From contig JAUMUT010000004.1 in assembly GCA_030530525.1 (NCBI GenBank), forward strand, positions 1 to 64,000: a DNA stretch of 64,000 nt, written 5' to 3'. A program made the position numbers and the translations under genes. The notes beneath the pieces are model-generated. The model saw only the letters and a list, made by a program, of their open reading frames with translations, was not told where the DNA came from and did not search any database. Positions 1-64,000 of the stretch are shown here, one piece after another. Every line of letters begins with the position of its first letter. Position 1 is the first letter of the stretch. This DNA comes from Capnocytophaga sp. (GTDB taxonomy: Bacteria > Bacteroidota > Bacteroidia > Flavobacteriales > Flavobacteriaceae).

Positions 1-61
1 AGGCTATGCAATAATTTAAATAGATGTACTATATTTATAAATAATACAATAATATAAAATA

Positions 62-98
62 AAAAAAATCCTCCTTAGTGTAAAAGGAGGATTTTTTT
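62..98. terminator. bidirectional intrinsic terminator
   Basis: A hairpin with arms TCCTCCTT and AAGGAGGA has an A-tract on one side and a T-tract on the other, so it can terminate from either side. It lies about 60 nt past the namZ stop on the minus strand and may also serve a plus-strand gene left of the window. Nothing else is visible in the first 160 bases. Confidence 0.85.
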
Positions 99-160
99 GT
101 AAAAATAATGTTCGTATAACGTAAATAAATAATATAAAAAATAAAAAAAATGATCAAAAA

Positions 161-1414
161 TTATTTATATAAAAGGTATTTTTCTCTAACTTTTTTAAAT
201 TTCTCTAAATCTTTTTTCCAAGAATCTCGTATTTCTTTTTCTGTTTTTTTATGAATAATCTGTTGTTGAAGTGTAGCATTCCCAGCTAATTTATTAAACA
301 TCGCATTGAAAAAAGGCGTTTTAACGTTGCTATTCTGTTCATAGGTTTTTATTAACCAAGAAAGCTGAATAGAAGAAAGATAAGGCGAGGAACTTAAATC
401 TTCTCCATAACAAGTTTTTCCGTTATATTTAGGGTTTTTATCCCCTTCATTAGGTTTTGGAATAAAAGAAAAAGAAGTTTTACGCAAATAAGGAGAGCCA
501 TATATTTGAAATTGTTTATTAGTACCTCGCCCCATACTTATATTAGTACCTTCAAAAAAGCATAAACTAGGATAAAGGTTGATAGCTTTACTATTTGGTA
601 AATTAGGAGAAGGTTTTACAGGTAAATGATAAGGTGTATTTCTGTCGTAATTAGTTAGTTTAATAACGGTTAAGTTACATCTAACACCATTTTTAAGCCA
701 TTTTTCTCCGTTTATCATCTGCGCATATTCTCCAATGGTCATTCCATACACAACAGGAACGGGGTGCATACCTACAAAACTCTTAAAAGAAGGTTCTAAG
801 ACAGGTCCGTCTATATAATGTCCGTTTGGGTTAGGTCGGTCAAGCACAATAACAGGTATTTTTTGCTCTGCGGCAGCTTCCATTATATAATGAAGAGTAG
901 AAATATAGGTATAAAAACGTACGCCAACATCTTGTAAATCAAAAACTAACAGATCAATATTTTTTAAATGCTCTGCACTTGGTTTTTTATTCTTTCCGTA
1001 AAGAGAAATGATGGGTAGTCCTGTTTTTTTATCTATATCATCATTAATTTTTTCGCCTGCATCGGCTTTACCACGAAATCCGTGTTCAGGAACGAAAATT
1101 CGTTTTACAGAAATTTTATTTTCCAATAAAAAATCAATTAAGTGAATAGTATCTAACTTATTTCCAACATTTTGAGAGGTTGGTCTTAGAATAATTCCCG
1201 TTTGGTTGGTAACCACACCTATACGTTTATTTTTTAATAAAGGTAAATATTCTTTGCTATTTTCTGCGCCTGTAATTAGCTGATTAGTAGTTGTTTTCTC
1301 TTTTTCTGTTGTTTTTTGTGCATAAAAAGGAATAGAAAAGAGGAAAATTATAAAAAAAAGTGTAATTTTGAACCTTGTAATAAAATTTTTAGTTTTGAAT
1401 TTTGAATTTTTCAT
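161..1414 (-). CDS. namZ: exo-beta-N-acetylmuramidase NamZ-type protein (DUF1343)
   Basis: Predicted secreted enzyme of the DUF1343/NamZ family, which in characterised members removes terminal MurNAc from peptidoglycan fragments. The 417-aa product begins with a signal peptide ending near FYAQ (about residue 33). Family motifs are clear: GVVTNQTG (66-73), FVPEHGFRG (107-115), FDLQDVGVRFYTY (158-170) and LDRPNPNG (191-198). A longer frame runs upstream to 1531 but would put a non-signal extension before the signal peptide, so the ATG at 1414 was chosen. A strong promoter at 1445-1475 supports this. The start region overlaps the divergent permease gene by 20 bp. Family assignment is firm; activity is inferred. 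Confidence 0.88.
   Translation of the reverse strand: MKNSKFKTKNFITRFKITLFFIIFLFSIPFYAQKTTEKEKTTTNQLITGAENSKEYLPLLKNKRIGVVTNQTGIILRPTSQNVGNKLDTIHLIDFLLENKISVKRIFVPEHGFRGKADAGEKINDDIDKKTGLPIISLYGKNKKPSAEHLKNIDLLVFDLQDVGVRFYTYISTLHYIMEAAAEQKIPVIVLDRPNPNGHYIDGPVLEPSFKSFVGMHPVPVVYGMTIGEYAQMINGEKWLKNGVRCNLTVIKLTNYDRNTPYHLPVKPSPNLPNSKAINLYPSLCFFEGTNISMGRGTNKQFQIYGSPYLRKTSFSFIPKPNEGDKNPKYNGKTCYGEDLSSSPYLSSIQLSWLIKTYEQNSNVKTPFFNAMFNKLAGNATLQQQIIHKKTEKEIRDSWKKDLEKFKKVREKYLLYK
1363..1370 (+). promoter_or_regulatory. candidate -7 element of permease gene
   Basis: TAATTTTG, a match to the Bacteroidota TAnnTTTG element, ends 24 nt before the TTG start chosen for the permease. It lies inside the namZ coding sequence. 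No good TTG is seen at the -33 position, so the call is tentative. Confidence 0.4.
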
Positions 1415-2648
1415 AGTAAAACGTATTATTAAGAATAACGACGGCAAAAATACAATATCTTCTCCAATTATCAAAATAGCAATCAGTGCCATAGCCTTGG
1501 GGGTGGTAATGATTCTTATCGCTATTGCCACAGGTACGGGCTTGCAGAAGAAAATTAGAGAGAAAATAGCGTCTCTTAATGGGCATATTCAGATTTATAA
1601 TTTTGATACCAATCGCTCTGAAGTTTCGGTAGAGCCTATTTCTGAAAAGCAAAAATTTTATCCTGATTATCAGTATTTTAATGCATCTATAAACGATGGA
1701 AAAGTAGTTCATATTCAGTCGGTTATAACAAAAGGAGGAATTATCCGAACCGAAAAAACTTTTGAGGGAATAATAGCCAAAGGAGTAGGGTCGGACTATG
1801 ATTGGCAATATATGCAAGAATATTTGGTATCTGGGAAAATTCCTAATTACACCACTTCTGAGCCCAGTGAGGAAATTCTCATTTCGGATTATTTAGCCAA
1901 ACGTTTGGAACTTAATGTAGGCGACCAATGTAATACGCTTTTTTTACGAGAAGAAAGTACCATTCCTAATCAGCGAAATTTTGTAATATCGGGTATTTAT
2001 TCTTCTGGTTTTCAGCAGTTTGATGCTACTTATATTTTGGTAGATATTCGTCAATTACGACAAATAAATCGTTGGAATGAGGATCAAACAGGAATATTTG
2101 AGGTTTTCATAAACAAATTTGATGATATGAATACTATCGGAGATACGATTTATCATTTAACACCTCCAACACTTGATTCTCAAACGATTGCACAAAAATA
2201 TCAAACTATTTTTGAATGGTTTCATACCTTTGATCTTAATATTTTGATAATCATTAGTATAATGATAGTAGTTGGCGGGGTGAATATGATAACTGCTATT
2301 TTGGTGCTTATTCTAGAACGTACCCCGATGATTGGTAACCTAAAAGCAATGGGCGCAAGTGATTGGTCTATTAGGAAAATATTTTTGTATAATGCGGGTT
2401 ATTTAATAGGTATAGGGCTGTTTTTTGGTAATATTATAGGGCTTGGTTTGTTGTTTATTCAGAAATATTTTTCTATTCTCAAATTAGATCCTTCTATTTA
2501 TTACGTTTCCGAAGTGCCTATTTACATTAATATTTTTTATATTATTTTACTAAATATAGGGATAATGGTTTGTTGTCTTTTAATGCTTCTTATTCCATCG
2601 TATATTGTTACCAAAATTTCTCCTATAAAGGCTATAAAATTTGATTAA
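1395..2648 (+). CDS. ABC transporter permease, LolE/FtsX-MacB type
   Basis: Inner-membrane permease of the type that works with LolD-like ATPases, probably in lipoprotein release or a MacB-type export role. The product (417 aa) has an N-terminal membrane segment (ALGVVMILIAIATG), a long periplasmic domain, and three C-terminal membrane segments in the FtsX-like domain (ALVLI..RTPMIGNLKAMGAS context). The frame stays open back to a TTG at 1368, but that codon overlaps a -7 promoter element. The TTG at 1395 gives the flavobacterial family N-terminus NFEFFIVKR, so I chose it. There is no ATG. A LolD-like ATPase lies 0.8 kb away on the other strand and is a plausible partner, though not co-transcribed. 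Confidence 0.8.
   Translation: MNFEFFIVKRIIKNNDGKNTISSPIIKIAISAIALGVVMILIAIATGTGLQKKIREKIASLNGHIQIYNFDTNRSEVSVEPISEKQKFYPDYQYFNASINDGKVVHIQSVITKGGIIRTEKTFEGIIAKGVGSDYDWQYMQEYLVSGKIPNYTTSEPSEEILISDYLAKRLELNVGDQCNTLFLREESTIPNQRNFVISGIYSSGFQQFDATYILVDIRQLRQINRWNEDQTGIFEVFINKFDDMNTIGDTIYHLTPPTLDSQTIAQKYQTIFEWFHTFDLNILIIISIMIVVGGVNMITAILVLILERTPMIGNLKAMGASDWSIRKIFLYNAGYLIGIGLFFGNIIGLGLLFIQKYFSILKLDPSIYYVSEVPIYINIFYIILLNIGIMVCCLLMLLIPSYIVTKISPIKAIKFD
1445..1475 (-). promoter_or_regulatory. namZ promoter inside the permease coding sequence
   Basis: On the minus strand TTTG, exactly 19 nt, then TATTTTTG match the Bacteroidota -33/-7 consensus. The predicted transcript start is about 25 nt upstream of the namZ ATG at 1414. 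The whole promoter lies within the divergent permease gene. Confidence 0.7.
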
Positions 2649-2662
2649 AAGAAGAAATAATA

Positions 2663-3451
2663 TTATTTTTTAGAGAAATTTTCAAAAATACCTAACCCAA
2701 ATAGTGCAAAATCATATTTTACAGGGTCAGAAGCGTCTAACAAACGTAAGTTTTTATCCAATTCTGCAAGTGCAGTAGCGTCATTTTGTTTCCTAGAAAT
2801 AAGCCCTAAGGCTCGGGCTACATTCCCTGAATGTACATCAAGGGGGCAAGAAAGTTGGGAAGGTTTTATTTTTTTCCAAATGCCCAAATCTACTCCTTTG
2901 TTATCGGAGCGCACCATCCAACGGAAAAACATATTTATTCGTTTGGCACAAGAGCCTTTTTGTGGGTCGGGGAGATGTTTGTAAGACCTTGATACTAAGG
3001 TTTCTGCAAAAAATATTTTTTTAAAATTAGAAATTCCATTTTGTAGATTATTATCTGTAATAGATTGAAAAACAGCATTTTCTATACTTCCGTATATATT
3101 ATAAATTCGTTGCAATGCTTTGATGAACACGACCAAATCTTCACTGTTGAATGTTCGGTGTATGCTTCCTGTTATTTTTTCTAAATCGGTTTGCGAATGG
3201 TTTTTTATGAAATCATAAGGAGAATTATCCATAAAAAGCATTATTTTTTGAGCATTTTTGATAATACTTTTTCGCTGTCCCCAAGCAATTACAGCCGATA
3301 AAAATCCTGAAATTTCCATATCTTCCAAAGAAGAAAAAGATTTAGGAATTTGTATAGGGTCGGTTTCTATAAATTCGGGTCGGTTGTATTGTTCTACTTT
3401 CTCATTGAGAAAATCTTTCATTTCAGGGAATGGGATAGAAAAAAATTCCAT
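2663..3451 (-). CDS. TIGR02757 family protein (DUF2400), function unknown
   Basis: Conserved protein of 262 aa, full length for the TIGR02757/DUF2400 family. It has no signal peptide or membrane segment and is presumably cytoplasmic. Recognisable conserved blocks include FIETDPIQIPKSF, FLSAVIAWGQR and LDVHSGNVARALG. The first ATG (3451) is kept, though a second ATG at 3421 (MKDFLNEK) also fits the family N-terminus. It lies 11 nt downstream of the lolD-like gene and is probably co-transcribed with it. No function is established for the family that I can name. Confidence 0.82.
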   Translation of the reverse strand: MEFFSIPFPEMKDFLNEKVEQYNRPEFIETDPIQIPKSFSSLEDMEISGFLSAVIAWGQRKSIIKNAQKIMLFMDNSPYDFIKNHSQTDLEKITGSIHRTFNSEDLVVFIKALQRIYNIYGSIENAVFQSITDNNLQNGISNFKKIFFAETLVSRSYKHLPDPQKGSCAKRINMFFRWMVRSDNKGVDLGIWKKIKPSQLSCPLDVHSGNVARALGLISRKQNDATALAELDKNLRLLDASDPVKYDFALFGLGIFENFSKK

Positions 3452-3462
3452 AAATAATTCTT

Positions 3463-4125
3463 TTAATAAATAATTTTCCCGTCTTGCATTACTAATTTTT
3501 TGTCAGCCATTTCGGCTAATTCGTTGTTGTGAGTAACGATAACGAAAGTTTGAGCAAACTCATCACGGAGGTTAAAAAACAGCTGATGGAGATGGTTGGC
3601 ACTTTCAGAGTCAAGGTTTCCGCTGGGTTCATCGGCAAAGACGACCGCAGGCTTGTTCATTAACGCCCGAGCAACGGCAACCCGTTGTTGTTCGCCACCA
3701 GAAAGCGAGTTGGGTTTATGGTGTATTCTGTGCGAAAGCCCAAGATAATCCAAGAGTTCTTTGGCTCTTTTTTCGGCTTCATTTTTATTTTTTCCTTGTA
3801 TAAAAGCAGGAATACAAACATTTTCTAAGGCAGTAAATTCTGGTAAAAGTTGATGAAATTGAAAGATAAAACCAATATTTTCATTACGGAATTTAGCCAT
3901 TTTTTTAGAAGATAATTCTTTGATATTCACATCATTAATAAATAAAGAAGAACCTTCGGCAGGCGACATTATATCCAGAGTGCCTAATATTTGTAAAAGA
4001 GTAGTTTTCCCCGCTCCCGAAGCACCTACAATAGAAATAACACTTGCTTTATCTACCTGAATATCAACGCCTTTTAGAACTTCTAAATTTCCAAAACGTT
4101 TGTGTATGTTAGTGGCTTTTATCAT
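3463..4125 (-). CDS. lolD: ABC transporter ATP-binding protein, LolD/MacB type
   Basis: Cytoplasmic ATPase subunit of a LolCDE/MacB-type exporter; in LolD systems it powers release of lipoproteins from the inner membrane. The 220-aa product has a Walker [10 protein letters not shown] (about 34-42), Q-loop [12 protein letters not shown], signature [15 protein letters not shown] and Walker [13 protein letters not shown], all intact. A near-perfect promoter lies 10 nt upstream, so the 5' leader is very short. The TIGR02757 gene follows. The LolE-like permease at 1395-2648 is a plausible partner but faces the other way. LolD against MacB-type substrate choice cannot be settled from sequence. Confidence 0.85.
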
Positions 4126-4135
4126 CTTTTTTTTG

Positions 4136-4166
4136 CAAAGTTACAAGAATAATTAGAATTGACAAA
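4136..4166 (-). promoter_or_regulatory. lolD promoter
   Basis: Minus-strand TTTG, 19 nt, TAACTTTG: an exact match to the Bacteroidota consensus. Transcription should start about 5 nt before the lolD ATG at 4125. Confidence 0.75.
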
Positions 4167-4190
4167 AAAATGAAATTGAAATATAAAAAT

Positions 4191-4224
4191 AAAAACCATA
4201 GTATTATATAACACTATGGTTTTT
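4191..4224 (-). terminator. terminator of rprXY
   Basis: Perfect 12-bp inverted repeat AAAAACCATAGT / ACTATGGTTTTT with a 10-nt loop, 32 nt after the rprY stop and before the lolD promoter. Symmetric, so it could work on both strands. Confidence 0.85.
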
Positions 4225-4255
4225 AGTAAAATAAATTTAAACAAATTAAATATGA

Positions 4256-5017
4256 TTATAAATTTTCTTCGCCTTCTTCCTCTTCTTGTCCTGTCAATAA
4301 ACGGAAACCTTCTCCGTGAATATTCACGATTTCTACATTTTCGTCTTTTTTCAAGTACTTACGAAGTTTTGCAATATATACGTCCATACTTCTGGAAGTG
4401 AAGTAGTTATCATCTTTCCAAATTTTGTTTAAAGCAAGCTCACGAGGCATCAAATCATTTTCGTGAAGAGCAAGTAAGCGCAATAATTCATTTTCTTTTG
4501 GAGAAAGTTTGAACGGTTCTTCATCTCTATAACGAAGGAAACGAAGTTTAGAATTTAAGAAAAATTCACCTATTTGGAATTCAAATTTTTTGCTGTCGAT
4601 TACGGTATCCACCGATTTTCTTTGAAGCATAGCTCTGATTTTCATCAAAAGGACTTCTGAGTCAAAAGGTTTGTTAAGGTAATCATCTGCACCAGATTTG
4701 TATCCTTTGATAACATCTTCACGCATTGTTCTTGCAGTTAAGAAGATAATAGGCACTTTTTCATTTTTTTCTCGGATTTCTTTAGCCAAAGTAAATCCGT
4801 CTTTGTATGGCATCATAACGTCCAAGATGCACATATCATAAGGTTCTTTGCGGAATTTATCAAATCCCTCCATACCATTCTTAGCCAAGGTAACATCAAA
4901 GCCACTCATTGACAAATAGTCTTTTAATACTGTCCCGAAGTTTGGGTCATCTTCTACAAGAAGAATTTTTTTATTAACTGCTTCCATAGTTTCTAAATTT
5001 AATATATTTATTTTCAA
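4256..5017 (-). CDS. rprY: response regulator, OmpR/RprY type
   Basis: DNA-binding response regulator of a two-component system, partner of the adjacent RprX-like kinase. The 253-aa protein has a receiver domain (LLVEDDPNFG; phospho-acceptor Asp in MCILDVMMPYKDG; switch Lys in LNKPFDSE) followed by a winged-helix OmpR/PhoB output domain (residues about 140-240, with LSPKENELLRLL and RSMDVYIAKLRKYL). Its start overlaps the kinase stop by 4 nt (ATGA), indicating translational coupling. A second ATG (MEAVNKK, ten codons in) is a possible alternative start. RprXY regulates stress and oxygen-related genes in other Bacteroidota; targets here are unknown. Confidence 0.9.
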   Translation of the reverse strand: MKINILNLETMEAVNKKILLVEDDPNFGTVLKDYLSMSGFDVTLAKNGMEGFDKFRKEPYDMCILDVMMPYKDGFTLAKEIREKNEKVPIIFLTARTMREDVIKGYKSGADDYLNKPFDSEVLLMKIRAMLQRKSVDTVIDSKKFEFQIGEFFLNSKLRFLRYRDEEPFKLSPKENELLRLLALHENDLMPRELALNKIWKDDNYFTSRSMDVYIAKLRKYLKKDENVEIVNIHGEGFRLLTGQEEEEGEENL

Positions 5018-6606
5018 ATGATTAACGGAATTTTTATAATAAAGGTACTTCCTTTTCCTTTTTCACTTTCGGCATATACTTCGCCGTTATGGTATTTTAT
5101 TATTCTTTTTACATAAGCTAATCCTAGCCCGTGTCCTTTTACATTATGAAGGTCACCTGTATGTTCTCTGTAAAATTTTTCAAAAATTTTCTTCAATACC
5201 GCTTTGCTCATTCCTTGCCCTTTGTCTTGTATTTGGATTATCAATTTATTATGAGCAATGCTTGTATAAATGTCAATATCAGGAGCATTTGGCGAATATT
5301 TAATAGCATTTTCTAAAATATTAACAATTACATTGGTAAAATGAAGTTCATTTGCTAAAATATCTGAATTTTCAGCTTGCAAATGTTGCTTTATTTTTCC
5401 TTTTCGGTCATCAATAAGTAATTGTACGTGAGCTACTGCGTTTTCAATAATTTCGTGGGCATCCAAAGGTTCTTTCTCAATATCTACTTGGTTTTTGTCC
5501 AATTTGGATATTTGCAAAACATTTTCTACGTGGGCGTGCATTCGTTTGTTTTCATCACGAAGCATTTGTAAATAGAAATTTCGTTTTTCAACATCTTCTA
5601 TGACTTTTTGGTTCTTCATAGCGTCCAAAGCCAAGTTTATGGTAGCAATTGGAGTTTTGAATTCGTGCGTCATATTATTGATAAAGTCTGTTTTTATTTC
5701 CGAAATTTGCTTTTGCGTACGAAGTTGAATAAGCGTTTTTGCAAAAGCCCAAATGATAATCGTTGTAAAAACAAACGCCATAATAGCCATAAACAATACC
5801 GAAGATAATAAATATCGGTTTCGGTAAGGGAAACTAACCACTAATTCATAGTTAGAATATCCAAATTCATCTCTAAATAACGGAACTCTATATAAATCAT
5901 TCGTTTTTGGAGCAAATTTTTTAGATTTTAAAGCGGTGATTACACCTTCTGATGATTTTGATTTGTCAAAAACAGCAAATTCATATTCCAAATTACTAAT
6001 TCCTCTGTTGTGCAATTCCTGATTTATCAAAATATCTAACTGAATACTCGTTATTCTTTTCTCAACGGAAAGTTTTTGAGTTATTGCTTTGAATAAATCT
6101 TCAAACATAAATCGGTCAAAAGGGCTAAAACGTCCCATTTTTTCCGAAGCCAAAGCCACCGACAAGTCATTAGATAACGAATGCGCTCCAAAGGTGCGAG
6201 AAGTTTGCTTGCTTACATAATTACGAATCGTGGTAGAGTCATTGCCAGGTAAGTCAAACAATTTGGAGGGTATATCATAGTCTTCTTCCAAAATACGATG
6301 TTTGTATACAAAAGTTTCTTTGGTTTTTTTGTCCTCTTGTACAAAACTTAAATCCCACACTTGCCCAGATTTCAAAGAACCTAAACTATCTTTTCTTTTT
6401 AACTCAATAAAGCGAGCCATCGCTTGGTTTATCTCTTTAAGCTCCACTGCTTTGGATACCGAGCCAAGCACTTGGCGAATAGAATCTGAAAATGCCTCTT
6501 CCTTATTATCAATAGAACTTTTTACCCAATACACCTGAATGGAAATAAGCCCTATAAGTGCAATAGACATTAAAACTAAGGTAACTAAGTAACTTTTCTT
6601 ATTCAT
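5014..6606 (-). CDS. rprX: sensor histidine kinase, RprX type
   Basis: Membrane sensor kinase of 530 aa. It has an N-terminal membrane segment (about 7-27), a long extracytoplasmic sensor region, a second membrane segment (about 270-292), then HisKA with the phospho-acceptor His in NNMTHEFKTPIATI and a HATPase_c domain (N box NILENAIKYSPNA, G boxes DKGQGMS and GHGLGLAYVKRI). It is first in a two-gene operon with rprY. A TAATTTTG element sits only 4 nt before the ATG, so the mRNA may be leaderless. Kinase identity is firm; the signal sensed is unknown. Confidence 0.9.
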   Translation of the reverse strand: MNKKSYLVTLVLMSIALIGLISIQVYWVKSSIDNKEEAFSDSIRQVLGSVSKAVELKEINQAMARFIELKRKDSLGSLKSGQVWDLSFVQEDKKTKETFVYKHRILEEDYDIPSKLFDLPGNDSTTIRNYVSKQTSRTFGAHSLSNDLSVALASEKMGRFSPFDRFMFEDLFKAITQKLSVEKRITSIQLDILINQELHNRGISNLEYEFAVFDKSKSSEGVITALKSKKFAPKTNDLYRVPLFRDEFGYSNYELVVSFPYRNRYLLSSVLFMAIMAFVFTTIIIWAFAKTLIQLRTQKQISEIKTDFINNMTHEFKTPIATINLALDAMKNQKVIEDVEKRNFYLQMLRDENKRMHAHVENVLQISKLDKNQVDIEKEPLDAHEIIENAVAHVQLLIDDRKGKIKQHLQAENSDILANELHFTNVIVNILENAIKYSPNAPDIDIYTSIAHNKLIIQIQDKGQGMSKAVLKKIFEKFYREHTGDLHNVKGHGLGLAYVKRIIKYHNGEVYAESEKGKGSTFIIKIPLII

Positions 6607-6610
6607 TGTA

Positions 6611-6618
6611 CAAAATTA
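6611..6618 (-). promoter_or_regulatory. candidate -7 element of rprX
   Basis: TAATTTTG ends 4 nt before the rprX ATG (6606), which would place the transcript start at or next to the start codon. No TTG is found 19-21 nt upstream, so the promoter is only partly supported. Confidence 0.4.
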
Positions 6619-6667
6619 TATTGTTTTTTAATATAAAATTAATATTTAACTAACTTTAACTTTTTTG

Positions 6668-7273
6668 CTAATTTTTTGAATTTTCATTAATGCTTTTCAT
6701 AATTTTAAAATGAATATCTTTGATTTTATCAAAAATTTTATCTATTTCTATATTTTCTATTACAAAAGTTGAATTTTTTATTTTTTTTTCGTCAGACCAT
6801 TGATTTTTTATCCGATTTTCTACGGATTTTCTATCAATATTATCACGAAGCATAACGCGTTTTATTCGTAATTCTAACGGAGCAATTACAGAAATAATCA
6901 TATCACAATCTTTGTAACTTCCACTCTCAAAGAGGATTGCGGCTTCTTTTATCACATACGGAGAAGTTTGTTGTTCTTTCCAAATAGCAAAATCTTTCGC
7001 TACCGCAGGATGAATAATATTGTTAAGTTTTTTTAACATATTTTCATCATTAAAAACGATTTCACTTATGTATTTTGTGTTATATTCCTTATTTATAAAT
7101 GCATTTTTACCAAAAATTTCCTTAATTTTAGACTGAACTTCCGTATTTGTCTCAATAACTCGCTTAGCTGCGGTATCTGCTACATATATAGGAATAGAAA
7201 AATATTCTTTAAATTGATTTGCAATAGTAGTTTTACCACTGCCTATTCCGCCTGTTAAGCCAATTGTTTTCAT
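6668..7273 (-). CDS. coaE: dephospho-CoA kinase
   Basis: Catalyses the last step of coenzyme A synthesis, phosphorylating dephospho-CoA with ATP in the cytoplasm. The 201-aa protein starts at MKTIGLTGGIGSGKTT (P-loop at about 8-16) and has the family motifs VADTAAKRVIE and LFESGSYKDCD, plus VMLRDNIDRKSVENRI. The frame stays open 57 nt upstream, but the ATG at 7273 was chosen because it starts right at the conserved P-loop strand and because a -7-like element (CAAAAGTA forward at 7346-7353) would give a normal leader. It ends 62 nt before rprX. Confidence 0.9.
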   Translation of the reverse strand: MKTIGLTGGIGSGKTTIANQFKEYFSIPIYVADTAAKRVIETNTEVQSKIKEIFGKNAFINKEYNTKYISEIVFNDENMLKKLNNIIHPAVAKDFAIWKEQQTSPYVIKEAAILFESGSYKDCDMIISVIAPLELRIKRVMLRDNIDRKSVENRIKNQWSDEKKIKNSTFVIENIEIDKIFDKIKDIHFKIMKSINENSKN

Positions 7274-7423
7274 TTTTTTATTGTTTTTTGTAGAAAAAAT
7301 ATATTTATTAAAAAAAGACTTTATCTTCATTTTTAATATTTGTTACAAAAGTATAATTTTTTTATAATAAAACTAAATTTTTCAAACTTTTTTTTAATAA
7401 AAAATTAAAATAAATTTATATAA

Positions 7424-7464
7424 GAAAAAAAGCCTTTTACAGAGTAAAACTCCATAAAAAGCTT
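7424..7464 (-). terminator. terminator of the DUF4369 lipoprotein gene
   Basis: A 14-bp hairpin (AGCTTTTTATGGAG pairing with CTCTGTAAAAGGCT, including G-U pairs) is followed on the minus strand by seven T residues. It lies about 30 nt after the stop at 7494. Confidence 0.8.
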
Positions 7465-7493
7465 TCGTTCATCTATAAAATAAGTTAGTTTAT

Positions 7494-8201
7494 TCAGTTT
7501 TTTTCTGTTTTTTTAAGTCGTTCTTCCAACATTTTCCCATATTTTGAAGAAGAAACTTCAGGAGAAAGAGATTTATAGATAGAATCTATATACTTTGGGT
7601 TTATAAAATCAAATTCTGTTAAGGCAATATATGGCGATAAGTACGAATTTTTATAATTTAAAGCAAAATTTACACTAAATAAGTGTTTTCTGTATTCATT
7701 TTTCTTAGCCAAGTCAGAGAGAGAATCTACTACTTCCAAGTTTTTATCTTTGGAAGCACTGAATTGTTTGGCAACAATCTCTGTATTTCGGATAAAAAAA
7801 CGGCGCAATCCTAAGTTGTATTCTTCCAATTGTTTTTGAGTTTCAGAACCTAAAATTTGAGCATTGAGAGCAAATTTTTCATTAATAGTATTAATGTTAA
7901 TTTCTTTTGGTTCGCCAAAAAATATTATTTGTTCAGGTTCTTTGGTTTCTTTTTTATCCAATTGTAGAGCAAAAATTTCGGGAGACTCCAACGGAACTTT
8001 AAATTCAAATTTTCCATTTCCGTTTGCAATAACAGAATCTATATTTTGTGTATTCCATTGATTATCAAATTTTTGTAAATAAATGGTACCACGTTTTAAT
8101 CCTTCAACTTCCCCTTTAACAATCATCGTTTTATCCTCTAATTTTTTTTCCGTACATTGAATTAAAAGTAAAGTTGAAAAAATAAGTATTATTTTTTTCA
8201 T
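7494..8201 (-). CDS. DUF4369 lipoprotein without a thioredoxin domain
   Basis: Predicted lipoprotein of 235 aa: hydrophobic N-terminus with lipobox LIQC (Cys16), then a DUF4369 domain (about 28-125; GLKRGTIYLQKF, NGNGKFEFKVPL) and a helical segment. In the TlpA-like proteins that usually carry DUF4369, a thioredoxin fold follows. Here the gene stops after KYGKMLEERLKK, at the point where that fold would begin, and a terminator lies just beyond, so this looks like a short natural form rather than a frameshift. Strong promoter at 8222-8252. Role unknown; a scaffold or substrate-binding role in envelope thiol chemistry is only a guess. Confidence 0.75.
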   Translation of the reverse strand: MKKIILIFSTLLLIQCTEKKLEDKTMIVKGEVEGLKRGTIYLQKFDNQWNTQNIDSVIANGNGKFEFKVPLESPEIFALQLDKKETKEPEQIIFFGEPKEININTINEKFALNAQILGSETQKQLEEYNLGLRRFFIRNTEIVAKQFSASKDKNLEVVDSLSDLAKKNEYRKHLFSVNFALNYKNSYLSPYIALTEFDFINPKYIDSIYKSLSPEVSSSKYGKMLEERLKKTEKN

Positions 8202-8221
8202 AAAACAAATTATTTAGGGTG

Positions 8222-8252
8222 CAAAATTACATTTTTTTTAGAATTTCGCAAA
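8222..8252 (-). promoter_or_regulatory. promoter of the DUF4369 lipoprotein gene
   Basis: Minus-strand TTTG, 19 nt, TAATTTTG: an exact consensus match, giving a leader of roughly 15 nt before the ATG at 8201. Confidence 0.75.
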
Positions 8253-8283
8253 TTTTTTCATATATTTTTTATTAAAAACAAAT

Positions 8284-8318
8284 AAAAAATCCCAATATTC
8301 TATTAATATTGAGATTTT
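8284..8318 (-). terminator. terminator of the serC-serA operon
   Basis: Hairpin AATCTCAATATT / AATATTGGGATT followed by T-rich sequence on the minus strand, about 27 nt after the serA stop. Confidence 0.8.
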
Positions 8319-8344
8319 CACATAAAATATAATAGTTTGTAATT

Positions 8345-9298
8345 TTATTTCTTAAAAAATTGAATAATTTGCAAAGCCAATTCCTCTCCAACTCGGTTTT
8401 GCGCCTCTTTGGTTACTGCTCCAATGTGTGGTGAATGGGAAATTTTTGGGTGCATAAGCACGTGCATAGATGGGGTAGGCTCGTTTTCATACACATCAAG
8501 GCAGGCGAAAGCTAATTGTTCGTTGTCTAAATTTTCTAATAGAATAGTTTCATTAAGAGCACCGCCACGTGCTAAATTAATTATTCCAGCACCTTTTTTC
8601 ATTAAAGAATATTCGTCGGCAGTGATAATAGGTTCTTTTTGCGAAGGAAGATGGAGCGTTATAAAATCAGAATTTTTTAACACTTCTTCTTTGGTAATCG
8701 TTTCTATTGGAAACTCTACTTTTTGTCCATCATAAAAATCTAAGGTAATAGTAGCTTTATCAACAAAAGGATCGTAAGCTAAAACTCTCATTCCTAAGGA
8801 AATAGCTATTTTAGCAACTGCTGTGCCGATACGCCCAAACCCGATGATTCCTAAGGTTTTTCCTTTTAGTTCTTGCCCGTTGGAATATGCACTTTTTAGT
8901 CCGTTGAAATTCGTATCGCCTTCTAAGGGCATATTTCGGTTGGCATCATAAAGAAAACGTACAGCCCCAAGAAGATGTGCAAAAACTAATTCGGCAACAG
9001 AAAGCGAAGAGGCATTGGGTGTATTTATTACTTTAATTCCTTTATTTTCAGCGAATTGTACATCAATATTATCTAAACCAACACCACCCCGCCCGATAAG
9101 TTTCAAAGAAGGACAAGCCTCTATAACATCACGGAATACTTTGGTAGCAGAACGAACTAAAAGAATTTCTATTTGCTGTTCATTGATATAGTTAGATAAC
9201 TGATTTTGAGCTACTTTAATATTTTGTACTTCAAAACCTGCATTACGGAGAGTTTGTTCTGCTTGTGCAGAAATTCCGTCATTTGCTAATATTTTCAT
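8345..9298 (-). CDS. serA: D-3-phosphoglycerate dehydrogenase
   Basis: First enzyme of phosphoserine synthesis, oxidising 3-phosphoglycerate with NAD. The 317-aa short form lacks the C-terminal ACT regulatory domain of long SerA proteins. Visible are the D-2-hydroxyacid dehydrogenase signature GKTLGIIGFGRIGTAVA (nucleotide-binding GxGxxG, about 145-161), the catalytic Arg region INLARGGALNE and catalytic His in SHSPHIGAVTKEA. It follows serC by 9 nt and shares its operon. The substrate is inferred from serC linkage; other 2-hydroxyacid dehydrogenases share the fold. Confidence 0.9.
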   Translation of the reverse strand: MKILANDGISAQAEQTLRNAGFEVQNIKVAQNQLSNYINEQQIEILLVRSATKVFRDVIEACPSLKLIGRGGVGLDNIDVQFAENKGIKVINTPNASSLSVAELVFAHLLGAVRFLYDANRNMPLEGDTNFNGLKSAYSNGQELKGKTLGIIGFGRIGTAVAKIAISLGMRVLAYDPFVDKATITLDFYDGQKVEFPIETITKEEVLKNSDFITLHLPSQKEPIITADEYSLMKKGAGIINLARGGALNETILLENLDNEQLAFACLDVYENEPTPSMHVLMHPKISHSPHIGAVTKEAQNRVGEELALQIIQFFKK

Positions 9299-9307
9299 AT
9301 TTTTATT

Positions 9308-10372
9308 TTATTGTAATTTTTCAAAATTTTGCATTACTTCTACTAATAATTTTACGCTTTCCAGAGGCATTGCATTATAGATAGAAGCACGATAACCGCC
9401 TATACTTCGGTGGCCTTTTATTCCGCTAATGCCAGCTTCTTTCCATAAATTATCAAATTGGTCGGTTAATTTTTCATCGGCAAGAGTGAAAACGGCATTC
9501 ATCATAGAGCGGTCTTCTTTATCGGTATAACCTTTAAATAAAGGATTTCGGTCTATTTCGTTATATAAAATTTCAGCTTTTTCTTTATTTTTTACTTCAA
9601 TTCCTTTGCATCCACCTTGTTCTTTAATCCATTCCATTGTTAAATAGCTGATGTAAATAGCGTAGGTAGAAGGGGTGTTAGCCAAACTTTCATTTTTTAT
9701 ATGTACTTGGTAGTCCAAAAGAGTTGGAATTTTTCGGGTTACTTTTCCTAAAATATCTTCCCGAACAATAACCAATGTTGTACCTGAAACACCTATGTTT
9801 TTTTGAGCTCCTGCATAAATAAGTCCAAATTTTTCAAAAGGAATTTCTCTGGAAAAAATATCGGAACTCATATCTGCAACCAAAGGGATATTTGTTTCAG
9901 GAATATACTGGTATTGCGTACCGTAGATGGTATTATTGGTGGTAATATGTAAGTAATCATAAGTATCACTTACAGAAATATTTTTCGGGATATTCTTATA
10001 TCCGTTATCTTTGGAAGAGGCTATAACATCAACATTTCCAATAAGTTGAGCTTCTTTAAGAGCTTTATTTGCCCAAGTACCAGTGTCTATGTAAGCGGCT
10101 TTGTTTTGAAGAAGATTGTAGGCAGTCATTAAAAATTGCATACTTGCTCCACCGTGCAAAAACAATACCTGATAGCCTTTATCTTTTAAACCAGAAAGTT
10201 CTAAAACATTGGCTTTTGCTCGTTCTAAAACGGAAATAAAATCTTTACTTCGGTGAGAAATTTCTAAAATAGAAAGTCCTGTGTTTTCAAACTCTAAAAC
10301 AGCTTGTGAGGCTTTTTCAAAAACAACCGCAGGCAAGATAGAAGGACCTGCACTAAAATTATGTTTTTTCAT
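9308..10372 (-). CDS. serC: phosphoserine aminotransferase
   Basis: PLP enzyme converting 3-phosphohydroxypyruvate and glutamate to phosphoserine. The 354-aa length is standard for class-V SerC. The N-terminal FSAGPSILPAVV, the substrate loop FLHGGASMQFLM, the PLP-Lys region IYAGAQKNIGVSG and the C-terminal GHRSIGGYRASIYNAM are all present. It lies between an acyl-CoA reductase gene (72-nt gap) and serA (9 nt) in one direction. serB, the final phosphatase, is not in the window. Confidence 0.93.
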   Translation of the reverse strand: MKKHNFSAGPSILPAVVFEKASQAVLEFENTGLSILEISHRSKDFISVLERAKANVLELSGLKDKGYQVLFLHGGASMQFLMTAYNLLQNKAAYIDTGTWANKALKEAQLIGNVDVIASSKDNGYKNIPKNISVSDTYDYLHITTNNTIYGTQYQYIPETNIPLVADMSSDIFSREIPFEKFGLIYAGAQKNIGVSGTTLVIVREDILGKVTRKIPTLLDYQVHIKNESLANTPSTYAIYISYLTMEWIKEQGGCKGIEVKNKEKAEILYNEIDRNPLFKGYTDKEDRSMMNAVFTLADEKLTDQFDNLWKEAGISGIKGHRSIGGYRASIYNAMPLESVKLLVEVMQNFEKLQ

Positions 10373-10444
10373 ATGAATTTACTCTTAAACAGGTTGCAAA
10401 TTTGCAATTTTATTTTTAAATAATAGAATTTTTTTAGATTTTTT

Positions 10445-11491
10445 TTATAAATCGATTAAAAATTGAAGCGTATCCACCCCATCTGCATAGTCAGAAAGGG
10501 AAGGGTGTTGTGTTTCTCCAAACGGAATATGTTTTTTGTTAATATTTTGATTTACAATACATTGTATTTTGTCTTTATCCTTTAATAGACGTTTTTCTAA
10601 CTCTATTTTATCCGAATAATATTCATAAAATAAAGACGCAATAGGCGAGCTGTACGAGCTATCTTCTTTTAAAATAAGAAATCCGTTTTCTAAAAGAGAA
10701 TACAAGCTCATCAAATAAACCGCTTTGTTATAGTCGTAATTATTGGCGTATTTGGAGTGTTCTATGATAGAATGAAAATTATAAATAGCTTTGAAAAATA
10801 GCTGAAAATCATAGCCTTGCGGAACAAATATTTTAGAAACACTTCGGCAACCGAGTCCAAAATATGTAAAAATATCTTTCCCTAAACGATATAAATCCTC
10901 TTCGGTTTCTTCTCCTGTCAAGATAGCAACGGAATTTCTATTTTTACGAATAATATGAGGTTTTGCTCCGAAATAGTATTCAAAATATCGTGCGGTGTTA
11001 TCACTTCCTGTGGCTATAACTGCGTCAAAATCAGTTAGTTTATCTTTTGTGAAAATTATTTTTTCTTTTAGAGAAGGAAAATAATCTTGTAAATATTCTA
11101 CGAAAAAAGGCAACAAAATTCTATCATTAGAAGATAATTTTATGATAGCAGAATGCCCAGAGATGAGAACACATAAAAAGTCGTGAAAGCCCACCAGCGG
11201 GATATTTCCTGCCAAGATAAGTGCTATTTTTTTGTGATTATTTTCTTTAAAATGATAAGAAGAAAGCCATTTTTCTATATTTTTTTCAGATAAGCTTTCC
11301 GCCCAAGTATGTATTGCAAATAAAATATTTTCTTTACTAAACCAAGCATTTTCTTTTTCGGCATTTTCTATTTTTTCTTCTAATTTTTTAGACCAAAGTA
11401 ACTCATTATCAGTAGTTTGTTCTTTATTAACAAATGTTTTTAAAAAAAATCCTAATTTAGAAAGAATATTTTTTCTATCATTTAACAACAT
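10445..11491 (-). CDS. acyl-CoA reductase, LuxC-like
   Basis: Protein of 348 aa from the LuxC/acyl-CoA reductase superfamily, conserved upstream of serC in flavobacteria. Recognisable segments are ALILAGNIPLVGFHDFLCVL (cofactor-binding region), ATGSDNTARYFEYYFG, and the catalytic-Cys region FTYFGLGCRSVSKIFVP (Cys near residue 213). It is soluble, with no signal peptide. It is divergent from the ferredoxin gene, with abutting promoters. The physiological substrate is not known; linkage to ferredoxin and serine genes is conserved but unexplained. Confidence 0.8.
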   Translation of the reverse strand: MLLNDRKNILSKLGFFLKTFVNKEQTTDNELLWSKKLEEKIENAEKENAWFSKENILFAIHTWAESLSEKNIEKWLSSYHFKENNHKKIALILAGNIPLVGFHDFLCVLISGHSAIIKLSSNDRILLPFFVEYLQDYFPSLKEKIIFTKDKLTDFDAVIATGSDNTARYFEYYFGAKPHIIRKNRNSVAILTGEETEEDLYRLGKDIFTYFGLGCRSVSKIFVPQGYDFQLFFKAIYNFHSIIEHSKYANNYDYNKAVYLMSLYSLLENGFLILKEDSSYSSPIASLFYEYYSDKIELEKRLLKDKDKIQCIVNQNINKKHIPFGETQHPSLSDYADGVDTLQFLIDL

Positions 11492-11496
11492 AAAAT

Positions 11497-11527
11497 TTTG
11501 TTTATTCTACGATTTGAAATAATTTTG
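11497..11527 (+). promoter_or_regulatory. ferredoxin promoter
   Basis: TTTG (11497-11500), exactly 19 nt, then TAATTTTG (11520-11527). It gives a leader of about 65 nt before the ferredoxin ATG. Its -7 element lies 2 bp from the -7 element of the divergent promoter. Confidence 0.8.
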
Positions 11528-11529
11528 CA

Positions 11530-11560
11530 CAAAATTACGATTTTTAATACTTGTGAGCAA
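11530..11560 (-). promoter_or_regulatory. acyl-CoA reductase promoter
   Basis: Minus-strand TTG, 20 nt, TAATTTTG (-7 element at 11530-11537). It is back to back with the ferredoxin promoter, so both -7 boxes form a near-palindrome with a 2-bp centre. Confidence 0.65.
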
Positions 11561-11595
11561 GTAAATAGCTTTTAATTATTACTAAAAAATAAGAG

Positions 11596-11946
11596 ATGGC
11601 AATTATAATTACTGATGACTGCATAAATTGTGGGGCTTGCGAACCAGAATGCCCTAATAATGCAATATACGAAGGCGCTGATGATTGGCGTTATAGCGAT
11701 GGTACGAAACTACGTGGTAATATCATTCTCCCGAGTGGGAAAAATGTAAATGCTGACGAAGTACAAAAACCTATAAGTGACGATTTTTATTATATCGTAG
11801 CGGATAAATGTACCGAGTGTTTAGGCTTCCACGAAGAACCTCAATGTGCGGCAGTTTGCCCCGTAGATTGTTGTATTCCTGATGAAAACAATAAGGAAAC
11901 CGAAGAAGAACTCTTACGAAAAAGAGACTTTATGCATAATGAATAA
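11596..11946 (+). CDS. 4Fe-4S dicluster ferredoxin
   Basis: Small electron carrier of 116 aa. The first cluster motif is [12 protein letters not shown] (residues about 10-21). The second, split by a longer insert, is [22 protein letters not shown] (Cys at the start, then C, C, C near residues 77-98), typical of Alvin-type dicluster ferredoxins. An insert of about 45 residues lies between the two halves. It is single, with its own consensus promoter and a terminator. Its redox partner is not shown; the divergent acyl-CoA reductase is conserved beside it. Confidence 0.9.
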
Positions 11947-11960
11947 ATTTTTATTCCTGA

Positions 11961-11990
11961 AAAGCGGAGATTTTTTCTTTGCTTTTTCTT
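11961..11990 (+). terminator. terminator of the ferredoxin gene
   Basis: Hairpin AAAGCGGAGA / TCTTTGCTTT (10 bp with G-U pairs) followed by a T-rich run, directly between the convergent ferredoxin and BamA-like genes. The T-rich run extends into the 3' end of the BamA-like frame. Confidence 0.6.
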
Positions 11991-11992
11991 TT

Positions 11993-13837
11993 TTATTCAT
12001 AACGGATAATTTCAGGAGTTTGATAGTTGAAGTTTGGTAATCGGAAATCATCATTGCTTCTTCCTGAAAGTTCTTGAATATAATTTCCCACCCCTGGTAT
12101 TCTTGGAAAAAATACAAAAGAAAACTGAAAATTACCAAGCGGGATATAGTCATTCGTTACGTATAAACCAATTCCCCATTTAGTGAAAACTTGGTCTTTC
12201 AAAATGGAACGTTGTCCTTCTCCTATTAAGCCAATATCAGCCGTAAAAAAAGGATTTATTCGGAAACCTAATAACGAAAAAGGCGAATAAGACTGCGTTT
12301 GAAAGGTAAATACAGATTTTCTTGTTCCTGAAAGTGTAGGGCTATTAAAGCCAATAATTCCTGTATTTCCGTTTAAAGTAATTCGGTCTTTAAAATAATT
12401 TTTACGAGATAACCCATTGACATACTGCCACTTAAAGAATTGTCGGAAGTTCCATTTTCCTAAATGAAAAAGAGGGGAAAAATAAATCAATTCTCCTCGT
12501 ATTGTAGTTTGTTTGTTTTCTTCTTTAAAAAAGCTACCTATTTGAAAATCAGTACTAAAATAACCAAATTTCCAATAATTTCCGTACATAGCCTTAAAGC
12601 CTAAATAAGGAGAAATTTTATTCAAATTATACCGAAAACCAGAAAGTAAAGAAATATTTCGCCCAACGGGAATATCTTCAATATCACGAATACGGAAAAT
12701 ATATCGGTCTTGCTCATATCCCATTTGGCTAATACCAATAGAGGTAATTTGAGTATATCTATCGCTAAAAAACTGATTTTCATCAAGTTCTTTTAAAGGT
12801 TTGTCTATATATCTGGTTTGATAAAATCGGGTAGAAAGAACAAAATTGGTAACTCTATTTTTTTGTTCATTTTTAGAAATAGGAAAAGCCCCACTTGCCC
12901 ATACATTTTTATAACGAATTTTCAAACTTTGAGGAATGATAGTATCGTTTTTTTTGAAATCTTCCCGAAAACTTCTTTCAGAAAGCGTAATCCCGCCCGC
13001 CCAACGCGTATAAATAGAATAATAAGGACGCCAAACAGCCCAATATTTTTCATAATATCTATCAAAATCAATGGAATAAGAAACCATTGTATTGACCGTA
13101 GTGGCATATATATTAGGTATGCGATATTCAAAACCGAAACTCGGGCGCACGTTTCCTGAAATTTCTTGACTATAACGGAAAGCCAATTGATGCCCTTGTC
13201 CTAAAAAATTTCGTTCAAAAAGCCGTATTGTTCCTTCTGAAAAAGAACCTGTGGCATCTGCATAAAGGCTCCAACTATCCAAAACAGAGATAGTTACATC
13301 CACCGAATCTTTACTTGCTGTCGGGAAAGCCTCAATATTAGCACGCCGAATATAAGTCTGAGAACGAAGCACACGTTCCGTTTCTTTCACAATAGTAGAA
13401 TCTAACAAAGAATTTTTATGAAAAAGAAGCAACCGTTCTACAATTTTATTTTTAGTTTTATTATGGAATATATTTCCTAAATTTTCCCAACGATTGGGCT
13501 GTTTTGTGCTATCTTTTTCATCATATCCTAAGGGTTCAAGCACTACGATTTTAATGTTTCTAATCGTTTTCCCTTGTACATTTGTCCAATCGCGAGGCGG
13601 AACTTTTTTCTTTCTTACGGAAGAATCTTGCTTAACATTTGTAGAATTAAAGAATAATTGGTGCAGTTTTTTTCGGAATTTACTCTTTTTGGAGTTTATT
13701 TGTAAAGAGTGAAAAATAGAATCATTTTTATGTTTTAAAGAGTCATTTTCCAAAGATTTGGTAAAAAGAGAGTCTTGTGCTAAAACAGGAGGTAATAGCA
13801 ATAAGGATAAACATACGTAAAAAACTATTTTTCTCAA
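11993..13837 (-). CDS. BamA/TamA-family outer-membrane protein
   Basis: Predicted outer-membrane beta-barrel of 614 aa. A signal peptide (ends near VLAQ, residue 21) is followed by a POTRA-like region (about 90-190, including TNVQGKTIRNIKIVVL and a YIRRANIEAFPT segment) and a C-terminal barrel with many alternating aromatic strands. It is shorter than BamA (usually about 850 aa in this group) and has few POTRA repeats, so it is a paralogue and not the essential BamA. Single gene next to tRNA-Phe. Likely role is outer-membrane protein or surface-component assembly; the substrate is unknown. Confidence 0.78.
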   Translation of the reverse strand: MRKIVFYVCLSLLLLPPVLAQDSLFTKSLENDSLKHKNDSIFHSLQINSKKSKFRKKLHQLFFNSTNVKQDSSVRKKKVPPRDWTNVQGKTIRNIKIVVLEPLGYDEKDSTKQPNRWENLGNIFHNKTKNKIVERLLLFHKNSLLDSTIVKETERVLRSQTYIRRANIEAFPTASKDSVDVTISVLDSWSLYADATGSFSEGTIRLFERNFLGQGHQLAFRYSQEISGNVRPSFGFEYRIPNIYATTVNTMVSYSIDFDRYYEKYWAVWRPYYSIYTRWAGGITLSERSFREDFKKNDTIIPQSLKIRYKNVWASGAFPISKNEQKNRVTNFVLSTRFYQTRYIDKPLKELDENQFFSDRYTQITSIGISQMGYEQDRYIFRIRDIEDIPVGRNISLLSGFRYNLNKISPYLGFKAMYGNYWKFGYFSTDFQIGSFFKEENKQTTIRGELIYFSPLFHLGKWNFRQFFKWQYVNGLSRKNYFKDRITLNGNTGIIGFNSPTLSGTRKSVFTFQTQSYSPFSLLGFRINPFFTADIGLIGEGQRSILKDQVFTKWGIGLYVTNDYIPLGNFQFSFVFFPRIPGVGNYIQELSGRSNDDFRLPNFNYQTPEIIRYE

Positions 13838-13907
13838 AAGTAATAATGTAGGTTAAAATATTGATTTTTAGTAAATTACAAAATATATTTATGGGAAATA
13901 TAGATAT

Positions 13908-13938
13908 AAAAAAAACTGCCTTGTTAAGAGGCAGTTTC
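13908..13938 (-). terminator. terminator of tRNA-Phe
   Basis: Hairpin AACTGCC / GGCAGTT with a 9-nt loop and a T8 run on the minus strand, 10 nt beyond the tRNA 3' end. Confidence 0.85.
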
Positions 13939-13946
13939 TTTTCAAC

Positions 13947-14022
13947 TGGTGGTGCCTCCAGGAATCGAACCAGGGACACAAGGATTTTCAGTCCTTTGCT
14001 CTACCAACTGAGCTAAGGCACC
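13947..14022 (-). tRNA. tRNA-Phe (GAA)
   Basis: A complete 76-nt tRNA folds from the minus strand: acceptor GGTGCCT / AGGCACC, D arm GCTC...GAGC, anticodon stem AAGGA / TCCTT with loop CTGAAAA (anticodon GAA), T arm CCTGG-TTCGATT-CCTGG, discriminator A and an encoded CCA. It is a single-gene unit with its own consensus promoter and terminator. Confidence 0.97.
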
Positions 14023-14055
14023 GTTGATAACTTTACTATCATTGTTTTACGGGTG

Positions 14056-14086
14056 CAAAATTACGACTTTTTTTTAAACCTGCAAA
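14056..14086 (-). promoter_or_regulatory. tRNA-Phe promoter
   Basis: Minus-strand TTTG, 19 nt, TAATTTTG: an exact consensus match ending 33 nt upstream of the mature tRNA 5' end. The rest of the gap to 14302 shows only AT-rich sequence and a poor TATTTG-like element at about 14253. Confidence 0.8.
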
Positions 14087-14302
14087 TTTTTTTTGCAAAA
14101 AAAATCACTTTTTTTAAAAAAATATTTTCATTTTATGCTAAAATATTGATTTTCAGTGTTTTTTAAAATGTAAAAAATATATAAAATCAAACTTTAACAT
14201 TTTTTTTGTCATTTTCTTTCTTTTTTACTTGTATAGGTTGCGAAAAAGTTAGATATTTGCAAGACTTTTTCTATTTTTGGAAAAGAAAATATTTTTGAGT
14301 GT

Positions 14303-15565
14303 ATGAGTAAAAATCTATTATTTATTTTTGTATTATTTTTGAGTATATTTGTCTATTCTCAAAAAGGGACAAACTCTCCGTATTCTTATTATGGTTTGGG
14401 TACAATACGTTTTTCAGGGAATACAGAAAATGCCTTAATGGGCGGAATAACTGCCTATTCGGATAGTACGCGGGTAGATGTACGTAACCCTGCTTCTCTC
14501 GGAAAATTGTTATTTACTACCTATTCTCTTGGGCTTGGAGCCGATTTTCGTACAATGAAAACCAATACCACGTCTTATAGTACAAAGACAACTACGATAG
14601 ATTATTTAGCACTATCGTTCCCTGTGTATAAAAAAGTAGGAGTATCTTTGGGGTTATATCCTTATTCCTCAGTAGGTTATAAATTATCTTCACAAGAAAA
14701 TAGAAATGGAGATAACCAAATATTAACCTTTGAAGGAAACGGAGGTTTAAACCGAGTATATATAGCCACAGGATATGAGATTTATGAAGGCTTACGAATA
14801 GGAGCAGGAGTGTATTTTAATTTTGGTAAAACAGATATTGAAAATTTACATCAAGTACAAGGAGGAACCTATTTAACACGTGAGCAAAATTCCTCTTCAT
14901 TGCGTGGAACAAATTTTAATTTTGGAGCAGAATATGAAAGGAAAATTTCAGATAAATTGACCTTATCTACCACTTTTTCTTATTTGCCAAAAGCTACTAT
15001 AACCTCTACCAACTCGCGGTCTCTTTCTACTTTACAATACAATTCGCAAGGAAATTTGTTAGTGAAAGAAAGCCAAACTATTGATTTAGGAAATGATGAA
15101 AAAACAAACTTGGTAATTCCGTCTCAATTTAATATAGGAGCAGGAGTAGGGGAGAACCAAAATTGGTTTGCTGCTGTGGATTATACCTTAATTAATAATA
15201 ATGAATATAGCAATCCGTTCATAACCTCTACTTTTGTAGAATATAAAAAAGGATATAGAGTTTCCTTAGGAGGTTTTTATTTGCCTGATTATAAATCTTT
15301 TACAAGTTATTGGAAAAGAGTAGTATATCGTTTGGGCTTCCATTATGAAAATACAGGAATTTCACTAAAAAATGAAGACATTACAGATTTTGGCATATCT
15401 TTTGGTGTGAGTCTTCCTGTTCGAGGTTTTTCTAATGTTACCGTAGGGGCAATTTACGGAAAAAAAGGTACGCTTGCTCAAAATTTAGTAAAAGAAAATT
15501 ATATAGCTCTGAAAATAGCATTGACATTAAATGATAAATGGTTTCAAAAATCAAAGTATAACTAA
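14303..15565 (+). CDS. outer-membrane beta-barrel protein, porin/FadL-like
   Basis: Predicted outer-membrane protein of 420 aa with a signal peptide (cleavage near VYSQ, about residue 20), an N-terminal GTNSPYSYYGLGT segment and repeated beta-hairpins rich in Gly, Tyr and Ser. The opening resembles the OmpP1/FadL style seen in flavobacterial porins of unknown cargo. It is the first gene of a cluster with the TPR protein and lptC (15-nt gap to the next gene), an order common in flavobacteria. Function is inferred from fold only. Confidence 0.7.
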   Translation: MSKNLLFIFVLFLSIFVYSQKGTNSPYSYYGLGTIRFSGNTENALMGGITAYSDSTRVDVRNPASLGKLLFTTYSLGLGADFRTMKTNTTSYSTKTTTIDYLALSFPVYKKVGVSLGLYPYSSVGYKLSSQENRNGDNQILTFEGNGGLNRVYIATGYEIYEGLRIGAGVYFNFGKTDIENLHQVQGGTYLTREQNSSSLRGTNFNFGAEYERKISDKLTLSTTFSYLPKATITSTNSRSLSTLQYNSQGNLLVKESQTIDLGNDEKTNLVIPSQFNIGAGVGENQNWFAAVDYTLINNNEYSNPFITSTFVEYKKGYRVSLGGFYLPDYKSFTSYWKRVVYRLGFHYENTGISLKNEDITDFGISFGVSLPVRGFSNVTVGAIYGKKGTLAQNLVKENYIALKIALTLNDKWFQKSKYN

Positions 15566-15580
15566 TTAAATAAGATTAAA

Positions 15581-16900
15581 ATGAAAGGAAAATTAGTGTT
15601 ATCGGTCGTAACATTCGGTTTTGCCGTGAGTGGGTTTGCTCAAAAAGAAGAATGTAATGCAAATTTATCTACTTTTTATGAATTTGCAAAAAATAAAAAT
15701 TATAAAGATGCTTACACGCCTTGGAAACAAGTGTATGATAATTGTCCAGATTTGAATAATGCTACTTTTGTTTATGGAGAATTTATTTTGAGAGATAAGC
15801 TAAAAAGTGAAGGCGATAAAAGTAAATTGGTGTCAGCAATGAATGATTTTTATCAAAAATATAACCAATTTTTTCCTCAAAAATTCACAGAAACAGACAA
15901 ATATATACGACAAGCATTATTATTAATTGATGAAAAAGCAGGTACTCCTTCTGAAATTAATTCTCTTTTAGAAAAAGCATATAAGGCTGATAAAGAGAAA
16001 TTTAGCGATGAACTTGCTATTTATCAATATTTTGCAACTACCGTAGATTTGTATAATGAAGGCAAAAAAACACTTCAAGATGTATTTGATAACTACGATT
16101 TGGTTACAGAACGAATGGAAACCGAAAATAACAAATTATCAAATATGCTCAATGAATTATTGCCAAAAGAAGACTCTAACTCTCTTACAGATAGAGAAAG
16201 TAGAACATTAGCAAGAGTTCGTACTCGAGTAAATAATTTGAGTAATATTGCAGAAAATATTGATGCAAAATTAGGTAAATTGGCGGATTGTGATAATTTA
16301 ATTCCGCTTTACGAAAAATCTTTTGAAGCGAATAAAGATAACATTGCGTGGCTTAATGCCGCAGCAGGAAGAATGAACGATAAAGATTGTACAACCAGCT
16401 CTTTATATGTTAAATTGGCAGAACGTTTGTATCAATTATCGCCATCAGCTTCTTCTGCTCTTTATCTTGGAACAATGAAAGAAAGACAAAAAAATACAGC
16501 AGAAGCGGTGAAATACTTTACACAAGCGGTAGATTTGGAAACAGATAAATTGAAAAAAGCAACTTATTTAGTGAAAATTGCTTCTAAATATTCAGGAAGT
16601 ACAGCCGTAAGTTACGCACAAAGAGCATTGTCTTTTAACCCTTCTTATGCAAAAGCATATGAAATAATTGCAAAAACTTATGCAAATTCAGCAAACGAAT
16701 GTGGCTCAACTAAGTTTGAAAAACAAGCAGTTTATTGGCTTGCAGCTTCTACAGCTCGTAAAGGAGGATTGGAAAATTTAGCAAATTATTATGATAAATT
16801 GGCTCCTACAAAGGCAGATATTTTTAGTTCAGGAATGGCAGGAAAAACAATTACTTTGAAATGTTGGATAGGCCAGTCTGTAAAAGTACCTTCTTTATAA
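15581..16900 (+). CDS. secreted tetratricopeptide-repeat protein
   Basis: Protein of 439 aa with a signal peptide (FAVSGFAQ, about 21 residues) and helical TPR-like repeats, clearest in the C-terminal half (SALYLGTMKERQKNTAEAVK..A, AYAQRALSFNPSYAKAYEI-like). Four to six Cys are spread along it. Its stop overlaps the lptC ATG by one base (TAATG), so both are translationally coupled. The neighbourhood with an outer-membrane protein and LptC suggests an envelope scaffolding role; this is inference. Confidence 0.75.
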   Translation: MKGKLVLSVVTFGFAVSGFAQKEECNANLSTFYEFAKNKNYKDAYTPWKQVYDNCPDLNNATFVYGEFILRDKLKSEGDKSKLVSAMNDFYQKYNQFFPQKFTETDKYIRQALLLIDEKAGTPSEINSLLEKAYKADKEKFSDELAIYQYFATTVDLYNEGKKTLQDVFDNYDLVTERMETENNKLSNMLNELLPKEDSNSLTDRESRTLARVRTRVNNLSNIAENIDAKLGKLADCDNLIPLYEKSFEANKDNIAWLNAAAGRMNDKDCTTSSLYVKLAERLYQLSPSASSALYLGTMKERQKNTAEAVKYFTQAVDLETDKLKKATYLVKIASKYSGSTAVSYAQRALSFNPSYAKAYEIIAKTYANSANECGSTKFEKQAVYWLAASTARKGGLENLANYYDKLAPTKADIFSSGMAGKTITLKCWIGQSVKVPSL

Positions 16901-17454
16901 TGAATAGATTTAAAAAATTATTAATAAACATTGCAGCGCTTATGAGCGTTGCTTTGTTTTTTTCGTGTAATGACGAAATTCGTACCATAAAACAAATAGA
17001 AACACACAAATTTCCCACAGGAGAAGCACGTGATTTTCAGCTCATTTACACCGATTCTACTAAGATAAAAGCAATATTGGAAAGTCCTCTAAATCTGGAT
17101 TTTACCAATCAACAATTTGCTTATATGGAATTTCCAGAGGGCTTAAAAATTACTTTTTTTGACAATCAAAAAAATAAAAATATTATTCAATCTAATTACG
17201 CAGTCTATTATCTTCCTACTCAAATAGTGGAGCTTAGAGATAGCGTACGATTGACAACCTATGATGGTAAATTACTGAAAACAAGTCAGTTATTTTGGCA
17301 AGAAAGCTCGGATTGGGCATTTACCGAAAAACCTTTTACCTATATTGACACCCTTCAAGGAAGTATAACCAAAGGTATAGGAATGGACTTTGATAAAAGT
17401 TTTTCTAAGCTCAAAGCACATAAAATCACAGGAATTTTACCTTTGAAAGAATAA
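16900..17454 (+). CDS. lptC: LPS export periplasmic protein LptC
   Basis: Lipoprotein-type LptC of 184 aa, part of the Lpt bridge that carries lipopolysaccharide from the inner to the outer membrane. The N-terminus is a hydrophobic segment with lipobox FFSC (Cys22). The remainder is the repetitive beta-jellyroll of LptC (FPTGEARDFQLIYTD, YPTQIVELRDSVRL-type strands, FTYIDTLQGSITKG). The upstream in-frame ATG at 16861 lies in the TPR gene and would precede the signal, so 16900 was chosen. LptA/LptD are not nearby. Confidence 0.82.
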   Translation: MNRFKKLLINIAALMSVALFFSCNDEIRTIKQIETHKFPTGEARDFQLIYTDSTKIKAILESPLNLDFTNQQFAYMEFPEGLKITFFDNQKNKNIIQSNYAVYYLPTQIVELRDSVRLTTYDGKLLKTSQLFWQESSDWAFTEKPFTYIDTLQGSITKGIGMDFDKSFSKLKAHKITGILPLKE

Positions 17455-17456
17455 AA

Positions 17457-17488
17457 TTTGCGTATGTACATAAAATTATTTATTTTTG
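17457..17488 (+). promoter_or_regulatory. promoter upstream of the 51-aa membrane protein gene
   Basis: TTTG, 20 nt, TATTTTTG, just after the lptC stop. A second TAATTTTG lies at 17493-17500. It suggests that the small gene and the CNNM gene form their own unit. Confidence 0.55.
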
Positions 17489-17520
17489 TGCATAATTTTG
17501 TATTTTTATCATAAAATGAT

Positions 17521-17676
17521 ATGAGACTATTGATGATTATCCTTTACGCTTCGGTGTTTTTGTTTTCTTTGTATCAAATAATATTCTTAAAAGGAAACTA
17601 TGTATTCATCGTGGCGCTTCTTATTTCTTTTTTTAGATTGATAATCTTACTGTTACAAAAAAAAGACAATAAATAA
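17521..17676 (+). CDS. 51-aa hydrophobic membrane protein
   Basis: A short frame encodes MRLLMIILYASVFLFSL..., a 51-aa protein with two hydrophobic segments (about 1-20 and 27-45) split by a short polar turn (LKGNY) and a basic tail QKKDNK. Its stop codon TAA directly abuts the ATG of the CNNM/CorC gene at 17677, and a promoter lies upstream. I do not recognise a family. Tight spacing between lptC and the CNNM gene suggests it is real and co-translated with the latter. Confidence 0.65.
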   Translation: MRLLMIILYASVFLFSLYQIIFLKGNYVFIVALLISFFRLIILLLQKKDNK

Positions 17677-18930
17677 ATGGAATATCCTATATATATATCG
17701 GTTATAATTATCTTAATAACTTTAACACTTTCGGCTTTCTTTTCAGGAATGGAAATTGCTTATGTCTCTTCTAATAAAGTTCAGTTAGAAATAGAGAAAA
17801 AGCAAGGCGGATTTATAGGTAATATTTTAGAAAAATTAACACAAAAACCATCTAAATTTATCGCCACAATGCTTGTTGGAAACAATATTGTATTGGTGGT
17901 CTATGGGTTTGAGATGGGAAAGGTAATAATTGATTTTCTGCCTATTTCTTTCCATAATATTTTATGGCAAACAATGATTTCTACGGTAATTATTGTAATG
18001 ACAGGAGAGTTTTTACCTAAGGTGTTTTTTCAAATTTATGCTAATAAATTGTTAAAAATACTTAGTCCTTTTGCGTATTTTTTCTATTTTATTTTTTCTC
18101 CTATTTCCAATTTTATAATTTGGATAACCGATACTGTTTTGCGTATTTTCTTTAAAACCAAAGGCGATACCAATCATTTCACATTTACAAAAACGGAATT
18201 GGAAGATTATATTTCAGAGCAAATTGAGAATATGCCAGCAACGAACGAAATGGACTCCGAAGTGCATATTTTCCAAAATGCTTTGGGCTTTTCACAAGTA
18301 AAAGCTCGTGATGTTATGAAGCCACGAACCGAAATTGTAGCCATAAATATAGAAGAAAGTATAGAAAAGTTAAAAGAGTTGTTTATTTTAACAAAATTTT
18401 CTAAAATTATTGTTTATCAGGAAAATATTGATGATATAGTTGGATATGTTCATTCGTTTGAACTTTTTAAAAATCCTCAGAAAATAAAGGATATTCTTCG
18501 GCAAGTAGTAAGTGTGCCAGAAACTATTTATGCTTCAAAAGTTTTGGATATTTTAACAAAAAAACATCAAAGTTTGGCCGTTGTTTTTGACGAATACGGA
18601 GGAACATCTGGGGTAATATCTTTGGAAGATATTGTGGAAGAACTTTTTGGCGAAATAGAAGACGAACACGACAAAACTATTTTAAAAGAACTTCAAATTT
18701 CTGAAAAAGAATATGTTTTTTCTGCTCGGTTAGAGGTAGATTATTTGAATGAAAAATATCGTTTAGAGCTTCCTGAAAGTGAAAATTACGAAACCTTAGG
18801 AGGCTTGGTTGTGGATATTTCAGAGTCTATTCCTCAAAAAGAGGAGCAAGTATGTATAGAAGGCTATCGCTTTTTAGTAGAGGAAGTAGCTGAAAATAAA
18901 ATACTTACGATAAGAATATTTGTTGAATAA
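17677..18930 (+). CDS. CNNM/CorC hemolysin-family membrane protein
   Basis: Inner-membrane protein of 417 aa with a CNNM membrane domain (about 1-190; AFFSGMEIAYVSSNKVQLE), a pair of CBS domains (about 205-325; KARDVMKPRTEIVAI, VVFDEYGGTSGVISLEDIVEELFGEI) and a CorC_HlyC domain at the C-terminus. The family is linked to Mg/Co export, and GldE, a paralogue, to gliding. Without gldD, ssb or mutY nearby, GldE is not assumed. Lies directly after the 51-aa gene. Confidence 0.85.
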   Translation: MEYPIYISVIIILITLTLSAFFSGMEIAYVSSNKVQLEIEKKQGGFIGNILEKLTQKPSKFIATMLVGNNIVLVVYGFEMGKVIIDFLPISFHNILWQTMISTVIIVMTGEFLPKVFFQIYANKLLKILSPFAYFFYFIFSPISNFIIWITDTVLRIFFKTKGDTNHFTFTKTELEDYISEQIENMPATNEMDSEVHIFQNALGFSQVKARDVMKPRTEIVAINIEESIEKLKELFILTKFSKIIVYQENIDDIVGYVHSFELFKNPQKIKDILRQVVSVPETIYASKVLDILTKKHQSLAVVFDEYGGTSGVISLEDIVEELFGEIEDEHDKTILKELQISEKEYVFSARLEVDYLNEKYRLELPESENYETLGGLVVDISESIPQKEEQVCIEGYRFLVEEVAENKILTIRIFVE

Positions 18931-19022
18931 AAAAAATAAGGCAAAAGCTAAAAAATATTTTCTTAATTGAGAAAAAAATAGTATTTTCGCCTTTTGAAAA
19001 AAAGAAAGTAAATTAAATAAAA

Positions 19023-21149
19023 ATGGCAGTTCTTGAAAAAATCAGAAAACGAACTTTTTTCCTAATCCTTGTTATAGGATTGGCACTTTTTGCATTTGTA
19101 ATTTCAGGTGTTTTTGACAGAGGTAATGGTAACATTCCTACCGATGTCGGTTCTGTAAATGGTGACAAAATACCATATAGTGTTTTTTCCGCACAAGTTG
19201 AAAATACAAATCGTAATATGGGCGGAGCATCAGGTATTGGCTCTATGTACATTGTAAATATGCTTTGGCAACAAATGGTACAAGGCAAAATTTTAGACCA
19301 ACAATTTGAAAAATTAGGAATTATTATTGGTAAAGACCAAGTTTTGGCTATTATAGCACAATCCCCAGCTATAACGCAAGACCCTCAGTTCCAGAATGCT
19401 AACGGAGCGTTTGACCCTAATAAATTTGCTCAATTTATAGCAGCTTTAAAAACTACTAACCCAGCAGGATATAGCCAATGGCAAGTGCAAGAACAATCTC
19501 TTGTAGAAAGTGCTAAGCGCGATGTGTATCTTTCTCTTGTTCGTGCAGGGCTTGGAGCAACTGCCGCAGAAGGCGAAATGTCTTACCACCAAGAGGCTGA
19601 TAAAGTGGATATTAAATATGTAACACTTCCTTACAGTTCTATTGAAGATAAAGATATTTCTATTTCTGATGAAGAAATAAAAAATTATGTTAATAAACAT
19701 AAAAAAGATTTTGAACAAAAAGATATGCGTAATATTCAGTTTGTTATGCTAAAAGAAGAAGCATCACAAGCTGATAAAGACGAAATTAAAGCAAGTTTAT
19801 CTGCACTAAATCAGCCACGAGTAGTGTATAATAAAACTACCCATTCTGATGAAACTTTATTAGGTTTTAACAAAATGGAAGCTAATAAAGTGCCAGAATT
19901 TGTTAATGAAAATTCAGATGTACCTTATGATAGTTTGTATGTTAGCAAAGAAAGATTGCCTATTTCCGTAGCGGACCAATTATATGATATGCCAATTGGT
20001 GATGTTTTTGGTCCTTATGAAGACGGACAAACTTACAAATTATCACGAATGATGAATAAAGTAGCGAATGCCGAAGTAAGAGCAAGTCATATTTTGGTAG
20101 CTTACGAAGGTTCTTTGCCTTCCAATTCTAGCATTGTTCGTAGTAAAGAGGAAGCAAAAACCAAAGCAGAAGATATTTTAGCCAAAGTACGTGCAGGCGA
20201 AGATTTCTCTAAATTGGCAAGTGAAAATTCTGATGATATTTCTAATGCAAATAATGGAGGAGACCTTAATTTCTTCTCTCGCGGAATGATGGTTCCTGCA
20301 TTCAATAATTATGTTTTTTCTCATAAAATTGGTGATGTGGGGCTTGTAGAAACTAATTTTGGCTTTCACATCGTAAAAGTTACAGACCAAAAAGAAGGCG
20401 TACAATTAGCTACTATCGTTCGTAATATAGAGCCTTCTGATGCTACTCGTAATGAAATTTTTAATAAAATTGCAAAATTTGAGTTAGATGTAACGCACAA
20501 TCCTACTAAATTTGTAGAATTAGCAAACGAAGCATCTCTTTCTGTTCTTCCAGCAGATAATTTACAAGAATTATCCGAAGATATTCCAGGACTTGGTGCA
20601 AATCGTGGTTTGGTTCGTTGGTTATTCAATAAAGAAACCAAAGTAGGTGATGTACAACGATTTGATATTAAAGACGGATTGGTTGTGGCTCAATTAACTA
20701 AAAAAATTGAAAAAGGATTGGCTTCTGTTGCTGATGCTCGTTCTGTTGTAGCTCCTATTTTAATAAAAGAGAAAAAAGCAAAACAACTTGCTGAAAAAAT
20801 GAAGGGCAATACCTTAGACGAAATAGCAAATGCCATAGGACAACAAAATATTAGATTAGGAGAGGGGCTTACTATCAAAAATCCAATCTTGATTGGGGAA
20901 GGAAGAGAGCCAAACGTAGTAGGAGTAGCTTTTGCACTTGAACCAAATAAACTTTCTAAAACCATTGAAGGAGAAAACGGAGTATATGTAATAGAAGTTA
21001 CTAAAAAAGAAACAGCTCCTGCGTTGCCAAACTATGGAAGTTATGCCAATGCGCTTCGTTCAATGAAATTAAATAGAACAGCGCAAGATTTATTTACAGC
21101 TTTGGAAGAGTCTGCTGATATTGAAGACAACAGAGTTCTTTTCTATTAA
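19023..21149 (+). CDS. ppiD: periplasmic peptidyl-prolyl isomerase, PpiD/SurA type
   Basis: Membrane-anchored folding factor of 708 aa that should assist outer-membrane and secreted protein folding. It has one N-terminal membrane anchor (about 13-31), a SurA-like chaperone region, and a parvulin PPIase domain (about 340-450; RASHILVAYEG, GEDFSKLASENSDD, GGDLNFFSRGMMVPAF, FGFHIVKV). A second, weaker rotamase-like region follows. Single gene with a terminator after it. PpiD naming follows the domain layout; close one-to-one orthology with the E. coli protein is not implied. Confidence 0.85.
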   Translation: MAVLEKIRKRTFFLILVIGLALFAFVISGVFDRGNGNIPTDVGSVNGDKIPYSVFSAQVENTNRNMGGASGIGSMYIVNMLWQQMVQGKILDQQFEKLGIIIGKDQVLAIIAQSPAITQDPQFQNANGAFDPNKFAQFIAALKTTNPAGYSQWQVQEQSLVESAKRDVYLSLVRAGLGATAAEGEMSYHQEADKVDIKYVTLPYSSIEDKDISISDEEIKNYVNKHKKDFEQKDMRNIQFVMLKEEASQADKDEIKASLSALNQPRVVYNKTTHSDETLLGFNKMEANKVPEFVNENSDVPYDSLYVSKERLPISVADQLYDMPIGDVFGPYEDGQTYKLSRMMNKVANAEVRASHILVAYEGSLPSNSSIVRSKEEAKTKAEDILAKVRAGEDFSKLASENSDDISNANNGGDLNFFSRGMMVPAFNNYVFSHKIGDVGLVETNFGFHIVKVTDQKEGVQLATIVRNIEPSDATRNEIFNKIAKFELDVTHNPTKFVELANEASLSVLPADNLQELSEDIPGLGANRGLVRWLFNKETKVGDVQRFDIKDGLVVAQLTKKIEKGLASVADARSVVAPILIKEKKAKQLAEKMKGNTLDEIANAIGQQNIRLGEGLTIKNPILIGEGREPNVVGVAFALEPNKLSKTIEGENGVYVIEVTKKETAPALPNYGSYANALRSMKLNRTAQDLFTALEESADIEDNRVLFY

Positions 21150-21188
21150 AAGATGAATAAGTTTTCATTGCATTTAATTTAATTTTTT

Positions 21189-21225
21189 AAACTCTAATTA
21201 GATTTTCTGATTAGAGTTTTTCTTT
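21189..21225 (+). terminator. terminator of ppiD
   Basis: A 14-bp hairpin (AAACTCTAATTAGA / TCTGATTAGAGTTT) with a T-rich tail, 40 nt after the ppiD stop. Confidence 0.85.
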
Positions 21226-21233
21226 TATAAATT

Positions 21234-21272
21234 CATAAAAAAAGTACCAAAAAATTACTCTTGGTACTTTCT
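21234..21272 (-). terminator. terminator of fabI
   Basis: Hairpin AAGTACCAA / TTGGTACTT with a T-rich tail on the minus strand, about 20 nt after the fabI stop. It sits next to the ppiD terminator, so the two convergent genes have separate terminators. Confidence 0.85.
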
Positions 21273-21289
21273 TTTTTTATTTTGTAAAA

Positions 21290-22099
21290 TTACTTTTTAA
21301 AGGCTTCAACAACTTCTTGTGTTACACCAACATTAGAAAAACCTCCGTCGTGGAAAAGATTTTGCATAGTTACTTTTCTGGTAAGGTCAGAGAAAAGAGT
21401 AACGGTGTAGTCTGCACATTCTTGTGCAGAGGCATTGCCAAGTGGCGACATTTTTTCCGCATAAGAGATAAATCCGTCAAAACCTTTTACACCTTGTCCA
21501 GCTGTGGTAGGCGTTGGCGATTGAGAAATAGTGTTAATACGCACTTTTTTGTCTTTACCAAAGAAATAACCAAAACTACGCGCTATGGACTCTAAATATG
21601 CCTTATTATCAGCCATATCATTATAATCTGGGAAAGTACGTTGTGCAGCTATGTAAGTTAAAGCTACAATGCTTCCCCATTCGTTCATTGCATCATTTTT
21701 ATAAAGAGTTTGGCATACTTTATGGAAAGAAAGTGCTGAAACGTCCCAACCTTTATAAGAAAAATCATAATTTGACTCTGTATAAGGGATATTTTTGCGT
21801 ACATTTACAGACATTCCGATAGAATGAAGCACAAAATCCAGTTTTCCACCCAAAATTTCCATTGCTTTGGCTACCAAGTTTTGCAAATCATCCATATTGG
21901 TAGCATCAGCAGGAATTATTTCCGCTCCTGTTTTCTCTGCCAATTCGTTTATTTTTCCCATACGCATAGCAATTGGGGCATTGGTAAGTACAAATTTACC
22001 TCCTTCTTGATGCACGCGCTCAGCGGTTTTCCACGCAATAGAATTTTCATCCAAAGCACCAAATATAATACCTCTTTTACCTTTTAATAAATTGTACAT
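21290..22099 (-). CDS. fabI: enoyl-[acyl-carrier-protein] reductase (NADH)
   Basis: Performs the last reduction in each fatty-acid elongation cycle. The 269-aa SDR-type protein has the FabI nucleotide loop GALDENSIAWKTAERV, the Asp-region DATNMDDLQ, the catalytic Tyr-x6-Lys pair in YNDMADNKAYLE (about 156-163) and the substrate loop SPTPTTAGQGVKGFDGF. Single gene with a consensus promoter. It complements fabF and acpP encoded 30 kb away. Confidence 0.93.
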   Translation of the reverse strand: MYNLLKGKRGIIFGALDENSIAWKTAERVHQEGGKFVLTNAPIAMRMGKINELAEKTGAEIIPADATNMDDLQNLVAKAMEILGGKLDFVLHSIGMSVNVRKNIPYTESNYDFSYKGWDVSALSFHKVCQTLYKNDAMNEWGSIVALTYIAAQRTFPDYNDMADNKAYLESIARSFGYFFGKDKKVRINTISQSPTPTTAGQGVKGFDGFISYAEKMSPLGNASAQECADYTVTLFSDLTRKVTMQNLFHDGGFSNVGVTQEVVEAFKK

Positions 22100-22125
22100 A
22101 AATTTCTTTTTTTAATTGAGTTACG

Positions 22126-22155
22126 CAAAGATAAGGATTTTATTAGGATTATCAA
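22126..22155 (-). promoter_or_regulatory. fabI promoter
   Basis: Minus-strand TTG, 19 nt, TATCTTTG, placing the transcript start about 22 nt before the fabI ATG. Confidence 0.75.
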
Positions 22156-22271
22156 TAAAAAAATAAAAAATTAGTTCTAAAAATGATGAAAATATAAATA
22201 ACTAATTGAAAATCAAATAAATATAATATTAAAAATAGTTGTATATTTGCCAATTATAACAATAAAAAAAT

Positions 22272-25127
22272 ATGAAATATTCTCTCTTCTTTGATTTTTC
22301 TTATGATTCTGATTTTCAGTTGTTTTTGCCAAATACTTATATTGCCATACAAAAGAATAATTTTTGGTATTTTTTTAAAAAAGCAACTGATGAAGTTTTG
22401 AAAAGTCTTTCCTTATCATTATCTAATGAACAAAATGAGATAATATTTCTTATAAATAGTCTTCAAAATCCTATTTTATTAGAGAAATATATAAAAAAAG
22501 AAACAACAATATACGAAATTTATAAAAATAAAGAGAAAAAAAAGTATATTCAGCAACAAATAGAAGAAAAAACAGCTCAAATTTTAGAAAAAATCATTGA
22601 AAAAAACTTTTTTATAACCGTAAACTATAAAAAAGAAGATGTTTTAGATAAACAATTCTTGAAAATAACAAAAAAAGAGCTATCTGTTTCTTTAACTTTT
22701 GAAAAAATAACAGATGGTATTTTCTATCGCTTACTTTTATGGGAAAATACAGAAAAAATTATTCCTCAAAAGAATACTATTATTTTGTTAAATAATGAAA
22801 AATCTTGGCTTGTACTAAATGGTAAATTACTGAAAATAAGCAATATAAAATTGCAACCTATTCAGCCTTTTTTAGAAAAAGATGAAATTTTTATTCCTGA
22901 AAAAATTATTCCTCAATATTTTGATAAATTTCTTAAAGAAATAATAAAAAAAGTAGAAATTACAACAATAGGCTTTGATATTATTCAAAAAAATGAAATT
23001 GTAGGAGCTAAATTAAAATATATTTACGATTTTTTTACTAATCATTATAAAATTTATATAGAATTCGATTATAATGGCTATTATTTTTATAGTAATCAGG
23101 CTAAAAAAGAACAATCAAATTTAAAAATTGAAGAAAATAATACCATAAAAATAGATTATTATAAGAGAAATTTAGCAGAAGAAGCAAAAAAATACCAAAT
23201 TTTAGAAAATTTAGGTTTTATTAATGAAGATGGAAATTTTTCAATAAAAGAAAATTATCCTTTTGCAAGTTGTTTTTATTTGTTGAAAAATAAAGAAAAT
23301 TTACTTAAATTAGGTTTTTTTATAGAAAATTTAGAAATAGAAAGAAAAAAAGTGAATATAGAACCTTTTTCTCTTTCATTTAATGAAACAACAGAGAAAA
23401 ATGATTGGTTTGATTTGCATATAAAAGTGAAAATAGGTGAAAATTCCTTTGTTTTTTCTGAATTTATCAAAAATATTAAGGAAAATAATCCTATTTTTGA
23501 GCTTCCTGATGGGGAAATATTTATTATTCCGCAAGAATGGTTTAGTAAATATGAAAAAATAGCGAAATTTAGCAAAATATCAAATGAAAAATTACAAATT
23601 CCTAAAAATAATTATGCTCTTTTGGAAGAATTACCAGAAATAAAACCAAAAACATTGGTTAAAGAGGTAAATTATGTAGCTTCTCCTAACTTAAAAACTA
23701 CTTTACGACCTTATCAGGAAGAAGGGGTAAAGTGGCTTTTGGAGCACTATTATAATGGTATGGGGGCTTGTTTGGCTGATGATATGGGATTAGGAAAAAC
23801 GCTACAAACAATAGCTTTATTGGTAGATATTCACGATAAATTGCCTGAAAACCTTATAGAAAACCCTACAAATCTTTTTGAAATAGGACAAAAACAGAAA
23901 GAAATGCTAAAAATATTGATTATTTTGCCTTCTTCCTTAGTTTTTAATTGGTATGATGAAGTAAAACGCTTTGCTCCTCAGTTTAAATGCACTCAATATA
24001 TAGGAAATAATAGAAAAATAAAGGCAAAACGGCTACTTAATTACGATATTGTCTTAACAAGTTACCCAATTGTTGCAAAAGATGCTGAAATTCTTCAAAA
24101 ATATGAATTTAGATATATTATTTTAGATGAAAGCCAGCGAATAAAAAATAAAAATTCACAAATTTTTAAGATAATAAATTCTTTAAATGCAAAAAATAGA
24201 ATTTCTCTTAGTGGAACACCGATAGAAAATTCTTTGTCAGACCTTTGGGCGCAAATGCAATTTATTAATCCTAATATTTTAGGAAATTTTAATCATTTTT
24301 CTAAATATTTTAAGATAGAAATAGAGAAAAAGCACAATCCTTTGGTATTAGAAGAATTAAAAACGATTATAAGTCCTTTTCTTTTAAGAAGAACTAAATT
24401 ACAGGTAATCAAAGACTTACCAGAAATTGAGGAACAAATAGCTTATTGCGAACTTTCCGAAGAACAAGCGAAATGGTACGAAAGTGAAAAATCTAAAATA
24501 CGTAACCAATTGTTATTCATTGATTTAGAAACAGATAGAGTTAGCGCATTGAATATGCTTACAAAACTTCGGCAAATTAGCAATCACCCAAAGTTATTAG
24601 ATAAAGATAGTAAAATAGCATCAGGAAAATATGAAGAAGTGATAAATTATTTTGAATTACTTTTGCAAACAGAACAAAAAGCATTGATTTTCAGTAGTTT
24701 TGTATCTCATCTTTCTATTTATGAACAATGGTGCAAAGAGAATAAGATAAAATACGCAACTTTAACAGGAGAAACACCAACGGCAAATAGAAAAGCGGAA
24801 GTAGAAAAATTTCAAAAGGATAAAAATGTTAAATTTTTCTTTATTTCTCTTAAAGCAGGTGAAGTAGGGTTAAATCTTACATCGGCTTCTTATGTTTTTT
24901 TACTTGACCCTTGGTGGAATCCGTTTTCAGAACGACAAGCAATAGCGAGAGCACACCGATTAGGGCAAGAAAATAAAGTAAATGTAGTTCGTTTTGTGAG
25001 TAAAAATACAATTGAAGAGAAAATAATTAAGTTACAGCAACAAAAAACAGAACTTTCTCAAAATATTATAGAAGAAAATACAATAATAAATGATATTTTG
25101 GTAAATTTAAACCAGATTTTGGATTAA
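22272..25127 (+). CDS. SNF2-family DEAD/DEAH-type helicase
   Basis: DNA-translocating ATPase of the SNF2/Rad54 type, 951 aa. The first 440 residues are a lysine- and isoleucine-rich extension of unknown fold. The helicase core starts near residue 470: Walker A in DDMGLGKTLQT (about 501-511), motif II LDESQRIKN (about 618) with DESQ in place of DEAH, SGTPIENSLSDLW (motif III), and the C-terminal RecA lobe with GEVGLNLTSASYVFLLDPWW and QAIARAHRLGQ. A TATATTTG element precedes it. Single gene, convergent with the SpoU gene. It resembles orphan bacterial SNF2 proteins; no restriction or defence partner is adjacent. Confidence 0.85.
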   Translation: MKYSLFFDFSYDSDFQLFLPNTYIAIQKNNFWYFFKKATDEVLKSLSLSLSNEQNEIIFLINSLQNPILLEKYIKKETTIYEIYKNKEKKKYIQQQIEEKTAQILEKIIEKNFFITVNYKKEDVLDKQFLKITKKELSVSLTFEKITDGIFYRLLLWENTEKIIPQKNTIILLNNEKSWLVLNGKLLKISNIKLQPIQPFLEKDEIFIPEKIIPQYFDKFLKEIIKKVEITTIGFDIIQKNEIVGAKLKYIYDFFTNHYKIYIEFDYNGYYFYSNQAKKEQSNLKIEENNTIKIDYYKRNLAEEAKKYQILENLGFINEDGNFSIKENYPFASCFYLLKNKENLLKLGFFIENLEIERKKVNIEPFSLSFNETTEKNDWFDLHIKVKIGENSFVFSEFIKNIKENNPIFELPDGEIFIIPQEWFSKYEKIAKFSKISNEKLQIPKNNYALLEELPEIKPKTLVKEVNYVASPNLKTTLRPYQEEGVKWLLEHYYNGMGACLADDMGLGKTLQTIALLVDIHDKLPENLIENPTNLFEIGQKQKEMLKILIILPSSLVFNWYDEVKRFAPQFKCTQYIGNNRKIKAKRLLNYDIVLTSYPIVAKDAEILQKYEFRYIILDESQRIKNKNSQIFKIINSLNAKNRISLSGTPIENSLSDLWAQMQFINPNILGNFNHFSKYFKIEIEKKHNPLVLEELKTIISPFLLRRTKLQVIKDLPEIEEQIAYCELSEEQAKWYESEKSKIRNQLLFIDLETDRVSALNMLTKLRQISNHPKLLDKDSKIASGKYEEVINYFELLLQTEQKALIFSSFVSHLSIYEQWCKENKIKYATLTGETPTANRKAEVEKFQKDKNVKFFFISLKAGEVGLNLTSASYVFLLDPWWNPFSERQAIARAHRLGQENKVNVVRFVSKNTIEEKIIKLQQQKTELSQNIIEENTIINDILVNLNQILD

Positions 25128-25139
25128 AAATAATAAAAA

Positions 25140-25943
25140 TCAGGAAAAACCTCTCTGTCTTTTGGCTTCAAAAGTAATAATAGCAGCTGCAACAGATACA
25201 TTCATAGAATCAATAACACCACTCATAGGAATAATTATATTCTGTGTAGAATTTTTTAGCCATTCTTTGGATAGTCCTGTATCTTCTGTACCTACAACAA
25301 TAGCAGAGCGTTGTATATAGGAAATAGTTTGATATTCTACCGAAGCAGATAACGCAGCACAAAAAACGTTAAAATTATTGTTTTTTAGGAAATTAATAAT
25401 TTCTGATGTAGAACCTATTCCTATTGGAATAGTAAAAATACAACCCACGCTAGACCTTATGATATTAGGGTTATAAAGGTCTGTTTTTGGATTGGCAATA
25501 ATAACGGCATCTAACCCTGCGGCATCAGCTGTACGAAGCAAAGCTCCAATATTTCCTGGTTTTTCAGGAGCTTCCGCTACTAAAATAAGAGGATTTTCTT
25601 TCTTGAAAATAATATTTTCTAAAGAATGATTTTTAGATTTGGCAAGTGCCAAAATTCCTTCGGTAGAACTGCGATAACTTAATTTTTCATAGACTTCGGA
25701 AGATATTTCTATAATCTCTATATTTTCGTTTTTAGTAGAAATTATAGAAAAAAAATCTTTTTCAGAAATAATATTTTTATTAAAAAAAATAGTTTCTATT
25801 TCATAATTTCCAGCCAAAGCCAAACGAATTTCGCGCAAACCTTCTATAAGGAAATGTCCTGTTTTTTTTCGGTTGCGAGATTTTTCGTTTAAGAAAATTA
25901 ATTCTTTTACGAAAGAATTTTGGGTACTTGTTATTACTTTCAT
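25140..25943 (-). CDS. TrmH/SpoU-family RNA 2'-O-methyltransferase
   Basis: SAM-dependent RNA ribose methyltransferase of 267 aa. An N-terminal substrate-binding domain (about 1-95; KSRNRKKTGHFLIEGLREIRLA) precedes the knotted SPOUT domain with PEKPGNIGALLRTADAAG, the middle motif VIRSSVGCIFTIP-like and the C-terminal IPMSGVIDSMNVSVAAAI. It follows panC by one base. Which RNA it modifies (23S or tRNA) cannot be read from sequence. Confidence 0.88.
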   Translation of the reverse strand: MKVITSTQNSFVKELIFLNEKSRNRKKTGHFLIEGLREIRLALAGNYEIETIFFNKNIISEKDFFSIISTKNENIEIIEISSEVYEKLSYRSSTEGILALAKSKNHSLENIIFKKENPLILVAEAPEKPGNIGALLRTADAAGLDAVIIANPKTDLYNPNIIRSSVGCIFTIPIGIGSTSEIINFLKNNNFNVFCAALSASVEYQTISYIQRSAIVVGTEDTGLSKEWLKNSTQNIIIPMSGVIDSMNVSVAAAIITFEAKRQRGFS

Positions 25944-25944
25944 A

Positions 25945-26793
25945 TTAGTTTAAAGCGATATTATCAATCAAACGAACCCCATCAACATATACGGCAATGA
26001 AAGCTCTGTAATTAGAATTTGCCTCTTTTTCGTTAGCAAGTTCTAATTTTTCGGCATCTACAATGGTAAAATATTCCAATTGGAAGTCGTTGTTTTTGTT
26101 AAATTTTTGTTTAATTTCCTTTTCTATTTCTGCTATACTATGAGTCGGGAATAAAGATTTAGCATCTTGCAAAGCCTTATAAATAATATCTGCTTGCGCT
26201 CTTTTTTCAGGGCTTAGCCTTTCATTTCGTGAGCTCATAGCCAATCCGTTAGCTTCTCTGATGATAGGACAAGGTATGATATTTACTGAGATTTTGGCTT
26301 GCTTCACCATACTTTTAATTATCAAAATTTGCTGATAATCTTTTTCCCCAAAATATGCATTGGTAGGACGAACAATTTCTAATAATTTTTTAACAATTGT
26401 ACCTACACCATCAAAATGTCCAGGGCGAAAAGCTCCTTCCATTACTTTGTCAATACCTTCAAAATCAAATACTTCTGAGGAAATATTTCCGTCATAAATA
26501 TCTTCTGCTGTTGGTGCAAAAATGATAATATCTTCACTAACAGATTTTATTTTTTCTATATCGGCTTCCAGTGTTCGGGGATATTTTTCTAAATCTTCAA
26601 TATTGTTAAATTGCGTTGGATTAACAAAAATACTGATAACAGAAATTTCATTTTCGTTCAAAGATTTTTTTATTAAGGACAAATGCCCATTGTGCAAAGC
26701 TCCCATAGTAGGAACAAATCCGATAGTTTTTTTTCCAAAGATATAAGGTTCTAAATAGTTTTCAAGTTCTAATTTTTTGTTAAAAATTTTCAT
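25945..26793 (-). CDS. panC: pantoate--beta-alanine ligase
   Basis: Makes pantothenate from pantoate, beta-alanine and ATP, the step before the CoA route completed by CoaE. The 282-aa protein has the HIGH-like motif HNGHLSLI, FVNPTQF, the pantoate site LEGAFRPGHFDGVGT-type motif (here MEGAFRPGHFDGV), FGEKDYQQ and the KMSKS-like SSRNERLS. It is divergent from the GlgA-like gene, an arrangement conserved in flavobacteria, and followed closely by the SpoU gene. Confidence 0.93.
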   Translation of the reverse strand: MKIFNKKLELENYLEPYIFGKKTIGFVPTMGALHNGHLSLIKKSLNENEISVISIFVNPTQFNNIEDLEKYPRTLEADIEKIKSVSEDIIIFAPTAEDIYDGNISSEVFDFEGIDKVMEGAFRPGHFDGVGTIVKKLLEIVRPTNAYFGEKDYQQILIIKSMVKQAKISVNIIPCPIIREANGLAMSSRNERLSPEKRAQADIIYKALQDAKSLFPTHSIAEIEKEIKQKFNKNNDFQLEYFTIVDAEKLELANEKEANSNYRAFIAVYVDGVRLIDNIALN

Positions 26794-26896
26794 TTTTATA
26801 GGAATTAAGAGATTGCAAAATTAAAAAAAAATATGCATATATCGTTATTTTTTTGTAATTTTGTACCTGAAAAACTAAATAAAAATAAGTCACTTT

Positions 26897-27709
26897 ATGA
26901 AGACGAAAAAAATACTTTATGTAACCTCAGAAGTGATACCTTATCATCAACCTGAAACAGAGCATTCTAAGCTATCTTTTGATTTGGCTAAGACGCTCAA
27001 TTCTAATGGTGGGCAAGTACGTATTTTTACTCCGCGCTACGGAAATATTAACGAAAGGCGCCATCAGCTTCACGAGGTAATTCGGCTATCAGGTATGAAC
27101 TTGGTAATCAATGATATAGATATGCCATTGGTTATCAAAGTAGCATCAGTTGCTAAGGAAAGAATACAAGTTTATTTCATTGACAACGATGAATATTTTA
27201 AGAAAAAATATGTTTTTTCTGATGAAAAAGGAGTGTTATTTCCGGATAATGATGAACGTTGTATTTTCTTTGCCAAAGGGGTGGTAGAAACGGTACGGAA
27301 ACTTAATTGGACACCCGATGTTATTCACATAAAAGGCTGGTTAGGAGTGCTGTTACCTTTGTATTTGCGAACAATTTATAAAGATGATCCTATTTTCTCA
27401 CAGGCAAAAATAGTTATTTCTTTTACAGAAGATATGTTTGAAGGAATACTTAATAAATCATTGATTAACAAATTGACTTTTGATGAGATACCGAAAGAAT
27501 TTTTAAAAGAAATTTCAGAGCCTTCGTGTGTTAATTTGATGAAAGTAGCGGTGAAAAATGTAGATTTTATCACAGGAATAAAATCCAAACTGCCAGAAAA
27601 ATTTGAAGATTTCCTAAAAAAAATAAAGAAAACAGCTTTTTTTGCAGAAGACTCTACGGAACTTATTAAAAATTATCCTAAATATTTTGAACAAATATTA
27701 GAAAAATAA
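26897..27709 (+). CDS. GlgA-like starch/glycogen synthase N-terminal domain protein
   Basis: Protein of 270 aa resembling only the N-terminal (acceptor-side) domain of GT5 glycogen/starch synthases: ILYVTSEVIPYH, FTPRYGNINERRHQLHEVIRL and DVIHIKGWLGVLLPLYL are clear. The donor-binding C-terminal Rossmann domain is absent, and the Lys-x-Gly-Gly-Leu ADP-glucose motif is replaced by TEHSKLS. It is thus probably not an active synthase. The gene is conserved opposite panC in flavobacteria, so it is likely functional in another role. A TAATTTTG element lies at 26856-26863. Confidence 0.75.
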   Translation: MKTKKILYVTSEVIPYHQPETEHSKLSFDLAKTLNSNGGQVRIFTPRYGNINERRHQLHEVIRLSGMNLVINDIDMPLVIKVASVAKERIQVYFIDNDEYFKKKYVFSDEKGVLFPDNDERCIFFAKGVVETVRKLNWTPDVIHIKGWLGVLLPLYLRTIYKDDPIFSQAKIVISFTEDMFEGILNKSLINKLTFDEIPKEFLKEISEPSCVNLMKVAVKNVDFITGIKSKLPEKFEDFLKKIKKTAFFAEDSTELIKNYPKYFEQILEK

Positions 27710-27754
27710 CAAATATATTTTTTATAAAAAATAAAAAAATATGTATAAATTATA

Positions 27755-27787
27755 AAAACATCTACTTTTTGTAGGTGTTTTTATTTT
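27755..27787 (+). terminator. terminator of the GlgA-like gene
   Basis: Hairpin AAAACATCTAC / GTAGGTGTTTT with a TTTTT loop and T-rich tail, 45 nt after the stop at 27709. Confidence 0.8.
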
Positions 27788-27892
27788 GTTTAGGGTGATT
27801 TTTTAATTAAAATAAAGTTAAAGTTTGTAAATAATAAATATTAAAAAAAGTTAAATAAATATGTTTTTTTTATGATTAAAAAAAGTATTTTT

Positions 27893-27925
27893 TTTGTAAG
27901 AAAATGAATATATTTTGTACTTTTG
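27893..27925 (+). promoter_or_regulatory. promoter of the lytic transglycosylase gene
   Basis: TTTG, 21 nt, TACTTTTG, ending 11 nt before the ATG at 27937. The spacer is two bases longer than ideal. Confidence 0.45.
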
Positions 27926-27936
27926 CCAAAAAATAA

Positions 27937-28881
27937 ATGAAAATAATAATGATAATAAAGAATATAATTGTTAGTACATCGGTTATAGGGGTTGCTATGT
28001 TATTGATTAATGCCTCTGCCACTCACCAAACGGACTCCATTCCTGTACAAGAGCAAGTATCTGATACTCTGTCTTTTATTCCAGAAAGAACGTACAATAT
28101 TTATGCATTGGATATGCCTAAAAATCTAAATTTTGCAGGGGAGAGTGTACCGATGGATATAGAAGATGTGAAAGAGCGTTTTGATAGAGAACTTTTAGTA
28201 AATACTTATTGGCAGTCCAATGCTTTACTGCTAATAAAAAGAGCAAACAAATTCTTTCCTATAATAGAGCCTATTTTGAAGAAAAATAATATACCTGATG
28301 ATTTTAAGTATTTAGCACTGATAGAGAGCGGGTTACAAAATGTTGTATCTCCTTCTGGGGCGGCTGGCTTCTGGCAATTTATGAAAGATACAGGGAAAGA
28401 ATATCGCTTGGAAATAGATACGACTGTGGATGAGCGTTATCATTTGGAGAAAGCAACCCAAGCGGCTTGTGATTATTTGAAGAAAGCAAAAACGGATTTA
28501 GGTAACTGGACACTTGCCGCAGCTGCATATAATGCAGGCAAAAATGGAATAAAAACTCAAATAGATAGACAAAAAGTAGATAATTATTATGATTTATTCC
28601 TAAATACGGAAACAAGTAGATATGTTTTTCGTATTTTAGCATTAAAAGAAATCGTTCAAAATCCTCAAAAGTATGGATTTAATTTAAAAAAAGAGCATCT
28701 TTATGAATTAGAGCCTGTTAAATACGTAGAAGTAACAACTTCTATAGAAAATTTAGCAGATTTTGCTAAACAATATAATACAAATTATAAGATGATTCGC
28801 CTTTTAAACCCTTGGATAAGAGATATTTCATTAGAAAATAAAAAAGGGAAAACATATTTAATAAAAGTACCTGAAAAATAA
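27937..28881 (+). CDS. lytic murein transglycosylase (SLT domain), MltD-like
   Basis: Envelope enzyme of 314 aa that cleaves peptidoglycan glycan strands. After an N-terminal signal or anchor (about 5-28) and a linker comes a family-1 SLT domain (about 100-230) with the catalytic Glu in YLALIESGLQNV, SPSGAAGFWQFM and LAAAAYNAGKNGI. The C-terminus (about 260-314) looks like a single LysM-type repeat (YNTNYKMIRLLNPWI). MltD proteins often have several LysM repeats. Single gene, convergent with infB. Confidence 0.85.
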   Translation: MKIIMIIKNIIVSTSVIGVAMLLINASATHQTDSIPVQEQVSDTLSFIPERTYNIYALDMPKNLNFAGESVPMDIEDVKERFDRELLVNTYWQSNALLLIKRANKFFPIIEPILKKNNIPDDFKYLALIESGLQNVVSPSGAAGFWQFMKDTGKEYRLEIDTTVDERYHLEKATQAACDYLKKAKTDLGNWTLAAAAYNAGKNGIKTQIDRQKVDNYYDLFLNTETSRYVFRILALKEIVQNPQKYGFNLKKEHLYELEPVKYVEVTTSIENLADFAKQYNTNYKMIRLLNPWIRDISLENKKGKTYLIKVPEK

Positions 28882-28901
28882 ACGTAAGCATTTTTATACA
28901 A

Positions 28902-28940
28902 AAAGAAAAGGAGATAATATTTATTATCCCCTTTTTTATT
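28902..28940. terminator. bidirectional terminator
   Basis: Hairpin AAAAGGAGATAAT / ATTATCCCCTTTT (one mismatch) with A and T tracts either side, between the convergent transglycosylase gene and infB. Confidence 0.8.
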
Positions 28941-28953
28941 GTTTATAATAATT

Positions 28954-31863
28954 TTATAATTTCTTTTTAACGGCAATTTCGTGGTAAGCCTCAATAACGT
29001 CTCCTTCTTTGATATCGTTATAATTTCGGATTTGTAATCCACAATCGTAGCCTTTGGAAACTTCTTTTACATCATCTTTAAATCGTTTTAAAGAAGAAAG
29101 TTCGCCAGTATAAATTACGACACTTTCACGAATTAGGCGGATTTTAGAATTTCGGTAAATTTTTCCGTCTGTAACCATACAACCTGCAATAGTACCCACT
29201 TTGGATATTTTGAATAATTCCCGAATTTCTACCGTTCCTGTAACTTCTTCTTTCATTTCTGGTGAAAGCATTCCTTCCATAGCATCTTTTAGATCGTTGA
29301 TAGCATCGTAAATGATAGAATAAGTACGGATGTCAATTTCTTCCTTATCTGCCAAAGCTCTTGCATTGGACATTGGACGCACATTGAAGCCAACGATAAT
29401 AGCATCAGAGGCTGAAGCTAAAAGTACATCAGATTCTGTAATAGCACCTACTCCTTTGTGGATTATAGAAACTTGAATTTCTTCGGTAGAAAGTTTTTGG
29501 AAAGAATCCGTAAGTGCTTCTACTGAACCATCAACATCTCCTTTTAAGATGATATTCAGTTCTTTAAAGTCTCCAAGAGCAATACGACGACCAATTTCAT
29601 CAAGGGTAATGTGTCTTTGTGTTCTAACAGATTGTTCTCGAAGAAGTTGCGTTCTTTTTGCTGCTATTTGTTTTGCTTCTTTTTCATCTTCAAAAACATA
29701 GAATTTATCACCTGCTTGTGGCGCACCATCTAATCCTAAAATAGAAATAGGAACGGAAGGGGTAGCTTGTTTAACGTTTTTGCCTCGTTCGTCTTGCATA
29801 GCTCGGATTTTACCAGAATGTGTTCCTGCAAGAACATAATCACCAACTTTTAGAGTTCCTTCTTGTACTAAAACGGTAGAGACATACCCACGACCTTTGT
29901 CAAGAAACGCTTCTACGACAGTACCCAAAGCACGTTTGTTCGGATTTGCTTTTAGTTCAAGCATTTCGGCTTCCAAAAGCACTTTTTCAAGTAATTCTTT
30001 AACACCTGTTCCTTTTTTAGCAGAAATATCTTGCGATTGGATTTTTCCTCCCCAATCTTCTACAAGCAAATTCATACCTGCTAAGTGTTCTTTTATCTTC
30101 TCAGGATTTGCCGTTGGTTTATCAATTTTATTAATAGCGAAAATGATAGGCACTCCTGCGGCTTGTGCGTGGCTGATGGCTTCTTTGGTTTGTGGCATAA
30201 TATCATCATCGGCAGCAACCACAATGATAGCTATATCAGTGATTTTTGCTCCACGTGCACGCATAGCGGTAAAGGCTTCGTGCCCTGGTGTATCCAAGAA
30301 AGTAATATTCTGTCCGTTATCCAAAGTAACGGAATAAGCTCCAATGTGTTGCGTAATACCTCCACTTTCTCCAGCGATAACATTTTCTTTACGAATATAA
30401 TCAAGGAGTGAAGTTTTTCCGTGATCCACGTGTCCCATAACGGTAACGATAGGGGCGCGGTGTTGTAAATCTTCGGGTTTATCTTCCTCAATTGGGATAG
30501 ATTCTTCAATAGAAGCCGTAGAAAATTCTATTTGATAACCAAATTCATCTGCTACGATAGATAAAGTTTCCGCATCTAATCTTTGGTTCATTGTTACAAA
30601 AATACCCAAAGACATACAAGCTCCAATTACCTTATTTACAGGTACATCCATCATTGTAGAAAGTTCATTTACGGTAACAAATTCGGTTACTTTTAACAAT
30701 GTACTTTCTCTTTCTTGTAGTGCTAATTCTTCTTCACTTTTTTGGCGATGACTATCTCGTTTTTCGCGACGATATTTAGCACCTTTGGATTTGATAGATT
30801 TTCCTTGCAGTTTTTCTAAGGTTTCGCGTACTTGTTTTTGTACTTCTTCTTCCGTAGGTTCTGCTTTTATGAAAGGCTTGTTATTTCCTTTTTTGTTTTT
30901 ATTTTTCTTATCTTTTCCGCCTGTATTGCTATTGTTAGCATTATCTTTTCCGTCTTTGCGAGGGTTGGCGTTTTGGTTGCTATTGTTTTGTTTATTAGCG
31001 TCTTTGTCCGAAGGAATACGTTTTCTTTTACGTTTTCCTTGTTTTTCGTCGTTGTTGTTTGAGGTTGCGTTTCCTTCTTTTGGTTTTTCTTTATCCTTTT
31101 CTTTGCCTTTATTTTTCTTTTTCTTTGGCTTTTCAAATTGGGATAAATCAATTTTTTCACCTACTAATTTTGGACCTGTTAGTTTGGTGTATTTTGTTTC
31201 AATAATGCCAACTTCGGGTTCTACAACGACTTTCTTTTCTTCTTTTTTAGGGGATTCTTTTTGTTGAGGTTTATTATTTATTGGTTTTCCAGATAAAAGT
31301 TCTCGGTTTTTGTCTTTTATCTTTCTATCTTCTTTTGTTACGGGCTGATTTTTGTCTTTTTTATCTTTATCTTTTTTGTTTTTATCCTTTTTATCTGATT
31401 TTAATTCTATTTTTTGGATATTTTGAGAGTCTATTTTGGTTGTTTTCTCCACAGATTCTTCTTTTTTATCCAATTTTTCGTCTTTTGGTTCGGTTTTTTT
31501 AGGTTCTAAATCTATTTTCCCGACCAAATTAATACCAGCAACATTTCCTTTTGCTTTAATAACTTCTTGTTCCTTTTGTTTTTCTTTTTCGCGTTTTTCG
31601 CGCTCACGTTTTTCTTTTTCAAGAAGTTCTTGGCGGATAGCTTCTTTTTCTTTACGCTGTCCTTCGCTTATTTCTCTTGATGCGGAACGGCTACTCTTGT
31701 CCGAACCAAATTCTTTTTCAAGTAAAGCTACAAGCTCTGCCGGAATTTTTGTATTCGGATTAGTATCTACTTTATGTCCTTTTGATGCTAGAAATTCAAC
31801 CACTCTATCGCTAGAAATATTGAACTCTTTCGCTGCTTTATTTAATCTTTTATCCTCAGCCAT
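28954..31863 (-). CDS. infB: translation initiation factor IF-2
   Basis: GTPase that places initiator tRNA on the ribosome. The 969-aa protein has an N-terminal IF2_N motif ([19 protein letters not shown]), a Lys/Asn-rich low-complexity linker (about 70-400), a second IF2_N module (about 395-450), the G domain from about residue 470 ([21 protein letters not shown]), domains II-III and the C-terminal IF-2C domain. It is the last gene of rimP-nusA-infB, with a 74-nt gap after nusA. The linker makes antisense frames spuriously long. Confidence 0.97.
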
Positions 31864-31937
31864 ATAATTTTTACCTCGTTATTATTAATCCCCTTGAAAT
31901 TAAATTTTTCAATATTAGTTTTTATATTTGTAAAATG

Positions 31938-33173
31938 TTAATTTTCAAACTCTTCTTTAAGAATACTTAAAACCTCTTGAATGGTTTCTGCTTCTAAATC
32001 TACGCGTTTTTCTAACTCTTCTGCGCTGTATTCTAAGACACTTTTTGCAGTATCCAAGCCTATTCTACGAAATTCCTCAATAATCCAAGGTTCTATTTCG
32101 TCTTCAAATTCAGATAATTCAATATCTTCCTCTACACCTTCACGGAATACATCTATCTCATAACCAGTTAGTTGCCCAGCAAGGCGAATATTTGTTCCAC
32201 CTTTACCGATAGCCTTAGAAACTTCCTCAGAAGCTAAAAGTACTTCGGCACGCTTAGTTTCTTCATTGATAGAAATAGAAATAATTTTAGCAGGAGCTAA
32301 AGCTCTGGTAATGAATACGGAAGGATTGCTAGAATAATTGATAACGTCAATATTTTCGTTACCCAATTCTCGCACAATACTACGAATACGAGCTCCATTT
32401 ACCCCAACACACGCCCCAACAGGGTCTATACGATCGTCATAGGTTTCCACGGCTACTTTTGCCTTTTCTCCTGGTATGCGCGCTACTTTTTGGATCGTGA
32501 TAAGCCCGTCTGTTACTTCAGGTATTTCTTGTTCAAAGAGGCGTTCTAAGAATAGAGGAGAGGTGCGCGACATTATGATGGTAGGCTTGTTTCCTTTAAT
32601 ATCCACGCTATCAATCACACCTTTTAGGTTTTCTCCTTTTTTATAAAAATCGGATGCGATTTGTTTGTCTTTTGGTAATAAAATTTCATTTCCTTCATCA
32701 TCTAAAAGGATAACAGCTTTACCTCTAACTAAGTGTATTTCAGCAGAATAAAGAGTTCCTATTAGGTCTTTGAATTTACGATACATATTTGTATTATCGT
32801 ATTCGTGTATTTTGGAAATCAAATTTTGTCGTAGAGAGAGAATGGCTCTTCTTCCTAAGTCTTTGATTTTCACTTCTTCGGATACGTCTTCGCCTACTTC
32901 AAAATCGGCTTGAATTTTTTGAGCTTCACTAAGAGGAATTTGAGCGTTAGGGTCTTCTACTTCGCCGTCTTCTACTACTACTCGGTTTCTCCAAATTTCA
33001 ATATCTCCTTTGTCAGGATTGATGATGATATCAAAATTTTCATCAGAACCATATTTTTTCTTCAATGCCGCTTTGAATACTTCTTCCAAGATAGCCATAA
33101 GCGTCTCTCTATCAATGAGTTTATCGTCTTTAAACTCAGAAAAAGATTCAATCAAATCAAGGTTATTCTCCAT
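31938..33173 (-). CDS. nusA: transcription termination/antitermination protein NusA
   Basis: Binds RNA polymerase and nascent RNA, controlling pausing, termination and antitermination. The 411-aa protein has the NusA N-terminal domain (about 1-125), S1 domain (about 130-200), and two KH domains (about 230-350; DPVGACVGVNGARIRSIV and SKAIGKGGTNIRLAGQL). It ends without the acidic C-terminal repeats of the E. coli protein, as is usual in this group. It lies 9 nt after rimP. It may feed back on a terminator-like hairpin in the operon leader. Confidence 0.95.
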   Translation of the reverse strand: MENNLDLIESFSEFKDDKLIDRETLMAILEEVFKAALKKKYGSDENFDIIINPDKGDIEIWRNRVVVEDGEVEDPNAQIPLSEAQKIQADFEVGEDVSEEVKIKDLGRRAILSLRQNLISKIHEYDNTNMYRKFKDLIGTLYSAEIHLVRGKAVILLDDEGNEILLPKDKQIASDFYKKGENLKGVIDSVDIKGNKPTIIMSRTSPLFLERLFEQEIPEVTDGLITIQKVARIPGEKAKVAVETYDDRIDPVGACVGVNGARIRSIVRELGNENIDVINYSSNPSVFITRALAPAKIISISINEETKRAEVLLASEEVSKAIGKGGTNIRLAGQLTGYEIDVFREGVEEDIELSEFEDEIEPWIIEEFRRIGLDTAKSVLEYSAEELEKRVDLEAETIQEVLSILKEEFEN

Positions 33174-33182
33174 TGTTTTTTC

Positions 33183-33647
33183 TTAAAATTTTATTAGCAA
33201 TTTTGCTTCTTTTATATCATTAATTAGTATAGAATACTCTTTTTTTACAGTTATCTTACCTTTGCCAATGGGTTTTGGCTCGCGTGTGGTAACTTCTACG
33301 ATAACATTTCCGTTTTCAACGGCTTTTATAGTGCCTTCTACGGACAAATCATTGGTTTTTACTTGCAAATCTCGTCCAATATTTTTAACATATTGGCGTT
33401 CTTGTGTTAGAGGCGCAAAAATACCACAAGAGGCAACTTCTAATGAGAAATCTTGTTCTTCCCTGTCCAAATTATGCTCAATAGCTCGGCTAAGAGCCAC
33501 ACAATCTTCAATAGAAACGCCATTATCTCCATCAATGGTTACTTTTATTAAATTATCAGCCCCGATGGTGTAATCAATTAAAAATAACGTAGGATTTTCT
33601 TCTAATCCTTTATCTATTAGTTCTTTAACTTTTTCTTTAAAATTCAT
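33183..33647 (-). CDS. rimP: ribosome maturation factor RimP
   Basis: Assembly factor for the 30S subunit. The 154-aa protein has the family N-terminal domain (DNLIKVTIDGDNGVSIEDC, LSRAIEHNLDREEQDFSLEVASCG) and the C-terminal SH3-like fold. First gene of the rimP-nusA-infB operon, with a consensus promoter at 33706-33736 and a short leader holding a hairpin plus T7 run just 5 nt before the ATG. Confidence 0.93.
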   Translation of the reverse strand: MNFKEKVKELIDKGLEENPTLFLIDYTIGADNLIKVTIDGDNGVSIEDCVALSRAIEHNLDREEQDFSLEVASCGIFAPLTQERQYVKNIGRDLQVKTNDLSVEGTIKAVENGNVIVEVTTREPKPIGKGKITVKKEYSILINDIKEAKLLIKF

Positions 33648-33652
33648 AATAC

Positions 33653-33679
33653 AAAAAAAGAGGACTATAATTGCCCTCT
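33653..33679 (-). terminator. terminator-like hairpin in the rimP leader
   Basis: On the minus strand AGAGGGC pairs with GTCCTCT (7 bp, one G-U) and is followed by T7, then GTATT and the rimP ATG. It lies downstream of the rimP promoter, so it could act as an attenuator of the operon, and would also stop read-through from the peroxidase gene. Confidence 0.6.
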
Positions 33680-33705
33680 CACCTTTTCTTTACCATTTCC
33701 GCGTG

Positions 33706-33736
33706 CAAAATTACATATTTTTTTTAATAAAACAAA
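33706..33736 (-). promoter_or_regulatory. rimP-nusA-infB promoter
   Basis: Minus-strand TTTG, 19 nt, TAATTTTG: an exact consensus match. It predicts a leader of about 53 nt. Confidence 0.78.
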
Positions 33737-33781
33737 TAAATTTTTATTTTTTTCTAAAAAAGTGTAAAAAAAGGGAAACGA

Positions 33782-34813
33782 TTATTCTTTTCCAATAAAT
33801 TTTTTATCCGTTAAAGTTTTCATAAAAGCAATTAATGCGTCTTTTTCTTCTTCTGAAAGCGGAATTTTATTACCATTATTTTTTAAAATAGGGTCTAAAT
33901 TATTCGCATCTATCACGGAATTGCTAAAATAATCCAGCACATCGCGTAATGTTGCAAACTGACCAAAGCTACCGTAAGGAGCGGTATGCTCAATATTCCT
34001 GAGGGAAGGCACACGGAACTTCATAAAATCTTCTTTTTTGCCTGTAAATCGTCCGCGTCCTGCTTCTTCTACAATATTAGGATTTATCGGGAAGCCAACA
34101 TTTCGGAATGTTTGGTCTGTAAATAAAGCACCGCTGTGGCAAGAAGCACATTTTTGGTTAAAAATATCCCAACCTTTTTGTTCTAATGGCGAAAAAGTAG
34201 TTTCTTTTCTAATGACTTTGTCGTATTTGCTATTGTCAGAAATGAGCGTAAGCATATATTGGGCAATACATTCTAACATTCGGTAAGAATTTATTTTGCC
34301 GTCTTCATAGTTTTTTTGGAAAAGAATTTTATACTCGGGGTCGTCTTTTATTTTGTTGAGAGCGCGCAACACAGAGCTATCCATTTCCTCATCGGTAACA
34401 ATGGGAATGAGCGGTTGTTCTTTGAGATTGGTAACGGCGCCGTCCCACATATAATATTTTAAGAAAGCCATATTTTGGATGGGAGGGGTGTTACGAAGTC
34501 CTTTTCGGTTGTATATCCCGATGGCTTGTGGATTTGTATCCGCATAAGCGTATTGTTGTATGTGGCAAGTGGCACACGAAATGGTGTTATTACCGCTTAA
34601 ACGTGTTTCGTAGAATAATTTTTTGCCGAGTTCAACGCCGTATTTGGAGGGTAAATTTTCTAATGTTTTTTCTGTAAAATCAGGAAAATACGAAGGTTTT
34701 TTTAGTTCTATTTTTGGGTTGTTGAAGGTGAAAATTTCAGATGTGTAATCATTTTCTTTTTTACACGAATAAAAAATAAAATGTATAAAAGCTAAAAAAA
34801 AATATTTTTTCAT
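33782..34813 (-). CDS. MbnH-like dihaem cytochrome c peroxidase (copy 1)
   Basis: Predicted lipoprotein (lipobox FYSC, Cys17) of 343 aa in the MauG/cytochrome-c-peroxidase family. Two c-haem motifs are intact: CATCH (about residues 80-84) and CASCH (about 221-225), with the shared GLRNTPPIQNMAFLKYYMWDG and RVPSLRNIEHTAPYG blocks. It is the last of four genes in the order MbnP2-MbnH2-MbnP1-MbnH1. In methanotroph systems MbnH oxidises a Trp of MbnP to kynurenine using its dihaem centre. A classic H2O2-reducing peroxidase role is the main alternative; the adjacent MbnP favours the former. Confidence 0.82.
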   Translation of the reverse strand: MKKYFFLAFIHFIFYSCKKENDYTSEIFTFNNPKIELKKPSYFPDFTEKTLENLPSKYGVELGKKLFYETRLSGNNTISCATCHIQQYAYADTNPQAIGIYNRKGLRNTPPIQNMAFLKYYMWDGAVTNLKEQPLIPIVTDEEMDSSVLRALNKIKDDPEYKILFQKNYEDGKINSYRMLECIAQYMLTLISDNSKYDKVIRKETTFSPLEQKGWDIFNQKCASCHSGALFTDQTFRNVGFPINPNIVEEAGRGRFTGKKEDFMKFRVPSLRNIEHTAPYGSFGQFATLRDVLDYFSNSVIDANNLDPILKNNGNKIPLSEEEKDALIAFMKTLTDKKFIGKE

Positions 34814-34828
34814 AGATTAGATAAAGTT

Positions 34829-34860
34829 AAAAAAGAGGAAGTTTTTGAAGGCTTCCTCTT
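34829..34860 (-). terminator. terminator-like hairpin between MbnP1 and MbnH1
   Basis: AAGAGGAAG / CTTCCTCTT (9 bp, 10-nt loop) followed by a T run on the minus strand, 15 nt before the MbnH1 ATG. It lies between two genes of one unit and could lower MbnH relative to MbnP. Confidence 0.75.
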
Positions 34861-34885
34861 GATAGTGGTTTAATAAATTTAAGAA

Positions 34886-36001
34886 TTAATTTTGGATAGT
34901 ATTCACAGAAAACATTCCTTTCATATTTTCTACAAATTGATAGATATAACCAGCGTGATGTACATTTGGGGTTGCGTTTCCTGATTGTCCTTCGTTATCA
35001 ATATTAGACGTAAGAGTCAAATTTTCTTTTCCAGATAATACTTTACTTAGATTGGTATTGATATTGATGGTTGGAGCAACTTCGCCAACGTTGATGTTTT
35101 GAGGCAAATCTAACGTAATATCTCTATACGCTTCGGTAGCATCATAATCAGCAAACGTACTACCAATGTGTATGGATAATTCTTTCCAAACGCTTGTATC
35201 ATTATTATCTCTGAAATATCCTTCCATTTTAACAAAGCGATAACCGCTTCCCCATTCCCAGTGCATTCTGTCGTCATTTCCGTCTGCTTGTGCGTAGAAT
35301 TTTGGGTTAGCTTCTTCGTCCAATTTGTTAAGTTCGGGTTTTACACCCAATCCAAATTTTATTTGTTTATATTCTCCTGCGGGAATTTTAGAAAGTACAA
35401 AGTCAAATGTTTTAGGATCTTTTAAATTGACGATATGCGCTCCGTTATCCAAGCTTTCTACGTTGTAGTCAACTTCGGTATCGTCTGTTTTTATCAGGCG
35501 AATATTACTGATAATGTATTTCACTTCTTTAAATCTATGTAATTGATTTTTAGCAGAAACCAATTGCGTAGCCGTTGTAGGTGCATTGTGTGTTTTAGAT
35601 AAAACGAAAGGAGATACTACGCCGTCTTTTTCAAAAACAGCATCAAAGTGTAAAGTAACCGAATTTTCTGTTGGAGTAGATTTTTCCACCACCACAGGGA
35701 GCGTAATAGCTTGCCGAGTAACTCTATCACGAACGATGATATTGGCGTTTCCTTGTTGGAGACCATTTACCGTAGCTTTGGTGTTGCTAACGCTTACCGT
35801 AGCTACTTTTTCGTTGGAAGAAGTAACAGAATAGTCGCCACTTCCTGCTTGGATAGAGAAGGTAGCTGTTGCGGCTTCTTTGATGGTTAATTTTTCAGCA
35901 CTCAGCTTCATTTCTGGGTACTTTACTTCATTGTCTTTATCACACGAGGTGATAGATACAGCTGCCAAGACTGCGAGTAAGGCGCGTTTTAAAAATTTCA
36001 T
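34886..36001 (-). CDS. MbnP-family lipoprotein with extra Ig-like domain (copy 1)
   Basis: Predicted surface or periplasmic lipoprotein (lipobox SITSC, Cys20) of 371 aa. Residues about 30-108 look like a BIG2-type Ig-like domain (KVATVSVSNTKATVNGLQQGNANI). The MbnP domain follows (about 113-365): LHFDAVF, RFKEVKYIISNIRLI, IPAGEYKQIKFGLGV, and the Trp/Tyr motif MHWEWGSGYRFVKMEGYF, ending near NMKGMFSVN. Known MbnP/MopE relatives bind copper through His and an oxidised Trp. The copper role here is inferred from family and from the adjacent MbnH. Confidence 0.8.
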   Translation of the reverse strand: MKFLKRALLAVLAAVSITSCDKDNEVKYPEMKLSAEKLTIKEAATATFSIQAGSGDYSVTSSNEKVATVSVSNTKATVNGLQQGNANIIVRDRVTRQAITLPVVVEKSTPTENSVTLHFDAVFEKDGVVSPFVLSKTHNAPTTATQLVSAKNQLHRFKEVKYIISNIRLIKTDDTEVDYNVESLDNGAHIVNLKDPKTFDFVLSKIPAGEYKQIKFGLGVKPELNKLDEEANPKFYAQADGNDDRMHWEWGSGYRFVKMEGYFRDNNDTSVWKELSIHIGSTFADYDATEAYRDITLDLPQNINVGEVAPTININTNLSKVLSGKENLTLTSNIDNEGQSGNATPNVHHAGYIYQFVENMKGMFSVNTIQN

Positions 36002-36039
36002 TTATTAATAATTTGTTGTTTTTACTAATTTGTGTTTTT

Positions 36040-37083
36040 TTATTTTCTGCCTGTAAATTCCTCATCACTAAGGGTTTTCATAAAGGCGATAAGTGCATTT
36101 TTTTCGTCTTCGGTTAGAGGAATGCCTAATTTTCCTGTTTGTGCGAAATATTTTCTCATTTCGGGGTCAAGGTTAGGATATTCTTGTACGCCATCTGTTA
36201 GAAAATCTAAAAAATCTTTAAGTGTGGCATAGCGTCCATCACGTCCGTATGGAGCTGTGTATTCTACATTTCGCAAACTTGGAACTTTGAATTTTAAAAA
36301 ATCTTCTTGTTTCCCTGTTCCTCTACGGAATCCATCATCTTCGGTTTCAGGATTGTAAGGTATTCCAATATTTCGGAGAGTTTGGTCTGTAAATAAATCT
36401 GTACTATGGCAAGAAGCACATTTTTGTTTAAAAATTTCCAGCCCTTTTTGTTCTTCTGCGGTAAAAGATTCTCCTTCATTTCTGATAACTTTGTCGTATT
36501 TGCTATTTGCAGAAATGAGCGTAAGCATATATTGAGTAATGGCTTTTAACATTCCATCTCGGGAAAAAGTATCTGACCCAAAAGCCTTTTTAAATAGTAT
36601 TTTATATTCTGGGTCGTCTTTTATTTTATTTTCTACATTTTGTAGCGTTTCTCCCATTTCTTCATCGGTAACGATAGGAACAATCGGCTGTCTATGCAAT
36701 TCGGTAATAACGCCGTCCCACATATATTTATCAAGAAATAAAGCATTTTGTATTGGCGGAGTATTGCGCATTCCTATTCTTCCTTCTACTCCTACGGCTC
36801 TTTGTGTTCTTATTTCAGAAGGGTCTGTAAAAGCAAATTTTCGTTGATGGCACTTAGCACAAGAAATAGTATTATCTAAACTTAAACGAGGGTCAGAAAA
36901 AAGTTTTTTTCCTAACTCTACGCCATATTCAGTTGGGTAGTTACTTTCTAAATCGTACTGAATTTTAGGAAAATTAGAAGGAATGTGTAAATGTATTCTT
37001 CTGTTTTCAAAAATATTCTCCGTTTTTTCTTCTCTACACGACCAAATACTTAGTGATATAAGAATTAATAAAAAGTTTTTCAT
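36040..37083 (-). CDS. MbnH-like dihaem cytochrome c peroxidase (copy 2)
   Basis: Paralogue of the gene at 33782-34813, 347 aa from the ATG at 37083 (lipobox IWSC, Cys16). The frame is open to 37131, but that extension lacks a signal and covers part of the hairpin, so it was rejected. Haem motifs CAKCH and CASCH are intact, with GMRNTPPIQNALFLDKYMWDG and KVPSLRNVEYTAPYG. Only 38 nt separate its stop from MbnP1, and no promoter is evident there, so all four genes may form one transcript. Confidence 0.82.
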   Translation of the reverse strand: MKNFLLILISLSIWSCREEKTENIFENRRIHLHIPSNFPKIQYDLESNYPTEYGVELGKKLFSDPRLSLDNTISCAKCHQRKFAFTDPSEIRTQRAVGVEGRIGMRNTPPIQNALFLDKYMWDGVITELHRQPIVPIVTDEEMGETLQNVENKIKDDPEYKILFKKAFGSDTFSRDGMLKAITQYMLTLISANSKYDKVIRNEGESFTAEEQKGLEIFKQKCASCHSTDLFTDQTLRNIGIPYNPETEDDGFRRGTGKQEDFLKFKVPSLRNVEYTAPYGRDGRYATLKDFLDFLTDGVQEYPNLDPEMRKYFAQTGKLGIPLTEDEKNALIAFMKTLSDEEFTGRK

Positions 37084-37107
37084 TAGATTTTGTTGTTGGT
37101 TAGTTTT

Positions 37108-37140
37108 AAGAAAAGAGGTTGTTTGTGGCAACCTCTTTAT
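37108..37140 (-). terminator. terminator-like hairpin between MbnP2 and MbnH2
   Basis: AAAGAGGTTG / CAACCTCTTT (10 bp, 7-nt loop) followed by TTCTT on the minus strand, 25 nt before the MbnH2 ATG. It mirrors the hairpin at the same place in the other MbnP-MbnH pair. Confidence 0.7.
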
Positions 37141-37164
37141 TTTTGTTAGATATGTTAAAAAATA

Positions 37165-38007
37165 TTAATGAAGATGATCCACTGAGAACATTCCACCTTT
37201 TATATTTTCAACAAAATCATCAGCGCCAACTACGCTATGAATATTGTTGTTATCAGATGTTAAAGTGATTTTTTTAGTTCCGCTTAAATATTTATCCAAA
37301 TCTACTTTTATATGAATAGCAGATTTTTTGTCTTTTTCTACTTTTAATACAGCGGTAATAGGAAGCTCTATTTGGATAGCCCCAGAAATAGATTGGCTAT
37401 TTGCAGATGCTACTTTGTCTCCTAAGTGAAGTTTAAAAGCAGAAGCATAATCATCTCCATAAAAACCTTCAAAGCGCAGATGTCTGTATCCGTTTTTCCA
37501 TTTCCAGTTCATACCTTCTTTAGTTGTTTTATCAAAAAAATCTTTTTGGAAATTTTCTCCTTTTTTAAATACTTCTTCTGAAATTCCAATTAAAAATTTA
37601 ACTTTGCTGTATTCTCCTACTGGAATATCAGAAAGGTTAAAGTGATGAGAATGTTCCTCCGCTTGGTTGATGATTTGAGCTCCTTTGTTAGGATTTCCGT
37701 GGTTATATTGTACTTCTTTTCCGTCTTTGGTAACCAAACTAACATCACTAATAATGTATTTTAACACTTCAAATTTATGTTTTTGGTTGTTAGAAGAAAC
37801 TAATTCTGTCCCCACAGATGTTTTATTATCATTTGTGGCTAATTTTATAGAATTTCCAACGGTCTTATAAACATTATCAAAATGTAATTCTACTGTTCCC
37901 TTTTCTTCATTGGGCGTAGTTCCATTGTTGTCGTCATCTTTCTTACAAGATGTAAAAGTTAAAATACCTGCTGTTGCAACAGCAAAAATTGTTTTTAAAT
38001 TTCTCAT
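37165..38007 (-). CDS. MbnP-family lipoprotein (copy 2)
   Basis: Lipoprotein (lipobox FTSC, Cys21) of 280 aa consisting of the MbnP domain alone: LHFDNVYKTVG, KFEVLKYIISDVSLV, EEHSHHFNLSDIPVGEYSKV, and the motif MNWKWKNGYRHLRFEGFY with two Trp. The end is His-rich (NNIHSVVG, GMFSVDHLH). First gene of the MbnP/MbnH block. A TAATTTTG element lies at 38031-38038. By family it should bind copper at a modified Trp and His residues; no metal has been shown for this protein. Confidence 0.8.
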   Translation of the reverse strand: MRNLKTIFAVATAGILTFTSCKKDDDNNGTTPNEEKGTVELHFDNVYKTVGNSIKLATNDNKTSVGTELVSSNNQKHKFEVLKYIISDVSLVTKDGKEVQYNHGNPNKGAQIINQAEEHSHHFNLSDIPVGEYSKVKFLIGISEEVFKKGENFQKDFFDKTTKEGMNWKWKNGYRHLRFEGFYGDDYASAFKLHLGDKVASANSQSISGAIQIELPITAVLKVEKDKKSAIHIKVDLDKYLSGTKKITLTSDNNNIHSVVGADDFVENIKGGMFSVDHLH

Positions 38008-38030
38008 TTATGTTGAATTTTAATTTGTTA

Positions 38031-38038
38031 CAAAATTA
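38031..38038 (-). promoter_or_regulatory. candidate -7 element for the MbnP2-led unit
   Basis: Minus-strand TAATTTTG, 24 nt before the MbnP2 ATG. The -33 position (about 38058-38060) holds TTC instead of TTG and overlaps the start of the 14-bp inverted repeat, as expected if an activator is needed or a regulator competes. Confidence 0.5.
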
Positions 38039-38058
38039 TTTTATCTTTATTATTTAAG

Positions 38059-38126
38059 AAAAATTGTCCGTTCTAAGAGGTTATAAGAAGCAGTAATTAA
38101 TTAAAAGCCTAAAACGGACAATTTTT
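38059..38126. repeat. 14-bp perfect inverted repeat with 40-bp spacer
   Basis: Arms AAAAATTGTCCGTT (38059-38072) and AACGGACAATTTTT (38113-38126). Centre-to-centre distance is 54 bp, about five helical turns. It starts at the -33 position of the MbnP2 promoter and extends upstream, so a regulator site pair is likelier than a terminator; the loop is too long for a good terminator. Confidence 0.7.
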
Positions 38127-38446
38127 AATATTTTAAAATTGTTTATGATATTTATTTTAAGCATAAGTAATTATATATCAATAATTTGAAAAATGTGGCG
38201 ATGTTCAAATTATGATAGGAAATTTCAGGGAATTTCTATTAAAAACTCCAAATAAAAGCTAACTCTTTCTTAAAAAGCTAACACGACTATACGATTTATC
38301 ATTCTCAAACAAGTGGCAATTGTTTAAGTGTGGCAATTAATGATAAATTATTTAAGAAAAGTATGGAATAAATATATTTTTGATAAGAAAATAGAGAAGA
38401 ATAAACGTAATTATCCTCCAAAATATATTTATTTGTAAAAGAGAAG

Positions 38447-38812
38447 TTAAACAATAGGGGGGCGCATCTGTTCTTGTACTATTTTATGTGCAAACAATTG
38501 TTCGTGGTAAAGAGTTTTTGCTGGTTTTGGTTCCAGCTGCATCATTTCAGATACTTCAAAACAAATAGGAGCTACCAAAATAATATCAATATCTTTAAGA
38601 TTGATAATCTTCGTAGCTGCCTCAGAACTGCTTTGTATGTCTTTTTTGAGCTGGCACTTTCCGTGGCAGTTCATTTCTACATTTTTCTTATTAACACAAT
38701 ACAGTTCCTCTATAAAATCTTGGTTTAAGCTAAAATGCACGACAATTAAGGTCTGCTGTATAGAAATCAGCAGAATTAATACCGACATTACTATGCTAAA
38801 AACCTTCTTCAA
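38447..38812 (-). CDS. small secreted or membrane-anchored Cys-motif protein, unknown function
   Basis: Protein of 121 aa with a hydrophobic N-terminus (about 3-26), then a conserved-looking Cys-His motif CVNKKNVEMNCHGKCQLKK (Cys39, Cys49, His50, Cys53), a polar stretch and a Pro-rich end QEQMRPPIV. I recall short flavobacterial proteins with a similar Cys-x-Asn-Lys...Cys-x-Gly-Lys-Cys pattern near metal or haem genes, but no family name. It lies upstream of the MbnP/MbnH block on the same strand, 440 nt away. A metal or haem role is a guess. A -7 element lies at 38858-38865. Confidence 0.6.
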   Translation of the reverse strand: MKKVFSIVMSVLILLISIQQTLIVVHFSLNQDFIEELYCVNKKNVEMNCHGKCQLKKDIQSSSEAATKIINLKDIDIILVAPICFEVSEMMQLEPKPAKTLYHEQLFAHKIVQEQMRPPIV

Positions 38813-38918
38813 AATAAAGTATTTAAATAATGACTTTTAAGTCTTTTTTTATGTGAGCAAAATTACAAAAATTATATGAATTTTTAAAGAACACAAAAGT
38901 TAAAAATAAGTTAAATTT

Positions 38919-39560
38919 TTATTTATCTTTTATAATAACAAAACGAGCTTTGTAGCCAGTGAGCAACGCCCAAGTTTCGCTGACTAACTCATTATTTTGC
39001 TCATCATATACCCGAAATTCGGCTGTATTTGGTCCGTACAAACCCTGATTTACCGCTTTTATTTCTATTTTGTTAAAACCTATTTTTAAAGGAATATTTA
39101 ATTTTTTAAAATCGCCAGAAAGATATACATTACTCATTATCAGTTCATCATTAAGAAAAATATCCACCAAATCTCCGTCAATAGCTCCGTAATCTCTACA
39201 AAAAATACCTACCATTTTTCCGTTACTTGAAAAATCTCCGTAATCTTGGTCCCCTTTAAAAGCAGATAAATTTTGCTCTTGTGTATCGCTAAATTTGACG
39301 GCATTTGTAGGTAAAGTGAATTCTTTGGTTACATATTTGGGCGTGTTTTCCCCAGTGAAATCTACTCCTTTTTCAGGAATTTGTAACGGAGTAACCTTCT
39401 TTTTATCAGAATAAATTTTTAACCAAGAATCACTCTTAGGTAGCTGAATATTAGCATCTTCCTTTGGGGCAATATACAATTTATTAGTAGATTTTCCTTC
39501 AGGTTGTGCATATAAAAAATAAGTTAAAAAAAATGTTAAAAAAGCGAATAAAAATTTCAT
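38919..39560 (-). CDS. secreted beta-sandwich protein, unknown function
   Basis: Predicted secreted protein of 213 aa with a signal peptide ending FLYAQ (residue 19). The remainder is rich in beta-strand segments. A C-terminal region (about 115-210; FCRDYGAIDGDLVDIFLND, KIGFNKIEIKAVNQGLYGPNTAEF) looks like a carbohydrate-binding-style or galactose-binding-like sandwich. I do not recognise a named family. It is a single gene divergent from folK. Confidence 0.6.
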   Translation of the reverse strand: MKFLFAFLTFFLTYFLYAQPEGKSTNKLYIAPKEDANIQLPKSDSWLKIYSDKKKVTPLQIPEKGVDFTGENTPKYVTKEFTLPTNAVKFSDTQEQNLSAFKGDQDYGDFSSNGKMVGIFCRDYGAIDGDLVDIFLNDELIMSNVYLSGDFKKLNIPLKIGFNKIEIKAVNQGLYGPNTAEFRVYDEQNNELVSETWALLTGYKARFVIIKDK

Positions 39561-39655
39561 TATAAAAAGATGTTTTTTGTTAATTTTTTGTGTTAGAATA
39601 AAGATATTGAGCTATTCAATTACAAAAATTATACCAAAAAAAGGATTTGATTTTT

Positions 39656-39686
39656 TTGAATAAACAAAAACAAAATAGTATCTTTG
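39656..39686 (+). promoter_or_regulatory. folK promoter giving a probable leaderless mRNA
   Basis: TTTG (39656-39659), exactly 19 nt, TATCTTTG (39679-39686), then 4 nt CCGA and the ATG at 39691. By Bacteroidota spacing the first transcribed base should be at or next to the A of the ATG. Confidence 0.7.
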
Positions 39687-39690
39687 CCGA

Positions 39691-40821
39691 ATGAAAAAGC
39701 ATACGGTTTATATATCCTTAGGAAGTAATTTAGGCAACAGAAAACAATATTTGCAGCGCGCAATAGTTGCTATCTCTCGGTATATTGGCAATGTAAATTC
39801 CATTTCTCCCATTTATGAAACTCCCGCTTGGGGATTTGTTTCAGAGCCTTTCTATAATGCTTGTATAGAGGTAGTTACGGATTTATCTCCTGAAAAATGT
39901 TTAGAAGAATTACAACAAATAGAAAAAAAATTGGGTAGGGTAAGAGATATTTCTTCTACGAAATATCAAGCTCGTACGATTGACTTGGATATTATTTATT
40001 ATGATGCTATTATTTTAGATGATAAAGGATTGCAAATACCTCATAATCAATTAAGTATGAGGAAATTTGTACTTATTCCGTTGAATGATATTATTCCCAA
40101 TTTTATACATCCTATTTTAGGGAAAACGACCCAAGAATTACTTTTAGAATGCAAAGATAACTCTTTGATAATCAAACTAAAAGAAACTTTATTTGTTCCG
40201 AAAGAATTAGATTTTTTTCATCGGTTTAATTATGTAGCAATTGAAGGAAATATTGGAGCGGGCAAAACCTCTTTGGCTACCTTTATTTCTGAACAATTTT
40301 CAGGAAGATTAGTTTTAGAACGCTATGCAGAAAATCCTTTTTTAGCAAAATTTTATGAAAATCAAGAGCGTTTTGGTTTTGCGTTAGAAATGTCTTTCCT
40401 TACAGACCGCTACCAACAAGTAAATGAACAACTTTCACAATTAGATTTATTTAACAATTTTATAATATCAGATTATGATATTTTTAAGTCTCTCATTTTT
40501 GCTTCGGTAACTTTAAATGAAGACGAATTTTCTCTTTATAGGAAAATATTTTATATTTTGTATAAAGAAATTCCTAAGCCAGATTTGTATGTTTATTTGT
40601 TACAAAATTCAGAACAACTCTTAAAAAATATACAAAAACGCGGGAGAAGTTATGAAAAACAAATTCCAAAATCCTATTTAGATGATATTCAACATAGTTA
40701 TCTTAATTTTTTGAAGAATAACACTTCTATGAATATTCTTTTTATAGATGTTTCAGAATTGGATTTTGTAGAAAATTCAGAAGATTATTACTATATTTTA
40801 TCTTTGATAAATCAATATTAA
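39691..40821 (+). CDS. folK: fused HPPK (FolK) and deoxynucleoside kinase
   Basis: Bifunctional protein of 376 aa. Residues about 1-150 are 6-hydroxymethyl-7,8-dihydropterin pyrophosphokinase, which acts in folate synthesis (YISLGSNLGNRKQYL, GWGFVSEPFYNACIEV-type motif, RTIDLDIIYYD). Residues about 180-376 are a deoxynucleoside kinase with P-loop EGNIGAGKTS (184-193), the ERYAENPFL segment and a TDRYQQ motif, for deoxynucleoside salvage. Both halves look intact. The fusion is seen in other flavobacteria. It is followed, 1 nt later, by the phosphopantetheinyl transferase gene. Confidence 0.88.
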   Translation: MKKHTVYISLGSNLGNRKQYLQRAIVAISRYIGNVNSISPIYETPAWGFVSEPFYNACIEVVTDLSPEKCLEELQQIEKKLGRVRDISSTKYQARTIDLDIIYYDAIILDDKGLQIPHNQLSMRKFVLIPLNDIIPNFIHPILGKTTQELLLECKDNSLIIKLKETLFVPKELDFFHRFNYVAIEGNIGAGKTSLATFISEQFSGRLVLERYAENPFLAKFYENQERFGFALEMSFLTDRYQQVNEQLSQLDLFNNFIISDYDIFKSLIFASVTLNEDEFSLYRKIFYILYKEIPKPDLYVYLLQNSEQLLKNIQKRGRSYEKQIPKSYLDDIQHSYLNFLKNNTSMNILFIDVSELDFVENSEDYYYILSLINQY

Positions 40822-40822
40822 A

Positions 40823-41440
40823 ATGCCTTTTTTTGACGAAATAAAATATGAAAATATTACCATTTTTTTCTGGAAAATAGAAGAAAGTTCAGAGAAATTA
40901 TATAAAGATATTACATTGTCTTTCAAAGATTTATCTATTTATCAATCTATAAAAATTGAAAAAAAACGTTTGGAATTTTTGGCTATTAGGTATTTGTTAA
41001 AAAAAGCTAAAATTTCAAGTGAGTATTTGTTTTATAATGAAAACGGAAAGCCTTATTTGTCCAATGGTTTTTCGGTTTCAATAACCCATTCTTTTCCCTT
41101 TGTGGCTCTTGCGATTGGCAATAAAGAATTAGGAATTGATATAGAAAAATGTACGCCCCGAATTTTAAAATTAACATCTCGTTTTACCGATTGGCAACCT
41201 TTATCATCACTTGATGAGGAATTGAAAATATTAGCTTTTACTCAAATTTGGACAATAAAAGAAGCTCTTTTTAAAGTAGCTAATGCAACAGAAGTAGATT
41301 TTAAAAATAATTTGATAATCAATGAGTTTCAGCCAAATTCACAACAACAAACAGCAACAATTATATATAAAAATAGCAAAAAAGAATATAATATTTATTC
41401 TCATTTTTTAGAAAATTTTGTTTGGAGTTTGGCGTATTAA
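40823..41440 (+). CDS. 4'-phosphopantetheinyl transferase, Sfp-type
   Basis: Transfers phosphopantetheine from CoA to carrier proteins. The 205-aa product has the Sfp-superfamily Mg-binding pair LGIDIEKC (about 112-119) and the motif WTIKEALFK (about 150-158), plus the upstream SVSITHSFPFVALAI strand. Target could be AcpP or another carrier. It follows folK by one base, so the two are co-transcribed. Confidence 0.85.
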   Translation: MPFFDEIKYENITIFFWKIEESSEKLYKDITLSFKDLSIYQSIKIEKKRLEFLAIRYLLKKAKISSEYLFYNENGKPYLSNGFSVSITHSFPFVALAIGNKELGIDIEKCTPRILKLTSRFTDWQPLSSLDEELKILAFTQIWTIKEALFKVANATEVDFKNNLIINEFQPNSQQQTATIIYKNSKKEYNIYSHFLENFVWSLAY

Positions 41441-41441
41441 T

Positions 41442-41873
41442 TTAAAAATCTTCTTTTATAAAATCTTCATATTCTAACCAAAAATTTTCAAAAATTTTCA
41501 TATTTTCTTCAAAAAATTCCATTGTGCTTTGCCACGTATTTTTATTATGAATACAAACATTTTCTTTTTCTACATAAATTCTAGAAATTTCTTTGTTGTT
41601 TTCTAATAAAAAATCAAATTTAAATTTAACATTTGGCAGATATTCTTCTGTTAAAATATTTTGCAAAGATAATATTTTATTGTAATATTTCTCTCTATTA
41701 TCCAAGCTACCTTCAATATCCAACATTACCATTGCTTTTTTCGTATCAAAATAGAATTTGAAGCTAAAATCCTTAATTTTAGTATTATACAAAATCCATT
41801 TATTCGGGAAAGACTTTCCAAAGGCGGTCCAAAACTCTTGTCTTAAAAGTGTAGATTCTTCTTTGCTAAACAT
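41442..41873 (-). CDS. DUF4268 protein, function unknown
   Basis: Cytoplasmic protein of 143 aa, starting at MFSKEESTLLRQEFW. An in-frame ATG 42 nt upstream (41915) lies inside the ZIP transporter gene and would add non-family residues, so 41873 was chosen. It matches the DUF4268 pattern (FWTAFGKSFP, KFYFDTKKAMVMLDIE, WLEYEDFI). Related folds occur in nuclease-like proteins, but I see no catalytic motif. It overlaps no gene at this start and lies 13 nt downstream of the ZIP gene. Confidence 0.7.
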   Translation of the reverse strand: MFSKEESTLLRQEFWTAFGKSFPNKWILYNTKIKDFSFKFYFDTKKAMVMLDIEGSLDNREKYYNKILSLQNILTEEYLPNVKFKFDFLLENNKEISRIYVEKENVCIHNKNTWQSTMEFFEENMKIFENFWLEYEDFIKEDF

Positions 41874-41886
41874 TTTTTTTATATTT

Positions 41887-42591
41887 TTATAAGAAATAAG
41901 CAGATACAAAACCAATGATAATCACTAATAATTTTTGATAGTTAAATTTATGATTTTCAGAAGTTTCAAATAAAATAACAGAAGAAATATGTAAAAATAT
42001 TCCAATAACAACGGCGGATAGTTGCATATGATATTTACCTAATTGTGGTACAAATTCTGCTAAAAAAGTTCCAAAAGGAGTCATTAATGCAAATAATGTT
42101 AAAAAAATTATTGTTTTTTTAAGACTTATTCCTGAGTCTAAAAAGAAAATAGAAAGTACCATAGCAATAGGCAAATGGTGAATAAAAATACCATAAACCA
42201 TATGGTTATGCTGATGAAGCGGAAAACCTTCCAAAACCGAATGAATACTAAGACTAATGAATAAAAGCCAAGGAAAATCATTGCTAACTTCTTGGGAATG
42301 AGCCTTGTGCATATGTCCGTGTTCTGCTCCGTGAGAGAAAAATTCTAAAATAATTTGTAATAAAATACCAACAACTATCCATATTCCTATTTCTTTTCCG
42401 TTTAAATGATTATGGTCGTGTTCCATAGAATGAAAAACTTCAGGAATAAGTGTAAAAACGGTCATCGCTAGTAAAAATGCGCCACTGAATGCCAACAAAA
42501 GTTTTATATTTCTTTTATTTTTGGGCTTTAGAAGCAAAACAATACTTAGCCCAATAAGAATAGATAAGAAAGGAAGAATATAATTTTCCAT
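41887..42591 (-). CDS. ZIP-family metal transporter
   Basis: Inner-membrane importer of divalent metals, probably zinc, 234 aa with seven or eight predicted membrane segments. A His-rich loop (HSMEHDHNHLNG and HGAEHGHMHKAHS) precedes the metal-site helix IHSVLEGFPLHQHN, where His and Glu match the HSxxEG motif. A further HHLPIAMVL motif follows. The DUF4268 gene comes after it. A TATCTTTG element is at 42629-42636. Metal preference is not certain. Confidence 0.83.
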   Translation of the reverse strand: MENYILPFLSILIGLSIVLLLKPKNKRNIKLLLAFSGAFLLAMTVFTLIPEVFHSMEHDHNHLNGKEIGIWIVVGILLQIILEFFSHGAEHGHMHKAHSQEVSNDFPWLLFISLSIHSVLEGFPLHQHNHMVYGIFIHHLPIAMVLSIFFLDSGISLKKTIIFLTLFALMTPFGTFLAEFVPQLGKYHMQLSAVVIGIFLHISSVILFETSENHKFNYQKLLVIIIGFVSAYFL

Positions 42592-42713
42592 TAAATTTCT
42601 TTTTCAAAAAATGATTTTAATAATTCGGCAAAGATACGAGTTTTTATAAAAAGAAATCATAAAAAAATCACATTATTTTAATCTTTTTTTGTAATTTTGC
42701 CATAAAAAAAATA

Positions 42714-43739
42714 ATGTATAAAAGTATTATTCGTCCTATTTTATTCCGTTTTGATCCAGAAAAAGTGCATAATTTTACTTTTTCTTGGCTTCGGGTTGCA
42801 AATAAATTTCCGTTTGCTTCTTTTTTTATAAAAAAATGCTACAAATTGGAAGATAAACGATTGGAACGAGAAGTTTTCGGGATAAAATTCCCAAATCCTG
42901 TCGGACTCGCAGCAGGATTGGATAAAAACGCAACTTTATACAAAGAATTATCCAATTTTGGCTTCGGTTTTATTGAAATTGGTACTATTACCCCAGAGCC
43001 ACAGCCAGGAAATCCTAAGAAAAGACTATTCCGTTTGCTTTCTGATAAAGGAATAATTAACCGAATGGGATTCAATAATCAAGGAGTAAAACAAGCTGTG
43101 GAACGCTTGAAAACGAACAAAAACATCATTATCGGAGGAAATATAGGTAAAAATAAATGGACGGAGAACGAAAACGCAAGCAAAGATTATCTAATCTGTT
43201 TTCATTCTTTGTTTGACTATGTGGATTATTTCGTAGTCAATGTGAGTTCGCCAAATACCCCAAATCTTCGGACACTCCAAGAAAAAGAACCTCTGAAACA
43301 ACTTTTGGAAACCTTACAAACCGAAAACCAAAAGAAGCCCAACCCTAAGCCTATCTTACTCAAAATAGCCCCAGACCTTTCTGATGAGCAACTCTTGGAT
43401 ATCATTGAGATTGTAAAAGAAACTAAAATTGCAGGCGTAATAGCTACCAACACCACCATTTCCCGAGATAATTTAACCTCAGAGAATAAAGAAGAAACAG
43501 GAGGACTAAGCGGAAAGCCACTCACCAAACGCTCTACCGAAGTTATTCGTTTTCTTTCCGAGAAAAGCCAACGAGCCTTCCCAATTATTGGAGTAGGAGG
43601 GATACACTCCGAGCGTGATGCTCTGGAAAAATTAGAAGCAGGTGCAACGCTCATTCAGCTTTATACAGGATTTATTTATGAAGGTCCTTCGCTGATAAAA
43701 AGAATCTTAAAACAAATTTTGAAAACACAAAATAATTAG
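42714..43739 (+). CDS. pyrD: dihydroorotate dehydrogenase (quinone), class 2
   Basis: Oxidises dihydroorotate to orotate in pyrimidine synthesis and passes electrons to quinone. The 341-aa length and N-terminal membrane-association helix (about 1-35) indicate class 2. Motifs [53 protein letters not shown] (catalytic Ser in the SSPNT region), LKIAPDLSD and [19 protein letters not shown] are present. A TAATTTTG element at 42692-42699 predicts a leader of only about 10 nt. Confidence 0.93.
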
Positions 43740-43769
43740 TATTCCTTTATTTTTTTATAATGATTTACA

Positions 43770-44345
43770 ATGAAAAGAAAAATTCTTTTATTTATAATAA
43801 GTTTTTGCACTATTCTATTTATTTTATTATTAAAGAATAATAATACCAGATTGGAGCTTAATTCGGATAAAGATTTTGAGAAAGTAGAACAATTTTTCCG
43901 AGAGAAATTCAAAGAATACGATAATAAATTCACTTCCGTAACATTCTTTATTACGCCTAACAATCCATTTTTAGAGAAAATCGTAGTGAATTATGATGAA
44001 GAAGAAATAAACTATAAAAGAATTTGGGATACCACCAATGGTTTTATAGAATTAGCACCCACCCAAGCGTTGCACTCTACTTTCGGGATGGATAAAATAC
44101 AACTTACGTTATTTCCTAAATATATAGAACAGGCGAAACAAATTATTTTAGAAAAAGACAATAATTATCAAGATTTTAGAATAAAAAATATTTCTTACCA
44201 TAGTATTAATAATGATATTTCTATACAATTTAGAATTTTTGCACGTTATATTAATACTTCTTCTCTTGGAAAAGATGATTTGGATTATACCGAATTTAAT
44301 TTCTTTGTAGATAAAAAAAATAAAGTAAAATTAATGGGAGACTAA
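43770..44345 (+). CDS. membrane-anchored protein, unknown function
   Basis: Protein of 191 aa with an N-terminal membrane anchor (about 3-22) and a soluble domain rich in charged residues (KVEQFFREKFKEYDNKF, FFITPNNPFLEKIVVNYDEEE). It is not recognised. It lies 30 nt after pyrD and ends in a hairpin that includes its stop, so it may be read from the pyrD transcript. Confidence 0.6.
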   Translation: MKRKILLFIISFCTILFILLLKNNNTRLELNSDKDFEKVEQFFREKFKEYDNKFTSVTFFITPNNPFLEKIVVNYDEEEINYKRIWDTTNGFIELAPTQALHSTFGMDKIQLTLFPKYIEQAKQIILEKDNNYQDFRIKNISYHSINNDISIQFRIFARYINTSSLGKDDLDYTEFNFFVDKKNKVKLMGD

Positions 44346-44364
44346 ATAATCTCCCATTTTTTTA
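44333..44364 (+). terminator. terminator overlapping a stop codon
   Basis: AATGGGAGA / TCTCCCATT (9 bp, 8-nt loop) with a T7 tail. The stop codon of the gene at 43770-44345 lies within the hairpin. Confidence 0.85.
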
Positions 44365-44395
44365 TGCTTATTTTTTAAGTAACTATACTTCTCTT

Positions 44396-46780
44396 TTATA
44401 ATTTCTTCCTTCCTAAAAAATTAGTAGCAAAAGTAGTAAAGAGTACGACACTTATAGAACTAATAGGCATTAAGATAGCTGCCACAACGGGTTCCAACTT
44501 TCCGCTTATAGCAAACCCTAAGCCGATACAATTATAACACAAAGAAATAACAAAACTCCAATGGATAATACGCAAAGACTGCTTACTAAGTAGTAAAAAT
44601 CTATCTAATTTATGTAGTTTCTGAGCGTCCATTATACCATCACAAGCGGGGGAGAAGATATTAATATTTTCCGAAACAGCAAAACCAATATCGCTCTGCT
44701 TTAACGCACCTGCATCATTAAGACCATCTCCTATCATCAGTACTTTTTTATTTTTTTCTTGCAAAGAATCAATGTAAGTGAGTTTATCTTTTGGCGACTG
44801 ATTAAAATATACTTTCGTATTCTGAGGTAACCATTGGGATAGATTTTCCCTTTCGCTTTCATTATCTCCCGATAAGATAACTAAATCATACCTTTTGGAT
44901 AGAGAAGAAAATAATTCCTTCATTCCTTTACGATACTCATTTTCAAATATGTATTTTCCTTTATACTTATTATTTATAGAGATATATACCGAAGTTTCTA
45001 AATTATTAGGTTCTGCAATAATGAAAGAAGAAGAACCTATTTTTATTTCTATATCTTCATAAGTAGCAATCATTCCTTTTCCACTAATTTCCTGAAAATT
45101 AGTAATTTCCAGCTTTTCTATATTTGGAATACAATCATAAATTTGTCGGCTTAAAGGATGATTAGAATTTCGTAATACATTTTTAAGGATACTATATTCT
45201 CTATCCGAAAATTCTTCTCCCTCATAGCGTATTCTATTCTCTGATGCGGTAGTTATTGTTCCCGTTTTATCAAAGATGATCGTATCTATTTTATCCATTT
45301 GCTCTATTACTTTGGTATCTTTTAAATATAATTTATATCTACCAAAAATTCTTAGCATATTTCCTAATGCGAAAGGCGCAGAAACCGCAAGGGCGCAAGG
45401 ACAAGCAATAATTAGAACGGCAGTAAAAACATTGAATGCTTCTTTTATACTTCCGAAATAGAGCCAGTACAAAAGAGAACCAAATGCCACTAATAAGATA
45501 GTAATAGTAAAATATTTACTTATCTTATCTGTTAAAGTTTTTACTCCAAGAAACTTATCTTTCTTAAAAACCTCATTGCTCCATAGTTGCGTCAAATAGC
45601 TTTGCGATACATTCTTAATGGCTTCTACTTCAATCGCTTGTCCTTTTTGCTTTCCACCCGCAAAAAGTTTATCACCACTTTGTTTTTCAATAGATTTTGA
45701 TTCGCCGGTAACAAAACTATAATCTATTTGTGCCTCTCCATTTACTAAAATACAATCCACAGGAAGGAGTTCTTCATTTCTTATTAGTAATCTATCGCCT
45801 TCCGAAATGTCATATACTTGCACGCTTTCTTCTTTTCCATCTTTCTTTATTCTTGTTACACCTATCGGGAAGTAACTCTTATAATCCCTCTCGAAAGATA
45901 GAAAACTATATGTTCTTTGTTGGAAAAACTTTCCGATTAATAGTAAAAACACTAAGGAATTTAAGCTATCAAAAAATCCTTGTCCAGAATCGGTTATAAT
46001 ATCGTAAGAACTCCTAAGGGACATAGCTAAAATACCAAGAGCAAGAGGAATATCTATATTTAATATTCTACTTCGTATTCCTTTATAGGCAGAAATAAAA
46101 TAGTCTGACGCAGAATAAAAAAGGACAGGTAAGGTAAGCGCAAACATTAGCCATCTAAAAAAATGTTTATACTCATTGAACCAAAATTCATCGGTTTCAA
46201 AAAAACCAGGGAAAGAAAGTAACATTACGTTACCAAATCCAAAACCAGCAACTCCTAATTTATAAAGGAGTTGTTTCATTTGCTTATTCGTTTCTTTCTT
46301 CTGATAATCATCAAGGCTTATATATGGAGCGTAACCAATATGAGAAAGAAGTAAAGCTAATTCTTTCAAAGATATTTTATCAGAATGATACGTAATTTGC
46401 ACAGTTTTTTTTGGGAAATTCACTAAGGAATGAATAATTCCGTTATGCAATTTTTGTAAATTCTCCAAAATCCAGATACACGAACTACAATGTATAGAAG
46501 GAATATAAAGCGAAACGATTTGCGTATTATCGTTATCAAATTCTAATAATTTCTCTTTTATTTTCTCATTATCTAAAAAATCATACTTTTGTGCAGAATA
46601 TTCTGGGCGACTTCCTGGCGATTTTTCAAATTTATAATAGGTTTCTAAATTATTTTCAGAAAGAATTTCATAAACAGTTTTGCAACCTAAACAACAAAAA
46701 TTTTTATCCTCTATTCTTATAGGGGTGTTTGGGTCGCATTCATTTCCACAATGGTAACAAGTAGTAGTATTTATTTCCAT
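44396..46780 (-). CDS. ccoI: copper-transporting P-type ATPase, CcoI/FixI type
   Basis: P1B ATPase of 794 aa, of the kind that moves copper for cbb3 oxidase assembly. The N-terminus has a Cys-rich ATPase-associated metal domain (CYHCGNECDP, FCCLGCK), then an HMA domain with CSSC (about 98-101). The metal-site CPC in IACPCALAVSAP (about 457-460), DKTGTITT (about 504-511), GDGLNDAGALKQSD and eight membrane segments follow. In many Bacteroidota it leads a ccoS-ccoNOP cluster, but no cco gene follows here. Divergent from a Crp/Fnr gene, as in those clusters. Confidence 0.85.
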   Translation of the reverse strand: MEINTTTCYHCGNECDPNTPIRIEDKNFCCLGCKTVYEILSENNLETYYKFEKSPGSRPEYSAQKYDFLDNEKIKEKLLEFDNDNTQIVSLYIPSIHCSSCIWILENLQKLHNGIIHSLVNFPKKTVQITYHSDKISLKELALLLSHIGYAPYISLDDYQKKETNKQMKQLLYKLGVAGFGFGNVMLLSFPGFFETDEFWFNEYKHFFRWLMFALTLPVLFYSASDYFISAYKGIRSRILNIDIPLALGILAMSLRSSYDIITDSGQGFFDSLNSLVFLLLIGKFFQQRTYSFLSFERDYKSYFPIGVTRIKKDGKEESVQVYDISEGDRLLIRNEELLPVDCILVNGEAQIDYSFVTGESKSIEKQSGDKLFAGGKQKGQAIEVEAIKNVSQSYLTQLWSNEVFKKDKFLGVKTLTDKISKYFTITILLVAFGSLLYWLYFGSIKEAFNVFTAVLIIACPCALAVSAPFALGNMLRIFGRYKLYLKDTKVIEQMDKIDTIIFDKTGTITTASENRIRYEGEEFSDREYSILKNVLRNSNHPLSRQIYDCIPNIEKLEITNFQEISGKGMIATYEDIEIKIGSSSFIIAEPNNLETSVYISINNKYKGKYIFENEYRKGMKELFSSLSKRYDLVILSGDNESERENLSQWLPQNTKVYFNQSPKDKLTYIDSLQEKNKKVLMIGDGLNDAGALKQSDIGFAVSENINIFSPACDGIMDAQKLHKLDRFLLLSKQSLRIIHWSFVISLCYNCIGLGFAISGKLEPVVAAILMPISSISVVLFTTFATNFLGRKKL

Positions 46781-46812
46781 TATTATATTTTTATATAAAA
46801 AAATAAATTTTG

Positions 46813-46843
46813 TTGCAAATATACAAAAAAATATTTATCTTTG
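46813..46843 (+). promoter_or_regulatory. promoter of the Crp/Fnr regulator
   Basis: TTG, 20 nt, TATCTTTG. A minus-strand TATATTTG (46816-46823) for ccoI lies within it, so the two promoters overlap. No FNR-like TTGAT-N4-ATCAA box is seen. Confidence 0.6.
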
Positions 46844-46878
46844 TGCAAATTTTAAAACTAATTTTAAAACAACAGGAA

Positions 46879-47556
46879 ATGGAAAGGAAAGAACAATACC
46901 GTCAAGGGGTTTTTAATACAATAAAAACGCATTTGATGGAAAAAATGTCGGAATTGGGTACGCCAATGACATTTAAAAAAGGAAAAATTATTTTTGAAGA
47001 AGGCGAATATTTGGCAGGCGTTTATTTTGTGGAAAGTGGAGTATGTAAATTGTCAAAGCTAAGTTCCAATGGAAGAAATCAAATCGTACGATTTGTAAAA
47101 GAAGGAAGCGCATTAGGACAACGTAGCGTAGTAAGTCAAGAGCCTGTTAATTTAACAGCAACCGTAATTAAAGATATGTCGGTGTGTTTTATTCCAAAAG
47201 AATATATTTTAGATTCGTTTATTGATAATCCAAAATTTTCTATGGAGCTAATAAAAGACCTTTGTAACGAACTAAGAAAGGCAGATAACTTTATAGCAGA
47301 TATGTCTCAAAAAACCGTTCGGCAAAGACTTGCAGATGCTTTGATTTATTTAAATGATACTTTTGGATTGGATAAAGACAATTATATTGATATGCCACTA
47401 TCTAGGGAAGAGCTTGGGAATTTTGTAGGTACAGCAACAGAATCTTTAATACGTTCAATGTCTTCTCTTTCCAAAGAAAAAATTATAAGAACACAAGGAA
47501 GAACCATCCGCATTCTAAAATACGAAGAATTAAAAAAGATAGCAAAAGGAGAATAA
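46879..47556 (+). CDS. Crp/Fnr-family transcription regulator
   Basis: Cyclic-nucleotide-binding-fold regulator of 225 aa, starting at MERKEQYR after AACAGGAA, a fair ribosome-binding site. Upstream ATGs at 46810 lie before the -7 element and are rejected. Residues about 30-140 form the effector domain and about 150-220 the winged helix, with recognition helix in MPLSREELGNFVGTATESLIRSM. The N-terminal Cys cluster of Fnr oxygen sensors is missing, so it does not look like an iron-sulphur sensor. Divergent from ccoI, which is the likeliest target. Confidence 0.85.
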   Translation: MERKEQYRQGVFNTIKTHLMEKMSELGTPMTFKKGKIIFEEGEYLAGVYFVESGVCKLSKLSSNGRNQIVRFVKEGSALGQRSVVSQEPVNLTATVIKDMSVCFIPKEYILDSFIDNPKFSMELIKDLCNELRKADNFIADMSQKTVRQRLADALIYLNDTFGLDKDNYIDMPLSREELGNFVGTATESLIRSMSSLSKEKIIRTQGRTIRILKYEELKKIAKGE

Positions 47557-47855
47557 TAAAATAATTATTGGAAAATAAATTTAAAAAAATAAAAATGTTT
47601 TCCAATGATTGGAATAGAGTATTAAATAGTATTTTGTTAAAAACAAATATTTATTATAGTAAAATTATTAAGATGTTAGGGAAATAAAATAAATAATAGA
47701 TAATATAATAAATAGGATAGAAAATAAATTTTTTATTTTGATAAAAATATAAAGAATAGTAAAAATAAAAAATTGGAATACTATAAAACAAAAAGAAAGT
47801 AAATAATTAAATTAGTAAATATATAATTAAGTAAAAATTAAAATGTATTTTATTT

Positions 47856-48533
47856 ATGATACAAAGAAGTAATTTGAAAATAATCCGTTTGATGGAGTTT
47901 TCGCAGGTAATGGCTAATGTTAAAACTTTTTTAGAAAAAGAAGATTTAAACGATTTAGGATTAGTAGATTTAAAATCAGAATTTGATATAAAATTCAAGA
48001 ATTTGGAAGAGGCAGTAAAACCTTTGCGTAAAAGTGAGCATACTCATAAAATAAAAGAATTGGATAGTAAAAGAGATGCTTACTTAATGGGGTTTATTGG
48101 GCATTGTAAATTATTCATTAATTTTCCAGAGAAAGAAAAAGCAGAAGCAGCAAAAAAATTAGCGATTGTTAATGAAAATTATGGGAAAAATCCTCAGAAA
48201 AAAGCTCTTAGAGAAAAGACATCTATAATACGTAATTTGATAACAGATGTTACTTCTTCTGAATTTTTTAATTCGGTAAAACTTATAGGGGCTGAAAAAT
48301 GGATTGAGTTTTTAGGTCAAACCAATGAGAGTTTAGCTTCTCTACACACAGACCGAACACAGGAACAAGGAGCTATAAAAGTAGGAAAATCAAAAGAAGC
48401 ACGCACCGAGATGCAAGATATTTTTTCAAAATTAGTAACCGCTATCAATGGGCTTTCTTTGGTAAAAGAAAGAGAAAAGTATTTACCTTTGATAAATTCT
48501 ATTAGTGAAGAAGTGAAAAGAGTACTCTCTTAA
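47856..48533 (+). CDS. DUF6261-family protein (copy 1)
   Basis: Mostly helical, cytoplasmic-looking protein of 225 aa in the DUF6261 family of Bacteroidota. Visible features are an N-terminal LKIIRLMEFSQVMANVKTFLE segment, a charged helical middle (AEAAKKLAIVNENYGK) and ITDVTSSEFFNSVKLIGAEKW. No catalytic motif. A second member lies at 59778-60506. The 299 bases before it are AT-rich and I see no full promoter there. Terminated by a strong hairpin. Function unknown. Confidence 0.65.
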   Translation: MIQRSNLKIIRLMEFSQVMANVKTFLEKEDLNDLGLVDLKSEFDIKFKNLEEAVKPLRKSEHTHKIKELDSKRDAYLMGFIGHCKLFINFPEKEKAEAAKKLAIVNENYGKNPQKKALREKTSIIRNLITDVTSSEFFNSVKLIGAEKWIEFLGQTNESLASLHTDRTQEQGAIKVGKSKEARTEMQDIFSKLVTAINGLSLVKEREKYLPLINSISEEVKRVLS

Positions 48534-48561
48534 CTTTTATGTAAATAAAAAATTATAAAAT

Positions 48562-48612
48562 AAAAAAGAATATTACTTACAATAGAATAAAATAAGTAAT
48601 ATTCTTTTTTTA
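48562..48612. terminator. bidirectional terminator
   Basis: A perfect 17-bp inverted repeat (AAAAAGAATATTACTTA / TAAGTAATATTCTTTTT) with a 13-nt loop between the convergent DUF6261 and acetyltransferase genes. Confidence 0.88.
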
Positions 48613-48631
48613 TATATAAATAGAATATAAA

Positions 48632-49225
48632 TTAATATTCTAAGTTTTTGAAATAATATTTTTTATCTTCTTCATTTATTTCTCTATGCACTTTACAGGG
48701 ATTCCCGAAAGCGATAACATTATCGGGTATGTCTTTGGTTATTACGCTTCCCGCTCCTATAACTACATTATTCCCTATGGTTACATTAGGAGTTATAGTG
48801 GTGTTTCCTCCAATCCAAACGTTGTTGCCAATAGTAATAGGAAAAGCATATTCCAACGATTGGTTTCTTTTCTCAAAATCAATAGGATGCCCAGCGGTAA
48901 AAAGGGAAACATTGGGCGCAAGAAAAACATTATTACCTATTTTTACCTTAGCGCAGTCCAATATTATAACATTGTGGTTGGCATAGAAATTATCGCCAAT
49001 CTCTATATTGTATCCATAATCACAAAAGAAAGGCGATTCAATATGAAAGTTTTTTCCTATTTTCCCTATTATTTGTGAAATTAAAATTTCTTTTTCGTGT
49101 ATTTCCGAAGGAGGTGTTTGGTTATATTTAAAAATAAGAGATTTGCACTTTTTTAGTTCTTGTGCCAAAGTTTGGTCATTAGAAAGATATAATTTCCCTG
49201 ATAGCATTTTTTCTTTTTCGGTCAT
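48632..49225 (-). CDS. sugar O-acetyltransferase, hexapeptide-repeat (Maa/LacA type)
   Basis: Cytoplasmic acetyl-CoA-dependent acetyltransferase of 197 aa. The N-terminal Mac domain (KEKMLSGKLYLSNDQTL) precedes a left-handed beta-helix with hexapeptide repeats (FFCDYGYNIEIGDNFYANHN, IGNNVWIGGNTTITPNVTIGNNVVIGAGSVITKDIP). Catalytic His in the FTAGHPID loop. Maltose or galactoside acetylation is typical of the family; the natural sugar is unknown. A terminator at 49248-49277 separates it from the accA unit. Confidence 0.85.
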   Translation of the reverse strand: MTEKEKMLSGKLYLSNDQTLAQELKKCKSLIFKYNQTPPSEIHEKEILISQIIGKIGKNFHIESPFFCDYGYNIEIGDNFYANHNVIILDCAKVKIGNNVFLAPNVSLFTAGHPIDFEKRNQSLEYAFPITIGNNVWIGGNTTITPNVTIGNNVVIGAGSVITKDIPDNVIAFGNPCKVHREINEEDKKYYFKNLEY

Positions 49226-49247
49226 TTTCTTTTGTTTTATTGTAAAA

Positions 49248-49277
49248 ATAAAAAAAGCCCAGCCGAAACTGAGCTTA
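49248..49277 (-). terminator. terminator of accA and the 36-aa lipoprotein gene
   Basis: AGCTCAG / CTGGGCT (7 bp, one G-U) with a T7 run on the minus strand, 15 nt after the stop of the small gene. Confidence 0.82.
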
Positions 49278-49291
49278 TTATTTAAGTTTTA

Positions 49292-49402
49292 TTAATAACG
49301 ATAACATCCTCTTCCGTGGCATCGTTGTCCTTGAAATGCTCCACAACTAGAAGCAAGTAGCCCAATGGCTAAAATGAAAAAAATTACTTTTACTACTTTC
49401 AT
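49292..49402 (-). CDS. 36-aa Cys-containing small lipoprotein coupled to accA
   Basis: A short frame encodes a 36-aa peptide: a basic start (MKVVK), hydrophobic core IFFILAIGLLA, lipobox LASSC (Cys20), then GAFQGQRCHGRGCYRY with Cys28, His29 and Cys33. Its ATG shares one base with the accA stop (TAATG), and a terminator follows 15 nt later, so it is translated from the accA mRNA. The product would be a 17-residue lipidated peptide with a CHGRGC motif. No known family is recognised. Confidence 0.7.
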   Translation of the reverse strand: MKVVKVIFFILAIGLLASSCGAFQGQRCHGRGCYRY

Positions 49403-50352
49403 TATTTATAAACTCCGTAATTACTATACTTATCCATTCGTTTTTCTACTAGTTTTTCTGTGGAAAGTTTGGATAGATTTTGGAATGTTTTTTCTATAGC
49501 TTGTTTTACGCTTTCAAAAATAGCGGGCTTATCCCGATGAGCACCTCCGAGAGGTTCTTTAATAATTTCGTCAATAAGTCCATTTTTTTTCATATCTTTC
49601 GCAGTGAGTTTAAGCACTTCGGCAGCTTTTTCTTTAAATTCCCAACTTCGCCAAAGAATGGAAGAACAAGACTCAGGCGAGATAACAGAATACCAAGTGT
49701 TTTCTAACATAAAAACTTTGTCGCCAACGCCTATACCCAGCGCACCACCAGAGGCACCTTCTCCTATAATAAATACAATAATAGGAACTTTTAGGCGCGC
49801 CATTTCTAATAAATTCCGTGCGATAGCTTCTCCTTGTCCGCGTTCTTCTGCTTCTATACCTGGGTAAGCTCCTGGTGTATCAACAAAACAAACGACAGGG
49901 ATATTAAATTTTTCAGCAGACTTCATCAGTCGTAGAGCTTTTCGGTATCCTTCGGGGTTTGGCATTCCAAAATTTCGGTATTGGCGAGATTTGGTGTTAT
50001 TTCCTTTCTGTTGCCCGATGAACATATAGGATTGGTCGCCTATTTTTCCCAGCCCTCCAATCATAGCTTTATCATCACCAACAGTTCGGTCGCCGTGAAG
50101 TTCTATAAATGTATTTCCACATAGGGCATTGATATACTCCAAAGCATAAGGTCTGTCAATATGCCGAGAAACCTGAACTCTCTGCCAAGGTGTTAAATTC
50201 TCGTATATTTCTTTTTGAGTTTGTATAAGTTTTTTTTCTAATTTTTTGCAAGTATCAGACACATCAACATGGCTTTCATTCCCGATAAGCTCACATTTGG
50301 TTAATTGTTCTTCAAGCTCTTTAATGGGCAATTCAAAATCCAAATATTCCAT
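49402..50352 (-). CDS. accA: acetyl-CoA carboxylase carboxyltransferase subunit alpha
   Basis: Forms malonyl-CoA with AccD, the first step of fatty-acid synthesis. The 316-aa product starts at MEYLDFELP (the upstream in-frame ATG at 50364 would add MTNN). Family motifs: [74 protein letters not shown] and [18 protein letters not shown]. Its stop overlaps the small lipoprotein gene by one base. A TATTTTTG element lies at 50379-50386. Confidence 0.95.
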
Positions 50353-50499
50353 ATTATTTGTCAATTAAAAATATGGTGCAAAAATACATATTTTTTTTAA
50401 TTTGTAGAAAATTATAGTGTTAAAATATATTTTTTTGACCTAATTCTTTATTATTATTTATGTAAATTATTCTTAATAAAGCAATTAAAAAATTAAGAT

Positions 50500-51174
50500 T
50501 TATTTTAAGCGAAATCGTATGTAAGTGATAGGTTTGTTCTCTGCTAAATATTGTTGTTCATAAAAAGTTTGTATGGAAGTAACTTCTTTTGGAGCACCTT
50601 CGTTACGATAAATATGATGATTGGCATATAAAATTTCGTATCCAAGCCCGTGTAAAAGTCCCAAAGTGTATCCGTGCATAAATTCACTATCTGTTTTTAA
50701 GTGAATAATTCCGTTTTTTATGAGTATTTTTTTATATTTTTCTAAAAAAGTTAGATTAGTAAGCCTGTGTTTGGTTCTTTTATATTTAATTTGAGGGTCA
50801 GGGAAAGTAATCCATATTTCGGAAACTTCATTTTCTGCAAAAAAATGTTCGATAAGCTCAATTTGCGTACGAAGAAAACCTACATTTGGAATATTATTAT
50901 CCATAGCCGTTTTTGCGCCACGCCAAAACCGAGCACCTTTTATATCTACTCCAATAAAATTTTTATCAGGGTTTTGTTTTGCTAAATTAACAGAATATTC
51001 TCCTTTTCCACAGCCCAATTCTAATACGATAGGATTATTATTTTTAAAGAACTGACTAGCCCACTTACCTTTTAAGGGGAATGTTCCTTCTATTGCTTCT
51101 TCACGTTTCGGTTGGATAACGTTTGGAAAAGTTTCGTTTTCTTTGAATCGTTTTAATTTGTTTTTACTTCCCAT
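50500..51174 (-). CDS. trmB: tRNA (guanine-46-N7)-methyltransferase
   Basis: Methylates N7 of G46 in the tRNA variable loop using SAM. The 224-aa protein has the SAM loop LELGCGKGEYSVNLA (about 53-67), GVDIKGARFW and the catalytic-region motif WITFPDPQIKYKRTKHRL. It follows clpS by 17 nt at the end of the acpP-fabF-rnc-clpS run. Confidence 0.93.
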   Translation of the reverse strand: MGSKNKLKRFKENETFPNVIQPKREEAIEGTFPLKGKWASQFFKNNNPIVLELGCGKGEYSVNLAKQNPDKNFIGVDIKGARFWRGAKTAMDNNIPNVGFLRTQIELIEHFFAENEVSEIWITFPDPQIKYKRTKHRLTNLTFLEKYKKILIKNGIIHLKTDSEFMHGYTLGLLHGLGYEILYANHHIYRNEGAPKEVTSIQTFYEQQYLAENKPITYIRFRLK

Positions 51175-51191
51175 TATTTTTTAGAAAAAAA

Positions 51192-51485
51192 TTATTCACA
51201 AGGATGAATTTCAGCTGTTAGTCCTCCTGCTTTTAGTTTAGCACAACGAGGTAATAAATCTTCATAAGAGCCTGTTTTTACGGGGCATTTTCCAGAAAAA
51301 TGGACAATGGTAGCACACTGTTCTGCTTGTTCAGGAGTGTGTTCGCATACCTCGATTAATGTTTTTATGACATAATCAAAAGTGTTAAAATCATCATTGT
51401 ATAATATAATGTTAAATAAATGAGATTTTTCTGTAAGTAACTCATTTTCTTGTTGTTCTGTTGGGTTTGATTGTGTTTCTGGCAT
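51192..51485 (-). CDS. clpS: ATP-dependent Clp protease adaptor ClpS
   Basis: Delivers N-degron substrates to ClpAP. The 97-aa protein has the ClpS signature FNIILYNDDFNTFDYVI (about 24-40) and the helical core VCEHTPEQAEQCATIVHFSGKC. It lies 4 nt after rnc. It has five Cys, common for Bacteroidota ClpS. Confidence 0.92.
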   Translation of the reverse strand: MPETQSNPTEQQENELLTEKSHLFNIILYNDDFNTFDYVIKTLIEVCEHTPEQAEQCATIVHFSGKCPVKTGSYEDLLPRCAKLKAGGLTAEIHPCE

Positions 51486-51489
51486 ACTA

Positions 51490-52224
51490 TTAAGATTTTT
51501 TTCTTTTTTCTTTTACGTGATAATATGCTCTTTTAGCAGCACGCTCTTCGGCTTTTTTCTTAGATGTTTCGTGAGCTTTGGAAAAAACTTTATTATTGAT
51601 AATTACTTTTGCGAGGAAAATTTTCTTTTTGGCTTTGTAATTCATATCTTCGTCGGTTTCAAAAGTAATCGTTTTTTTATATTTTTGAGCCCATTCTACC
51701 ATTAAACTTTTGTAGCTTATTATCTTGTCTTCCAGTTCTTTAACATCTAAATTAGAACTAATTAATATTCTATGAATAAAAGCAGAAACTACCTCGTATC
51801 CTTGGTCTAAATAAATAGCACCAATGAGGGCTTCAAAAAGATTTCCATTAATATTTCCTCCAAGAGGCAGGGATTTTTTATCTAAAATAAGATAACTATT
51901 GAGTTTTAGTTTTTCTCCTATTTGATTGAGATATTCTCGTCGAACCATTCTTGTTCGCATTTTTGTTAAATACCCTTCATCTTGATTAGGCGATTGAAGG
52001 AAAACGAAATGAGCAACAACAGCTCCTAAAATAGCGTCTCCGAGAAATTCTAATCTTTCATAATTAATATGAGAGCCATCATCTCTTCTTAGAGAAGAAT
52101 GTGTAAAGGCTTCTTCATAAAAATGAATATTTTTTGGAGAAAATCCTAAAAGATCTTTCATTTTTATATAAAATATCCCGTCTTTTTGGTGAAAACGGGA
52201 TATTATTTTCTTTAAAAAAAGCAT
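51490..52224 (-). CDS. rnc: ribonuclease III
   Basis: Double-strand-specific ribonuclease, which processes rRNA and structured mRNAs. The 244-aa protein has the catalytic signature NYERLEFLGDAIL (about 54-66), a second acidic site FEALIGAIYLDQG and a C-terminal dsRNA-binding domain (about 170-240; AHETSKKKAEERAAKRAYYH). It directly abuts fabF with no gap, as in many bacteria where rnc follows acpP-fabF. Confidence 0.94.
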   Translation of the reverse strand: MLFLKKIISRFHQKDGIFYIKMKDLLGFSPKNIHFYEEAFTHSSLRRDDGSHINYERLEFLGDAILGAVVAHFVFLQSPNQDEGYLTKMRTRMVRREYLNQIGEKLKLNSYLILDKKSLPLGGNINGNLFEALIGAIYLDQGYEVVSAFIHRILISSNLDVKELEDKIISYKSLMVEWAQKYKKTITFETDEDMNYKAKKKIFLAKVIINNKVFSKAHETSKKKAEERAAKRAYYHVKEKRKKS

Positions 52225-53475
52225 TTAGTCTATTTTTTTGAATACAACGCAAGCATTATGCCCTCCAAATCCAAAAGTATTACTCATAGCAACTTTAATA
52301 TCTCGTTTTTGAGCTTTATTGAATGTGAAATTCAGTTTTTGGTCAATATTTTCGTCAGGTGTTTCAAAATTAATGGTAGGAGGAACGATACCATTGGCTA
52401 TAGCCAATACAGATGCAATAGCTTCAATAGCACCAGCAGCACCTAATAGATGTCCTGTCATTGATTTTGTTGAGTTTAAGTTGATGTTATATGCGTGTTC
52501 TCCAAAAACTTCTTTAACAGCTTTTGTTTCGGCAATATCTCCTAATGGAGTAGAAGTTCCGTGAAGGTTTATCGCATCAACATCTTGTGGTGATAGTCCT
52601 GCATCACGTAAGCAGTTGAGCATCACATTCTTAGCACCAAGCCCTTCTGGATGAGGAGCAGTTAAGTGATGAGCATCGGCAGATAGTCCGCCTCCTACAA
52701 TTTCGCAATATATTTTAGCTCCACGTGCTTTAGCGTGTTCATATTCTTCCAAAACAAGAGCTCCTGAACCTTCTCCAAGTACAAATCCGTCACGATTTAA
52801 ATCAAATGGGCGAGATGCTGTTTTATAATCGTCATTGCGTGTAGAAAGGGCGTGAAGTGCATTAAAACCGCCTATTCCTGCTTCAATAACTGCTGCCTCT
52901 GAGCCACCCGAAACAATAACATCAGCGTGCCCAAGGCGTATGTAATTTAAAGCGTCAATAATTGCATTGGCAGAGGAAGCACAAGCTGAAACCGTAGCAA
53001 AATTAGGTCCTCTAAGTCCGTGGCGTATAGATATCATTCCAGGTGCAATATCAGCAATCATTTTAGGAATAAAGAAAGGATTGAAACGAGGTGTACCATC
53101 TCCTTTTCCAAAAGCTAAAACTTCCTCTTGGAAAGTGATAAGCCCTCCAATACCAGCCCCCCAAATAACACCTATTCGGTCTTTGTTTTCTTTTTCTAAA
53201 TCAAGCCCAGAGTCTTTAATGGCTTCGTCGGAAGCAACAACTGCATACTGAGCGAATTTATCCATCTTGCGTGCTTCTTTTTTATCAATAAACTGAGAAA
53301 CATCAAAATTTTTTACTTCACACGCAAATTGAGTTTTGAACTTAGAAGCATCAAAATGAGTGATAAGGTTAGCACCACTAATACCTTCTACAAGTCCATT
53401 CCAATATTCTTGTATATTATTTCCTATGGGAGTAATAGCCCCCAATCCTGTTACAACTACTCTTCTGTTTTTCAT
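52225..53475 (-). CDS. fabF: 3-oxoacyl-ACP synthase II
   Basis: Condensing enzyme of fatty-acid elongation. The 416-aa protein has the catalytic Cys in VSACASSANAI (about 166), His in INLHGTSTPLGD (about 303) and His in KSMTGHLLGAAGA (about 339), with the C-terminal SNTFGFGGHNACVVF loop. It follows acpP after 90 nt, which hold an 8-bp hairpin, and abuts rnc. Confidence 0.95.
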   Translation of the reverse strand: MKNRRVVVTGLGAITPIGNNIQEYWNGLVEGISGANLITHFDASKFKTQFACEVKNFDVSQFIDKKEARKMDKFAQYAVVASDEAIKDSGLDLEKENKDRIGVIWGAGIGGLITFQEEVLAFGKGDGTPRFNPFFIPKMIADIAPGMISIRHGLRGPNFATVSACASSANAIIDALNYIRLGHADVIVSGGSEAAVIEAGIGGFNALHALSTRNDDYKTASRPFDLNRDGFVLGEGSGALVLEEYEHAKARGAKIYCEIVGGGLSADAHHLTAPHPEGLGAKNVMLNCLRDAGLSPQDVDAINLHGTSTPLGDIAETKAVKEVFGEHAYNINLNSTKSMTGHLLGAAGAIEAIASVLAIANGIVPPTINFETPDENIDQKLNFTFNKAQKRDIKVAMSNTFGFGGHNACVVFKKID

Positions 53476-53514
53476 AGTTAAAAATGTTTTAAAATTAACC
53501 TATAAATACACTAA

Positions 53515-53536
53515 ACGGGGAATTTGACTTCCCCGT
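53515..53536 (-). other. RNA hairpin between acpP and fabF
   Basis: Perfect 8-bp GC-rich stem ACGGGGAA / TTCCCCGT with a 6-nt loop in the acpP-fabF spacer. On the minus strand it is not followed by a T run, so it is better read as an mRNA stability or processing element that could favour acpP. Confidence 0.55.
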
Positions 53537-53565
53537 AGAGTTTTTTTTAAGCTGTGAATCTTTTG

Positions 53566-53802
53566 CTATTGTTTTGCTTCTTCAATGTATTTAATAGCCT
53601 GACCCACAGTTGAAATGTTTTCAGCTTGATCATCAGGAATTTGAATATCAAATTCTTTTTCAAATTCCATAATTAATTCCACAGTGTCCAATGAGTCTGC
53701 TCCTAAATCGTTAGTGAAGCTTGCGTCTGCAACCACTTCGTTTTCGTCAACTCCGAGCTTATCTACGATAATAGCCTTTACTCTTGATGCGATGTCTGAC
53801 AT
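53566..53802 (-). CDS. acpP: acyl carrier protein
   Basis: Carries growing acyl chains on phosphopantetheine. The 78-aa acidic protein has the attachment Ser37 in [18 protein letters not shown], and standard length. First gene of acpP-fabF-rnc-clpS-trmB. A TATTTTTG element at 53832-53839 lies about 30 nt upstream, with a weak -33. The 37-kb-distant-looking FabI and AccA encoded here act on the same pathway; the Sfp-type enzyme at 40823 could modify it. Confidence 0.96.
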
Positions 53803-53988
53803 AATTTTAAAATTTTTAATTTAACTCGTTGCAAAAATAAGATTTTTTTTTGAAATACTAAGGTTTATTATTCAAAAAAAATATTTTTTTTATTAATCTA
53901 CTGAATATCAGCGTATAAAAACTATAAAAACTTTATTTTTATAGAACAAAAAATATGTTTTATTGGTTATTTATAAGTTTTAATGAAT

Positions 53989-54030
53989 AAAAAAGCTATC
54001 TTAAAAATAGTAATTAAGATAGCTTTTTTT
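53989..54030. terminator. terminator of the OmpA-family gene
   Basis: A perfect 15-bp stem AAAAAAGCTATCTTA / TAAGATAGCTTTTTT with an 11-nt loop and T-tail, about 50 nt past the OmpA stop; symmetric. Confidence 0.88.
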
Positions 54031-54079
54031 ATTTTCCAAATTCAATAATCTTAAAAGGATATGGAAAAAGAAGTAATTT

Positions 54080-55180
54080 TTAGTTTCCTAAAATTCTAAA
54101 TTCAGTACGACGGTTTTTAGCGTGTTCTTCATCTGTACATTGCACTCCATTAAAGCATTTGTTTACAAGACGAGTTTCACCATAACCTTTTGCAGCCATT
54201 CTTGAACGAGAAATACCTTTTGTAGCTAAGTAATTAACTACAGCATTTGCTCTTTGTTGAGAAAGAGAAAGGTTGTAAGCATCGTTTCCGCGAGAGTCAG
54301 TGTGAGACATAATTTCAACGCTCTTGTTATTTCCTGCTAATAGAGGTAACAATAATTCGTCAATAACTTTTTCAGATTCTCTTGTAAGTTTTGCACTGTT
54401 ATATTCATAATAAACAGGTAATAAAGTAGGCTCTAACAAACGGCAATCTACTTCTTCCCATACAGTGTCTCCTCCTTTTTTAACTAACTCACGTTTTGTA
54501 ATAGTAGTATATTCTGCTGGGACTTCTACCTTACGAGTAGATGCAGGTACATCAACAACTGTTCTTTTGATGGTAGCATATTCCGCAGGAATTTCTACTT
54601 CATCAACACGAGCAGGAGTTTTTACTACTTGTTTTTTGTAGGTAGCATTGTTTTCTCCAATTGGAGTTTCTTCTACTGCTGCATCTTTTACAAGAGTAGT
54701 GATTTCTACAGATTTAAACTGAGCAGGGTACTCTACAAAACACGCTGTAACACACGCATCTTTGTTTATAGAAGGACAGTTATCCAATGTTTTGTATTCC
54801 CAACCAGATGTTTTTGGAGTGATTTCAAAAGTTTTAGAATCTTTACCAAAAACAGCAGGAACTACTTTTAACGTAGTAGATTTCTCTTTTTGAACGTAAG
54901 GAACTTCAACTGTTTCATAAACAGCTGGTACATAAACCAATTTTTTAGAAGCCTCTTTCACTAAAACTCTTTCTTCAACAGTTTTGAAAGTTCCTGGTAC
55001 TACTTCTAATTTTGAATAAGCAGGTTTTACCATTACTTTCTCCTCTACGTCTTTGAATTCGTCTTTCGTGATACATTTCACATAACACTTCCCAGGAGCT
55101 GGGTTGCTTGGTAAGTTTTGTGCAGTTGCAGCACCTACAAATACCAACATTGCGCTTAGGCTAAGAATGTTTCTTTTCAT
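54080..55180 (-). CDS. OmpA-family protein with repeated N-terminal region
   Basis: Outer-membrane-linked, peptidoglycan-binding protein of 366 aa. It has a signal peptide (GAATAQ, residue 20), then about 220 residues of imperfect repeats built on V-P-A-x-Y/F-x-T-V-E followed by LVK-A (for example VYVPAVYETVEVPY, EVEIPAEYATIKR, KVEVPAEYTTITKR). The C-terminal OmpA domain (about 255-366; EIMSHTDSRGNDAYN, LSQQRANAVVNYL, KNRRTEFRI) should bind peptidoglycan. There is no N-terminal beta-barrel. Four of its Cys lie in CYVKC and CVTAC. Confidence 0.85.
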   Translation of the reverse strand: MKRNILSLSAMLVFVGAATAQNLPSNPAPGKCYVKCITKDEFKDVEEKVMVKPAYSKLEVVPGTFKTVEERVLVKEASKKLVYVPAVYETVEVPYVQKEKSTTLKVVPAVFGKDSKTFEITPKTSGWEYKTLDNCPSINKDACVTACFVEYPAQFKSVEITTLVKDAAVEETPIGENNATYKKQVVKTPARVDEVEIPAEYATIKRTVVDVPASTRKVEVPAEYTTITKRELVKKGGDTVWEEVDCRLLEPTLLPVYYEYNSAKLTRESEKVIDELLLPLLAGNNKSVEIMSHTDSRGNDAYNLSLSQQRANAVVNYLATKGISRSRMAAKGYGETRLVNKCFNGVQCTDEEHAKNRRTEFRILGN

Positions 55181-55471
55181 ACAAAAACTAATTATTTTAA
55201 AAAATTATTTCGGGGGCTAAATTAGTACTTTTTTTTAAAAAAACGAATAAAAATTAAAAAAAAAATACTTTTTTAATTTATTTTTTAAATATAAATTTTC
55301 TATGTATAAAAAATTGTGTTAAAAACAACAAATAAAAGATAATTAAAAATTAATATAATTAAATATTTTAACATTTTTAGTCTTTTATTTTTTTGTGAAA
55401 ACATCTATTATTAAGAAAAAATGGTATTTTTAAATCCAAAAGTATTTTATTACTAACGAAAAATACTTTAA

Positions 55472-55696
55472 TTATTTCCCTTTATTTACTAAATGATAGA
55501 TTTGAACCACACAAATAATCGCATTTGGGATAATAACAGGTAACAGTAATTCCGTATTTAATAGCCCATAAATAACAAAACAAACACAACCTATTAGATT
55601 AATAATCCGTAGTGTTTTAAGGTCTTTTACAATAAAGCTTAGGATAATAAAAACAGAGGCAAGATAGCCTATGTATTGTACCATTTCTTGATTCAT
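55472..55696 (-). CDS. small membrane protein, SemiSWEET/YgjV-like
   Basis: Hydrophobic protein of 74 aa with three predicted membrane segments (about 6-24, 28-45 and 48-68), starting MNQEMVQYIGYLASVF. The triple-helix layout resembles SemiSWEET or YgjV-like half-transporters. Relatives are sometimes mis-named uroporphyrinogen decarboxylase. It follows the thioredoxin-like gene by 7 nt. The 291 bases before it on the left (55181-55471) are AT-rich with nothing else visible. Confidence 0.6.
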   Translation of the reverse strand: MNQEMVQYIGYLASVFIILSFIVKDLKTLRIINLIGCVCFVIYGLLNTELLLPVIIPNAIICVVQIYHLVNKGK

Positions 55697-55703
55697 AAGT
55701 ATA

Positions 55704-56708
55704 TTATTTTTTGTATTCTTGAATTTTTTTTGCTAAATTATTTGGTGTAACATTAATACCAATAATTTTCCCCGTAGCATCTAATAAAAAGTTTGTAGGA
55801 ATGATGGTTATACCTAATGACTTAATAGTAGCATCATTTTTTCTCTTAGGTGCGATAACCGCAGTCCAACCTATGCCTTCTTTATGCAAGTATTCTTTCC
55901 AAGTAGTACTACTTTCGTCCAAATAAACCTCATATATAGAAAGCCCGTGAGATTTGAAGTCTTTATAAACGGCAGCCATTTTCCTGTCTAACTCTACGCA
56001 GTTTATACAATCAGAAGAAGAAAACGCTACAAGAGTAAATTTCTTTCGGTGGTTGTATAATTTTTCTACGCCACGAGTTCCTTGAAATTCTATATCGGGG
56101 AAAATAGCTCCGATTTGCGTTTTACTCATACTCTCTAATATATTATCAATCTCTGCGAGGTCTTCCTTATCTTGCGTAGTTCTGTCCAATATTTTCAAGA
56201 GCATTTTAGACTGATCCATAGTTACATTTCTATCTGCCATTGTCTCGGCTAAGAGCATTCCATTATATTGGCTTTTTGGAGATTTTTGGAATAATACTTT
56301 TAGTTTATCAAAGAGCATATTACCTAAGTTAGGTGATTGGTAATATTTATTCTTAAACACTAAAAAGTCTTTGATATTCTTAACCGATTCACTTCCTCCA
56401 ATTCCTTTAAAATATACTTTTCGGTTGTTTTCAATTGCTATATCTACCGAAAGTGAGCTGGGTTCTAATATAAAAAAGCCCGTTTCTTTATTATCTTTCT
56501 TAGTAGATAAGTTTGCCTTAGTGGGGTATTCTATCTTTCCTTGGAAGAAAAAACTCCCGTTAGTTACCGTTGTACTATCTATTTTATCATTATACAATAA
56601 ATATAATTTCCCGTTATATGGAGAAGAGGTATTCCCATCTATATAAAATTCTTGGCTATATCCAATAAAAGAATGACAAAGTAGCCCAAAGTATATTAAT
56701 TTTTTCAT
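55704..56708 (-). CDS. thioredoxin-like protein with DUF4369 domain
   Basis: Secreted protein of 334 aa with a signal peptide (FIGYSQ, about residue 19). The DUF4369 domain (about 20-110) is followed by a helical linker and a TlpA-type thioredoxin fold (about 205-334) with the redox pair Cys-Ile-Asn-Cys in SSSDCINCVELDR. The cis-Pro is in ITIIPTNFLLD. It should work in periplasmic thiol-disulfide exchange. Cf. the DUF4369 gene at 7494-8201, which lacks this fold. Co-transcribed with the small membrane gene. A TACTTTTG element lies at 56728-56735. Confidence 0.8.
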   Translation of the reverse strand: MKKLIYFGLLCHSFIGYSQEFYIDGNTSSPYNGKLYLLYNDKIDSTTVTNGSFFFQGKIEYPTKANLSTKKDNKETGFFILEPSSLSVDIAIENNRKVYFKGIGGSESVKNIKDFLVFKNKYYQSPNLGNMLFDKLKVLFQKSPKSQYNGMLLAETMADRNVTMDQSKMLLKILDRTTQDKEDLAEIDNILESMSKTQIGAIFPDIEFQGTRGVEKLYNHRKKFTLVAFSSSDCINCVELDRKMAAVYKDFKSHGLSIYEVYLDESSTTWKEYLHKEGIGWTAVIAPKRKNDATIKSLGITIIPTNFLLDATGKIIGINVTPNNLAKKIQEYKK

Positions 56709-56818
56709 AGAATGATTTATTTCTCTGCAAAAGTACTATTTTTTTTTATTCTAAAAATTATTTTAACTATTTTATTTTTTTATTTTTTCGTTTTACGATT
56801 ACCTAATATGTAGATACT

Positions 56819-56871
56819 AAAAAAATACTTGGAAGAATATATTTTTTTAATAAAAATAATCCTCCCAAGTA
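56819..56871 (-). terminator. terminator of the C1 peptidase gene
   Basis: A 13-bp stem (TACTTGGGAGGAT / ATTCTTCCAAGTA, with G-U pairs) with a long loop and T7 on the minus strand, 50 nt past the stop. Confidence 0.75.
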
Positions 56872-56920
56872 AAATATTTAAAATAAAACAAACTATGATA
56901 TACGTTGTTATTATTCCAAT

Positions 56921-58102
56921 TTATTGATTTGCTTTTTTATAAGCCTTTGCAATATTTTTCGGTAATGCTTTTTGATTTACTAAAATAGCCGTAGTTTTGT
57001 ATTTTAAGAAGTTTTTAGTAACGTAAAGGTATCCTTTTCTGGTATTATTGATTCCCCAAGAGTTTTTAACTATATAATACTCTCTACCTTTTTGGTCTTT
57101 TACTATCCCGATGATGTGCATTCCGTGGTCATCGGTAGTTTCGTAGTTATCAAAAGCCTTTTGTCTATCTTCTGGGGTAATAACTTTCTCTTCCCAATAC
57201 ACATCAAATCTGGTTCTTTGTTCTTCTGGGGTCATTTCTTCAAAAGATTTTTCAGGTACGAAAGCTAATCCGTTATACCAACTAAAATATTTTTCAGAAA
57301 CATCGGTTGCCCAGCCTACGGTATATCCTTTTTTAAGAGAATTATCAATTACAGAGATAAAGTCATCCATATTTACATTGAAGGCATAGTCAAAACTCCA
57401 GTTATCAGGTACTGCAATAAATGTATTTTTATATTTCGGTTGGTCTTCATACGATACCATTTCTACATATTTCTCTTTATCTAAGCCTACAACTTGCTCA
57501 GCAAATGATTTCGGCGTATATTGTACTCCATTATATATAAAAGTTTCGGGTACTTTGCCTAAATATTTGTCTAATTTTGCATTAAATACATCTTTCCAAT
57601 TATCAGGGAGTTTCTTTAATTGGATAAGCGAATCCAAATAAGGCTTTAATTCTTCCTGCATCTCCTTAAAATTGTTCGTTGTAGCACCATTTAACAATCC
57701 TGTATAGGCGTATTGCGGAACGATACCATATTTTTTGTATGCATTAGTAACATCGTGAAGCTGTCCGCCATCTCCCCACTCTACATTACCGTGCATACGA
57801 ACGTAATTAATAGCTTTATCATAGTAAGAATGGCGAGCGATGAAAATTTCAGCCAAATCTACAGGTTGTTTTTTGTTTCTTGCCATTTCAGACTCTAAAA
57901 ATGAGGACATAGCATAGCTCCAACAAGTTCCGCTCTTACCTTGGTTCTTTACGTCAGTAGCATCTAAGTTGATTACATCTGTAAATTGATATATTTTATC
58001 GGTCATTATGCCTCGGTTTCCAGATACTGCATTGATAAGATTATCTTGTGCAGATACTTGTGCGAATACCCCAAGCATAGATAGGGTTACAATTTTTTTC
58101 AT
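56921..58102 (-). CDS. C1-family cysteine aminopeptidase (PepC/bleomycin-hydrolase type)
   Basis: Papain-fold peptidase of 393 aa with a signal peptide (FAQVSAQ, residue 18), so secreted or periplasmic, unlike cytoplasmic PepC. Catalytic Cys in NQGKSGTCWSYAMSS (about residue 60), His in TTDDHGMHIIGI (about 330) and Asn in VKNSWG (about 350). It is the last gene of a run after trmD. Flavobacterial relatives are annotated as aminopeptidase C. Substrate unknown. Confidence 0.85.
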   Translation of the reverse strand: MKKIVTLSMLGVFAQVSAQDNLINAVSGNRGIMTDKIYQFTDVINLDATDVKNQGKSGTCWSYAMSSFLESEMARNKKQPVDLAEIFIARHSYYDKAINYVRMHGNVEWGDGGQLHDVTNAYKKYGIVPQYAYTGLLNGATTNNFKEMQEELKPYLDSLIQLKKLPDNWKDVFNAKLDKYLGKVPETFIYNGVQYTPKSFAEQVVGLDKEKYVEMVSYEDQPKYKNTFIAVPDNWSFDYAFNVNMDDFISVIDNSLKKGYTVGWATDVSEKYFSWYNGLAFVPEKSFEEMTPEEQRTRFDVYWEEKVITPEDRQKAFDNYETTDDHGMHIIGIVKDQKGREYYIVKNSWGINNTRKGYLYVTKNFLKYKTTAILVNQKALPKNIAKAYKKANQ

Positions 58103-58154
58103 TGGTAATTAATTTTAGTTTTTAATAATAATTTTTTATTTACGGAAGATTTTT

Positions 58155-58832
58155 TTAGTCTTCTAATAAATCGGGTCTTCTTGCTTTGGTGTGTTCCAAA
58201 GACTTATCTTCTCTCCATTTTTCAATAAGAGGCGTATTCCCACTCAATAATATTTCAGGCACTTCCCATTCTTTGTATTTCGCAGGGCGAGTATATATTG
58301 GCGGGGCTAATAAATTATCTTGAAAAGAGTCCGTAAGTGCCGAAGTTTCGTCAGATAGCACACTTGGAATAAGCCGAACAATAGCATCACAAAGTACTAC
58401 CGCTCCCAGCTCTCCGCCAGATAGTACATAATCTCCGATAGATATTTCCCGAGTGATAAAATGGTCTCTAACGCGCTGATCCACCCCTTTATAATGCCCA
58501 CAAAGTATCATTATATTTTCATATAAGGATAACGAATTGGCAATACCTTGTGTTAGCGTTTCGCCATCGGGGGTCATATAGATAATTTCATCATAATTTC
58601 TCTCTGCTTTCAGTTTAGAAATACAATTATCTATCGGCTCAATCATTAATACCATTCCCGCACCTCCTCCAAATGGATAATCATCTATTTGCTTGTAGTT
58701 CCCTAAGCCATAAGTTCGTAAATCGTGAAAATACACCTCTACCAAACCCTTATCAATAGCTCGCTTTAATATAGAAGCCTCAAAAGGGCTTTTCATTATC
58801 TCAGGAACTGCGGCAATAATATCAATTCGCAT
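58155..58832 (-). CDS. trmD: tRNA (guanine-37-N1)-methyltransferase
   Basis: Methylates G37 next to the anticodon to prevent frameshifting. The 225-aa SPOUT protein has the trefoil-knot motifs [15 protein letters not shown]-type (here [13 protein letters not shown]), [15 protein letters not shown] and [16 protein letters not shown]. Its start shares one base with the stop of the upstream coiled-coil gene (TAATG). Confidence 0.94.
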
Positions 58833-59455
58833 TAGTTATTTTTGTTTTTATTAATTTCATCTTGCAATTGACGACGAACTTTTTGTTCTCTTTCAATAGA
58901 TTTTGCCCGATATTCTTCATACTCCAATTGCGTTTCTTCTAACAATTTACGAGCATTTTTGGTTATAGCATTGGATTTTCCAAATTTGAAGATAAATATA
59001 GAGAGTAAGGCACCCAAAGCTACGATAATTCCCCAAACAATAGAAGAATATAAACTCTTACTCAGTAGCATTCCAAAAAGGTCAATACTATCTTTTTTGT
59101 TCTCTGTATTGGTGAGGTCTGTTTCTAAGGTAGATATTTTGCTCTCCAATTCTTTTATCTTATTTTCGTGGTCTTCTATAATCTTAGATTTTTCTAAAAC
59201 TACATTTTTATTCTTCAAAAGAGTATCCAAAACGCTATTTTTTAATACATTTAGCTTTGCTTTTGGTACAACTTTATATTGTTCGTAGTTGTTAGATTTT
59301 TCCAAAATCTCGTCAAATTGTCCGCGAATGGAATTATCCACTTCAATAATTACATTTTTATGTTCTTGTGGGGTACTTTGTGTATTATTTTGTGCTAATA
59401 CACTATAAAAGTTAAAGACTAATAAGCAGTTTAAAGTGATAAATTTTTTCTTCAT
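58832..59455 (-). CDS. coiled-coil membrane protein upstream of trmD, unknown function
   Basis: Protein of 207 aa with an N-terminal signal or anchor (about 4-21), a long coiled coil (about 80-120; [18 protein letters not shown]), a membrane segment (about 135-155; [19 protein letters not shown]) and a charged C-terminal helix. Conserved before trmD in flavobacteria and often mis-named after it. Translationally coupled to trmD by TAATG. A TAATTTTG element is at 59504-59511. Confidence 0.65.
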
Positions 59456-59777
59456 CGTTAGTTTTTAGTTTGTTAATTAATAATTATTTTAAATATTTAG
59501 GCGCAAAATTACTATTTAAATTTTGAAATTCCTAAATATTTATATTGTTTTTTTAAAGATAATGGTTTAATTTTCAATATTTAACATTATTATGTTTTTG
59601 TAATAAATATTTTAATTTATTATTAATATAAATATGTTTAAATAAATTAAGAAATATAAAAAAATACTATTATATATAGTTAAAAAATAAAAAAATACAA
59701 AAAAAAGTTGTATATATAAAAAAAATAAATTACTTTTGGCACAGAAAAAAGTAAAAAATATTTAAATTCTATATAAT
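59456..59777. other. AT-rich intergenic region with two divergent promoters
   Basis: No gene is visible. Left end: -7 element for the coiled-coil gene (59504-59511). Right end: promoter for the DUF6261 gene (59708-59738). Between them is extremely AT-rich sequence (about 59560-59700) with no hairpin worth naming. Confidence 0.6.
59708..59738 (+). promoter_or_regulatory. promoter of DUF6261 copy 2
   Basis: TTG, 20 nt, TACTTTTG, giving a leader of about 35 nt. Confidence 0.6.
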
Positions 59778-60506
59778 ATGGAAGAAATAACAAAAATAAC
59801 GAGCGTCAATCTGACCAAGTTTAACACAGAAGAATATACACAATACTTAAATGATATTGTGAAATTGGTAGAAAATGCAGGTTTAGATACCTTTAAAATA
59901 AAAGCGGATTTCTTTGAAGCATTTAAAGAGAATATACAACGGCTGAAAGATATTTCTCGGCAAAGTAGAATAAGTAAAGAAACGAAAGAATTAAATGCGC
60001 TCAATACAGAACGAAATAGTTTAGTGCAATATATCCTTTCTATATTCAGAACCGAAAAGAAATCACCTGTGGAAGCAAGAAAAAAAGCCGCTGAAATACT
60101 TTATGATGTTACCAAAAAGTATATCGGTACGCAATATACATCAAGCAGAAGGAAGATAATCATTATAGAAGGACTATTATTGGACTTGCATAAATCGGAA
60201 AATAAAAAGTATATAGAAACTCTTTCCTTAGTAGAAGCCGTAAATAAATTAGAAGAAGTAAATACCAAGTATAATGAACTGAAAAACGAACGTGCCGAAA
60301 ACCAGATAGCGAATAACTTAGGTAATACTAAGGAAGTACGTACGATAACAGATAAGCAATATGAAATAATAGAATCCAGAGTGTTTGCTATTAACGTTAT
60401 ATCGCCAACAGAAGAAACGAAAAAAATAATCACTTCTATAAACAAATTAATTGCCGACAGCATTACGGCATATAAGCAAAGAACTAATAGAAATAAAGTA
60501 GCTTAG
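59778..60506 (+). CDS. DUF6261-family protein (copy 2)
   Basis: Helical cytoplasmic-looking protein of 242 aa with charged repeats of helix (FKENIQRLKDISRQSRISKE, EARKKAAEILYDVTKKY). It is similar in size and layout to the DUF6261 gene at 47856-48533 (LNKFNTEEYTQYL-like start, LNSLVQYIL) though the sequences are quite different. No catalytic motif. Single gene with a promoter and terminator. Function unknown. Confidence 0.6.
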   Translation: MEEITKITSVNLTKFNTEEYTQYLNDIVKLVENAGLDTFKIKADFFEAFKENIQRLKDISRQSRISKETKELNALNTERNSLVQYILSIFRTEKKSPVEARKKAAEILYDVTKKYIGTQYTSSRRKIIIIEGLLLDLHKSENKKYIETLSLVEAVNKLEEVNTKYNELKNERAENQIANNLGNTKEVRTITDKQYEIIESRVFAINVISPTEETKKIITSINKLIADSITAYKQRTNRNKVA

Positions 60507-60611
60507 ACATAAGCAAGTTATACACACTATATAATATATATATTTAATAAAAAATAGAATATATGCTATATAGAAATAGAAAATGAATCATTGTTTTATA
60601 TATTTTACATA

Positions 60612-60655
60612 ATAAAAAATAGTCTTACCTTATAAAAGTAAGACTATTTTTTTGT
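60612..60655. terminator. bidirectional terminator
   Basis: A perfect 12-bp stem AAATAGTCTTAC / GTAAGACTATTT with an A/T-tract each side, between the convergent DUF6261 and GNAT genes. Confidence 0.88.
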
Positions 60656-60675
60656 ATAGAATAGAAAGAATAGAA

Positions 60676-61179
60676 TTATACTAATACTTTCTCGAATGCC
60701 ATTCTTTGAGAATTTCTAAAATAAACATATCCACAGAAAGTATAACCGAGTTTTTCTAAAATTCGGAGCATTGGTTGGTTATCGTAATTAGTATCTATTC
60801 GGATACTTCGGATATTATGTTGTAAAGAAATGCTTTCCGATTCTTGCATAATAATAGTTCCTAATCCTAAACCTTTTGCTTTTTCAGAAATAGCTATTCT
60901 ATGGATAGTAGTATATTCGTAATTACTTATCCAATTACCTTCAATGTTTTCATAAGCCTCTTCTTTATCAAAAATGATAGCTGCATAGGCTAATATAGTA
61001 TCCTTATCACGGATAACATAAGCATTTTGGTTTATAATATCATTTTTTATATTTTCTTCATTAGGATATCCGTCTTGCCATTGGGTACTTCCTTCCAATC
61101 TTCGGGTTTCTTTGGCAAATAAAATAATATCCCATACCGATGCAAAATCATCTAAGGTTGCTTTACTAAGTTTTCTCAT
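60676..61179 (-). CDS. GNAT-family N-acetyltransferase
   Basis: Acetyl-CoA-dependent acetyltransferase of 167 aa. The acetyl-CoA-binding motif A is in IHRIAISEKAKGLGLGTIIM (Q/RxxGxG/A-like, KGLGLG, about 103-108), followed by IRIDTNYDNQPMLRILEKLGYTFCGYV. Substrate is not predictable. Single gene. Confidence 0.82.
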   Translation of the reverse strand: MRKLSKATLDDFASVWDIILFAKETRRLEGSTQWQDGYPNEENIKNDIINQNAYVIRDKDTILAYAAIIFDKEEAYENIEGNWISNYEYTTIHRIAISEKAKGLGLGTIIMQESESISLQHNIRSIRIDTNYDNQPMLRILEKLGYTFCGYVYFRNSQRMAFEKVLV

Positions 61180-61547
61180 AAATAATGAATTTTATTAAAA
61201 TAATGTAATGTTATATTTCTTGTAGGAAATAATAAATAAATGTTCAAAATTGCTATTTCTAAAAAATATAATAGTTTTATATTGTGAAAAATACTATTTT
61301 CTACATAGAAATGGAATATATAATACTAATAAATAGTATTTATTAATGGAAATAGTAGTTATATAGTGTATAAAATAGCTTTTTTTATAAAAATATAGAA
61401 TAACTAATAGTGTGTAATTGTGGTATAGTTTAAAAAAAAGAGTTAATTACTATTAGGAATAGTAAAAAACTCTTCATTTGGTAAATAAAATAAATAAATT
61501 ATATAAATGATTATGAAAATATACGATTTATATAGTGTATAAAGTTT
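61180..61547. other. gene-free AT-rich gap
   Basis: Holds the speA terminator (61432-61475). The rest is AT-rich. I see no promoter match for the GNAT gene and no small frame of interest. Confidence 0.6.
61432..61475 (-). terminator. terminator of speA
   Basis: Stem AAGAGTT...ACTATT / TAATAGT...AACTCTT with two internal mismatches, followed by T8 on the minus strand, about 70 nt past the speA stop. Confidence 0.75.
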
Positions 61548-62939
61548 TTAGTAGCCTAAAATCTTCAACATATCTTCTGCTTTTTGTTGCTCCATAAATA
61601 AGCGCGAGAAGGTTTCGCCATTCTTATCTTTGTCTATCAGCACGATTTTCGGTTGTGGGATAAGGCAGTGTTGCAATCCGCCAATACCTCCGATACTATC
61701 TTGGTATGCGCCAGTGTTAAAAAACCCGATGTATAGAGGTTTATTCTTGTTGTACTTGGGCAAATAAATAGCGTTCATATTTTGTTCGCTATTGTAATAG
61801 TCGTCGCCATCACAGGTAAGACCACCTAAGAGTACGCGCTCGTACTCATCATTCCATCGGTTAATTGGCAAGAGTACGAACCTCTTGTTTATCGCCCAAG
61901 AATCGGGTAACGTAGTGATGAAAGAGGAGTTTATCATATTCCACTTCTCTCTATCATTTTGTTGTTTTTGGTACATTATCTCATAGATGGCTCCGCCAGC
62001 CTCTCCAACTGTAAAACTTCCAAATTCTGTGAATATATTAGGCACAGGAACTTTCTCTTGGTCGCAAGCTATCTTTATCTGACGGATAATTTCATCTACC
62101 ATATATGAATAATCGTATTCAAAAGCCAAAGAACTCTTTATCGGGAATCCGCCCCCGATGTTTAAGCTATCCAATTCTGGCGCAACTCGTTTGAGTTGTA
62201 TATATACTTTTAAACATTTTAGTAATTCGTTCCAGTAATAGGCATTATCTTTTATTCCTGTATTGATGAAAAAGTGTAACATTTTGAGTTTCACTTTCTT
62301 ATTATCTTTTATTTCTCGGTTATAGAAAGGAACAATGTTTTTGTAACCTATCCCCAGCCTACTGGTATAGAATTCTGAACGCGGATCTTCTTCAGAGGCA
62401 ATTCGTATTCCTATATTATAATCGCCTTTAACCTTTTGGTCAAAAAGATTTATCTCTTCATAATTATCAATAATAGGCATACATTTTTCATATCCGCGAT
62501 TGATTAAATCGGCAATACCATCAATGTACGCATCTCGCTTGAAGCCATTACAAATAATATAGTTTTCTTTGGTTAATTTTCCTTCTTGGATAAGGTTGTT
62601 AATGATGTCAATATCAAAAGCGGAAGAAGTTTCCATATGGATATCGTTCTTCAAGGCTTCCATCATAACGTGTTTAAAATGAGAGCTTTTGGTGCAGTAG
62701 CAATAATTGTATTCTCCTTTATATTTATGTTTTTTTATAGCCTTTTCAAACCATTTTTTAGCTCTTTGAATATTTTCAGAAATTCGTGGAAGGTACATAA
62801 ATTTTAAAGGAGCTCCGTAGGTACGAACTAGTTCCATAAGGTCTATATCGTGAAAACGGAGTTCGTCGCCTTCCAATTTGAATTCATCTTGTGGAAAATA
62901 ATATGTTTGGTCAATTAGGTCAATATATTTATTTTTCAT
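61548..62939 (-). CDS. speA: arginine decarboxylase (biosynthetic, PLP-dependent)
   Basis: PLP enzyme of 463 aa of the alanine-racemase-fold ADC/ODC type that makes agmatine from arginine in polyamine synthesis. The barrel-start Lys region is NYCYCTKSSHFKHV, with LNIGGGFPIKSSLAFEYDY (the Gly loop for PLP phosphate) and the C-terminal GLTCDGDDYYNSEQNM (Cys and Asp at the active site). No agmatinase gene lies next to it. It has a long upstream gap with hairpins. Confidence 0.85.
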   Translation of the reverse strand: MKNKYIDLIDQTYYFPQDEFKLEGDELRFHDIDLMELVRTYGAPLKFMYLPRISENIQRAKKWFEKAIKKHKYKGEYNYCYCTKSSHFKHVMMEALKNDIHMETSSAFDIDIINNLIQEGKLTKENYIICNGFKRDAYIDGIADLINRGYEKCMPIIDNYEEINLFDQKVKGDYNIGIRIASEEDPRSEFYTSRLGIGYKNIVPFYNREIKDNKKVKLKMLHFFINTGIKDNAYYWNELLKCLKVYIQLKRVAPELDSLNIGGGFPIKSSLAFEYDYSYMVDEIIRQIKIACDQEKVPVPNIFTEFGSFTVGEAGGAIYEIMYQKQQNDREKWNMINSSFITTLPDSWAINKRFVLLPINRWNDEYERVLLGGLTCDGDDYYNSEQNMNAIYLPKYNKNKPLYIGFFNTGAYQDSIGGIGGLQHCLIPQPKIVLIDKDKNGETFSRLFMEQQKAEDMLKILGY

Positions 62940-63457
62940 TATTTAACAATTTTATTAACAAATTATTTTTATTTAAATAAAAATAGAAAAAAATTCTATT
63001 ATACTGAAAATGATAATAAAATTATCAAATACGTAAAGGGGAGAGTGACTTTATATAGGCTTCTCCTTGTATTTTTTTTATCAAAACCGAACGAAAATGT
63101 ATAAGGCTACATTTCATTTTGAAAAAAATCTTAGAAGTGTAATATTTCTTCATAAATAAAACATTCATAAACGTAACAGATTTTTCTTTGATTTTCAATG
63201 AATTATAAAATTAAAACGTACGGAAACAAATTGATGAAATAGAATGGGCAAAATTAAACATTTTATTGAAAAATAAAATAAAAAAGTATAAAAAAATCAA
63301 AGAAATTTTATTTAAAGAAAGTGTTATGTTAAATAAATGAAAAAATAATTTAAAATTAGCTTCTTTATATTAATTTTTTGTATGTTTGCCTCCGAAAAAG
63401 AAATAATTGGAATTGAAATTTTAACAACATTTTTTATCCTAATAAATATTTTGAAAA
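62940..63457. other. long upstream region of speA and the last gene
   Basis: No gene is visible in 518 bases. It holds a tight hairpin TGATAAT-AAA-ATTATCA (63011-63027), a partial hairpin at about 63036-63075, a 7-bp hairpin AAATGTA / TACATTT (about 63096-63116), a minus-strand TAATTTTG (63249-63256) that would give speA a leader of about 305 nt, and a plus-strand TATGTTTG (63381-63388) for the last gene. Confidence 0.55.
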
Positions 63458-64000
63458 ATGAAAAATATATTTTATATCGTTTTTTGCACTTTTTTGTTTT
63501 CTAAGCAAATATTTGCTCAAAATATAGAAGCGTTAAATACTCGTTATCAGACATTTACACAAGGTGATGTTTTGGTTATCGGGAATAACATTCTTAACAG
63601 ACAAACCAAAAAATGGAATGCAAATACCGAAAATAATAACCAAAAGCAAGAAATACGTATCAATGACGGAGCGTCAATGGAATATATAGACATAGATAAA
63701 GATTCTAAGACGTTTTCGTCAAGTTCTGCTACTTTGTTGCTTCCGTACGGGAAAAAAACAAATATTTTATTTGCGGGGCTTTATTGGGTAGCTACTTATC
63801 CTTACGAACGAGGAATTCTTCAAAATAAATCTTTTCTTGCTGAAAATGAGGAACGTAACGAAATAGAAGAAGTGTTGTTAAAACTCCCAAAAGAAGATTA
63901 TATTTCAGTAAAAGGGGAGGTGATTTTTGACGGAAGTACAGATGTGCATTATGTTGCCAATGCGCCTTATGTTGTGTTTGCAGATGTTACTACTTTATTG
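63458..64000 (+). CDS. large secreted protein, N-terminal part only (runs off window)
   Basis: An open frame of 181 codons starts with a signal peptide (MKNIFYIVFCTFLFS, cleavage near FAQ) and reaches the window edge without a stop. Features LVIGNNILNRQTKKWN, MEYIDIDKDSKTFSSSSATLLL and NILFAGLYWVATYP match the start of large Bacteroidota surface proteins (often with DUF11 repeats and a T9SS type B sorting signal). The C-terminus is not visible, so secretion by T9SS cannot be confirmed. Confidence 0.7.
   Translation, partial: MKNIFYIVFCTFLFSKQIFAQNIEALNTRYQTFTQGDVLVIGNNILNRQTKKWNANTENNNQKQEIRINDGASMEYIDIDKDSKTFSSSSATLLLPYGKKTNILFAGLYWVATYPYERGILQNKSFLAENEERNEIEEVLLKLPKEDYISVKGEVIFDGSTDVHYVANAPYVVFADVTTLL

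Follow-up and report, generated by a model that had tools for sequence, protein, structure and literature searches.

What do two neighbouring MbnP-MbnH gene pairs do in a species of Capnocytophaga, and can their enzymes serve a copper site when the tyrosine that ligates the second haem of their relatives is missing? MauG and MbnH are the model dihaem enzymes for the storage of two oxidising equivalents and for the remodelling of a tryptophan at a distance, and a Tyr ligand is regarded as central to their chemistry. A 2021 paper on MbnP reportedly surveyed the neighbourhoods of MbnP/MbnH genes. Such pairs are already on record far beyond the methanobactin producers (PMC3621798). The searchable literature held no paper on the Tyr-free clade described below or on its coupling to an intact partner, nor on the OprC-like neighbour or the junction hairpin of the pairs; the primary MbnH papers lie outside that search, and priority is uncertain.

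The window is a stretch of 64,000 nucleotides from Capnocytophaga sp. (contig JAUMUT010000004.1, positions 1 to 64,000). A preliminary description proposed a module of four co-directional genes, and the open reading frames are confirmed at that place on the minus strand in the order MbnP-MbnH-MbnP-MbnH. We label them P1, H1, P2, and H2 in the order of transcription, and list them here together with the hairpins found between each MbnP gene and its own enzyme gene.

37165..38007, minus strand: P1, an MbnP-type copper-site lipoprotein of 280 aa (PF20243, 112 bits; motif alignment; LES rule, PMC5080379), with MNWKW, the His of LHLG, NIH, and, after the lipobox, the surface-export-type signal CKKDDD.
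37112..37138, minus strand: terminator-like hairpin between P1 and H1, AAAGAGGTTG-CCACAAA-CAACCTCTTT plus a T-rich tail.
36040..37083, minus strand: H1, an MbnH-like dihaem lipoprotein of 347 aa (CCP_MauG, 172 bits; TIGR04039, 187 bits; alignment), with two CxxCH motifs, Leu at the axial position within FLDFL, and PYGRDG in place of PYMHDG.
34886..36001, minus strand: P2, an MbnP-type copper-site lipoprotein of 371 aa (PF20243, 118 bits; Big_2, 24 bits; Foldseek 7l6g), with an N-terminal Big_2 domain at residues 32-93, MHWEW, the His of IHIG, and NVH.
34833..34860, minus strand: terminator-like hairpin between P2 and H2, AAGAGGAAG-CCTTCAAAAA-CTTCCTCTT plus a T run.
33782..34813, minus strand: H2, an MbnH-like dihaem lipoprotein of 343 aa (CCP_MauG, 163 bits; TIGR04039, 194 bits; Foldseek 6e1c), with two CxxCH motifs, Phe296 at the axial position preceded by Tyr295, and PYGSFG in place of PYMHDG.

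For H1, the ATG at 37083-37081 yields 347 aa with a clean signal peptide; the listed TTG start at 37131 falls within the hairpin, and the ATG at 37083 was taken instead. The Met-x-Trp-x-Trp motif described for both MbnP-like proteins is confirmed, as are the two CxxCH motifs and the lipobox of each dihaem enzyme. The extra Ig-like (BIG2-type) domain ascribed to one MbnP is real but marginal (Big_2, 24 bits versus 22.8), and is present in P2 only.

The profile searches called for in the preliminary description place both MbnP-like proteins in their family, with PF20243 scores of 118 bits for P2 and 111.9 for P1 compared to a cut-off of 27, and return MbnH (TIGR04039) as the best NCBIfam match of both enzymes, ahead of MauG. 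However, three results argue against a copper-site reading. First, the TIGR04039 scores (194 and 187 bits) are about half the cut-off of 362.85, which was reached in 0 of 80 relatives' genomes. Second, TIGR04052 (MbnP_like_WxW) matches weakly, with 54 bits compared to a cut-off of 140. Third, single-sequence phmmer scores bacterial cytochrome c peroxidases (bCCPs) above 6e1c, the structure of MbnH. Chance matches are excluded by E-values of 1e-32 to 1e-57.

In the PDB, the single relevant match of a profile built from 40 MbnPs is 7l6g, the MbnP of Methylosinus trichosporium, in which GMAWNWQAGRRF aligns with the MxWxW-GYR motif and MVHVGSTG with the HxG motif. The proposed MbnP/MbnH homology is borne out in that the Trp and the copper-site His both align with this protein. 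AlphaFold models built from six sequences (pLDDT 49 and 54) are poor for haem geometry, and their Foldseek ranking alone was used; the first six matches of the low-confidence P2 model are all 7l6g, and the low-confidence H2 model matches 6e1c first and then MauG. Because phmmer favours bCCPs over 6e1c, we assigned the family from the profile, fold, tree, and neighbourhood taken together. The two CxxCH motifs, the peroxidatic Gln, Pro, and Glu, and the inter-haem Trp are all present in H1 and H2, which adjoin an MbnP and are placed among MbnHs in a tree where 6e1c is a long branch and its own exact place is thus unsure. The P-H gene order recurs in 89 paired loci, which likewise speaks against a chance resemblance.

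Comparison with characterised systems reveals both likenesses and departures. With the pair of Methylosinus trichosporium (7l6g and 6e1c), the window shares the gene pair, the MbnP profile and fold, the MxWxW motif with its His, and, on the enzyme side, a dihaem protein with two CxxCH motifs and the peroxidatic pocket. In contrast to that pair, the window has two tandem pairs, one MbnP with a Big_2 domain, a second haem without the Tyr ligand and neighbouring His, and a genome without an MbnB-family gene. The last point agrees with the earlier statement that methanobactin genes are absent, as PF05114 (MbnB family) finds no match in the window's own genome. MauG of Paracoccus (3l4m; 3orv is the Y294H variant) is alike in its dihaem family, its Q/P/E pocket, and its role in oxidising Trp on a partner protein, but has an axial Tyr294 where Phe or Leu is found here, and its substrate is methylamine dehydrogenase. 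MopE/SACCP and CorA/CorB of methanotrophs (PMC3423442, PMC3912023) also pair a dihaem protein with a copper protein that is secreted or located at the surface, and are alike in the concept of a kynurenine copper site. However, the suggested carry-over from MopE and CorA does not hold. Their copper ligands are two His, with Kyn62-x-His64 in CorA, whereas the window MbnPs have Trp-x-Trp, with Trp in place of that His, and thus lack the Trp(Kyn)-x-His copper motif; the search gave no MopE or CorA match.

An unexpected departure concerns the second haem. Phe296 of H2 aligns with the axial Met of bCCPs and with the Tyr of VIDIYSEGG in 6e1c (alignment with 3o5c, 1iqc, and 6e1c), and in the MauG match, where H2 residue 297 ends on chain residue 295, residue 296 would fall on Tyr294 if the alignment is ungapped. 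This Tyr is conserved throughout the MauGs, and CCPs have Met or His in its place (PMC7567364). Among 101 MbnH-like sequences, the axial residue is Tyr in 82, as it is in 6e1c, and Phe or Leu in 19. All of the other MbnP-paired MbnHs have the Tyr (71/71), compared to Phe or Leu in 19/19 of the remaining set, which includes H1 (Leu) and H2 (Phe). All 19 of these enzymes also carry PYGSFGQ or a similar sequence in place of PYMHDGR and so lose His282, which is invariant (71/71) in the other MbnP-paired enzymes. The inter-haem Trp and the Gln, Pro, and Glu of the peroxidatic haem are kept in all clade enzymes of the first alignment. Thus, the earlier view of these enzymes as MbnHs like those of methanotrophs stands with regard to the family match and the partner motif, but because the axial Tyr is absent from H1 and H2, the methanotroph mechanism is not simply transferable.

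The 19 Tyr-free enzymes form a single clade (SH-aLRT 99) that is nested inside the Tyr-type MbnHs and does not group with bCCPs, in a tree made by a quick method with the trait columns left out, rooted on bCCPs, and supported by SH-aLRT values only. Its sister is the L010/L014/L045 group. Values of dN/dS between close pairs of clade enzymes are ~0.06-0.11, indicating that the genes are not decaying and are under purifying selection, and a clade enzyme adjoins an MbnP in 18/18 cases with sufficient contig. On alignment and tree placement, both window enzymes are members of a derived MbnH lineage without the second-haem Tyr ligand. A natural clade of this kind, with purifying selection and an intact partner copper site, opens the assumption of a central Tyr to direct experiment.

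We consider it probable that this variant enzyme serves a copper-site function, irrespective of the form that its second haem takes. One possible form is suggested by the Tyr found one residue before the axial position in 17/19 clade enzymes, which may mean a slipped ligand and not a lost one. In that case, Tyr295 would coordinate the second haem, and the enzyme would be an ordinary MbnH whose register has changed by one residue. Position 295 is His or Phe in other MbnHs, and the change from an FY or HY pair to YF or YL makes a local backbone shift conceivable. However, neither position carries Tyr in H1 (Phe-Leu) or in the second enzyme of G013 (Phe-Phe), both of which nonetheless keep their partners and motifs, the invariant His282 is lost alongside, and the distance from PYxxxG is unchanged. 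Such a slip, which is a sub-case of the variant-enzyme explanation and compatible with a copper role, therefore seems to us rather unlikely, although far from negligible.

The partner proteins bear directly on whether the variant enzymes still act on a copper site. The MbnP tree mirrors the enzyme tree, with the partners of the 19 enzymes grouped and having the same sister group, and the MbnPs of the genus that are without an MbnH fall among the partners of the Tyr-free enzymes. These partners keep the Met of the motif in 17/18 cases and both Trp, the copper-site His, and the second His each in 18/18; the motif reads WEW in 16/18 and GYR in 18/18. The six MbnH-less MbnPs of the same genus, one of which (L019) has a contig end at the possible MbnH site, have the copper-site His in 1/6 and the second His in 0/6, and because five of them belong to a single clade, this His loss amounts to one or two events. 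Loss of the His where MbnH is missing is the pattern expected if the copper site matters only beside the enzyme. Since the site is kept beside Tyr-free enzymes and lost without MbnH, we infer that enzymes of the Tyr-free clade continue to serve it; the partner's putative copper site thus appears to be sustained by an enzyme without a Tyr ligand. Several of the MbnH-less MbnP genes adjoin succinate dehydrogenase-like genes (tested in L035).

These data also weigh on a different interpretation, wherein the enzymes would act solely in H2O2 detoxification, as bCCP-like peroxidases, and MbnP would be an ordinary copper lipoprotein with an unmodified Trp. In its favour are the intact peroxidatic pocket, the phmmer ranking of bCCPs ahead of 6e1c, and work on Leptospira in which absence of the MauG Tyr was taken to indicate a CCP (PMC7567364). 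Nevertheless, CCPs have Met or His at the axial position, and H1 and H2 have neither as second-haem ligand but Leu and Phe; moreover, the clade nests in the MbnHs and adjoins an MbnP wherever the contig suffices, and the first Trp and the His are invariant in the partners, with the His decaying where the enzyme is missing. We therefore judge this interpretation improbable.

Returning to the variant-enzyme explanation, we propose that the two tandem MbnP-MbnH pairs capture copper at the outer membrane. The pocket residues Gln, Pro, and Glu of the peroxide-reacting N-terminal haem are retained along with the inter-haem Trp, and the C-terminal haem has lost its Tyr ligand and a second invariant His; it would be five-coordinate, water-ligated, or bound by a slipped Tyr, and not His/Tyr as in MauG and MbnH. 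Oxidation of the first MxWxW Trp by the enzyme, to kynurenine or something closely related, would complete a Cu(I) site, and the loaded MbnP may pass copper on for use in cuproenzymes, for example the nitrous oxide reductase encoded 37 kb away, with cbb3 oxidase as a further candidate. The Trp product could also be a different one, for example hydroxytryptophan or a cross-link, if the second haem cannot support a bis-Fe(IV) state. An altered second haem together with a retained peroxidatic haem and substrate Trp would fit such an outcome, as would the movement of the partner motif to WEW...GYR in 16/18. However, the copper site has the same residues as that of a relative that, in the 2021 work on MbnP, reportedly makes kynurenine, and a different product is in our view quite improbable.

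It is possible, though we would give it somewhat less than an even chance, that this MbnH lineage oxidises Trp at long range without a distal protein ligand on the second haem. If so, the His/Tyr haem of the MauG/MbnH paradigm, and possibly its bis-Fe(IV) state, would be dispensable, and H1, with Tyr at neither position, would represent the most reduced form.

The location of the proposed copper capture is indicated by the lipoprotein signals. A C-X-K-(D/E)2 surface-export signal has been shown in C. canimorsus (PMC5080379). P1 matches it directly after the lipobox (C-K-K-D-D), and P2 (CDKDNE) and H2 (CKKEND) are near-matches. The proposal that these are surface lipoproteins is thus upheld by the lipoboxes and by the P1 signal.

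The copper role proposed earlier also finds a strong copper context in relatives. An OprC-like TonB receptor is directly upstream of the pair in 13/13 single-pair loci of the clade, where the P gene follows genes for a ~307 aa lipoprotein and the ~660 aa TonB receptor on the same strand. All 13 receptors keep ACTDKMD, which corresponds to the CxxxM of the OprC copper site (PMC8610252). With this context, the general reading of a copper protein at the surface, its Trp putatively modified, is well supported. The one member tested matches 6fok (OprC) with an E-value of 1e-7 and TIGR01778 (TonB-copper) with 80 bits, below the cut-off. The same arrangement is present in records named Flavobacterium pectinovorum, F. 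anhuiense, and Chryseobacterium rhizosphaerae. However, the likeness to the OprC/NosA TonB-dependent copper receptor (PMC8610252) resides in the single-pair relatives, and no OprC-like receptor was found in the window's own genome, which counts against the copper-site reading. A second recurrent neighbour does occur in the window.

38447..38812, minus strand: small membrane-anchored Cys protein of 121 aa (C-x-N-x7-C-x-G-K-C ... PP), a recurrent neighbour of Flavobacteriia MbnP genes.

In most Flavobacteriia loci, the gene for the small Cys protein with C-terminal PP lies upstream of that for MbnP, and it is also found ahead of solitary OprC-like genes. Pfam and NCBIfam searches of it gave nothing convincing, and two relatives match HYC_CC_PP very weakly. 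The receptor and this protein tie MbnP/MbnH to copper import in Flavobacteriia, outside the methanotrophs.

On the same contig, a nos cluster (nitrous oxide reductase) is 37 kb from the module, and a heavy-metal-group P-type ATPase with an FNR-type regulator alongside is found at 44.4-47.6 kb. The nosZDL genes occur in one clade of Capnocytophaga (PMC13228040), and in G009 a Tyr-type pair adjoins the nos cluster. Within the genus, MbnP and NosZ co-occur in 8/9 versus 1/11 genomes (Fisher p = 0.0009, with the kinship of the genomes ignored). The association was tested outside the genus and not found, which argues against the copper-site reading, and a general NosZ-MbnP association was rejected because it disappears there.

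A terminator-like hairpin is present at each of the two P-H junctions in the window, but not at the H1-P2 junction. Strong hairpins are present at the P-H junction in 30 of the 89 pairs, compared to 3.1 in shuffles, and at two control positions in 4/88 and 4/86. An Rfam search of 33-40 kb gave no match. A hairpin at this position plausibly results in more substrate than enzyme, and in the proposed mechanism it would provide each enzyme with a surplus of its MbnP.

The tandem arrangement itself is present as described, but few species share it, and it is a minor, genus-level feature; the duplication and the Big_2 domain are small variations. Two MbnPs are also found in each of G013 and G001, but in the MbnP tree both copies group apart from P1 of the window, and a tandem ancestry shared with these genomes was rejected. 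In G013, the two copies share 90 percent identity over the 300 nt of their first 100 codons, which points to gene conversion.

Gene conversion between tandem copies of the copper-site lipoprotein MbnP is probable, because the first 100 codons of the two copies are near-identical in G013, at 90 percent across 300 nt, and resemble each other in G001, while beyond this point the copies diverge in both genomes. The segments compared are as follows, together with those in L051/L033:
L032 5461-5760, first tandem MbnP segment
L032 8538-8837, second tandem MbnP segment

The genus also has a 619-aa protein to which the N-terminal part of the window's 371-aa MbnP (residues 2-107, including the Ig-like domain) shows a 38 percent match, which suggests domain borrowing:
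G008:C34:15220-15540, match within the 619-aa protein

A separate MbnP subgroup (L024, L027, L028, L030, L031, and L038) carries xxW...GGGYHYM, or a near-identical reading, in place of MxWxW. Each member adjoins an MbnH of the type that keeps the axial Tyr of the second haem.

Six further MbnP-like proteins have no adjacent MbnH: L012, L018, L019, L020, and L036, from the same genus as the window, and L034; in L019, the contig ends where MbnH could lie. Only one of the six keeps the copper-site His, which is replaced by Gln in four and by Leu in L034; none retains the second His. Succinate-dehydrogenase-like genes adjoin several of these genes, and that of L034 is flanked by two gene pairs that are SusC/SusD-like in size and spacing.

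Two window proteins lie near the MbnP-MbnH pairs:
38447-38812 (-), small Cys protein, C-x-N-x7-C-x-G-K-C ... PP, aligned with relatives in A3
38919-39560, protein of 213 aa whose start resembles a signal peptide

The latter has no match in Pfam or NCBIfam and no homologue in any of the relatives' loci compared. No curated family fits the small Cys protein, a candidate copper-handling protein that adjoins MbnP in most Flavobacteriia and also OprC-like receptors. Other genes replace it upstream of the pairs in L117, L119, L120, and L122. Those tested, in L117 and L120, encode SBBP/delta-60 repeat beta-propeller lipoproteins; those in L119 and L122 are of similar size.

The Tyr-type MbnP-MbnH pair of L107 (G009:C23) directly adjoins a nos cluster, whose NosZ, NosL, NosD, NosF, and NosY were assigned by size and sequence inspection, and also adjoins a gene of TonB-receptor size.
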